Source: Candidatus Methanomethylophilaceae archaeon
GTDB taxonomy: Archaea; Thermoplasmatota; Thermoplasmata; Methanomassiliicoccales; Methanomethylophilaceae
Direction of reading: 5' to 3'
NCBI GenBank assembly: GCA_017935945.1
Contig: JAGBGN010000056.1
Span: forward strand, 1 to 34,416
DNA: 34,416 nucleotides
The notes under the pieces were generated by a model that worked only from the letters and a program-made list of their open reading frames with translations, did not search any database and was not told the origin of the DNA. Position 1 is the first letter of the stretch. Every line of letters starts with the position of its first letter. The position numbers and the translations under genes were made by a program. Below are positions 1 through 34,416 of the stretch, piece by piece.

Positions 1-411
1 GCCCTGCGCATGATGTTGGATGTGGCCATCCACAGTAAAGATGGACCTGTGAGTTTCAGGAATGTCTCGTCACGTCAGGGGATCTCGATGAAGTACATGG
101 AACAGATCGTCCCATTGCTTGTTGATGCTGGATTCCTAAAAGGGATTCGCGGTGCACAGGGAGGATATGTGCTTGTAGGGAAACCATCAGACTACACAGT
201 CAGCATGATTCTATGTGCGACAGAGGGATCCATAAGCCCGGCACCATGTCTGGATGGTGAATGTTCATGCAATTTGACCAGTCCCTGTCTGACCAAATCA
301 CTATGGAACCGCCTCAACATTGCGGTCAGGGAGGTTCTGGACAACACAACCCTGCAGGATCTCATAGATGATGTCGGTGCAACCGGCACCTTGACCATAG
401 ATGATGAATGA
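1..411 (+). CDS. Rrf2-family transcriptional regulator, 5' end cut by window
   Basis: Rrf2/IscR-type winged-helix regulators sense Fe-S, redox or cysteine status. The reading frame is open from base 1 (Ala-Leu-Arg before the first Met), and Rrf2 proteins normally begin about ten residues earlier, so the true start lies outside the window. Visible are the helix-turn-helix (VSSRQGISMKYMEQIVPLL), the typical wing GIRGAQGGYVL, and a C-terminal cysteine group (C-x4-C-x-C-x5-C) in the place where IscR binds its cluster. It converges on the cysteine/Fe-S operon metY-iscS-iscU-cysK, so it is a natural candidate regulator of that operon; this is inferred from position only. The family call is firm; the effector is unknown. 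Confidence 0.88.
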   Translation, partial: ALRMMLDVAIHSKDGPVSFRNVSSRQGISMKYMEQIVPLLVDAGFLKGIRGAQGGYVLVGKPSDYTVSMILCATEGSISPAPCLDGECSCNLTSPCLTKSLWNRLNIAVREVLDNTTLQDLIDDVGATGTLTIDDE

Positions 412-416
412 AGATA

Positions 417-439
417 CACCGGGAGGAGGATACCCGGTG
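417..439. terminator. Intergenic hairpin between Rrf2 gene and cysK
   Basis: A perfect 7-bp stem (CACCGGG, 417-423, with CCCGGTG, 433-439) with a 9-nt loop sits in the 36-bp gap between the two convergent genes, so it could end transcription from both sides. No long T-run follows, so its strength is uncertain. Confidence 0.5.
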
Positions 440-447
440 CTGTTTGA

Positions 448-1383
448 TCATCCAGTGGTGTTGAACATCGCGGACGAGAGATACCTCTCCCCAGTGTCCG
501 CCAAAAGGGCCACAATAGTCTTACCCTCGTTCTCGGGCCTCTTTGCAAGCTGGATCGCGGTCCACAGAGCAGCACCGGAGGATATGCCCACGAGGACCCC
601 CTCGGTACGTGCAATATTACGTCCGGTTTCGAAGGCATCCTCGTCTTTTACCCTGACGATTTCGTCATAAACATCCGTGTCAAGGACATCCGGAACGAAA
701 CCCGCACCTATGCCCTGGATCTTATGGGGTCCGGATCTGCCTTCGGACAGCACGGGCGATCCATCCGGTTCCACTGCTACGACCTGGATGTCGGGATTCT
801 TGGATTTCAGGTATTTGCCGACACCGGTGATGGTACCGCCTGTCCCCACACCTGACACGAACACATCCACAGTACCATCGGTATCATCCCATATCTCCGG
901 ACCTGTAGTCCCATAGTGCACACATGGATTCACCTCGTTGACGAACTGCCTAGGCTGGAAACTATCAGGAGTCATGGCTGCTATCTTCTCAGCCTCCTCG
1001 ATGGCACCCTTCATACCCTTGGATCCTTCGGTGAGAACCAGTTCTGCACCATACGCCTTCAGGATGTTCCTACGCTCGACACTCATCGTCTCGGGCATGG
1101 TCAGTATTATCCTGTAACCTTTAGCTGCAGCCACGGATGCCAATCCGATTCCGGTATTCCCTGATGTGGGCTCGATTATGACAGACCCCTGTTTCAGAAG
1201 ACCACGTTTCTCTGCATCATCTATCATGGCCTTGGCTATCCTGTCCTTCACACTACCTGCGGGGTTGAACAGCTCCAGTTTCACCAGGACCTTTGCCTTC
1301 AATCCGTTTTCCCTCTCGATCCTCTTCAACTCCAGCAGGGGCGTCTTCCCCACCAGTTCCGTTACGTTCTCATATACCCTCAT
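448..1383 (-). CDS. cysK: Cysteine synthase (O-acetylserine sulfhydrylase)
   Basis: This PLP enzyme makes cysteine from O-acetylserine (or a related activated serine) and sulfide in the cytoplasm. The 311-residue protein has the PLP lysine in NPAGSVKDR (K46), the substrate loop [11 protein letters not shown] and the phosphate loop [10 protein letters not shown], and matches the family's usual length. An ATG at 1389 overlaps the iscU stop, but GGAGG lies 7 nt before the ATG at 1383, so that start was chosen. It is the last gene of the metY-iscS-iscU-cysK operon. No serine acetyltransferase is visible in the window, so the physiological acceptor remains open. Confidence 0.93.
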
Positions 1384-1385
1384 AT

Positions 1386-1826
1386 TCATTCCTCCCCATC
1401 ATGCACATCTTTTTTCGGTCTCTTCAGACCATCTATCTTTATTCCGTTCCTCTCGGCATAGTCCCATAATGCCGCATGAACAGCCTCCTCTGCCAACAGG
1501 GAACAGTGGATCTTGACCTGTGGAAGTCCATCCAGAGCCTCCATCACCGCCTTGTTGGTGACCTTCAACGCCTCCTGGATCGTCTTTCCCTTCACCATCT
1601 CGGTCGCCATACTGCTGGTTGCCACCGCTGCTCCGCATCCGAATGTCTTGAACTTGCAATCCTTGATGATCTGGGTTTCATGGTCGATATCGAGGTATAT
1701 CCTCATGATGTCGCCACATTTTGCATTCCCCACTGTTCCGACACCATCTGCATCCTCGATCTCTCCCACGTTGCGTGGATTCGTGAAATGGTCAATCACC
1801 TTCTCACTGTACACTCCATCGTACAT
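1386..1826 (-). CDS. iscU: Fe-S cluster assembly scaffold IscU/NifU-N
   Basis: Scaffold on which IscS-derived sulfur and iron form [2Fe-2S] clusters before transfer. The 146-residue protein carries the three ligand cysteines of the family: C37 in NAKCGD, C64 in [12 protein letters not shown] and C108 in [10 protein letters not shown]. The C-terminal region resembles NifU-N/IscU without the Nfu extension. The start at 1826 is 4 bases after the iscS stop and its ribosome site (AAGGAG) lies inside the end of iscS, so translation is probably coupled. It overlaps the region just before cysK. Confidence 0.93.
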
Positions 1827-1830
1827 TCCG

Positions 1831-3027
1831 TCATCCCTTCTCCTTCACTTCATTCCTTAGATAGTCCTCATACAGAGGCGACATGGCCCTCAGCCTTCCA
1901 ACGACCTCTTTTAGTACTTCCACTGTGTGATCAATCTCCTCCATTGTGTTCTCCGATGAAACCGTGAACCTGAGCGATCCATGCGCAGTAGCATGGTCCA
2001 GACCTATCGCCAACAACACATGGGATGGATCCAATGACCCGGAAGCGCAAGCGGATCCGGTAGACACACAGATTCCTTTCATGGCCATGGACATCAATAG
2101 TGATTCACCTTCCACGAATGCGAAACTGATGTTCGCATTACCTGGAAGCCTGGAAGTTGGATGTCCGTTCAGCTTTGTGTACGGGATCTCATCGAGGACC
2201 CTCGATACGAGGTGATCCCTCAACATCCTCTCATGTTCCGAGTTCTCCCTCATGCTTATGCTGGCCAACTCCGCTGCTTTCCCGAATCCGACCACGCCGG
2301 GCACATTGGTCGTACCTCCACGGATACCGCGTTCCTGCTCTCCACCGTGTATGAGCGGATCGAGACGGATCCCTTTCCTTACGTAGAGGAACCCGACCCC
2401 TTTGGGTCCACCCAACTTGTGCGCGCTGGCGCTCAGGAGATCTATGTTATCCCTAGTGACGTTGAGATCTATCTGTCCGTAAGCCTGCACAGCATCCGTA
2501 TGGAACAGCACACCATGCTCGTGGGCAATCTTACCTATCTCCTGAATCGGTTGAATTGACCCGATCTCATTGTTGGCTGTCATCACCGAGATGATTGCAG
2601 TGTCCGACCGTATGCTATCCTCCACCACAGCAGGATCTATGAGTCCATCCTTGTCTACTGGTAGATATGTCACATCCACCCCCATGGATCTCAGATAGGA
2701 GCATGTGTTCAGGATGGCGTGATGCTCGATGGAGGACACGATCACATGATTCCCACGGGAATGTGGACCGAGTACCACAGATTTCAACGCCCAACTATCG
2801 GATTCCGAACCTCCTGATGTGAAGTATATCTCCGATGGATCCGCCGCGATCAATGATGCGACCGATTCCCTAGCATGTGCGACAGCATCCCTGGGTGCCT
2901 TACCCATCGGATGTATACTGGCCGGATTCCCATACCCCTCTGTGAGGAAGGGCATCATCGCATCCAGCACCCCTTTGCGAAGGGGGGTTGTTGATGCGTT
3001 GTCAAGGTAGATTGTCCCTGCTGTCAT
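1831..3027 (-). CDS. iscS: Cysteine desulfurase IscS/NifS
   Basis: PLP-dependent cysteine desulfurase supplying persulfide sulfur to IscU. The N-terminal IYLDNASTTPL, HTDAVQAYG, the PLP lysine in SASAHKLGGPKG (K204) and the catalytic cysteine in STGSACASGSLD (C327) are all present. The short active-site loop is typical of the NifS/IscS group that partners with IscU. The frame can be extended to a GTG at 3051, but GAAGG stands 7 nt before the ATG at 3027, which gives a 398-residue protein starting just before the conserved IYLDNA. It follows metY closely (stop at 3053). Confidence 0.93.
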   Translation of the reverse strand: MTAGTIYLDNASTTPLRKGVLDAMMPFLTEGYGNPASIHPMGKAPRDAVAHARESVASLIAADPSEIYFTSGGSESDSWALKSVVLGPHSRGNHVIVSSIEHHAILNTCSYLRSMGVDVTYLPVDKDGLIDPAVVEDSIRSDTAIISVMTANNEIGSIQPIQEIGKIAHEHGVLFHTDAVQAYGQIDLNVTRDNIDLLSASAHKLGGPKGVGFLYVRKGIRLDPLIHGGEQERGIRGGTTNVPGVVGFGKAAELASISMRENSEHERMLRDHLVSRVLDEIPYTKLNGHPTSRLPGNANISFAFVEGESLLMSMAMKGICVSTGSACASGSLDPSHVLLAIGLDHATAHGSLRFTVSSENTMEEIDHTVEVLKEVVGRLRAMSPLYEDYLRNEVKEKG

Positions 3028-3052
3028 CTCCATACCTTCACTAATCAGCACC

Positions 3053-4366
3053 TCAGATTCTCCCGAATGCCTGATCCAGATCGGCTATGATGTCGTCTAT
3101 GTGCTCGGTACCCACCGACAATCTCACCGTCGATCCGGTGATTCCCTGATCCTCAAGCTCCCCATCTGTGAGCTGGGAGTGTGTGGTACTGCGTGGGTGA
3201 ATCACAAGGGACTTCACATCAGCGACATTCGCCAGAAGGGAGAACAACTGCAGACTGTCTATGAACTTCTTCGTTGTCTCCTCGTCAGCATCGAGTTCGA
3301 ATGTGAATATCGATCCAGCACCCTCGGGGAAGTACCTCTTGTAGTTCTCATGACTGGGGTGGTTCTCGAGTGACGGATGACTGACACCCCTAACCTTCGG
3401 ATGGTTCTTCAGGTAATCGACCACTGCAAGTGCATTGCTCACATGCCTCTCCAGACGGAGGGATAGTGTCTCGAGGCCCTGCAGCAACACGAATGCCGTT
3501 ACCGGTGAGATGCTCGCACCTGTATCACGGAGAAGCACAGCCCTTATCCTCGTCACGAAGGCGGTATTTCCGAGAGCGTCATAGAATGAGATTCCATGAT
3601 AGCTTGCATCTGGCTCCGAGAGTCCTGGGAACTTCCCGTTACCCCAATCAAACCCATCTCCCTCAACTATGACTCCTCCGAGAACGGTTCCGTGCCCACC
3701 GATGAACTTAGTTGCAGACTCCACCACCACATCTGCTCCATGCTCGAGGGGCCTCAACAGATACGGACTCGCGAATGTGTTGTCCACGATAAGGGGTATA
3801 CCATACTTGTGAGCAATTTCAGATAGACTTTCCAGATCGGCGACATCCGAATTCGGGTTACCCAGAGTCTCGACGAAGAGCGCCTTCGTACTCTCATCGA
3901 TGGCGGATTCAACCTCTGCAAAATCATCCGGATCCACAAAGGTTGTATCAATCCCGTATGAGCGCAGAGTATGCTCGAACAGATTGTATGTTCCACCATA
4001 GATCTTCTTGGAGGAGACTATGTTGTCCCCTGCCTTGGTGATGTTTAGAATGGCGTACGTGATAGCAGCCGCACCTGATGCAACTGCCAATGCAGCGGTA
4101 CCCCCCTCAAGTGCGGCGATACGTTTCTCGAATACATCCTGCGTTGAGTTGGTGAGACGTCCATAGATGTTTCCTGCATCCCTGAGTCCGAACCTGTCAG
4201 CTGCATGCTGCGAGTCCTTGAACACATAGGATGTGGTCAGGTATATCGGGACCGCCCGTGAATCCGTGGCCGGATCAGGATTCTCCTGACCTACATGGAG
4301 CTGCAATGTCTCGAATCTCTTCCCATCCACGTTGTTCGGCCCTTTTGGAATGTTATCGTGTGTCAT
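3053..4366 (-). CDS. metY: O-acetylhomoserine sulfhydrylase (Cys/Met metabolism PLP enzyme)
   Basis: Makes homocysteine from O-acetylhomoserine and sulfide. The 437-residue length, the start region RFETLQLHVGQENPDPATDSRAVPIYLTTSYVF and the PLP lysine in SATKFIGGHGT (K220) are characteristic of the MetY branch rather than cystathionine gamma-synthase, which is shorter. It leads the operon, with a TATA-like box upstream. Grouping with iscS, iscU and cysK suggests joint control of sulfide assimilation and Fe-S assembly. Some family members act as O-acetylserine sulfhydrylases, so the exact acceptor is not settled. Confidence 0.9.
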   Translation of the reverse strand: MTHDNIPKGPNNVDGKRFETLQLHVGQENPDPATDSRAVPIYLTTSYVFKDSQHAADRFGLRDAGNIYGRLTNSTQDVFEKRIAALEGGTAALAVASGAAAITYAILNITKAGDNIVSSKKIYGGTYNLFEHTLRSYGIDTTFVDPDDFAEVESAIDESTKALFVETLGNPNSDVADLESLSEIAHKYGIPLIVDNTFASPYLLRPLEHGADVVVESATKFIGGHGTVLGGVIVEGDGFDWGNGKFPGLSEPDASYHGISFYDALGNTAFVTRIRAVLLRDTGASISPVTAFVLLQGLETLSLRLERHVSNALAVVDYLKNHPKVRGVSHPSLENHPSHENYKRYFPEGAGSIFTFELDADEETTKKFIDSLQLFSLLANVADVKSLVIHPRSTTHSQLTDGELEDQGITGSTVRLSVGTEHIDDIIADLDQAFGRI

Positions 4367-4410
4367 ATTGATCGAATCCGTCTTTCGACAAAAACTAAAC
4401 TATCGTTGAA

Positions 4411-4420
4411 TTATTTAAAA
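4411..4420 (-). promoter_or_regulatory. Probable TATA box of metY operon
   Basis: On the minus strand TTTTAAATAA lies about 45 nt before the metY start, placing transcription start near 4385. The rest of 4421-4720 is very AT-rich, holds no credible gene and shows no other structure I can support. Confidence 0.5.
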
Positions 4421-4726
4421 CCTATCACATAGTAGGAATTAACACTAGTAATTAATTATATTGAATATGTCATTTAACAATAATAATATGTAAAAAACAA
4501 CCTAAATGCAGCATTCAGAACATGGATACCAAGTCGAATATCAACAAATCTCGATGGATCCCGTCCAGAGTATCGACTGAATATTATCTGCCAATTTTCA
4601 CGGATCAAAAAAAATTATCATATATTATTTGAAACTACCATGGAACTTGTCACAATGGACAAAATTCCCCGAATAAGATACGTATGACAAAATCGGGTAA
4701 GAATGGAACTTATATTGAGTATGAGG

Positions 4727-4800
4727 CGGGCCCGTCGGGATTCGAACCCGAGTCCGAGGCTCCGGAGGCCCCTATGCTATCCAAGCTATACTACGGGCCC
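4727..4800 (-). tRNA. tRNA-Arg, anticodon CCG
   Basis: The minus strand folds with a perfect 7-bp acceptor (GGGCCCG/CGGGCCC), a T arm TCGGG-TTCGAAT-CCCGA, and an anticodon arm GGGGC-CTCCGGA-GCCTC with U33 and anticodon CCG (reads CGG). Discriminator G; only CC of the CCA follows in the genome. The D stem is weak (several non-Watson-Crick pairs), which lowers confidence slightly. Confidence 0.9.
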
Positions 4801-4846
4801 AGTTCAGAATTGGTGTTTGATAAGTAAGGTATGGGGAAGGTATTTT

Positions 4847-4901
4847 GCCGGGGCCAGATACGCCCCGGCGATCCTGAGCCTCCAAGTGAGAGGGAGGAGG
4901 C
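4847..4901 (-). terminator. Double hairpin after rps27ae
   Basis: Two stem-loops follow rps27ae on the minus strand: GCCTCC/GGAGGC (4878-4883 with 4896-4901, 12-nt loop) and a perfect 8-bp GCCGGGGC/GCCCCGGC (4847-4854 with 4862-4869, 7-nt loop). They most likely end the rpoE-to-rps27ae transcript. They also lie upstream of tRNA-Arg. Confidence 0.55.
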
Positions 4902-4919
4902 TGAATGAAGATTACCTTC

Positions 4920-5102
4920 TCACTCTTTCTTGAACTCGGTGTATCCGCAGCATCCACAGGAAACACGGTCCTTGTGGGTTGCCATGAAAACTCCGGGTCC
5001 GCACTTGGGGCAGACGGGCTTGGTCCTGGTGACCTTGTCGCCGTCAACCTGGTATGCATCTTTCTTTGCGACTGCCTTCTTAGGTGCTGCTGCCTTTGCC
5101 AT
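4920..5102 (-). CDS. rps27ae: 30S ribosomal protein S27ae
   Basis: Small basic zinc-ribbon protein of the archaeal 30S subunit. The 60-residue protein has a Lys/Ala-rich N-terminus and the two cysteine knuckles CPKCGPGVFM and CGCCGYTEF. A GTG at 5111 overlaps the rps24e stop, but GAGGAG lies 8 nt before the ATG at 5102, so the start MAKAAAP was chosen. It is the last gene of the rpoE-spt4-kinase-rps24e-rps27ae operon, an arrangement common in archaea. Confidence 0.95.
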   Translation of the reverse strand: MAKAAAPKKAVAKKDAYQVDGDKVTRTKPVCPKCGPGVFMATHKDRVSCGCCGYTEFKKE

Positions 5103-5107
5103 TAAAA

Positions 5108-5431
5108 TCACTCCTCTGCGGGTGCGTCCTCTGCGGGCTCGGGCTTGTCTGCCTCGATTCCGTTCCTCTTCAGGAGGTACTCCCTGTCGAACTCGAGTGC
5201 TGCCTCTTTGTTCTCGTAGACCTTGGCGTATCCCTTGGACATGCCCTTTCCATAGACGGACTCGATGTTGTCGACGACGACGCAGTCCCTCTTGGATTTC
5301 ATCTCCTTTGCGACTGCCTCTGCGACTGCGTTCCTTCCGGGGGTGGACTCGCCGTTGTGGTCCAGGGTGAAGTAAACCTCGACCCTCTTCTGGAGAGGGT
5401 TCTCTTTCTGCTGTGTGATTTCCATCTTCAT
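5108..5431 (-). CDS. rps24e: 30S ribosomal protein S24e
   Basis: Archaeal/eukaryotic small-subunit protein. The 107-residue protein begins MKMEITQQKENPLQKRVEV and contains TPGRNAVAEAVAKE and VYGKGMSKGYAKVY, typical of S24e. The C-terminus is acidic and Pro/Ala/Glu-rich. The ATG at 5431 overlaps the previous gene's stop (ATGA) and has GGAGG 7 nt upstream. Longer frames reaching 5521 only read through the upstream gene. Confidence 0.95.
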   Translation of the reverse strand: MKMEITQQKENPLQKRVEVYFTLDHNGESTPGRNAVAEAVAKEMKSKRDCVVVDNIESVYGKGMSKGYAKVYENKEAALEFDREYLLKRNGIEADKPEPAEDAPAEE

Positions 5432-5931
5432 TCTATTTCCTCCAATAGTGCCATGAGTCCCATGGCTTTCTCCTTGATGGCTGCGTCGACCTTGACGAGC
5501 ATCATGCATTTGCCGGGCCAACCGTAGACCACATCCGTGCCGTCCGGTGACATGAGGATACAGGGCAACAGGGCCAGATCCTCCTCGCCGTCGACAAGCA
5601 GCAATCCACCTGTCCCGCCAATGCTCGCACGGATGGCATCCGACATCGCTGCCGTTATCATCCCTGCGGGGTTGACGACCTCAATCTTCTCCTCGTCCTG
5701 GACGAGTTTGGCGAACTCGGTCATCTCACGGCGCTCAGTCCTCCCGTCGTACACCGACAGCGAGGGCATGAAGCCGTGTTTCCTGAACGTCAGGGATACC
5801 ACGTCCCCGACGGTCACCAAAGATGTTTCGACGACGTAGGAGTCCAGCTCCCCGTCGTACATCTCCCTTCCGATTGGTTCCTTGAATGCGTCCCTCGATT
5901 CCTCGGGGAGACGCAGGTCCCTCTCGAACAT
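5428..5931 (-). CDS. GTP-dependent dephospho-CoA kinase (DUF359)
   Basis: Archaeal enzyme for the last step of CoA synthesis, phosphorylating dephospho-CoA with GTP; it is unrelated to bacterial CoaE. The 167-residue protein has the family pattern: an N-terminal LP..R..FK.PIG, VTVGDVVSLTFRKHG, then PSLSVYDGRTERREM, and a Gly-rich GGTGGLLLVDGEEDLALLP segment. Its location between spt4 and rps24e is the same as in many archaea, which supports the call. It is coupled to rps24e by an ATGA overlap. Confidence 0.87.
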   Translation of the reverse strand: MFERDLRLPEESRDAFKEPIGREMYDGELDSYVVETSLVTVGDVVSLTFRKHGFMPSLSVYDGRTERREMTEFAKLVQDEEKIEVVNPAGMITAAMSDAIRASIGGTGGLLLVDGEEDLALLPCILMSPDGTDVVYGWPGKCMMLVKVDAAIKEKAMGLMALLEEIE

Positions 5932-5936
5932 CCTGA

Positions 5937-6128
5937 TCAGCGTACCTTGAGGGCGTACTTTCCGTTGTCGGAAATACCCATCCTCTTCGCGATCTCGGAC
6001 TTCTCGAAGTCCATGACCGCAAGGTATCCCTGCCAGTCCTTGGATGTCTGACCGCCACAGCGGGGACAGACATCATCCTCGGAGATGAAGCTGCAATCCT
6101 TGCATGCCTTGAGCACGGGTCCGGCCAT
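5937..6128 (-). CDS. spt4: Transcription elongation factor Spt4 (RpoE'')
   Basis: Small zinc-finger protein that pairs with Spt5 on RNA polymerase to promote processive elongation. The 63-residue protein has CKDC near the N-terminus and CPRCGG, followed by SKDWQGYLAVMDFEKSEIAKRMGI and NGKYALKVR, all typical of archaeal Spt4. The start ATG at 6128 overlaps the rpoE stop (TGATG); a GTG one codon earlier is also possible. Confidence 0.93.
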   Translation of the reverse strand: MAGPVLKACKDCSFISEDDVCPRCGGQTSKDWQGYLAVMDFEKSEIAKRMGISDNGKYALKVR

Positions 6129-6697
6129 CACTCATCACCTGCCTCGTTCCTCTTCCTTGCATCCTCCTCGAGCCACTGGAGCTTTCCGAGTCCGGGCTGA
6201 CGCATGGTGAGTCCGATTTTGCTGTCCTGGGGATTCTTCTCGTTGAGGTCAATACTGACGACCCTCGCCTTGACGATATCTCCGACAGCAAGGTGCCTTC
6301 CGCTGTCCTTTCCGACAAGCCTCTGGTTGGCCTCGTCGATGTCGACGCGGTCATCCATGACCTGACTGATATGCAGGAGCCCGTCGAGGGGACCGAATCT
6401 GACGAATGCTCCGAACTTGAGTACCTCAACCACCACTCCGATGATGATCTCGTTCTCCCTGGGCTTGAATACTACCTGGTCGAACACAACGGGCTGGTAT
6501 ACCGATCCGTCTCCGTGGACGATACGTCCCGGACCATCGGTCCTGACGTTCTTCACAAGGACGGTGAACATCTTGTCCTCTCCGAATCTGCCCTCGTAGG
6601 CATCCTGGGTGAGGTTCTCGATTATGTTGTCGATGTCGTCCTTGAGATCGGCGGGTCTTATGGGTACGGTCCTTCTGACCTCTGTAAGCATATACAT
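6128..6697 (-). CDS. rpoE: DNA-directed RNA polymerase subunit E' (Rpb7)
   Basis: Stalk subunit that, with RpoF, contacts nascent RNA and helps open the promoter. The 189-residue protein has the N-terminal tip domain (about 1-80) and an S1 RNA-binding domain (about 82-175) with GVVVEVLKFGAFVRFGPLDGLLHISQV and KIGLTMRQPGLG. GAGAGG stands 7 nt before the ATG at 6697. It heads the operon that ends with rps27ae. Confidence 0.95.
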   Translation of the reverse strand: MYMLTEVRRTVPIRPADLKDDIDNIIENLTQDAYEGRFGEDKMFTVLVKNVRTDGPGRIVHGDGSVYQPVVFDQVVFKPRENEIIIGVVVEVLKFGAFVRFGPLDGLLHISQVMDDRVDIDEANQRLVGKDSGRHLAVGDIVKARVVSIDLNEKNPQDSKIGLTMRQPGLGKLQWLEEDARKRNEAGDE

Positions 6698-6732
6698 GGT
6701 AGGTCCTCTCAGACTGATGCATTAGGCAGGTT

Positions 6733-6742
6733 GTATATAAAA
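6733..6742 (-). promoter_or_regulatory. TATA box of rpoE operon
   Basis: TTTTATATAC on the minus strand lies about 40 nt before the rpoE start, putting transcription start near 6710. The spacing leaves a short leader that includes the GAGAGG ribosome site. Confidence 0.6.
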
Positions 6743-6791
6743 TTGAGTGAACGGAACGCGTGCGCATTCTATTATTATAATAGGTTTGGAA

Positions 6792-6811
6792 GGAGGGGAT
6801 GGAACCCCTCC
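6792..6811 (-). terminator. Terminator after ppa
   Basis: Perfect 7-bp stem GGAGGGG/CCCCTCC with a 6-nt loop, 5 bases past the ppa stop. On the minus strand it is followed by an AT-rich tract (CCTATTATAATAATAG), as expected for termination before the rpoE promoter. Confidence 0.6.
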
Positions 6812-6815
6812 GGGA

Positions 6816-7346
6816 TCACATGTCGGGGAACTCCTCGTCGTACCTCTCCATGCAGACCTTGATCATGGCCTTGGCCTCGTCTGCATCCAGCATCTCCTTG
6901 GCCTCGGTGACCTTGCCCTCGAGTGCCTTGTAGACGGAGAAGAAGTGCCTGATCTCGTCGGTGAGGTGCTGGGGGAGCTGGGTGATGCTGGTGAAGTCCC
7001 TGAAGAAGCGGTCTTTGGTGGGGACTGCGATGACCTTGTCGTCCTGGTCGCCACCGTCGATCATCTTGAGGAGACCGATGGGTGTGCACTCCACGAGGAC
7101 GTTGGGGAGGAGGTCCTCGGAGCAGAGCAGGAGGATGTCGAGGGGGTCGCCGTCGAAGGCGTATGTCCTGGGGATGTATCCGTATGCCCAGGGGTATGCG
7201 ACAGAGGTAGAAAGGATCCTGTCGAGTGCCAGCATACCGGTCTCCTCGTCGATCTCGTACTTGACCTTAGATCCCTTGGGGATCTCAAGGACTGCGGTGA
7301 ACTTCTCGGGTGTAACCCTGTCTTTGGAAAGGTCGTGCATAATCAT
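6816..7346 (-). CDS. ppa: Inorganic pyrophosphatase, family I
   Basis: Soluble Mg2+-dependent enzyme hydrolysing pyrophosphate to drive biosynthesis. The 176-residue length and the signature FDGDPLDILLL (metal-binding Asp residues) with upstream YPWAYGYIPRTY and downstream GGDQDDKVIAVP identify family I. GTGAT, matching the distal part of the archaeal Shine-Dalgarno, is 3 nt before the ATG at 7346; an ATG two codons later is an alternative. It stands alone between two terminator/promoter regions. Confidence 0.95.
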   Translation of the reverse strand: MIMHDLSKDRVTPEKFTAVLEIPKGSKVKYEIDEETGMLALDRILSTSVAYPWAYGYIPRTYAFDGDPLDILLLCSEDLLPNVLVECTPIGLLKMIDGGDQDDKVIAVPTKDRFFRDFTSITQLPQHLTDEIRHFFSVYKALEGKVTEAKEMLDADEAKAMIKVCMERYDEEFPDM

Positions 7347-7382
7347 GCTATCACTGCCGACCCCCTACGTACCGCCCGTATT

Positions 7383-7841
7383 TCATACGAACGGTCCCGG
7401 GAACACGCCCGCGCGTACAGCGGCCCCTTCCAATGACTCATCCTGCACGACCTTGGAGCACACCACGGAACGGAGACGAGGCACCATGTCGGCATCCGCA
7501 TATCCGGCACCGAACGTCAGTACCGGGTTCATGACCTGGGAACCGGAGACCTCCCCCGCCAATGTGGAACCCACATCGCATGTCAGCGAGAGGATGATGT
7601 CGTGGTCGGCGACGCCGTCCAAGCCGGAAGCGACCTTCGGTACCAGACATGAGGCGGAGGTGTGTGCGGTCCCGACGACGTCGACACCGTCCCCACGGAG
7701 CCTCTCGGCCAGTCTGCCTGCAGCCTCGGAACCACCGAGTCCGCACAGTCTGGCACATGTGTTGCAGGTCCATATCAGGACCCTCTTCCCCTCGAGGTCG
7801 GCGAGGAGGTCCGCGTACTCCCGGTCACGAGCCATCAGCAT
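7383..7841 (-). CDS. MetV-like Cys-rich protein (methylene-THF reductase C-terminal type)
   Basis: The 152-residue protein resembles the stand-alone MTHFR C-terminal/MetV family: CNTCARLCGLGG near residue 27, a middle SASCLVPK, SLTCDVGS and a hydrophobic NPVLTFGAGY. Family members usually accompany MetF or corrinoid methyl-transfer proteins and may carry an Fe-S or zinc site; here no MetF is visible. GGAGG lies 6 nt before the ATG at 7841 (another ATG at 7844 overlaps the preceding stop), so it is translationally coupled to the hydantoinase-like gene. The family call is from pattern recognition and the function is open. Confidence 0.55.
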   Translation of the reverse strand: MLMARDREYADLLADLEGKRVLIWTCNTCARLCGLGGSEAAGRLAERLRGDGVDVVGTAHTSASCLVPKVASGLDGVADHDIILSLTCDVGSTLAGEVSGSQVMNPVLTFGAGYADADMVPRLRSVVCSKVVQDESLEGAAVRAGVFPGPFV

Positions 7842-9868
7842 CATCTTCCTCCCCCTGTGACGTCCATCCTGGAGCCTGGCGTACCTTGGAACCCCATGGG
7901 CCTGCCGAACCCAGTGTATGTAATCTCCAATCTGGAGACGATGTCCTTGCCGTGGTTCACTATGGTCTCACGGGACTCCTCTGACTCCACCCTTATGTCC
8001 GTGGCGTTCTGTGACACCAGCAGGTCGATCACCATCTTGTTGCAATGGGAATCGGCGAATCTGACCGCGGAATCCAGGTTGTCGAACAGGTGCCTCCCGT
8101 CCTGCACGAACACCTCGTATGGCGAGGCGATGTCGTCCAGATCCTCGGGACGAATGAGTGCCGTGGTGGTCTCGGAAAGCATCGCGGATATCGCACCGAC
8201 GGCGTTGCCCACGTCTGAGTGCGGCTGTGTGAGTATCTCGGTATCGATCACCTCGCCGATCCAGCCGGTGTACACGGCCGAAGGTGCACCGATCCCGATG
8301 ATCGGCTTGTTCAGGTGCAACCTGCATCCGAAATCGATCCCGTCCAGACCGGAGACGGCCTTGTCCAGCAGGTTGTCTCCCGCAGGACCCATCTCGTCGG
8401 TCCCTATCTCCTCCATCATCAGGTCCCTCACCAGCTCCCTGCACAGTTTGGACCTGATCGTCCTGCGGGTGGCGTCTATGAAATCATCCAATTCCATCCC
8501 GGACCTCGCGGCCAGGTACCTCGCGGCCGCCTGGGATGCATCCGAATCGAACTCTGTGTAGATGCCCAGGACATGCAACAGGTCCGTGGGTGTGAAACCG
8601 ATCCTCTGGACGAGGCCCCTGCCCTCCAACCAGGTTGCGGATATCGACGTCGGGTACACCCCCATCGCCACAGCCGCCTGGGTGATCGTCATGGGGCGTT
8701 CGGCTATGAGTTCCATGAACCTGCTATCAGTCTGGTTCAGCTTGTCCCTCTCCATGGGTGCCCTCACCGGCGTGAACAGCTCATTGTCGAGGATCACGCA
8801 CGAGATATCACGGGACGGCCTCCTCAATGGCGTGGCGGTCGATGCCACGGATTCCAGATGCTCCCTTATGCCGGACCACCTGGATGATGCGACGCACATG
8901 GGGACCACACGGGAAGGGTCCAGGACTATGTCGGGACCGTTCACTAGTATGCGGCTGTCCCCTCCGATACCGGAGGTGGATATCCTCGCAGCGACGATGT
9001 GCGTGCGCCTGCCACCGATGGTCATACCCTCGGACGACAACCTGGGACGGCCATCGCGGATGACTCCTATGTCCGTGGTCGTACCGCCCATGTCCAGGAC
9101 CACTGCATCCCTGCGACCCGTCATGGTCATGGCACCTATGAGACTGGCGGATGGTCCGGACAGCACGGTCTCCACCGGTTTCTCCCTGGCCATGTCCTCG
9201 CTCATAAGGGATCCGTTGCCCCTCACTATATGTATCGGGATATCCAGACCGAACTCGGACAGAACCCCCCTCACAGAACGGATGAGTTCTTCCATCACTG
9301 GCATGAGGCGGGCGTTCATGATGCATGTGGACACACGCTCGTTGAAACCAAGTGATGCGGACAGCTCGTGACCGCAGACCGCCGGGATCCCCAGGATCTC
9401 CCTGGCCATCGCCTTGACGGTCCTCTCGTGGTCCGGATTGCGGATGGCGAAGAGCCCGTTCACCGCCACGGCATCCACCTCGTCCACCACCGACCTCAGG
9501 AAAACCTCCACGGAGTCCGTGTCCAGGGAGGATTCCTCGGCCCCATGGCCGTTATGACCGCCATCCACGACCACCTTCCTATCGACCGGGACCGTCCCAC
9601 CGTAATCCTTGCCTATACACACCAATGCTACCCTACAACCCCTGCCCTCCACGACGGAGTTGGTAGCCAGCGTGGATGACAACGAGACAAGAGAAACCTC
9701 GGACAGTGCCTCGCGCCCTATGCCCTGCAACGCACCGCGTATCCCTATGGAGAGGTCGCCGTGCGTGGTCGGGGACTTGGCCTTGGCCAGGACCCTGCCC
9801 GTCTCCATCTCCAAGATGACCGCATCGGTGTTCGTCCCACCGGTGTCCAGTCCCAATCCTATGCTCAT
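7841..9868 (-). CDS. Hydantoinase/oxoprolinase family protein (HyuA-like)
   Basis: The 675-residue protein begins with the actin-like ATPase phosphate loop GLGLDTGGTNTDAVIL and has the second loop VVLDMGGTTTDIGVI, both diagnostic of HyuA/5-oxoprolinase-A proteins, which open hydantoin or oxoproline rings using ATP. No HyuB (methylhydantoinase B) follows; instead the MetV-like gene overlaps its end. The solo arrangement suggests a role other than classical hydantoin hydrolysis, for example in an ATP-dependent activation step, but that is inference. A TATA-like AGTTTATCCG about 25 nt before the ATG suggests a leaderless mRNA. Confidence 0.82.
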   Translation of the reverse strand: MSIGLGLDTGGTNTDAVILEMETGRVLAKAKSPTTHGDLSIGIRGALQGIGREALSEVSLVSLSSTLATNSVVEGRGCRVALVCIGKDYGGTVPVDRKVVVDGGHNGHGAEESSLDTDSVEVFLRSVVDEVDAVAVNGLFAIRNPDHERTVKAMAREILGIPAVCGHELSASLGFNERVSTCIMNARLMPVMEELIRSVRGVLSEFGLDIPIHIVRGNGSLMSEDMAREKPVETVLSGPSASLIGAMTMTGRRDAVVLDMGGTTTDIGVIRDGRPRLSSEGMTIGGRRTHIVAARISTSGIGGDSRILVNGPDIVLDPSRVVPMCVASSRWSGIREHLESVASTATPLRRPSRDISCVILDNELFTPVRAPMERDKLNQTDSRFMELIAERPMTITQAAVAMGVYPTSISATWLEGRGLVQRIGFTPTDLLHVLGIYTEFDSDASQAAARYLAARSGMELDDFIDATRRTIRSKLCRELVRDLMMEEIGTDEMGPAGDNLLDKAVSGLDGIDFGCRLHLNKPIIGIGAPSAVYTGWIGEVIDTEILTQPHSDVGNAVGAISAMLSETTTALIRPEDLDDIASPYEVFVQDGRHLFDNLDSAVRFADSHCNKMVIDLLVSQNATDIRVESEESRETIVNHGKDIVSRLEITYTGFGRPMGFQGTPGSRMDVTGGGR

Positions 9869-9987
9869 GCCGGGGTCATCGGCTGTCGGACGGATAAACT
9901 GTTCTAATGACCCTCCCCCGATTGGTTGCCATCGGGAAATGTATTTATTGGTATCAGGATAGGGCCCCTGAAAGAAGGTAGACAGAA

Positions 9988-10935
9988 ATGTCAGAGAAAC
10001 TCGATCTCATTGCAGTTGAGGACATCAAGGTGTCCAAGGGAATGACCGTTGACCAGATGTTGAAAGCCATGGGACGTGCGGGAGGATTCACCGCACAGAA
10101 ACTCGCGGATGCAACCGACATCGTCGAGAACATGGTCAAGAAGGAGGGCTGCCTCAAGGTCCTGTCCTTCCCCGCATGCATCATGGCAACCGGAACCCGC
10201 GGTGTCATCGTCGACATGGTCAAGAACAAGATGGTCGACCTCATCATCACCACCTGCGGAACCCTGGATCACGACCTCTCCAGGACATTCGCCGAGTACT
10301 ACAAGGGCGACTTCATGATGGACGATGCCATGCTCAGGGATGAGTACGAGATCAGCAGGCTCGGAAACGTCCTCGTTCCCGATGCATGCTACGGAGAGGT
10401 CCTCGAGGAGAACCTCCTCCCCATGTTCGACGAGATCTTCGCCGAGACCCAGTCCCTCTCCACCCACGAGATCATCGACCAGGTCGGTGCAAGGCTCGAC
10501 AACGAGGACTCCCTGCTCTACCAGTGCCACAAGAACGGTGTCCCCATCTTCGTCCCCGGAATCACCGACGGATCCTTCGGATGCCAGCTCTGGATGTACT
10601 ACCAGATGCACAGGAAGCTCAGGATCGACCTCATGGCCGACGAGCAGATGCTCTCCGAGATGACCAACGATGCCGAGACCATGGGCGCCATCATCATCGG
10701 AGGAGGAATCTCCAAGCACCACGTCATCTGGTGGAGCCAGTTCCGTGGTGGACTCGACTACTGCATCTACCTCACCACCGCACAGGAGTTCGACGGATCC
10801 CTGTCCGGTGCCCAGATCAGGGAGGCAGTCTCCTGGGGTAAGGTCAAGGCCGATGCCAGCAAGATGACCGTCGAGGGCGATGCCACCATCTCCCTGCCCC
10901 TCATCTACGCAGGCCTCGTCGAAAGGGTGCTCTGA
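9988..10935 (+). CDS. dys: Deoxyhypusine synthase
   Basis: Transfers the aminobutyl group of spermidine to a lysine of aIF5A, the first step of hypusine formation, using NAD. The 315-residue protein matches the family: TGTRGVIVDMV, TTCGTLDHDLSR, PIFVPGITDGSFG, IIIGGGISKHH and YLTTAQEFDGSLSGAQIREAVSWGKVKADA, in which K285 corresponds to the catalytic lysine. A TATA-like GTATTTATTG near 9939-9950 and AAGGT before the ATG support the start. The next gene begins 2 bases after its stop. Confidence 0.95.
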   Translation: MSEKLDLIAVEDIKVSKGMTVDQMLKAMGRAGGFTAQKLADATDIVENMVKKEGCLKVLSFPACIMATGTRGVIVDMVKNKMVDLIITTCGTLDHDLSRTFAEYYKGDFMMDDAMLRDEYEISRLGNVLVPDACYGEVLEENLLPMFDEIFAETQSLSTHEIIDQVGARLDNEDSLLYQCHKNGVPIFVPGITDGSFGCQLWMYYQMHRKLRIDLMADEQMLSEMTNDAETMGAIIIGGGISKHHVIWWSQFRGGLDYCIYLTTAQEFDGSLSGAQIREAVSWGKVKADASKMTVEGDATISLPLIYAGLVERVL

Positions 10936-10937
10936 AC

Positions 10938-11915
10938 ATGGACAAGCTCCTGGTGCTGCCCGGCGACGGCATAGGCCCGTCCGTCGTCAAGTCCGCCATC
11001 GATGTCCTGGACATACTGGTGGATGGACTCGAGATCGTCTACTCGGAGATAGGGTTCTCCGCCTACGAGTCGACGGGGCAGCACCTCCCCTATGAGACAT
11101 TGGACCTCACAGGGGAATGCCGCAACATCCTATCCGGACCTGTCCACAACACATCCGACAGGCGCAGTCCACTGGACACCCTCAAGCTCCAACTGGACCT
11201 GTACGCCGTGATGAGGAGGTTCAAGACCCTGTCGCCTGACATGGGATCGCCCGAGATGGACGTGACCCTCTGGGCCAGCAACGCCACGCTCGGACAGGAC
11301 ATCATCGAGACCAGGGACATGGAGGGCATCACCATCAACAAGTACATCAGGTCCTCCTCGTACAGCAGGATGATGGGCAAGGCACTCTCGGAAATGGAGT
11401 CCAAGGACAAGAGGAGGGTGGTCTGTGCGGTCCGCTCGGACCTCCTCCCCGAGTCCAGCCAACTCTTCAGGGACAGCTTCGAGTCGCTCTTCGTCAACTC
11501 CGTCTACGACACGGATGTTATGAACATCGACAGGTGGGCCTCGTCTGTGGTCAGGAACCCCCATCTCACGGAATTCCTGATCTGCGCCGACCTGTACAGC
11601 CATGTGGCTGCCGGACTACTCGCAGGGATGACCGGTGGGAACCACCTGTCCCCCATCGCGTACGTCGGGGACACCAACAACCTGTACATCCCGGGTCACA
11701 TGGAGAGCTTCAACGATGTTCCCAAGGACTACCTCAACCCCACATCCGCGATCATGGCCGTGTCACAGGCCATATTCGACATGGGGTACAGGAAAGAGGC
11801 GGACGATGTCGTCAACGCCCTTGTCGAAACGTACTCGGCAGGGCACAAGACCCCGGAACTCGGCGGAGACCTCACGACAGAGGAATTCACCCGCAGGGTC
11901 ATATCCAACCTCTGA
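10938..11915 (+). CDS. Degenerate isocitrate/isopropylmalate dehydrogenase-family protein
   Basis: The 325-residue protein has the family fold signature from the N-terminal VLPGDGIGPSVV through LDLYAVMRR to YLNPTSAIMAVSQAIF. Compared by eye with isopropylmalate dehydrogenase, many catalytic positions differ: the DKAN-type motif reads VRSD (Lys to Arg, Asn to Asp), the GDILSD motif reads YSHVAAG (metal Asp residues to His and Gly), the HGSAPD motif reads HMESFND, and the VRELTGG tyrosine/arginine region is absent. A standard metal-dependent oxidative decarboxylation therefore looks unlikely. It is 2 bases from deoxyhypusine synthase, so they are probably co-transcribed. The family is clear, the activity unknown. 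Confidence 0.75.
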   Translation: MDKLLVLPGDGIGPSVVKSAIDVLDILVDGLEIVYSEIGFSAYESTGQHLPYETLDLTGECRNILSGPVHNTSDRRSPLDTLKLQLDLYAVMRRFKTLSPDMGSPEMDVTLWASNATLGQDIIETRDMEGITINKYIRSSSYSRMMGKALSEMESKDKRRVVCAVRSDLLPESSQLFRDSFESLFVNSVYDTDVMNIDRWASSVVRNPHLTEFLICADLYSHVAAGLLAGMTGGNHLSPIAYVGDTNNLYIPGHMESFNDVPKDYLNPTSAIMAVSQAIFDMGYRKEADDVVNALVETYSAGHKTPELGGDLTTEEFTRRVISNL

Positions 11916-11993
11916 CCGACGGTTCCGAAGAAACCCCTTCAGGTGACATATCTTTATGCTAAACCATCCATACATCGGATGGAGTATCAGAAC

Positions 11994-13040
11994 ATGATTG
12001 ATGCAGGACACAGAGCATGTGTTGAAGCGGCCCTCAACCACGAAAAGGCGGACAGGACACCCGTCAACAACTTCGCCCTCGTCACGGCGGCCCGCAGTGC
12101 CGGGATCAAGGTCGACGAGGCCAGATGGAACCCCAAGATCTCCGCCAAGGTTTCAGTGGACTATGCACTCAAGACCAAATCGGATTTCATCAAGCCCATC
12201 CTGGACTCCCAGGTGCCGTTCACAGACCTGGGGATGAAGGTGAACTTCCCCGAAGACGACTACGGTATGATCCCAGGACACATCGTGGAGACCGCAGAGG
12301 ATGTGGATGCACTGGCGCTTTTCGACCCTTCCGTCGCATCCGAATGCCCCAACTTCACCAAGGTCTTCGTCGATGCACTCGAGGAGACATCCCGCATCCT
12401 ACCCGAGGACCTTCACATATGCGGACTCTCCTGGGGACCCATCACCACAGCAGGATACTGCATGGGAACCGAGAACATGATGTTCGCCACGATGATCGAG
12501 CCTGAACTGGTACAGAAACTGATCGGCAAGGTCACCGGACTCGTATCCGATATGCAGACCCGCATGATCGAAGCCGGAGCCACCGTCATGTGGATGGCCG
12601 ACCCGACATCCTCCCAGGACCTGATCTCCCCGGACATGTTCCGCGAGTACTCTCTGAATCCCATCAAGCAGGTCGTTTCCGACGTGAACGCTATGAGCGA
12701 CGTACCCACATTCGTCCACATCTGCGGTAACACACTGGATACCATGAAGATGCTTCCCGAGACCGGTACCGACTGCCTAAGTCTGGACCATGCGGTGGAC
12801 ATCTCCAAGGCCAAGAAGAACGCAGACGGCAAGTTCACCATCATGGGCAACCTGGATCCGGTCAGCCTCATAATGAACGGTACCCCCGAATCCATCAGGA
12901 AGGAGTCCTACGCACTCATCGATGCCGCCGGACAGGATGGCGGATTCATCCTGGCCCCCGGTTGCGAGACTCCGATATCCAGCCCGGACGAGAATGTGCT
13001 GGCCATGGGCCTTGCAGGACGTGATTACTGGTCGAATTGA
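11994..13040 (+). CDS. UroD-family methylcobamide:CoM methyltransferase (MtaA/MtbA type)
   Basis: Members move a methyl group from a methylated corrinoid protein to coenzyme M (methanogenesis) or another thiol. The 348-residue protein has the HxC...C zinc site that activates the thiol: H242 and C244 in FVHICGNT, and C324 in LAPGCETP. It also has NHEKADRTPV near the N-terminus and MGNLDPV, all as in MtaA/MtbA. GGAG 9 nt before the ATG at 11994 supports that start; an ATG at 11979 is possible, about 20-25 nt after a TATA-like CTTTATGCT. No corrinoid protein or substrate methyltransferase adjoins it, so the methyl donor cannot be assigned. Confidence 0.85.
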   Translation: MIDAGHRACVEAALNHEKADRTPVNNFALVTAARSAGIKVDEARWNPKISAKVSVDYALKTKSDFIKPILDSQVPFTDLGMKVNFPEDDYGMIPGHIVETAEDVDALALFDPSVASECPNFTKVFVDALEETSRILPEDLHICGLSWGPITTAGYCMGTENMMFATMIEPELVQKLIGKVTGLVSDMQTRMIEAGATVMWMADPTSSQDLISPDMFREYSLNPIKQVVSDVNAMSDVPTFVHICGNTLDTMKMLPETGTDCLSLDHAVDISKAKKNADGKFTIMGNLDPVSLIMNGTPESIRKESYALIDAAGQDGGFILAPGCETPISSPDENVLAMGLAGRDYWSN

Positions 13041-13103
13041 TCGGTTCACTCTAAACCCCTTATAGTAAACTTTATTAATATCATCTCTATACCATGGATT
13101 AGT

Positions 13104-13190
13104 GCAAGGGTAGTCAAGCATGGCCAACGACGCTAGCTTGAGGGGCTAGTCCTTAGTGGTCCGAGGGTTCAAATCCCTTCCCTTGCACCA
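13104..13190 (+). tRNA. tRNA-Leu, anticodon GAG
   Basis: Acceptor GCAAGGG/CCCTTGC, D stem GTC/GAC, anticodon arm CTAGC-TTGAGGG-GCTAG with U33 and anticodon GAG, an extended variable arm as in class II tRNAs, T arm GAGGG-TTCAAAT-CCCTT, discriminator A and encoded CCA. A TATA-like CTTTATTAATATC lies upstream near 13068-13080. Its 3' end is the attachment site of the adjacent relic element. Confidence 0.95.
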
Positions 13191-13192
13191 AT
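13176..13192 (+). repeat. attL: tRNA-Leu 3' end, first copy of 17-bp direct repeat
   Basis: CCTTCCCTTGCACCAAT, covering the tRNA 3' end and CCA, recurs exactly at 15696-15712. A copy of a tRNA 3' end at the far side of an integrase-bearing segment is the classic mark of tRNA-targeted integration. Confidence 0.8.
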
Positions 13193-13447
13193 TTTTCACT
13201 AGCCAGACATTAGTTTCGGTGCAATGCGCTCGTTGCACAAGCGAAAGCATCGGAATCGTCCTCATTGACGTCCGGAAGACGGAGTGAAAAACTCATGGAA
13301 AGAGAGTCAGAGGATGCCCTCGAAAATAGGCAGTCTGGCGATTTAGAAGAGGTACTTTTGACGGTCGGAACCCCTGATTCTTCGAAGCGGTTTTGGTGCA
13401 ATGCGGGTGATGCGAACCCCCTTGCGGAGGGGGAAGGGAGAGGCATC

Positions 13448-13807
13448 TCACCACCTATCCCTTGCGTCATCGATTGCCTCCCTCTCGCTCACCCTGCAGT
13501 AGTAAAGCTCGGTGGTGCGGGTGCTCTTGTGGCCCATGAGCCTCGAGATCTTCTCCATCTCCATGTGGTTGTCCTTGTAGTGCTGCCCGAACATCCTCCT
13601 GCAGTCCCTGAGCTCGAAGGTGGTGCCCACGGCCTTCGCGACCCTGCCCTTGATCCCTCTGATGGAATTCGAGGACAAATGGCCGAAGTCGCCGCCGAGC
13701 TTGAAGAACAATGCATCGGATGTAGCTCCGTGGGCCGTGAGGAACACAGCCCTGTGGAAGAGGTCATCCGCAACAGGAGTAAGAACAATTCCAATTGATG
13801 GAATAGT
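13448..13807 (-). pseudogene. Tyrosine recombinase (integrase), C-terminal fragment
   Basis: The frame encodes FLTAHG, then TTFELRDCRRMFGQHY (the HxLR box region, with Phe where His is usual) and ISRLMGHKSTRTTELYY, containing the LGH box and the probable nucleophile Tyr. The N-terminal domain and the first catalytic Arg box are missing: the frame is closed by a stop at 13808-13810, just 4 bases from the repeat array that precedes the Fic gene. The first available start is a GTG at 13747, which would give about 99 residues. It is most likely a remnant of the element's integrase, truncated when the Fic segment arrived; a role as a split integrase half is less likely. Confidence 0.75.
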
Positions 13808-13813
13808 TTATTC

Positions 13814-13857
13814 ACCCTACCAATACCCTACCATTACCTTACCAGTTTGGTAGGGTA
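13814..13857. repeat. 11-bp repeat array upstream of fic
   Basis: Three direct units, ACCCTACCAAT (13814-13824), ACCCTACCATT and ACCTTACCAGT, are followed by an inverted unit TTGGTAGGGTA (13847-13857). The inverted unit runs directly into the fic TATA box (13856-13864), so a protein binding here would block the promoter. The same design follows the gene. Confidence 0.85.
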
Positions 13858-13864
13858 TATATAA
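13856..13864 (+). promoter_or_regulatory. TATA box of fic gene
   Basis: TATATATAA about 25 nt before the fic ATG implies a leaderless transcript. It overlaps the last unit of the repeat array. Confidence 0.65.
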
Positions 13865-13884
13865 CTATTCTACTATGACCTTTC

Positions 13885-15162
13885 ATGCATCTTCCAAGAA
13901 ATCCTCCAAAAATCGAATCGATTTTATCAAACGAACAGAAATCAAAGGATATACCGTCTGAAGAAATCAAGGAATATGCAAAAGAATTCAATAAAAAATA
14001 TCTTCACTGGTCGGAGGTACGTTTAAGAGATACCGGATCTTTCGATCCGGATATAGTTTGGGCCAGAATGAAACTGGTACGCATGGATAACAGTACGACC
14101 GTAATTTTCGGAAAAACACGTTATCATTATTACATATCAGACAGGATTATGAAGATGTTGCACGAGTTCGATATGAGGGCAACGGTAGGTCTGTTCCCTG
14201 ATACTATCGATTCACATAGGAAGGCCTATTATTCAGTCAGTTCGCTGATGGAGGAATCTATCGCTTCAAGTCAGATGGAAGGTGCGGTTACCACAACCAA
14301 GAAAGCCAAGGAGATGCTGCGCAAGAACATCCGCCCGAAGGACAAATCGGAAAGGATGATTGTGAATAATTACAGAGCGATGCTATTCATCAAGGATCAT
14401 AATAATCAACAGCTTTCGCCTGAATTCATCAAAGATATACACAATATTGTGACGGAGGGCACTTTAGAAGAAAGATATATGGGTAAATTCCGTGACAATG
14501 ACGACGTCGTTGTCCAGGATTCTCTTTCAGGAGAAGTATTCCATCAGCCCATACCGAGGGATCAGATAGACTCGGCAATTCAGCAGCTTTGCGATTTTAT
14601 CAATGATGAAAGCGAATTCTTGCATCCGATCATTAAAGGAATAATCTTGCATTATGCGATTGCATTCATACATCCGTTCGAAGATGGTAACGGGCGTGTT
14701 GCACGTACGCTATTCTATTGGTACGAATTGAAGAGCGGATATTGGCTCATGGAGTATCTGGCTCTGTCCAGATACATAAAGGACCATAAGGGGAAATATG
14801 AGGAATCATACGTGTTTGGAGAATCCGATGGAAATGACATGACCTATTTCATTCTGTACAATTTGAAGGCTCTTATGGATTCAGTCGACAAATTCGAAGA
14901 ATATCTTAAGAGGAAAATAGAAGAAGAACGTATGATGAAGACGAAGCTCTCTGATTACGGTCTGAATGATAGACAGATCAGAGTAGTTACAAGTCTGATG
15001 AATGGCGGTACGGTAACAGTGAGATCTGTGGAGAATCAGTACATGGTATCATTGAATACTGCAAGAGCCGACATCAGAACTTTGGTCGATATGGGATTAT
15101 TGACTGAGACTGGAAGAGAAGTCAATATGAAGGTTTATTCTTGGTCAGGAAAGAAGATCTGA
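13885..15162 (+). CDS. Fic-family AMP transferase with N-terminal inhibitory motif and C-terminal winged helix
   Basis: Fic proteins transfer AMP (or another nucleotide part) to target proteins. The 425-residue protein has an N-terminal Fic_N-like region, the full active motif HPFEDGNGRVAR (263-274) and the inhibitory pattern S-x3-E-G (S128, E132, G133), where the Glu blocks ATP binding, so it is self-inhibited as in class II Fic proteins. The C-terminal part (about 350-425) reads as a winged helix (NDRQIRVVTSLMNGGTVTVR and following), suggesting DNA binding. The gene is intact, AT-rich compared with its neighbours, and lies inside a relic integrated element between matching repeat arrays; all of this suggests transfer. 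Autoregulation through the arrays is inferred. Confidence 0.88.
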   Translation: MHLPRNPPKIESILSNEQKSKDIPSEEIKEYAKEFNKKYLHWSEVRLRDTGSFDPDIVWARMKLVRMDNSTTVIFGKTRYHYYISDRIMKMLHEFDMRATVGLFPDTIDSHRKAYYSVSSLMEESIASSQMEGAVTTTKKAKEMLRKNIRPKDKSERMIVNNYRAMLFIKDHNNQQLSPEFIKDIHNIVTEGTLEERYMGKFRDNDDVVVQDSLSGEVFHQPIPRDQIDSAIQQLCDFINDESEFLHPIIKGIILHYAIAFIHPFEDGNGRVARTLFYWYELKSGYWLMEYLALSRYIKDHKGKYEESYVFGESDGNDMTYFILYNLKALMDSVDKFEEYLKRKIEEERMMKTKLSDYGLNDRQIRVVTSLMNGGTVTVRSVENQYMVSLNTARADIRTLVDMGLLTETGREVNMKVYSWSGKKI

Positions 15163-15163
15163 T

Positions 15164-15202
15164 ACCCTACCAATACCCTACCAATACCCTACCAATTTGG
15201 TA
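15164..15202. repeat. 11-bp repeat array downstream of fic
   Basis: Three exact ACCCTACCAAT units (15164-15196) begin one base after the fic stop and end in TTGGTA, forming an ACCAATTTGGT palindrome. It mirrors the upstream array in unit, copy number and order. The following 150 bases (15204-15354) are AT-rich with nothing I can name. Confidence 0.85.
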
Positions 15203-15357
15203 TTATAATCAAGTATTGAATAAGAATAGGCTAAGTTTTGGAAAGGTTTTCACACCCCTAGTCGTCAATCGCAAGCAGTTGAAAAAGCTTATCAGCGATT
15301 TTATGACTTTGTGTATCTATCCAGTATATGATACGATACGCTTCAATCATCCCTTAA

Positions 15358-15546
15358 TCCAAGGATAGAATCCTCCATACCCTCCCTTCGGCTGACATAG
15401 TCGCATTGTCTATTTCCGATACCGAAAAGGAGATAATCGACGCCATCAAGGGGGACCCATACATCAAATTACACGATCTTTCGGTCCGTCTGGAGTACAG
15501 CGAGGGTCAGATCAAACGCGGGATTGCCAAGCTGAAAGAGGGGGGA
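15358..15546 (+). pseudogene. Helix-turn-helix fragment
   Basis: After a stop at 15355-15357 the frame reads SISDTEKEIIDAIKGD, then YIKLHDLSVRLEYSEG and QIKRGIAKLKEGG. This is the usual winged-helix pattern found at the C-terminus of AlbA_2/ATP-binding or Fic-like regulators, here without any preceding domain. After KEGGSY the frame runs into unrelated repeat sequence. I read it as the end of a broken gene inside the relic element. A small functional regulator starting at TTG 15406 cannot be excluded. Confidence 0.5.
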
Positions 15547-15695
15547 TCCTATCAAGGGTTGAAAACAAGGAGAATTGGTTTTCATTTGCACCAAAAAAAT
15601 AAGGGGGTTTCGGTGCAAGGGTGGCGATGCGAATGGGTCCAAAAATGGCGATTTTCGGGCCTTTTCCCTATATGCTGGATGGGGGGTTGTGCATA

Positions 15696-15712
15696 CCTTC
15701 CCTTGCACCAAT
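15696..15712 (+). repeat. attR: second copy of tRNA-Leu 3' end
   Basis: Exact 17-bp copy of 13176-13192. An inverted partner GGTGCAAGGG stands about 85 bases upstream (15616-15625) and could pair with CCCTTGCACC, recalling the acceptor stem. No complete tRNA can be folded from 15612-15712. Confidence 0.75.
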
Positions 15713-15826
15713 ATTTCTCCAACTTGGTGCTTCGGTTCATTCTTCATCGAAACATTTCCATCATCACAACCGCACGATGATGACGCATCCATGAGCCCAT
15801 CGTGTGGTCATGGCAACGATTCTTGA

Positions 15827-15867
15827 GAAAAAAGGAAAAATGCACCGGGCCCATCGAGGACCCGATG
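15827..15867 (-). terminator. Terminator after the Na+/Ca2+ exchanger
   Basis: On the minus strand a CATCG/CGATG stem (15852-15856 with 15863-15867, 6-nt loop) is followed by T-rich TTTTTCCTTTTTT, about 16 bases past the exchanger stop. Confidence 0.6.
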
Positions 15868-15882
15868 CCTGTTTCGAACGGT

Positions 15883-16842
15883 TCAGATGGTCAACGAGGG
15901 GACCATGGCCATCGTGGCCAGGTACACCACGTAGATCGCCACAAGGACCGCACCCATCGGACGGGAAATCCTGTTGTTGAATCTGATCATGACGAACATC
16001 AGGGCGGACATCAACAGCATCACGGGGAAATGGAACGTGAGGATCGTCTCGGAGATGGGGATGTCGACGATGAGTGCTCCGACCCCCAGGACGAAGAACA
16101 TGTTGAAGATGTTGCTACCCACGATGTTTGCCACGGCCAGGTCTGATTCCTTGCGGTAAGCGGCCATCAGACAGATGCATATCTCCGGCAGAGACGTACC
16201 GACAGCGACCACGATCAATCCGATGAGGAGCTCCGACACGCCGAAGATGGTGGCCAGCTCGGTGGCTCCGTCTATGAAGAACCTGGCGCCGTAGTACAGG
16301 AAAACCAATCCCAGGGCACACATGACGATCAGACGGGGAAGACCGTACTGGTTCCCGCCCTCCACAACATCCGATGTGTAGGCCTCCTGTCCCTCTGCAT
16401 CCCCCTTCTTGAGATAGTACACGAGGAACACGAACACCACGAGGGCCGAACAGAGGATGAGACCCTCCACGAATCCGATGAATCCTCCGATGGACATCAC
16501 CACGACAACGAGCGATGCGACCATCATCATGATGACCTCGAACCTCATCGAGAGGTACTTGGCGGCAAGCGGACTGATCATGGCTGCGAGACCGATCGCC
16601 AGACCGATGTTCACGATGTTGCTTCCGACCACGTTCCCTATGATGATCTCCGGTGTTTCGGAACTGACCAGGGATGTGACGCATTCCGGAGCTGAGGATC
16701 CGAACGCCACTACGGTGAGTCCGACAACGAATGCACTGATCCCCAGGCGGAGTGCCAAACCCTTGGCCCCCTTCACAAGCCAATCGGAACCGAAGTAGAG
16801 CATGACTATGCCCACAGGGATTCCGAGCAATACCCAATCCAT
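15883..16842 (-). CDS. Na+/Ca2+ exchanger (CaCA family, YrbG-like)
   Basis: Integral membrane cation antiporter. The 319-residue protein has about ten hydrophobic helices and the two inverted alpha repeats of the family: GLTVVAFGSSAPE...GNVVGSNIVNIG (41-80) and GLIVVAVGTSLPE...ANIVGSNIFNMFF (208-250), with the ion-binding Glu in each APE/LPE. A short hydrophilic cytoplasmic loop (about 145-168) separates the halves. Whether it moves Ca2+ in exchange for Na+ or H+ cannot be told. It is monocistronic, ending at a clear terminator. Confidence 0.93.
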   Translation of the reverse strand: MDWVLLGIPVGIVMLYFGSDWLVKGAKGLALRLGISAFVVGLTVVAFGSSAPECVTSLVSSETPEIIIGNVVGSNIVNIGLAIGLAAMISPLAAKYLSMRFEVIMMMVASLVVVVMSIGGFIGFVEGLILCSALVVFVFLVYYLKKGDAEGQEAYTSDVVEGGNQYGLPRLIVMCALGLVFLYYGARFFIDGATELATIFGVSELLIGLIVVAVGTSLPEICICLMAAYRKESDLAVANIVGSNIFNMFFVLGVGALIVDIPISETILTFHFPVMLLMSALMFVMIRFNNRISRPMGAVLVAIYVVYLATMAMVPSLTI

Positions 16843-16872
16843 GTTATTTTCTCCATATCAGATTTGAAATAG

Positions 16873-17877
16873 TTAACTGTCGAAAGCATAAGTGAGTTCG
16901 CAGGAACCACCATGTACATCGAAGTCCGCGACCGCACCGTTTATAAACGTCATGCGGGGAGCCTTGTGTCCAACATCAGCACCGAACACTTTCGGTACAT
17001 CGAATCCGGACAGCGCATCGCAAACGGTGCCGATGTAATCCTCTCCTTTGAAGAACAGGGGCCTACCGAAGACGAATCCGGTAACGTTCTCGAACCAACC
17101 GTCATCGGACATGCCGTTCAGCATCCTGGAGATGCGCGACTCGTCCATATCGTATGTCTCCATGTACCAAACGATGCCGTCGTCGGCGTACTTCCTGATG
17201 AAACCCCTGGGATCGGCCGTGGCCTTGCGATGGAACCATTCCAGGACGTCCATGCAGCCGCCGATCAACCTGCCCGAAAACCTGACATCGCCGGATGGCG
17301 ACACCCATTCCACAGGTGCCTCCTCGCGCAGACCCTCCAATCCCGTGACCCTGTCGGCGAAACCCACCTCATGGAATGGGAAGGATGTCTGGGAGGTGCG
17401 GGAACCCTCGACGAACTCCATGTTCTCGGTGATGCTGCGATGCCATGGATCCATACCGTAGTCACCGAAGTTTCCACCGTATATCGTGGCGACATCGCAT
17501 TCGGTCGTGATCTTGAACAGGAGGACGGTGTTGTCCGAGTACCCCTGGATCCACTTGGGTGAACGGGACATCAGGTCCCAATCCATGTGTAGGAGCATCT
17601 CGTGCTGGTAATCCCCGCCCTTCGCCGAGACTATGTATGCGACGGAGGGATCCGCCAGCAGGGAGTACAGCTCCCTGACCCTCTGGTCAGCCGGGGCACT
17701 GCGTCCGGTCTCATCGGCCGTGTATACATCCGGTGTCTCGATGACCCTGTAACCCCTCTCCTCCAACCTCCTGATGGCGTTGCGGAAACGGTTGATGTCC
17801 GTGGGGTCGGTTACACCGAATGACGGTGCGGTCACCCCGATCGCATCCCCTGCGGATAGGAACCTTGGAAACTTCAT
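16873..17877 (-). CDS. S66 family peptidase (LD-carboxypeptidase/MccF-like)
   Basis: The 334-residue protein has the S66 pattern: LSAGDAIGVTAPS at the N-terminus, the nucleophile serine in KWIQGYSDNT (S114), a central RLIGGCMDVL and the catalytic His in GADVGHKAPRM. Family members cleave cell-wall tetrapeptides (LdcA) or inactivate microcin C-type peptide-nucleotides (MccF). Archaea of this kind lack murein, so a detoxifying or scavenging role seems likelier; this is inference. The gene is divergent from the dUTPase-like gene, and an ATATAG element between them could serve as TATA box for both. Confidence 0.85.
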   Translation of the reverse strand: MKFPRFLSAGDAIGVTAPSFGVTDPTDINRFRNAIRRLEERGYRVIETPDVYTADETGRSAPADQRVRELYSLLADPSVAYIVSAKGGDYQHEMLLHMDWDLMSRSPKWIQGYSDNTVLLFKITTECDVATIYGGNFGDYGMDPWHRSITENMEFVEGSRTSQTSFPFHEVGFADRVTGLEGLREEAPVEWVSPSGDVRFSGRLIGGCMDVLEWFHRKATADPRGFIRKYADDGIVWYMETYDMDESRISRMLNGMSDDGWFENVTGFVFGRPLFFKGEDYIGTVCDALSGFDVPKVFGADVGHKAPRMTFINGAVADFDVHGGSCELTYAFDS

Positions 17878-17928
17878 GGCCCGGGTATCGTGCTAGTTCT
17901 ATATGCCCATTGGTCGTTACCCTGTCCC

Positions 17929-18417
17929 ATGGGAATACTGTCTGACAAGGATATCGTCGAGAGCATGATGACCGGATACCTCGGGATATCCGATTACCAT
18001 GAGAGGGGACTCACCCCCAACGGATACGACCTCCGCATCGCTGAGATCAGCGTGAGGGGCGATGATGAGATCAAGAGGGAGGGCGTGGTGACCATTCCCC
18101 CCAGGACCATGTTCTACGTGTCCACCATCGAGAGGGTCCGCATGCCCTCCGATGTATGCGCACAGCTCTGGCTCAGGACCACCTGGATAAGGAAGGGTAT
18201 AATCGGTGCGTTCGGCAAGATCGATGCCGGGTTCGAGGGGACCCTCACACTCGGTGCCTACAACGCCACCGACGACCCCGTGGAGATCCCCATCGGGGAG
18301 AGATTCTGCCAGATGGTCTTCGAGACACTCAACTCCGTCTCCCTGAAGGACTACGCCGAGAGAAGTGGAAACTACCAGGGGCAGACCGGTATCACACTGG
18401 AACCGGTCAAGAAGTGA
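17929..18417 (+). CDS. dCTP deaminase/dUTPase superfamily protein, probably archaeal-type dUTPase
   Basis: The trimeric family removes dUTP or deaminates dCTP. The 162-residue protein begins MGILSDKDIVESM, as in Dcd, and has LTPNGYDLRI, LRTTWIRKGI (the GRSS-type motif), GKIDAGFEGTLTLGAYN and NYQGQTGITL. The Glu needed for dCTP deamination (in the LE of the GW/F.G...LE motif) is Gly here, so simple deaminase activity is doubtful. The overall pattern (LR.T, IDAGFEG, IGERFCQMVFETL) is nearer to archaeal dUTPases. A TATA-like TTCTATATG about 25 nt upstream supports the ATG at 17929. It overlaps the convergent next gene by 11 bases. Confidence 0.75.
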   Translation: MGILSDKDIVESMMTGYLGISDYHERGLTPNGYDLRIAEISVRGDDEIKREGVVTIPPRTMFYVSTIERVRMPSDVCAQLWLRTTWIRKGIIGAFGKIDAGFEGTLTLGAYNATDDPVEIPIGERFCQMVFETLNSVSLKDYAERSGNYQGQTGITLEPVKK

Positions 18418-18682
18418 CCTTGTCCCTCATCGGAAGGTAACAGGCAGGGACGCGTGGGAGGTCCTTGAGACCGCCGATTACCTCCAGGGACTCCATGTCA
18501 ATCGTCTCGGTGACATGGTACCTCTTGGGTATGAACTCACGTGTCTCCCTGTCCACCCTTCCGATGAATATCCTGTCGGACACCGGGTTGTCCTTTCCGG
18601 GCACACGGTGACTCCGGCATTCATACAGGTAGGTGTACCTACCCTTCTCCACACGAGCTATGTATGCCATGGTCGGGAACAT
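18407..18682 (-). CDS. Small protein resembling an IS4/IS1634-type transposase N-terminus
   Basis: A 91-residue protein with MAYIARVEKGRYTYLYECRS and then DRIFIGRVDRETREFIPKRY. This is the pattern of the N-terminal DNA-binding part of archaeal IS1634-like transposases (YLvesyR...iGklD.eTGe). No catalytic domain follows and no inverted repeats are visible. It may be a domesticated or residual piece, or an independent small protein. A TATA-like CTTAAAATC about 25 nt before the ATG at 18682 supports that start; an upstream ATG at 18703 is less likely. Confidence 0.5.
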   Translation of the reverse strand: MFPTMAYIARVEKGRYTYLYECRSHRVPGKDNPVSDRIFIGRVDRETREFIPKRYHVTETIDMESLEVIGGLKDLPRVPACYLPMRDKVTS

Positions 18683-18787
18683 GGCATCCGACCGTAAATA
18701 CATGATTTTAAGCTGTGACTATACTGAATCCGACGTTTCCGGGATCACATGGTCGGCCGTAGTATCCAGGATGCGTGGTTTCACATC

Positions 18788-18814
18788 GTTTCAGGTGTAG
18801 AAACTTCCTGAAAC
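18788..18814. promoter_or_regulatory. Perfect 8-bp inverted repeat upstream of RNA ligase gene
   Basis: GTTTCAGG and CCTGAAAC are separated by 11 nt, immediately before the TATA-like CAATTAAATA of the RNA ligase gene. It could be an operator or the terminator of an unseen transcript. The remaining intergenic sequence (18715-18880) shows no gene. Confidence 0.4.
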
Positions 18815-18880
18815 CATGTTCAATTAAATACGGGACCGATTTGAGAACGTCTCACGGCGAAAGCCGAGGAGATAGCAAAC

Positions 18881-19870
18881 ATGGTCTTCATAAGATATCA
18901 GCATGTGGAGCGCATCAACACGGACGAATCCATGGGACTGTTGGATGGGACATGTCACATCTTCCCCAAGATGGACGGTTCGAACATGGGTGTGTACTCC
19001 GAGGATTCGGAGATCCGCATGATGAGCAGGAACAGGGAACTCGATGGTTCCGAACCCTTCGCGAAGTTCGCCGTCGCCCATGATGGGATAAGGAGGTTCG
19101 TGAAGGACTTCCCGGGGATGCGCCTCTACGGGGAATGGATGGTACCCCATACCGTGAGGTCCTATGTCCCCGAGGTATGGAACAGATGGTTCGTTTTCGA
19201 CATGACCGCCGAATTCCCCGATAGAAACTACACCTACATCGGTGTGAACGGGGAGGAGCGCACACTCGACTGCGATGGTCGTACATACATCCCCTACGAG
19301 GAGTACGTACCGATACTCGAAGCATACGGGATCGATTACATCCCCTGCATCGATGTTTTGGAGAACCCCGCCCCGGAGTGCCTTGCCGAATATGCCGACG
19401 TGAAGAACACCTGGATGATGTCCACGGGATGCGGGGAGGGCATCGTGGTGAAACGCTACGGTTTCGTGAACGCATACGGCAGGACGAGCTGGGCGAAGGT
19501 GATCAACGTCGAGTTCGCATCCATGTCCAAAGGCCTGAGGGTCAGGAACTGGCAGGCCAAACACGGGGACATGCCCCTGGAGTACACGCTCATCAGGGAG
19601 GGGGTCACACCCGACCTCGTGAACAAGGAGTACGAGAAGATCAGGGAATCGACCGAGAAGGTCGAACCCGGGAGACTGCTCGGGACGGTATGGCATGAGT
19701 TCTTCCACGAGGAACTGTGGGACCTCATCAGGAAACACAAGAACCCCACGGTGAACTTCAACGTCCTGCGCAAGGAATGCGACCTCATGGTGAAGGTCAT
19801 CAGACCGGAGGTGTTCGGATTGACAAAACTGGATGTCAGGGGATCATGCTGTCCTGACGATATCCATTGA
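18881..19870 (+). CDS. RNA ligase (ATP-dependent, Rnl family)
   Basis: Covalent nucleotidyltransferase joining RNA ends. The 329-residue protein has all the motifs: I KMDGSN (adenylated K30), a following SRNREL, IIIa LYGEWM (82-87), a FVFDM strand (about 104-108), IV EGIVVKRYG (186-194) and V WAKVIN (204-209). The C-terminal part (about 220-329) is a helical extension. GAGGAG 9 nt before the ATG fixes the start. It converges on and overlaps the Trm5-like gene by 27 bases; both act on RNA, though no direct link is shown. Its natural substrate (RNA repair or circularisation) is unknown. Confidence 0.85.
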   Translation: MVFIRYQHVERINTDESMGLLDGTCHIFPKMDGSNMGVYSEDSEIRMMSRNRELDGSEPFAKFAVAHDGIRRFVKDFPGMRLYGEWMVPHTVRSYVPEVWNRWFVFDMTAEFPDRNYTYIGVNGEERTLDCDGRTYIPYEEYVPILEAYGIDYIPCIDVLENPAPECLAEYADVKNTWMMSTGCGEGIVVKRYGFVNAYGRTSWAKVINVEFASMSKGLRVRNWQAKHGDMPLEYTLIREGVTPDLVNKEYEKIRESTEKVEPGRLLGTVWHEFFHEELWDLIRKHKNPTVNFNVLRKECDLMVKVIRPEVFGLTKLDVRGSCCPDDIH

Positions 19871-20845
19871 GTAGACACTCATGGTGGGGGAGTAGGTCTT
19901 CAGCTCGGAACTGCTGATGGATATGCTGTATCCCCTCTCCTCCATCCCCCTCACAAGGGAGTCGCATAATGCAGGGAAATCCACCCTCTCTATGATCTTG
20001 TACATGTGCACCGTACCCCCGACCTTGAGACGGTCCATGGCGAAACCCAGGAACCTATCGGCGATCTGCGGGAGGTTCATGATGATGCGGTCGGCCATTG
20101 GGAGGTCGTAGATGAGCTCGGATGAATCGCCTGTCATCGGGAACAGGTTGTCCACATGGTTCTTCTCCGCATTCATCCTCGCGAAGTGCTCGGCCTCAGG
20201 GTTCAGATCGATGGAGTAGACCTCGGACGGGGATGCGTTCTTGCATATCACGGTACCGAACGGGGCCACACCGCCGAACATGTCGATGATCACCTCCCCG
20301 TCAGCCACCATCGATGCGATACGAGACCTCTCGGATGATAGACGCGGGTTGAAGTAGACCCTTGCAGGATCCGTGTACAGCCTGACACCGAACTCCTTGT
20401 GGACGGTCTCGGAAGAACCTTCACCGGCAACCTTCTGGAGGTCGCGTATCCTGAACTCCCCCTTGACACCGTCATCGAGGAACACTATGCGAAGGTTGCT
20501 GTTGACCTTGAGGAGGGCCTCTCCGATCACGGAACGGTACTGCATCAGTTCATCGGGGAGCTTCATCATGGCCACATCGCCCACGATGTCGAACGATGTT
20601 GGCAGGATGTCCCTCAGGTCCTCGGGTACATCGGCCACCTCCCTGTAATCCGTGGGGCGGTGCTCCTGAACCTGCATCTCGGCATCCACGACCTCGTAAT
20701 CCCCGAAGGAATCGCAGAGGATAGGTATCAGAAGGCAATCGCCATCCGCACGTATCCTCGCATCCAGATCCAGCATGCCACCTGCAACGAGATCGGCCCT
20801 GACGGCCTCGCCTTCACGCTTCGGTACACGCACACATCTGGTCAT
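19844..20845 (-). CDS. tRNA (guanine37-N1)-methyltransferase, Trm5 family
   Basis: Methylates G37 next to the anticodon, or acts in wyosine synthesis (Taw2), using SAM. The 333-residue protein has an N-terminal D1-like region, a middle DIVGDVAMMKLPDEL...RIVFLDDGVKGEFRIRDLQKVAGE, the SAM loop VIIDMFGGVAPFG and the catalytic-type IIMNLPQ. The frame can be extended to 20893, but GGTTATAAT lies about 25-30 nt before the ATG at 20845, pointing to a leaderless start MTRCVRVPKREGE, which resembles Trm5 N-termini. Confidence 0.87.
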   Translation of the reverse strand: MTRCVRVPKREGEAVRADLVAGGMLDLDARIRADGDCLLIPILCDSFGDYEVVDAEMQVQEHRPTDYREVADVPEDLRDILPTSFDIVGDVAMMKLPDELMQYRSVIGEALLKVNSNLRIVFLDDGVKGEFRIRDLQKVAGEGSSETVHKEFGVRLYTDPARVYFNPRLSSERSRIASMVADGEVIIDMFGGVAPFGTVICKNASPSEVYSIDLNPEAEHFARMNAEKNHVDNLFPMTGDSSELIYDLPMADRIIMNLPQIADRFLGFAMDRLKVGGTVHMYKIIERVDFPALCDSLVRGMEERGYSISISSSELKTYSPTMSVYSMDIVRTA

Positions 20846-20985
20846 GTTGCCGAGGTAGGTGCGATTCATATTATAACCCCATGGATGCACCAACGTCAGG
20901 ATACCCCACCCATACCATCCGTCGAACTATCACAAACTAAGAGCGTGAGAGTAGACTTTATTAACGTCATTCACTACGACCGAAT

Positions 20986-21825
20986 GTGAAACCGATTGCA
21001 GACCTGAACGTCGCGGTACTGAAACACATATTCAAGTACAGATTCAACATCGCACACTGGACCAAAGAGAACAAGACCTTTGGTAAGGCGATATACAAGA
21101 TGCTCTTCGACAAGGACGATATGATCGTCCTCCCCAAGGACAGTGTGGCGAAGAGCAGGACCATCGAGACGGACATCCCCCTCGACAGTCCGGAGTCCAG
21201 TACCGTGCTCCCCAGCGAGGTCGTCAAGGAACTCATAAGGTCGGCGGGTCACATATTCATCATGAACTTCTGTCTGTGCAGGAAATGCACCGGTTGCAAG
21301 GACTATCCCACAGACCATGGATGCATCTTCCTAGGAAACGGCGTCCACAAGATCCCTCCGGAGTACGGTCGCCTGGCCACCGCCGAGGAGGCTGTCGATT
21401 ACATCGACGAGTGCTCCGCACTGGGTCTGGTCCACATCATCGGAAGGAACAAGATCGACCACATCTGGATGAACCTCGGTATGAAGGTCGAGCTCATGAC
21501 CATCTGCAACTGCTGTCCGTGCTGCTGCCTCTGGAAGGTCGTCAACGATATCTCCAACGACATCGGCGATGCGTTCAGGAGGATGAGGAGCGTCGAGGTC
21601 ACCGTGGACCCGCTGAAGTGCACCGGATGCGGCGTCTGTGTGGAATCCTGTTTCGCGAGTGCAGTCAACATCGTGAATGGTGTCTGCAACATCGTCGAGG
21701 ACCTGTGCAGGGGATGCGGTCGCTGTGTCGAGAACTGCCTCGAGGGTGCCATCTCCCTGACCTATGACAGGAAGGCCATCGACCAGGAGATCGCACAGAT
21801 GAAGTCCCTTGCGGACCTCTCATAA
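20986..21825 (+). CDS. 4Fe-4S ferredoxin-domain protein
   Basis: The 279-residue protein has an N-terminal region without known motifs, then CLCRKCTGCKDYPTDHGCIFLG (about 94-115), a dense CNCCPCCC stretch (about 173-180), and two C-terminal [4Fe-4S] motifs, CTGCGVCVESC and CRGCGRCVENC. Proteins with this layout are widespread in methanogens and other anaerobes but have no assigned role; electron transfer is likely. Start: GTG at 20986, about 25 nt after CTTTATTAAC; the ATG two bases earlier is immediately followed by a stop in its own frame. Confidence 0.8.
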   Translation: MKPIADLNVAVLKHIFKYRFNIAHWTKENKTFGKAIYKMLFDKDDMIVLPKDSVAKSRTIETDIPLDSPESSTVLPSEVVKELIRSAGHIFIMNFCLCRKCTGCKDYPTDHGCIFLGNGVHKIPPEYGRLATAEEAVDYIDECSALGLVHIIGRNKIDHIWMNLGMKVELMTICNCCPCCCLWKVVNDISNDIGDAFRRMRSVEVTVDPLKCTGCGVCVESCFASAVNIVNGVCNIVEDLCRGCGRCVENCLEGAISLTYDRKAIDQEIAQMKSLADLS

Positions 21826-21839
21826 GAAGGATTGTAAAT

Positions 21840-21855
21840 GTGGGGTTTCCCCCAC
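21840..21855. terminator. Bidirectional hairpin between ferredoxin-type gene and first ABC operon
   Basis: GTGGGG/CCCCAC stem (21840-21845 with 21850-21855) with a 4-nt loop lies between the two convergent stops. Confidence 0.55.
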
Positions 21856-21859
21856 GGTT

Positions 21860-22666
21860 TCAAAGGGTGTTGTGACCTGTCCTGATCCTCTTGGGTAGGA
21901 CGAAGAGCTCACCATCGTCATCGAATCCGACGGATGCGGACACATCGTACACCCTCTCGATCAGTTCCGGGGTGATGACCTCCTTCGGCTTGCCGATACC
22001 CATGATCTCACCCTTCCTCATTATTATGCAGAGGTCGCAGTACCTTGCCATCAGCGAAATGTCGTGCTCGGCGACAAGGATGGTCATATCCTTCTTGACC
22101 ATGGCATTGAGGTACTCCATCACATCGAGCTTGTACTTCATGTCCAAATGGGATGTGGGTTCATCCACAAGCATCAACCTGGGCTCCTGGACGTATGCCT
22201 TGGCGATGAGGACACGTTGCTGCTCTCCGGATGAGAGCGCACCCATCTGCCTGTCCTGGAGATGCTCGACACCGAACTTCTTCAGGGCGTCGATCACGAC
22301 CCCTTCATCGTTCTCGGTCTCCCACCACATGTTCTTCAGGAACGGGTAACGGCCCATCATCACCGTCTCATATACGGTCAGACCAAAGCTGTTCCTGAGC
22401 TCCGCCGGGACGTTGGCCACCTTCTTGGCGACCTCGGCGGGACCCTTGTCCAGAACGGACTCCCCGTCGATCAGGATCTCCCCGGAGGTGGGGTCATGCA
22501 TCCTGTTGATGCACTTCATCATGGTCGACTTACCGCATCCGTTGGGTCCGATGAGTCCGACCAGCATTCCGGACGGGATCTTGTATGAGACCCCGCGGAC
22601 GGCGTGGTATCCGTCCTCGTAGTACTTGTGGAGGTCCCTGACCTCCAACAGGGGTGTTTCATCCAT
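21860..22666 (-). CDS. ABC transporter ATPase 1 (BtuD/FecE type)
   Basis: Cytoplasmic ATPase energising importer 1. The 268-residue protein has Walker A GLIGPNGCGKST, signature LSSGEQQRVLIAKA, Walker B RLMLVDEPTSHLD and the H-loop in AEHDISLMA. The C-terminal extension (after about 225) is typical of the FecE/BtuD group. Its ATG overlaps the end of the fusion permease (8 bases), so they are translationally coupled. It ends the four-gene operon. Confidence 0.92.
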   Translation of the reverse strand: MDETPLLEVRDLHKYYEDGYHAVRGVSYKIPSGMLVGLIGPNGCGKSTMMKCINRMHDPTSGEILIDGESVLDKGPAEVAKKVANVPAELRNSFGLTVYETVMMGRYPFLKNMWWETENDEGVVIDALKKFGVEHLQDRQMGALSSGEQQRVLIAKAYVQEPRLMLVDEPTSHLDMKYKLDVMEYLNAMVKKDMTILVAEHDISLMARYCDLCIIMRKGEIMGIGKPKEVITPELIERVYDVSASVGFDDDGELFVLPKRIRTGHNTL

Positions 22667-25481
22667 CGTACATCCTCCCCTTCTTGATCAGGAGATAGGC
22701 GAACACAGGTGCGCCTATCACAGTGGTGATCGCACCGACCGGGAGCTCCATGGGGATCATCACCATCTTGGAGAACAGGTCGGCGGCCAGCATCAACGCC
22801 CCTCCCACGACCATGGACGCGGGCATGACGAGCCTGTGATCCCCTCCGAGGATCATACGGCACAGGTGCGGGACGACCAGTCCCACGAATCCGATGATTC
22901 CGACGAAGGCCACACAGACCGCGGCCAAGACGGATGCCAGGATCAGCATCCACCTGTTGAATCTGAACACATCCAGACCCATCTGCCTTGCCTGGTCCTC
23001 TCCCAGGAGGACGAGGTTGAACTCCTTGGCCCAGATGAGTGGGACTATCGAGAGTGCGATGGCCGGAATCGCCATGATGATTGTCTGCTCCCATGAGATG
23101 TTGGCGAAGGAACCGAACAACCAGGACATGGCACTGTTCAGCTTGTCACCGGCCATGCTCAACAGGAGAGTCTGGATAGCGGAGAACACCAGTCCCACGA
23201 TTATACCGCCGAGGACGTAGTTCACCGAGGATCCTCCGGCCTTCTCGGCCAGCAGCATGGTGGTCCCGAATGCGATGAGACCTCCGATCATGGCCACGAT
23301 CGGTGTCGCATAGGTGACGTCTCCGAGCAGACCGAAGAACGTGAAGTCGAAGGCGATGGCTGCGACCGCGGCCACTCCGGCTCCTGATGATACACCCATG
23401 ATGTACGGGTCGACCATCGGATTGCGGATGATGGCCTGATAGATCGAACCGGATATGGACAGACCGATTCCGACGACGAATGCGGCGACTGCCCTGGAGC
23501 ATCTCGAATCGAAGATGATCGTCTCATCATAGGTCAGGGGTTCACCGGAGAACGTCTTCACGATGGCCGATGCCAGGATGGACAGGGACTCGCCGAGTCC
23601 GTAGTTTCCGGACGGTCCGAGTGCCAGACTGATGAGGAACAGGATGAATCCCAGTATGGACCCTATTATGAGGACGGTCACCAACCTGCGCTTGTTCCTC
23701 TTCACCTTGGAGGTACGGTCGTTGTTGAATCCGCTGATCTGCCTCAGTCTGCCGATGATGTACTGTACCGGGGGTTCCCCCTTGGTCCTCTTCACCCACA
23801 GACAGAGCACGACGAACAGCACCACGAGCACGATGATGACCGCTGCGAGGGTCTGGAGTGTGCCCCAACCGGCAGATGATACGGGCGACGGCATCTTTCC
23901 AGAGAACGCGAAGGCACCTCCGTCGGTACCGTTCAGCACCATTCCGTCGACGACGACGAGTCCGGTCATGGTCCATTCCCAGATCTCCTCCGGGTGCTTT
24001 ACCTGTCCGAGGATCTTCCCCTCGAGGTCCATCATGTAGAGATCCCCTCCGGCCTCGTACTCGACTGCGAACAGGGTGTCCCCGTTCACGAGTGTCAACG
24101 GTGCCTTGAAAGCATCCCCGTTGAATCCCCTGAGGACCTCCATGGATCCATCCAGGGATATCCTGACGAGACCATCGTAGCTCAACGTGTACACACCGGT
24201 GAAATCATCGTTGTCCACGGGTACGAGGTAGTTGGAGTTCACACCGACACCGGTGCAGTCGAAGACCTGCTCCAGTCCGGATGATGTGAGCCTGTATGCG
24301 GCCACACCTCCCTCCATGGTGTCCATGCCCTGTCCGTCGGAATACGACATGACCAGGATGTCATCGACGATGACAGGTGAGAGCACGCTTCCGTACTCCC
24401 TGACACCGACACTGGTCTCCTTGGTTATCGTGAACACCTTGACCGAATCGATCAACTCACCCGTGCACTGGTCGAATGCGTAGAGGCATCCGTCCAACGC
24501 ACCGGCGTAAACCACACCATCGTGGACGGTCGGCGACATGTAGTAACCACGACCGCCCATCGGGCTCTTCCAGATCACATCCAGGTCGAGGTCCACACAG
24601 TAGGTGTACGCATCAGCGGCGACGAAGTAGAGTGTACCGGAATCGTAGGTCACGGATGCTGGACCCGTGGAACGAAGGGTACCGATGACATCGTGGTCAA
24701 TCGTACGGGGGATGTCCAGGGATTCTACCTCGCAGTACCCCTCACCGGGTCCGGTCAGGGGGATCTTGTAGAGTGTGTAGTTTGAGGCGGGGATGTAGAT
24801 GTGCCCGCCGACGATCGCACCGGTGGCGGTCTCGTAACCGGCACTGCGCTCGTATTTGAAGCTCCACAGCTCCTCGCCTGTGAAACGGTCGTAGCAGTAG
24901 AGGGTCGGGTCGCTCTTGGCGGAGTGTCCTCCCCCATCGACGACGTATGCATGAGGTCCCTCCACCAGGATGGTCGAACAGACGAAGTTGGAGGAACCAT
25001 AGTGGTAGGCCCAGTCGACCTCGTAGTCGCCTGTACCGAGGACAGCATCCTGATGTCCGCTGGAGAGTGCATCCCCACGGATCATTGTCCAGGATGTCCT
25101 GTAGTCCGGGGTCTCCGTGGGGAGGACCCCCTCGGGATAGAAACCCAGGGCGATGGCGCCACCGGTGTATGCGGCGGACATGTCCACCTCGTCGGTGATG
25201 TCCGACCATGAACCACCGGTCCATCCGTACACCCTCCATTGGGATGTGACATGGCCTATGGTCATCTCCCCTTTCCCATCGATGACGATACCGTCATCGA
25301 GGATCAGTTCGATGCCGTCTGAAGCCAGGGCCTCGGACAGCACCTCCCCGTAAACTCCGTCCCCCAACCCGTACCAATCGGTGACTCCGTTGCCACCGTC
25401 GAGCAGGAGGACGTCCTCCGCATTAGCGCCGTCCGCCATGACCATCGGTATGGACACCGCTATGACGGCTATCATCAACAC
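22659..25481 (-). CDS. Fusion: transcobalamin-like domain + PQQ-type beta-propeller + FecCD/BtuC permease
   Basis: The 940-residue protein joins parts that are normally separate. Residues 1-22 are a signal-type hydrophobic segment. Residues about 23-130 are a domain like that of the neighbouring binding protein (SQWRVYGWTGGSWSDI, GFYPEGVLPTET). Residues about 130-535 carry PQQ-type propeller repeats such as LYCYDRFTGEELWSF and AGALDGCLYAFDQCTGELI. Residues 542-563 form an extra membrane helix, followed by a basic cytoplasmic linker (564-598). Residues about 599-940 are a complete FecCD permease with RCSRAVAAFVVGIGLSISGS, NPMVDPYIMGVSSGAG, GEDQARQMGL and GFVGLVVPHLCRMI. The frame is continuous, with no frameshift. 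The outside domains probably face the binding protein or ligand. The start may be the GTG at 25481 or the ATG at 25475. Confidence 0.88.
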   Translation of the reverse strand: MLMIAVIAVSIPMVMADGANAEDVLLLDGGNGVTDWYGLGDGVYGEVLSEALASDGIELILDDGIVIDGKGEMTIGHVTSQWRVYGWTGGSWSDITDEVDMSAAYTGGAIALGFYPEGVLPTETPDYRTSWTMIRGDALSSGHQDAVLGTGDYEVDWAYHYGSSNFVCSTILVEGPHAYVVDGGGHSAKSDPTLYCYDRFTGEELWSFKYERSAGYETATGAIVGGHIYIPASNYTLYKIPLTGPGEGYCEVESLDIPRTIDHDVIGTLRSTGPASVTYDSGTLYFVAADAYTYCVDLDLDVIWKSPMGGRGYYMSPTVHDGVVYAGALDGCLYAFDQCTGELIDSVKVFTITKETSVGVREYGSVLSPVIVDDILVMSYSDGQGMDTMEGGVAAYRLTSSGLEQVFDCTGVGVNSNYLVPVDNDDFTGVYTLSYDGLVRISLDGSMEVLRGFNGDAFKAPLTLVNGDTLFAVEYEAGGDLYMMDLEGKILGQVKHPEEIWEWTMTGLVVVDGMVLNGTDGGAFAFSGKMPSPVSSAGWGTLQTLAAVIIVLVVLFVVLCLWVKRTKGEPPVQYIIGRLRQISGFNNDRTSKVKRNKRRLVTVLIIGSILGFILFLISLALGPSGNYGLGESLSILASAIVKTFSGEPLTYDETIIFDSRCSRAVAAFVVGIGLSISGSIYQAIIRNPMVDPYIMGVSSGAGVAAVAAIAFDFTFFGLLGDVTYATPIVAMIGGLIAFGTTMLLAEKAGGSSVNYVLGGIIVGLVFSAIQTLLLSMAGDKLNSAMSWLFGSFANISWEQTIIMAIPAIALSIVPLIWAKEFNLVLLGEDQARQMGLDVFRFNRWMLILASVLAAVCVAFVGIIGFVGLVVPHLCRMILGGDHRLVMPASMVVGGALMLAADLFSKMVMIPMELPVGAITTVIGAPVFAYLLIKKGRMYDG

Positions 25482-25501
25482 TGCTGCAATACTGGTCCCC
25501 T

Positions 25502-26857
25502 TCAGATGGAACCCTCCTTTGTGATCGTGAGATAGTCACGGTACTCCCCGCCCACGAAATGGGGGATGACTATGCCGTCTCCGAAGATGTCACCGTGAAT
25601 TATCCTGGCCATCAATTCCGTCATCTGGGCGACACGGGGCCCTGCACGGGATGCCAGGTCGCAGGCCTCACCTGCGAGTAGGTAGATGTCACCGTTCCTG
25701 TACGCGGTGGTGCCGCGCCATTCGGATGACATGGAATCGATCATGGAATCGTACTCTTCCTGTGTGGCCGTGTAATCTGTGGATGCCACCACTATGACCG
25801 ATGGATCGTACTTCAGGATGGTCTCGGCGTTGACCTGCACCCATCCCGACTCCTTCGTGTAAATGTTGTATGAATGGACTATGTCCATGATATCTGAAAT
25901 GTATGTGTCGGAACCGGATACCCAGGGGGATTTGACGGCTGACAGGGATATCATCGTGGACACTTCATGTGTGTCGGAACCGGAATCGACGATGTCCCCA
26001 ATCTCCGATATCTGGGATGACACCAGGTCTATGTTCTCGACAGCCACATCGTTCTCACCTATCGATGTGCCCACCATGTAGATGTTGTCCAGGACCACGT
26101 CTATGTCCTCGGCACCGCTTATCACGAGGACGTCCACACCGTTGGACCTGAGCTTCTCGGACATCTGGACGTGTGCGTTCTGGTTACCCATGCACACCAC
26201 CAGGTCGGGATCCTGCTTGAGGACCATCTCGTAACTCGGGTTGGTGAATCCACCTATGACCTTGATCTTCCCGGTCTGCATGGCGGTGACCACCTCCGAC
26301 GGGTAGTTGCTGTACATGTCCGCACCGACTATGAGGTCGAATCCGCCCACGGAGCACAGTATCTCCGTACATGTGGGTGCCAGGGAGACGACCCTCGACG
26401 GCTCGTTGTAACCGTAGAAACATACACCTGTGGCATCGACCGCACGGGTTGGGACCTCGCCCTCATCACAGTGACCCCAGCAGAGTACCGTGTAATCATC
26501 CACCAGGACATCCGATGGGTCGGAACCTATCACAACCCAATCGTCGTCACCATGTGGAACACCGTAGAGTCCCCAGGATCCATCGGCTGAATTTCCAATG
26601 CCGTTTATGGAGACAATCTTCTCCCCTTCGAGTACGAGTTCGAAGCCGTTCAGGGCGCATGCATACTCGAGGGCGGATATGGAATCGGGATCCTCCTCGG
26701 AATCCACGGGAACATAAGTGACATCCCGGTCACCGAAATCGACCAGGATACAGGAATCTGTGGTGGACGATGCAGACGAGGCTGCAAGGATGGTCGCCAC
26801 AAGGCCTATCAACAGGATGGCCAGGGAAACCGCCACCTTAGCTCTGCTCGTCTGCAT
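25502..26857 (-). CDS. BtuF-like binding protein with N-terminal transcobalamin-like domain
   Basis: Surface-anchored solute-binding protein of importer 1. The 451-residue protein has a membrane anchor (about 9-30, no lipobox Cys); a domain at about 35-145 (LNGFELVLEGEKIVSI, GSWGLYGVPHGDDDW) like DUF4430/transcobalamin C-terminal; then a BtuF/FecB domain from about 154, with RVVSLAPTCTEILCSVGG and GADMYSNYPSEV, the latter close to BtuF-type vitamin B12 binders. It ends with a C-terminal segment (DLASRAGPRVAQM). AGGTGA before the ATG fixes the start. Ligand assignment to corrinoid is inference, not proof; iron-chelate cannot be excluded. Confidence 0.85.
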   Translation of the reverse strand: MQTSRAKVAVSLAILLIGLVATILAASSASSTTDSCILVDFGDRDVTYVPVDSEEDPDSISALEYACALNGFELVLEGEKIVSINGIGNSADGSWGLYGVPHGDDDWVVIGSDPSDVLVDDYTVLCWGHCDEGEVPTRAVDATGVCFYGYNEPSRVVSLAPTCTEILCSVGGFDLIVGADMYSNYPSEVVTAMQTGKIKVIGGFTNPSYEMVLKQDPDLVVCMGNQNAHVQMSEKLRSNGVDVLVISGAEDIDVVLDNIYMVGTSIGENDVAVENIDLVSSQISEIGDIVDSGSDTHEVSTMISLSAVKSPWVSGSDTYISDIMDIVHSYNIYTKESGWVQVNAETILKYDPSVIVVASTDYTATQEEYDSMIDSMSSEWRGTTAYRNGDIYLLAGEACDLASRAGPRVAQMTELMARIIHGDIFGDGIVIPHFVGGEYRDYLTITKEGSI

Positions 26858-26880
26858 GGTTCACCTTTTTTCTTCAAATC

Positions 26881-27339
26881 TCAAGGTTTGAGTGTGGGTT
26901 TGCTCACGGGCTCGAAAGTATCCCTGTCGAGTCCTCCGTAGTAGAAGCAGTAGTACTCCACATCGGGCTCTATGGTACCGAGACCGACGGACATGCTCCA
27001 GTTCCAATCATCTATGGCCTCATCCCAGTAGAACTGGAGCCAGTAGATGTACTGGTCGGGATTGGATTCGTAATCACTGGATTTGTTCAGGATACTGACA
27101 ACGTTGTCCCCGTTGAACACACAGTCGATATCAGCGGACTTGAGTGCATCCTCTGCAGCCTCGACAGCTGTATCTCCGGAGCCCTCGCACCATTTGGTGA
27201 AATCCCCATCCTGGACGAGGAACTTGATGTTGTAATCATACTCCTCATCTGGACTGTCACCCATCATGAACGCTGCACCTGCAGCGGCGATGATGACCAC
27301 GACCACGACGGCCGCCAGAATTCCTTTGTTCATACCCAT
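26881..27339 (-). CDS. Small membrane-anchored protein with transcobalamin-like (DUF4430-type) domain
   Basis: The 152-residue protein has an N-terminal helix (about 7-25), a short acidic linker, and an extracellular domain (about 35-152) with LKSADIDCVFNGDNVVSIL, YIYWLQFYWDEAIDDWNW and VEYYCFYYGG. The layout (helix with an ALxSADI core, a short strand, W-rich strands, Y.C.Y) looks like the domain in the two following genes. It starts operon 1, directly behind the operator/TATA region. GTGAT stands 3 nt before the ATG at 27339. A role as a surface ligand-capture protein is plausible but unproven. Confidence 0.6.
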   Translation of the reverse strand: MGMNKGILAAVVVVVIIAAAGAAFMMGDSPDEEYDYNIKFLVQDGDFTKWCEGSGDTAVEAAEDALKSADIDCVFNGDNVVSILNKSSDYESNPDQYIYWLQFYWDEAIDDWNWSMSVGLGTIEPDVEYYCFYYGGLDRDTFEPVSKPTLKP

Positions 27340-27358
27340 AGTATCACTTGGATTCGTA

Positions 27359-27375
27359 TTGGATATTAATGCCAA
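27359..27375. promoter_or_regulatory. Operator O1a (TTGGA-N7-GCCAA), small-protein promoter
   Basis: TTGGA, 7 nt, GCCAA, one mismatch from the palindrome. On the minus strand it lies just after a TATA box (GGTATATATCC, 27381-27391), overlapping the expected start region of operon 1. Same family as O1b, O2a, O2b, O3 and O4. Confidence 0.6.
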
Positions 27376-27403
27376 CTCATGGATATATACCTTGGGATGT
27401 ACA

Positions 27404-27420
27404 TCGGACATATATTCCAA
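27404..27420. promoter_or_regulatory. Operator O1b (TCGGA-N7-TCCAA)
   Basis: Second copy, on the upstream side of the operon 1 TATA box, so the TATA box lies between two operators. It runs into a perfect CCAACTATAGTTGG palindrome (27417-27430). Confidence 0.6.
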
Positions 27421-27504
27421 CTATAGTTGGATGGAATCTCCAAAATCACATATATTATCCAGATTCTGACATCATCAGCCATCATCGGAAACGGGTATCG
27501 AAAG

Positions 27505-27529
27505 ACCCGGGACGGTTCACGCACCGGGT
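27505..27529 (-). terminator. Probable terminator of operon 2
   Basis: After the ATPase 2 stop the minus strand has T-rich TTTTAATCGTTTTTT and an ACCCGG/CCGGGT stem (27505-27510 with 27524-27529, 13-nt loop). The T-run precedes the hairpin, so T-run termination is as likely as hairpin-based. Confidence 0.45.
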
Positions 27530-27564
27530 GAAAAAACGATTAAAAGGGTTGAAGGTCGAAGGAA

Positions 27565-28434
27565 TCATCCCGATTGAGCATTGTTCTCTAAAACCGAGGA
27601 ACATGCCAGGTCCGTCTCTTCGAACTCCTTGTTGTGTTCAGGTATGGGGTACTTGGCGATCATCACCAGTGCACCATCATGCTTGATGACATCCGCCTTC
27701 ACACCGTATACGGTCTCGATGTTCTCGGGAGTCATGACCTCCTCAGGGGTACCGCAGGCGATGATGTGACCTTTCTTCATCATGACGATACGGTCGCAGT
27801 ACTTTGCGACAGCATTGAGATCGTGTGCGGCGATGACGATCGCCATGTCCTTCTCGCGTTTGATCAGGTCCTTAAAGTACTGCATGACCTCCAAGGTGTA
27901 CCTGATGTCCAGATGGGCCGTGGGCTCATCGACCAGCATTATCCTCGGCTGTTGGACGTACGCCTTGGCGATCAGGGTCCTCTGCCTCTCACCGCTGCTC
28001 AGCTGGGTGATGTCACGATCGGCGAGATGGGACATGCCGTACATCTCGAGGGCGGCCCTGACGACCTCCTCATCCTTCTCGGTCTCCCACCACATGCTCT
28101 GCCTGTGGGGATACCTTCCGAGCATGACGACCTCGTAGACACTGAGGTTGAAATCCGGCGGGAACTCCGTGGGGATGTTGGAACACATCTTGGCCATCTC
28201 CTCCAGGGAGACCTTCGTGACATCCAGTCCACCCACCGTGAGCGAACCCGTGGAGAGTTTGAGGAGACCGTTGATGGTCCTCATCGTCGTGGACTTACCG
28301 CAACCGTTGGGTCCGATTATGGCCACGAGCTCACCGGCCTTTATGGAGAGCATTATGTCATGGAGTGCGTGGTATGTCTCGTACTCCACATTCACATTCC
28401 TTGCATCGATCAGGATGTTCTCGTTTTCAGGCAT
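27565..28434 (-). CDS. ABC transporter ATPase 2 (BtuD/FecE type)
   Basis: The 289-residue ATPase of importer 2 has Walker A GPNGCGKST, signature LSSGERQRTLIAKA, Walker B RIMLVDEPTAHLD and H-loop AAHDLNAVA. The C-terminal tail is about 20 residues longer than its two paralogues and rich in Glu/Asn. Overlap with the permease 2 stop suggests coupled translation. Last gene of operon 2. Confidence 0.92.
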   Translation of the reverse strand: MPENENILIDARNVNVEYETYHALHDIMLSIKAGELVAIIGPNGCGKSTTMRTINGLLKLSTGSLTVGGLDVTKVSLEEMAKMCSNIPTEFPPDFNLSVYEVVMLGRYPHRQSMWWETEKDEEVVRAALEMYGMSHLADRDITQLSSGERQRTLIAKAYVQQPRIMLVDEPTAHLDIRYTLEVMQYFKDLIKREKDMAIVIAAHDLNAVAKYCDRIVMMKKGHIIACGTPEEVMTPENIETVYGVKADVIKHDGALVMIAKYPIPEHNKEFEETDLACSSVLENNAQSG

Positions 28435-29479
28435 ATCCCTTACCCCTCCTCTTCAGAATGTACACGAAGAACGGAATTCCGACCAGTGTCGTGATCGCAC
28501 CGATGGGCAGGGTGACACTGGCCACATTGATCAACTCCTTAACGAGAAGATCCGCAGCGGACAACAACAATGCTCCAATGACCATCGATGCGGGGATCAA
28601 GAGCCTGTGGTCCCCACCGAGGGCCATCCTGGCCAAATGGGGGACTATGAGTCCCACGAAACCTATGATTCCAACGAATGAAACACAGATCGCGGTAAGG
28701 AACGATGCTATGAGCATCATGATGAGCCTGAAACTATCGTAGTTGACTCCGAGCTCCATGGCCTGCTCCCTTCCGAGCAGGATGACATTGAACGTCCTGG
28801 AGTAGATCATGATTATGAACGATATCACCAGGACGGGGATCAACATGATCATGCACATCTCCCAGGATATTGCTGAGAAACTTCCGTTGAGGAAACCCAG
28901 GATGTTGTGCGTCTTATCATCATTGGTAAGCATCAGGATGGTTGTCACAGCACTGAATCCCATGGCTGTGATGACTCCCGACAGGACGAAACTGACATTG
29001 TTGTTTCCACTGAACTTGGAAATCATGAACGTCATCATGAATGCAATGACTGCGAACACGAATGCGAATATGGGCATCGCATAGTTTCCTCCGAAACTGA
29101 GCGTACTGCTGAATATGATGATGAACAAGGTGGCTCCGAGACCTGCTCCCGATGATACTCCGGTCATGTATGGATCCACAAGGGGATTCCTGATAATCGC
29201 CTGGAACACGATACCTGCAACTGCGAGACCTGCACCGACTGCGAATGTCGCTAAAACCCTGGGCATACGGAGGTTGAATATCGTACGGTCTATCCCGGTC
29301 TCGACACCGTTGTTCAACACGTTCTTCAATGAATCCAGAACCGTTGAAAGCGGATAATTGACTGTACCACATGCCAACGACAGCAGGATCATGATCAATA
29401 ATGCGACTATACCGACACTGACGATGAGGACCAGGCGCCTCTTCATCCTTGCCGATGAACCGCTTATAACTTCTGTCAT
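28427..29479 (-). CDS. FecCD/BtuC-type permease 2
   Basis: The 350-residue permease of importer 2 has about ten membrane helices and the conserved motifs RMPRVLATFAVGAGLAVAG, NPLVDPYMTGVSSGAG, LGREQAMELGV and GFVGLIVPHLARM. The frame opens at GTG 29515, but that codon lies inside the intercistronic hairpin; ATG 29479 (MTEVISG) is preferred. Confidence 0.92.
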   Translation of the reverse strand: MTEVISGSSARMKRRLVLIVSVGIVALLIMILLSLACGTVNYPLSTVLDSLKNVLNNGVETGIDRTIFNLRMPRVLATFAVGAGLAVAGIVFQAIIRNPLVDPYMTGVSSGAGLGATLFIIIFSSTLSFGGNYAMPIFAFVFAVIAFMMTFMISKFSGNNNVSFVLSGVITAMGFSAVTTILMLTNDDKTHNILGFLNGSFSAISWEMCMIMLIPVLVISFIIMIYSRTFNVILLGREQAMELGVNYDSFRLIMMLIASFLTAICVSFVGIIGFVGLIVPHLARMALGGDHRLLIPASMVIGALLLSAADLLVKELINVASVTLPIGAITTLVGIPFFVYILKRRGKGYA

Positions 29480-29496
29480 TTTATCAAAAATGAAAT

Positions 29497-29515
29497 GTGG
29501 CGGTTGACCCGCCAC
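29497..29515 (-). terminator. Intercistronic hairpin after binding protein 2
   Basis: GTGGCGG/CCGCCAC stem (7 bp, 5-nt loop) between the binding protein and permease genes. Such hairpins commonly stabilise or partly end the message so that more binding protein is made than permease. A similar hairpin sits after binding protein 3 (32756-32767). Confidence 0.55.
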
Positions 29516-29527
29516 GGTTTAATGGTT

Positions 29528-30634
29528 TCAGTTCTCCGTGTATCCCTTCAGGATCTCATAGTTGGAATTGTCTATGAAATAGGGAAGGTCATCCAGTGTA
29601 AGGGTCTCTCCCGAGGGTGCTTTGTAACACTCGGGATTCATGTAGAGACTCATGACGGGAAGTGAGTTGAACACCGTGTAAGGCGTTGTCCTGGAGATGT
29701 CATCGTTTGCCTTCTCACACACGAATATGACATTTCCATTCTGCACAGCTGCACAGTTCGCCCATGCGGTCTTCTTCATCTGTTCAATGAGTTTCGCATG
29801 TGCATCTGCGTTAGGTGCGGAGTCTCCCCAGGTAACGAGAATAACCTCCACATCAGAGGTCTGAGTAGAGATGTAATCCGTGTCCAAAGGTGACCAAGAG
29901 TTACCTCCGACAGGATTGTTGATCTTGGCAACCTTGCTGATCAGCTCACTTGCAGTGGACTCAACGCCTGCTGCATAAACACCGGATCCATCGAAAGATG
30001 AGATACTGTCGAAGTTACCGTTTTCATCGACTCCCCAAAGACTTCCGAGACCTGTGGTGATTATGACCTTAGTAGGTGATGCGGACTTGGTATTCTCAGA
30101 AATATCCTCGACGCTGTCCCTCATCTCATCGATGATGTCATCAGCCTTGTCTTCGCAACCGAATATGTATCCGAAGATCTCGATGTTCTTGTATATTCCC
30201 TCGTATCCATCATCGGATCCGAATGTCAGTACAACATTCATTCCAGATGCCTTGAGGGTATCGTATGCTGCCTTGGATCCACTTCCAGAATTGTCGAGGA
30301 AGGAGACATCCGCATTGACAGTGGAGATTGCATCGGTATCAGGACTGTAGTAGCTTCCACAGATCTTGACATCTGCAGGAATAAGCGGGTTATTACAATA
30401 AGAAACAACACCGACGAGCTTGTCACCGTAACCCATGTAACATATTGTATCAACAATGGAAGAACTGCATCCTGTAATCGAATCAACACCATTCAGTTTC
30501 TTGATCTGGTTACCAGCAGCATCAACCATTGTCTTGGAATCGCTATCATCGTCACCGTTCGTGAAGATGACAGCGCATGCTGCAATCGCTATGATAGCGA
30601 CTGCCGCGACTGCAATGATTTTCTTGCTGTCCAT
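29528..30634 (-). CDS. Iron/corrinoid-type substrate-binding protein 2
   Basis: The 368-residue protein of the FecB/BtuF fold has an N-terminal membrane anchor (about 5-24, no lipobox), an Asp-rich linker, then DAAGNQIKKLNGVDSITGCSSSIVDTICYMGYGDKLVGVVSY and a two-lobe pattern joined by a long helix (about 190-210). It lacks the N-terminal extra domain of binding protein 1. GTGAT 3 nt before the ATG fixes the start. First gene of operon 2, with a TATA-like TTATAAAT and operators upstream. Confidence 0.85.
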   Translation of the reverse strand: MDSKKIIAVAAVAIIAIAACAVIFTNGDDDSDSKTMVDAAGNQIKKLNGVDSITGCSSSIVDTICYMGYGDKLVGVVSYCNNPLIPADVKICGSYYSPDTDAISTVNADVSFLDNSGSGSKAAYDTLKASGMNVVLTFGSDDGYEGIYKNIEIFGYIFGCEDKADDIIDEMRDSVEDISENTKSASPTKVIITTGLGSLWGVDENGNFDSISSFDGSGVYAAGVESTASELISKVAKINNPVGGNSWSPLDTDYISTQTSDVEVILVTWGDSAPNADAHAKLIEQMKKTAWANCAAVQNGNVIFVCEKANDDISRTTPYTVFNSLPVMSLYMNPECYKAPSGETLTLDDLPYFIDNSNYEILKGYTEN

Positions 30635-30652
30635 AATATCACTAGTTGGTAG

Positions 30653-30669
30653 TTGGATGTATTAACCAA
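30653..30669. promoter_or_regulatory. Operator O2a (TTGGA-N7-ACCAA), operon 2 promoter
   Basis: TTGGA, 7 nt, ACCAA, located just downstream of TTATAAAT on the minus strand and about 20 nt before the binding protein 2 start, the same placement as O1a. Confidence 0.6.
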
Positions 30670-30751
30670 CATTTATAATTAACATATTATATTTTAACAA
30701 CGTTTATTTATCATTTATATAGATTTATATATCAACTGAGTTGGATATGTA

Positions 30752-30768
30752 TCGGATATAATATCCAA
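30752..30768. promoter_or_regulatory. Operator O2b (TCGGA-N7-TCCAA)
   Basis: Second copy about 120 nt upstream of binding protein 2, with the same TCGGA variant as O1b. An extra half site TTGGA lies at 30741-30745. The stretch 30670-30751 is very AT-rich with several possible TATA boxes and no gene. Confidence 0.5.
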
Positions 30769-30842
30769 CTAGGCCTTTCTGGTGAATATGTGTAGACAAA
30801 AAAATGAAACTAAGATGTTTAGATGGTGATCCCGATGGATCA

Positions 30843-31655
30843 TCAGTTCAGAGGACCATCGACACCGAACCTGGTGGAACCCGTGGGCAGCACATACACC
30901 GTACCTTCCTCCACGACCACCTTGACCCTTATGTCGAACACCTCTTGGATCGATTCCTCGGTCACGACCTCCTCGGGAGTACCGTATTTCAGGATGTGTC
31001 CCTTGGACAGGAGCAGTATCCTGTCACAGAACCTCGTCAGGAGGTTGATGTCATGGGATGCTATCAGGACGGTGAGGCCCTGTCTGCTCAGGTTGCGGAG
31101 GATCTCCATGATCTGGACCTTGAACTTGATGTCGAGATGTGCACTGGGCTCATCCACGAGGATCACCTTGGGCGTCTGGACCAGACCCTTGGCCAGGAGG
31201 ACACGTGCCCTCTCACCGCTGCTCAACTCATGGAGTCTCCTGTTGGCATAATGGGCGATACCCATCCTCCACATCGCATCGTTGACAAGTTCCTCGTCCT
31301 TCTCATCCTCCCACCATATGGTCTTTATGAACGGCGAGCGCCCTAGAGCGACGTAGTCCCTGACCGACAGGGAGAAATCCACAGCGGTGTCCGCCGGAAC
31401 CGTGGTGCAGATCCTGGCGATCTCTCCCATGGACAGTTCCATTATGTCCTCCGAATCGATCTTGATTGTTCCACCGGATGGTTTGTTGATCTTGTTGATG
31501 CAGCGCATCATCGTTGTCTTACCGGAACCGTTGGGCCCCATCAAGGCGACGAACTCCCCGGGCATTATCTCGAAGTCGATGTTCTTCAACGTACCCTCAT
31601 CGGAATAGCTGAACGCCATCTCGGAGACTTCCAGCATGGGTCCATCAGATGACAT
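30843..31655 (-). CDS. ABC transporter ATPase 3 (BtuD/FecE type)
   Basis: The 270-residue ATPase of importer 3 has Walker A GPNGSGKTT, signature LSSGERARVLLAKG, Walker B KVILVDEPSAHLD and H-loop ASHDINLL. Its start overlaps the permease 3 stop by 11 bases. On the minus strand a TTTTTTT tract (30797-30803) past its stop may end operon 3. Confidence 0.92.
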   Translation of the reverse strand: MSSDGPMLEVSEMAFSYSDEGTLKNIDFEIMPGEFVALMGPNGSGKTTMMRCINKINKPSGGTIKIDSEDIMELSMGEIARICTTVPADTAVDFSLSVRDYVALGRSPFIKTIWWEDEKDEELVNDAMWRMGIAHYANRRLHELSSGERARVLLAKGLVQTPKVILVDEPSAHLDIKFKVQIMEILRNLSRQGLTVLIASHDINLLTRFCDRILLLSKGHILKYGTPEEVVTEESIQEVFDIRVKVVVEEGTVYVLPTGSTRFGVDGPLN

Positions 31656-32727
31656 AGCGCTTTCCCTCCTTTACCATGAGGTATATGAAGAACGGCACAC
31701 CGATCACGGAGATTATCGCACCGATCGGCAGTTCACCGACGGTGAAGCTCCTGCAGAATACATCGGCAATGAGGAGGACGACGGAACCTATTATCGCACT
31801 GGTTGGGAGAAGAACCCTGTTGTCCCCTCCGACAACCATCCTGCAAAGATGCGGAACGATCAATCCAACGAAACCTATGACACCGCAGAAACAAACACAA
31901 AATGCGGACATGACTGCCACGAGCATCAACATGTTCCTCTTGAACTTCCTGGAATCCAGACCCAGATACCTTGCCTGATCCTCTCCGAGGAGCATCATGT
32001 TCAGGTTCCTCGCGAACGCCAGGATCACGAACAGTATGCAGAACACGAACAAAACCACGATCAGAGCCTCGGACCATTCGATGTTAGCGAAACTACCGAA
32101 CATCCATGCTGTGACGGAATGCATCTTGTCTGCACTAAACGACATTATCAGGGTTGTTCCCGCGCTCAGACCTAGACCGATGATCGTTCCTCCGAGAACA
32201 TAGCTCATCGCTTTACCACCAGCAGCCTCTGCCACGACCATGGTGACCGTGAATGCGACCAATGCACCGATGATCCCTGCAACGGGTACAAGCCACAACG
32301 TGGCGAAGGAGGTTGTCACCAAACCACTCAATGTTACCAACATCACACCGAATGATGCTCCGGAGGACACTCCTGTGACATATGGGTCCACCAGGGGGTT
32401 GTGGATCAGTGCCTGCATCACCGCCCCAGCTACAGCCAATCCTGCACCGACTGCTATCACTGCTAGAGAACGGGGCATCCTCTGATGTAGGATAACGATT
32501 CCACTCATGCTATCCGGATCCCCACCGGTCTGGAAAATGACCACTAGTTGATCCAGGGCCTCGGTGAAAGAAACGGGATATATGCCCATTGTCAGTGAAT
32601 AGATGTACAACAGCAGTACCGACAGTAAACCTAGAATCACTATGGCACGAGCTCTGCGTCTAATCGTTTTCACACCAACGACCTTGCCCATCACTTCTTC
32701 CTGAAGTTTGAGGGCATCATCTACCAT
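31645..32727 (-). CDS. FecCD/BtuC-type permease 3
   Basis: The 360-residue permease has RMPRSLAVIAVGAGLAVAG, NPLVDPYVTGVSSGAS, GEDQARYLGL and GFVGLIVPHLCRM. GGAGG 6 nt before the ATG at 32727 fixes the start (MVDDALKLQ); longer frames to 32799 read into the binding protein gene. The long N-terminal cytoplasmic part (about 30 residues) is unusual compared with BtuC but shared with permease 2. Confidence 0.92.
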   Translation of the reverse strand: MVDDALKLQEEVMGKVVGVKTIRRRARAIVILGLLSVLLLYIYSLTMGIYPVSFTEALDQLVVIFQTGGDPDSMSGIVILHQRMPRSLAVIAVGAGLAVAGAVMQALIHNPLVDPYVTGVSSGASFGVMLVTLSGLVTTSFATLWLVPVAGIIGALVAFTVTMVVAEAAGGKAMSYVLGGTIIGLGLSAGTTLIMSFSADKMHSVTAWMFGSFANIEWSEALIVVLFVFCILFVILAFARNLNMMLLGEDQARYLGLDSRKFKRNMLMLVAVMSAFCVCFCGVIGFVGLIVPHLCRMVVGGDNRVLLPTSAIIGSVVLLIADVFCRSFTVGELPIGAIISVIGVPFFIYLMVKEGKRYVI

Positions 32728-32755
32728 AATACGCCTCCTTAAAATTGGAAATGAA

Positions 32756-32767
32756 GGGGATGTCCCC
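32756..32767 (-). terminator. Intercistronic hairpin after binding protein 3
   Basis: GGGGA/TCCCC stem with a 2-nt centre between the binding protein 3 stop and the permease 3 start, equivalent in position to 29497-29515. Confidence 0.4.
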
Positions 32768-32774
32768 CTCGGTT

Positions 32775-33881
32775 TCAATCGGTTTTGGACTCCACCCACT
32801 TGATGCTGTCCTTCCAGTCCTCATCGGTAAGGATCGTGGGTACTTCCAGTCCAAGGCCCTCTGCACTCACGATGGATGCGACAAGAGCATGACCCTCTGC
32901 AAAGTGCACAGTGGAGTAGCCGGTAGCCTGCATGGGATCGTACTCAAGACAGTATGCCTTACCCTCTTTGAACACATCGAGGTTTCCGAGGATGGGGTCT
33001 GCGTTCCACTTCTCGAGCTCCTCCTCCCAGTTCAGACCCATTGACATGTCATCGAATATTATGATGTCAGGATCTGCAGCAGCGATGGCTTCCTTAGATA
33101 CTGTCGCGAAAGACTGGGTTGTGGGAAGTGCATTGACACATCCCAATGATTCCGCCACATCCATCACTTCAGACTGGTTGTAGATGTAGAAGCTACCGAA
33201 ACAGTAGCATATCTTGGCTACCTTCAGACCAGAAACAGTGGGTGTTGCCTTCTTGATGTCGCTGACGAAATCATCGATCTCATTGCATATCTTCTCTGCC
33301 CTGTCGGATGCTCCGATGGCCTTTCCGAGGAGTGTGTAGTTCTCCTTGATGATCTCCCATCCGGAATCGGTGTTGAGAACGAACACGGTCACACCGGCAT
33401 TCTGAATCTGCGTCATGCGTGATGCATCACTGGATATCTGGTTGTAATCCATGATTACGAGTGTTGTTTCACGGTTCTCCTTACCCTCACCTACGGCTGC
33501 AAGAACGGACTCTGCAGTCCATGAACCCCATTCACCTATGCTCTTGACCTTTCCTTTGGCGATGTCAGATTCAATCGATGCAGGATAATCGAATGTCATA
33601 TCAAAACCGAGAATCTTGCTTTCAACATCGTAGATTCCCTCATCGCTTGTTGCTCCAACGATCCTGTCCCTGAAACCGAGGTCGGCAATCATCTCAGCAG
33701 CCGTCACCGTTGTGGATATGAACTGTTTGGGAGTCTCATCAAAATCGATAACGTTACCATACGAATCGGTAACCGATCCGGGTTTTTCCTGGTCATCGGA
33801 TGTCATGAACCATCCGACACCGACTGCAGCGACCAGTATCACCGCGGCGATGCCTATGACCATCATCTGATTCCTTTCCAT
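32775..33881 (-). CDS. Iron/corrinoid-type substrate-binding protein 3
   Basis: The 368-residue FecB/BtuF-fold protein has an N-terminal membrane anchor (about 6-25), then SVTDSYGNVIDFDETPKQFISTTVTAAEMIADLGFRDRIVGATSDEG, a lobe-linking helix and a second lobe with IAAADPDIIIFDDMSMGLNWEEELEKW. The open frame extends to GTG 33944, but that reads through a hairpin; ATG 33881 directly precedes the anchor. First gene of operon 3, divergent from the chelatase gene. The ligand is not evident. Confidence 0.83.
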   Translation of the reverse strand: MERNQMMVIGIAAVILVAAVGVGWFMTSDDQEKPGSVTDSYGNVIDFDETPKQFISTTVTAAEMIADLGFRDRIVGATSDEGIYDVESKILGFDMTFDYPASIESDIAKGKVKSIGEWGSWTAESVLAAVGEGKENRETTLVIMDYNQISSDASRMTQIQNAGVTVFVLNTDSGWEIIKENYTLLGKAIGASDRAEKICNEIDDFVSDIKKATPTVSGLKVAKICYCFGSFYIYNQSEVMDVAESLGCVNALPTTQSFATVSKEAIAAADPDIIIFDDMSMGLNWEEELEKWNADPILGNLDVFKEGKAYCLEYDPMQATGYSTVHFAEGHALVASIVSAEGLGLEVPTILTDEDWKDSIKWVESKTD

Positions 33882-33928
33882 TTCATCTGCCCCTATTGTC
33901 TGAAATCGTGTCATTCGCAGCAACCCTT

Positions 33929-33944
33929 GTGGACTGCGGTCCAC
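33929..33944 (-). promoter_or_regulatory. Leader hairpin of operon 3
   Basis: Perfect 6-bp stem GTGGAC/GTCCAC with a 4-nt loop in the expected 5' leader of binding protein 3, between the TATA box and the chosen ATG. It does not match a cobalamin riboswitch, which is far larger. Confidence 0.35.
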
Positions 33945-33981
33945 GAATTGATGATGTAAATCGCAACCACCACTATATTAA

Positions 33982-33998
33982 TTGGATGATTAATCCAA
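33982..33998. promoter_or_regulatory. Operator O3 (TTGGA-N7-TCCAA), operon 3 promoter
   Basis: A perfect palindrome arm pair, TTGGAT...ATCCAA, adjoining the operon 3 TATA box (AATTAATATAG on the minus strand, about 33973-33983). It is the strongest copy of the family beside O4. Confidence 0.65.
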
Positions 33999-34104
33999 CT
34001 CATAAAGTAGTAATTTGTATACAATGTATATCCAACTAAAATTGAGTTTTCTAATAAACTGGCTATGCCATTCTAAGTAGCTAGTTGGATGTATATGCTA
34101 ATAC

Positions 34105-34123
34105 ATTGGATATATATTCCAAT
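34105..34123. promoter_or_regulatory. Operator O4 with embedded TATA box, chelatase promoter
   Basis: ATTGGA-TATATAT-TCCAAT: a perfect inverted repeat whose spacer is itself the TATA box, about 30 nt before the expected transcription start of the chelatase gene. Binding would exclude TBP. A half site AGTTGGAT sits at 34083-34090, and a further TATCCAAC around 34029-34036. Confidence 0.65.
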
Positions 34124-34149
34124 GGATGAATTTACCACCCAGTGATAGC

Positions 34150-34416
34150 ATGACAGCAAGGACGACATACCCGTTCACGGCGATAGTTGGCCAGGAATCA
34201 ATGAAAGAGGCCCTGATACTGAACACGATCAACCCGCTCATCGGAGGCGTGCTGATCAGAGGGGAGAAAGGAACGGCCAAATCCACTGCGGTCAGGGCCC
34301 TGGCATCCCTTCTACCGGAGAGGCACGTCGTCGGAGGATGCGCCTGCGGATGCCCTTGGAACGATGCATCATCCAGATGTCCCGAGTGCAGGGAACGCGA
34401 GGATCCCCAGGAATCC
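34150..34416 (+). CDS. Magnesium/cobalt chelatase AAA+ subunit (ChlI/BchI-like), 3' end cut by window
   Basis: AAA+ motor that, with a CobN/ChlH-type subunit, inserts Co2+ (corrinoid) or Mg2+ (chlorophyll) into the ring; in a non-photosynthetic archaeon cobalt is expected. The first 89 residues show [19 protein letters not shown], Walker [13 protein letters not shown] and a four-Cys insertion (C-x-C-x-C...C-x-x-C) after the LLPERHVV strand, resembling the Cys-bearing insertion of CobN-associated ChlI proteins. GTGAT 3 nt before the ATG fixes the start. It is divergent from importer 3, sharing its operator-rich promoter region; the gene continues past the window. Confidence 0.83.

Follow-up and report, generated by a model that had tools for sequence, protein, structure and literature searches.

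A BtuC-type permease fused to a predicted extracellular beta-propeller and a DUF4430-like domain in Methanomethylophilaceae: a likely subunit of a corrinoid importer

The window analyzed here, that is, the whole 34,416-nucleotide stretch of DNA from a Candidatus Methanomethylophilaceae archaeon, carries on its minus strand a gene in which a BtuC-type permease is preceded, in the same reading frame, by a DUF4430-like domain and a beta-propeller. The gene, its parts and its neighbors are as follows.

22659..25481, minus strand: fusion gene, 940 aa from GTG, comprising signal/anchor, DUF4430-like domain, propeller, transmembrane helix, basic linker and BtuC-type permease
Residues 1–22 of the fusion protein: signal/anchor
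25056..25415, minus strand: DUF4430/SLBB (transcobalamin-like) domain, residues 23–142 (hhalign, AlphaFold2)
23883..25040, minus strand: beta-propeller of the BamB/PQQ_2 type, residues 148–533 (PF13360, Foldseek)
23781..23861, minus strand: extra transmembrane helix, residues ~541–567 (hydropathy; AlphaFold2 helix 541–567)
23670..23780, minus strand: basic linker, predicted cytoplasmic, residues ~568–604 (charge count)
22662..23669, minus strand: FecCD/BtuC permease, residues 605–940 (PF01032, fold match to BtuC)
21860..22666, minus strand: BtuD-type ATPase of the same operon (PF00005)
25502..26857, minus strand: 451-aa protein with a DUF4430-like domain (36–150) and a BtuF-type binding protein (154–447) (PF01497, BtuF among the PDB matches)
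26881..27339, minus strand: stand-alone membrane-anchored DUF4430-like protein, 152 aa (PF14478 matches in relatives)
27565..30634, minus strand: second BtuCDF-like system, without outside module (binding protein 29528–30634, permease 28427–29515, ATPase 27565–28434)
30843..33944, minus strand: third BtuCDF-like system, without outside module (binding protein 32775–33944, permease 31645–32799, ATPase 30843–31655)

The 940-codon frame at 22659–25481 contains no internal stop. An initial annotation of this DNA had described it as uninterrupted and as holding all of these domains, which is borne out, except that the strand had to be corrected to minus; neither of the two findings on which it would have given up the fusion, an interruption of the frame at residues 540–600 or a lack of the fusion in relatives, was encountered, as the frame is open there and the fusion recurs. 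The true start probably lies elsewhere than the GTG, and a CTG at 25505 is favored. This codon is in frame with the fusion gene, stands 7 nt behind AAGGAGGG (read by eye in the upstream sequence), where the ribosome-binding site looks ideal by eye, and overlaps the stop codon (TGA) of the preceding gene; initiation there would add MKGTSIAA, the start expected for a signal peptide of the fusion protein. Two tRNAs were the sole RNA matches in the window, with no riboswitch or other RNA among them.

The AlphaFold2 model of the fusion protein (mean pLDDT 83, 38 sequences) displays a small alpha/beta domain corresponding to the DUF4430-like part, a complete propeller, one extra helix, the linker and the permease. 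PF01032 (FecCD) covers residues 613–933 with 275 bits against a cut-off of 26.5 (E 9e-82, profile 4–311/311), and the top fold matches of the whole protein are BtuC (2qi9_A, TM-score 0.89 by target) and other FecCD importers, followed by BamB-like propellers. Because the cut-offs of the NCBIfam BtuC equivalogs were missed (PRK09535, 213.5 versus 461 bits; PRK03784, 200 versus 334 bits), the permease is classed from its sequence as a relative of BtuC and not as a certified ortholog. Arg660 and Arg663 of the permease part, which we take to be the equivalents of BtuC Arg56 and Arg59, the arginine pair that docks BtuF, are invariant in 38 of 38 fusions. The propeller, with eight blades by our own count from the DSSP line, scored above the cut-off of PF13360 (PQQ_2; 34.2 versus 27.6 bits) and retrieved BamB and YxaL in Foldseek with E about 1e-13. 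As for the domain search and structure prediction by which the initial annotation had proposed to check the fusion, Pfam found the permease and the propeller and AlphaFold2 gave the layout, the N-terminal domain being left without a Pfam match.

Residues 564–604 contain 12 Lys/Arg and 2 Asp/Glu residues (net charge +10), and the extra helix, predicted by hydropathy and AlphaFold2, would put the N terminus of the permease inside the cell. Since the linker is strongly basic, the outside part of the protein is acidic, and the split form described below resembles a type I membrane protein, the propeller and the transcobalamin-like domain are most likely located outside the cell.

In the Pfam search, the N-terminal 145 residues of the fusion protein gave nothing meaningful, the cut-off of PF14478 included, and the identity of this domain was approached through profile comparisons. 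The fused domain matched the DUF4430-like domain of the binding protein in hhalign with 96.9%, and the latter matched PF14478-type proteins with 95.9% in a profile–profile comparison; the fused domain itself gave 55% against a PF14478-type profile of 35 proteins and 4.6% against one of only five PF14478 proteins, which is too shallow a profile. Most classes of these DUF4430-like domains are mutually related at 94–97%. Moreover, some stand-alone relatives match PF14478 (DUF4430) with E down to 4.4e-6, and the DUF4430 proteins of the ECF operons described below score above its cut-off. The fused domain is modeled with a pLDDT of 91.5 in an alpha/beta layout resembling a beta-grasp; the best fold matches are beta-grasp domains (Raf RBD, ubiquitin), weak ones with E 0.17 or worse, and the DUF4430-like alignments, run as profiles against PDB, yielded chance-level matches only. 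As judged from these comparisons, the fused domain is probably a divergent DUF4430-like domain, tied to DUF4430 through profiles only. DUF4430 is presumably the Pfam name of the transcobalamin-like SLBB clade. That usage is supported by PMC4350170. For this clade of the SLBB beta-grasp superfamily, passages of PMC1796856 predicted extracellular B12 scavenging in 2007, and in human transcobalamin this domain type holds cobalamin jointly with the alpha domain (PMC5599065).

Related DUF4430-like domains thus occur in three proteins of one operon: the fusion, the 451-aa binding protein and the 152-aa protein. The initial annotation had missed the domain on the 451-aa partner and had not recognized the 152-aa partner as a stand-alone domain of this type. 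In relatives, the BtuD-type ATPase adjoins either the fusion or the fusion together with a second permease. The best PDB match of the binding protein is 4m7o, named an iron-binding protein, with BtuF second. Its Glu210 is present in 66 of 66 relatives and its residue 345 is acidic in 65 of 66, and phmmer aligns these two Glu positions with those of BtuF. Because the docking arginines (38/38) and their acidic counterparts (66/66, 65/66) are kept, the binding protein appears to be still in use, and the module would then add capture or tethering to the conserved docking. The BtuF aromatic corrinoid-contact positions Y50, W66 and W196 are occupied by Tyr in 62/66, by Tyr or Phe in 66/66 and by Trp in 65/66 binding proteins, respectively; as the neighboring binding protein P0004 also has some of them, they are not taken as proof of corrinoid binding.

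The fusion was found in most of the genomes searched (31 of the genus, 63 of the family Methanomethylophilaceae). It amounts to 44 loci, counting the window genome and related genomes, and its conservation in relatives, which the initial annotation had made a test, is confirmed with up to 66% identity over the whole length. Identities across most genera of the family are 40–66%, the closest full-length relatives being 66% identical; among named relatives, the nearest are ruminant-gut genomes of Candidatus Methanomethylophilaceae. An assembly artefact or frameshift as the source of the fusion is ruled out by this conservation, because the same fusion occurs in most genera of Methanomethylophilaceae. 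The fusion is real, old and conserved.

Domain annotation of about 60 regions and 16 further ones revealed additional layouts. In the split layout (24 permeases, including the special case of L110), a separate DUF4430-propeller protein, in most cases with a C-terminal transmembrane helix, is encoded directly before a bare permease; in L110 (family f4), the propeller is joined to the binding protein and not to the permease. Nine loci, and one more by tree position, have the fused permease plus a second bare one. That the propeller is fused to the permease, encoded directly before it, or fused to the binding protein is evidence that these proteins form one machine. In a maximum-likelihood tree, all module-bearing permeases of the fused, split and tandem layouts form one clade (100/97); one fusion with losses and two fusions require three changes on the tree either way. 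The two other permeases of the window are separated from that of the fusion by path lengths of >3.7 changes per site. They lack the outside module, as noted initially, and the initial view of a specialized permease is correct, but on these distances they are distant relatives rather than sister copies, so that a local family by recent duplication is not upheld.

The genes around the propeller loci point to the substrate. At 19 of 60 propeller loci, against 1.2 expected, the cobinamide salvage hydrolase CbiZ is encoded no more than 10 kb away, an enrichment that we read as "not chance" only, because the related genomes are not independent and the statistic ignores shared ancestry; the linked loci belong to about seven genera of two families, and CbiZ mostly follows after ~3 kb in the same orientation. 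Indeed, 12 fusion loci (L046, L050, L052, L054, L055, L061, L068, L070, L071, L076, L078 and L175) share the uniform order [DUF4430-BtuF]-[fusion]-[BtuD]-[aminotransferase]-[CbiB]-[CbiZ]-[CobS]-[CobY], where the aminotransferase is of the CobC/D type, CobY is counted where the stretch reaches far enough, some operon ends being cut by it, and the salvage block of L175 is on the opposite strand. Salvage genes follow the propeller–binding protein fusion of L110 as well. By its gene content, this uniform operon combines the uptake of corrinoids with the subsequent salvage of cobinamide. None of the genomes examined from the genus to which the window belongs has CbiZ less than 10 kb away from the locus, so that for the copy in the window itself the substrate is assigned by homology. 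The salvage operon also occurs in genera g6 and g8, there with a bare permease (L169–L172), so that the module is an addition and not essential. In L169, L171 and L172, both the propeller and the DUF4430 domain of the binding protein are missing; that the binding protein is also without this domain in three of the four bare-permease loci fits a joint role of both. L170 and L173 keep the DUF4430-type binding protein without any propeller.

In other families of Thermoplasmatota, a homologous DUF4430-propeller-transmembrane protein, not fused to BtuC, heads ECF operons. The module is followed by [DUF4430]-[CbiQ-type T]-[double ATPase]-[S] in families f3, f6 and f17, and close variants in a different order occur in f8, f18 and probably f42 (cut contig); the separate DUF4430 protein is usually, not always, present, and in L109 a CobY-like gene adjoins the operon. 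Comparison of two of the S components to every sequence in PDB gave 6fnp, CbrT, as the sole significant match (E 8.7e-10 and 1.7e-12). ECF-CbrT is a demonstrated importer of B12 and cobinamide, unrelated to BtuCDF (PMC5997447). Because the S component matches CbrT, the same outside module appears to serve two unrelated importer types with a common substrate. The substrate class is very probably corrinoids. The initial annotation had overlooked this substrate class together with the salvage operon, the split and binding protein-fused versions and the ECF-CbrT link.

Collectively, the fusion protein is likely to be the BtuC-type subunit of a corrinoid importer that carries an outside capture or docking module in the same chain; the docking or ligand-binding role initially suggested for the propeller is plausible. 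The DUF4430-like domain and the propeller would stand outside the cell, and the extra helix would span the membrane with the basic linker inside, so that the permease begins on the correct side. The module may capture corrinoids (vitamin B12, cobinamide and relatives), keep the DUF4430-BtuF protein close, or both; for direct capture, we see about an even chance. The corrinoid would probably be handed over from the module to BtuF, which would dock on the permease by the usual contact of two Glu and two Arg residues, BtuD powering the import. In relatives, CbiZ, CbiB, CobS and CobY would convert the corrinoid taken up to the cobamide that the cell itself uses. More tentatively, by analogy, the module may be a propeller receptor that evolved apart from Bacteroides, in which the DUF4430-like domain and the propeller clamp the corrinoid and pass it to DUF4430-BtuF, and which is portable between ECF-CbrT and BtuCDF importers. 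The clamp is modeled on the two domains of transcobalamin.

BamB and its relatives often serve as scaffolds. As these are the closest folds of the propeller, the propeller and the DUF4430-like domain may, with a smaller but appreciable chance, bind no corrinoid and only tether two partners to the permease, namely the stand-alone DUF4430 protein and the binding protein. The mutually related DUF4430-like domains in three proteins of one operon favor such tethering, as does the joint lack of the propeller and the binding protein's DUF4430 domain in L169, L171 and L172; on the other hand, L170 and L173 retain the DUF4430-type binding protein without a propeller, and the module serves ECF importers as well, where there is no separate BtuF-kind protein to tether. 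It is much less probable that another metal chelate or cofactor (siderophore, heme, F430-like) is imported and that the corrinoid neighbors are a lineage-specific accident: FecCD permeases have a wide range of substrates, salvage genes are lacking near the locus in the window and an iron-binding protein is the top PDB match of the binding protein, but the salvage operon recurs in about seven genera of two families, a CbrT-like S component occurs in unrelated operons, and transcobalamin-type domains are found in three proteins. PKD domains are common in archaeal surface proteins. They accompany the propeller in L113, and a PKD-like stretch is visible by eye in L110, which would suit a propeller anchoring the transporter to polysaccharide of the cell envelope or of a partner cell, as passages of PMC1796856 suggest for multidomain SLBB proteins; given the close tie to two types of B12 importer and the lack of any sugar-binding family match for the fusion protein in the Pfam search, this is highly improbable. 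A redox-handling module had been raised initially; a PQQ-dependent one that reduces or decyanates the substrate outside the cell has the name of the repeat family and nothing else in its favor and is scarcely credible, as PF01011 (PQQ-dehydrogenase) stayed below its cut-off of 26.7 with 15.4 bits, none of the cysteines form an adjacent pair (Cys 168, 196, 250, 295, 332, 339 and 409 only), the best propeller folds are BamB and YxaL, and pqqE is reported absent from Methanomassiliicoccales (PMC10804542).

If the corrinoid importer reading is true, the fusion would be an unusual case among ABC importers, its permease bearing a large outside module covalently while the separate binding protein is retained. 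Gut Methanomassiliicoccales make methane via corrinoid-dependent methyltransferases, and gut and rumen communities are shaped by competition for B12; an importer-borne receptor would provide a concrete, testable route of corrinoid capture in these archaea, functionally parallel to BtuG, as well as a function prediction for unnamed DUF4430-propeller proteins across Thermoplasmatota.

Many divergent BtuC proteins have been described as a mark of Methanomassiliicoccales, with B12 handling suggested as an advantage (PMC10804542). The words propeller and fusion are absent from the main text of that 2024 survey of BtuC diversity in the order, and a full-text search of open-licence papers found no description of a propeller fused to BtuC. 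Compared with E. coli BtuCDF, the permease, ATPase and binding protein here are of the same families and have the docking Arg and Glu residues in common, whereas E. coli BtuC is bare with ~330 aa and its BtuF lacks a DUF4430-like domain; the present permease is joined to ~520 residues of outside module, and the binding protein carries such a domain. Passages of PMC1796856 report SLBB/DUF4430 proteins with CbiO/CbiQ operons and note propeller fusions and paired SLBB proteins, of the same kind as the ECF form here; those passages describe no fusion to BtuC or BtuF, whereas the present module is covalent and on a BtuCDF importer. The S component beside the unfused module in other families is homologous to that of ECF-CbrT (PMC5997447), whose published complex is without the propeller; that importer type is unrelated to BtuCDF and is absent from the window locus. 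BtuG, which in Bacteroides captures corrinoid and passes it to BtuB, is likewise a surface propeller on a B12 transporter in gut microbes (PMC10404256, PMC6143338), from which capture is proposed here by analogy. Negative surface charge had been tried as BtuG-like evidence and was dropped, the other outside proteins of the window being acidic too. BtuG is absent among the best 50 fold matches of the fusion protein, and by its modeled fold the propeller here belongs to a different family: BtuG has seven blades and sits as a lipoprotein on a TonB-dependent barrel of the outer membrane, whereas the present propeller is of the BamB/PQQ_2 type, with eight blades by our own count, and is anchored by a transmembrane helix on an ABC permease.

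The true start of the fusion gene is probably a CTG codon at 25505-25503, which shares bases with the TGA stop of the upstream gene, as CTGA, and is preceded by AAGGAGGG at a distance of 7 nt. Judging from the sequence, translation from this codon would add eight residues to the fusion protein and give it a normal signal-peptide start.

25505-25519, (-) strand: candidate CTG start and ribosome-site region of the fusion gene, by sequence inspection

In the related loci L057, L059, L066, L067, L071, L075, L079 and L097-L099, a bare permease copy lies after the fused permease, and the fused and bare permeases of these tandem loci form sister clades in the maximum-likelihood permease tree, which suggests that the two may pair as heterodimers carrying a single propeller. 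The propeller itself is interrupted between early blades by an extra segment, tens to about 150 residues long, in L064, L069, L072, L073, L077 and L079, and one split-form propeller gene carries a stop.

L088:7524-9422: split-form propeller gene with a TAA stop breaking the frame, seen in one genome

L169-L172 contain the same salvage operon as the fusion loci, but with a bare permease, and three of these four loci encode a binding protein that is likewise missing its DUF4430-like domain; this joint absence of both modules represents either joint loss or the original state. The genome carrying the window (G000, 1.57 Mb) encodes about 16 full-length FecCD permeases, an unusually high number.

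Two further multidomain proteins were noted in related loci.

L044:10452-13076: a tandem pair of complete DUF4430-BtuF units within one protein of 874 aa
L110:484-3618: single chain of 1044 aa that unites a propeller, a PKD-like part, TM helices, a DUF4430-like domain and a BtuF

In the L110 chain the same parts are linked up in another order.
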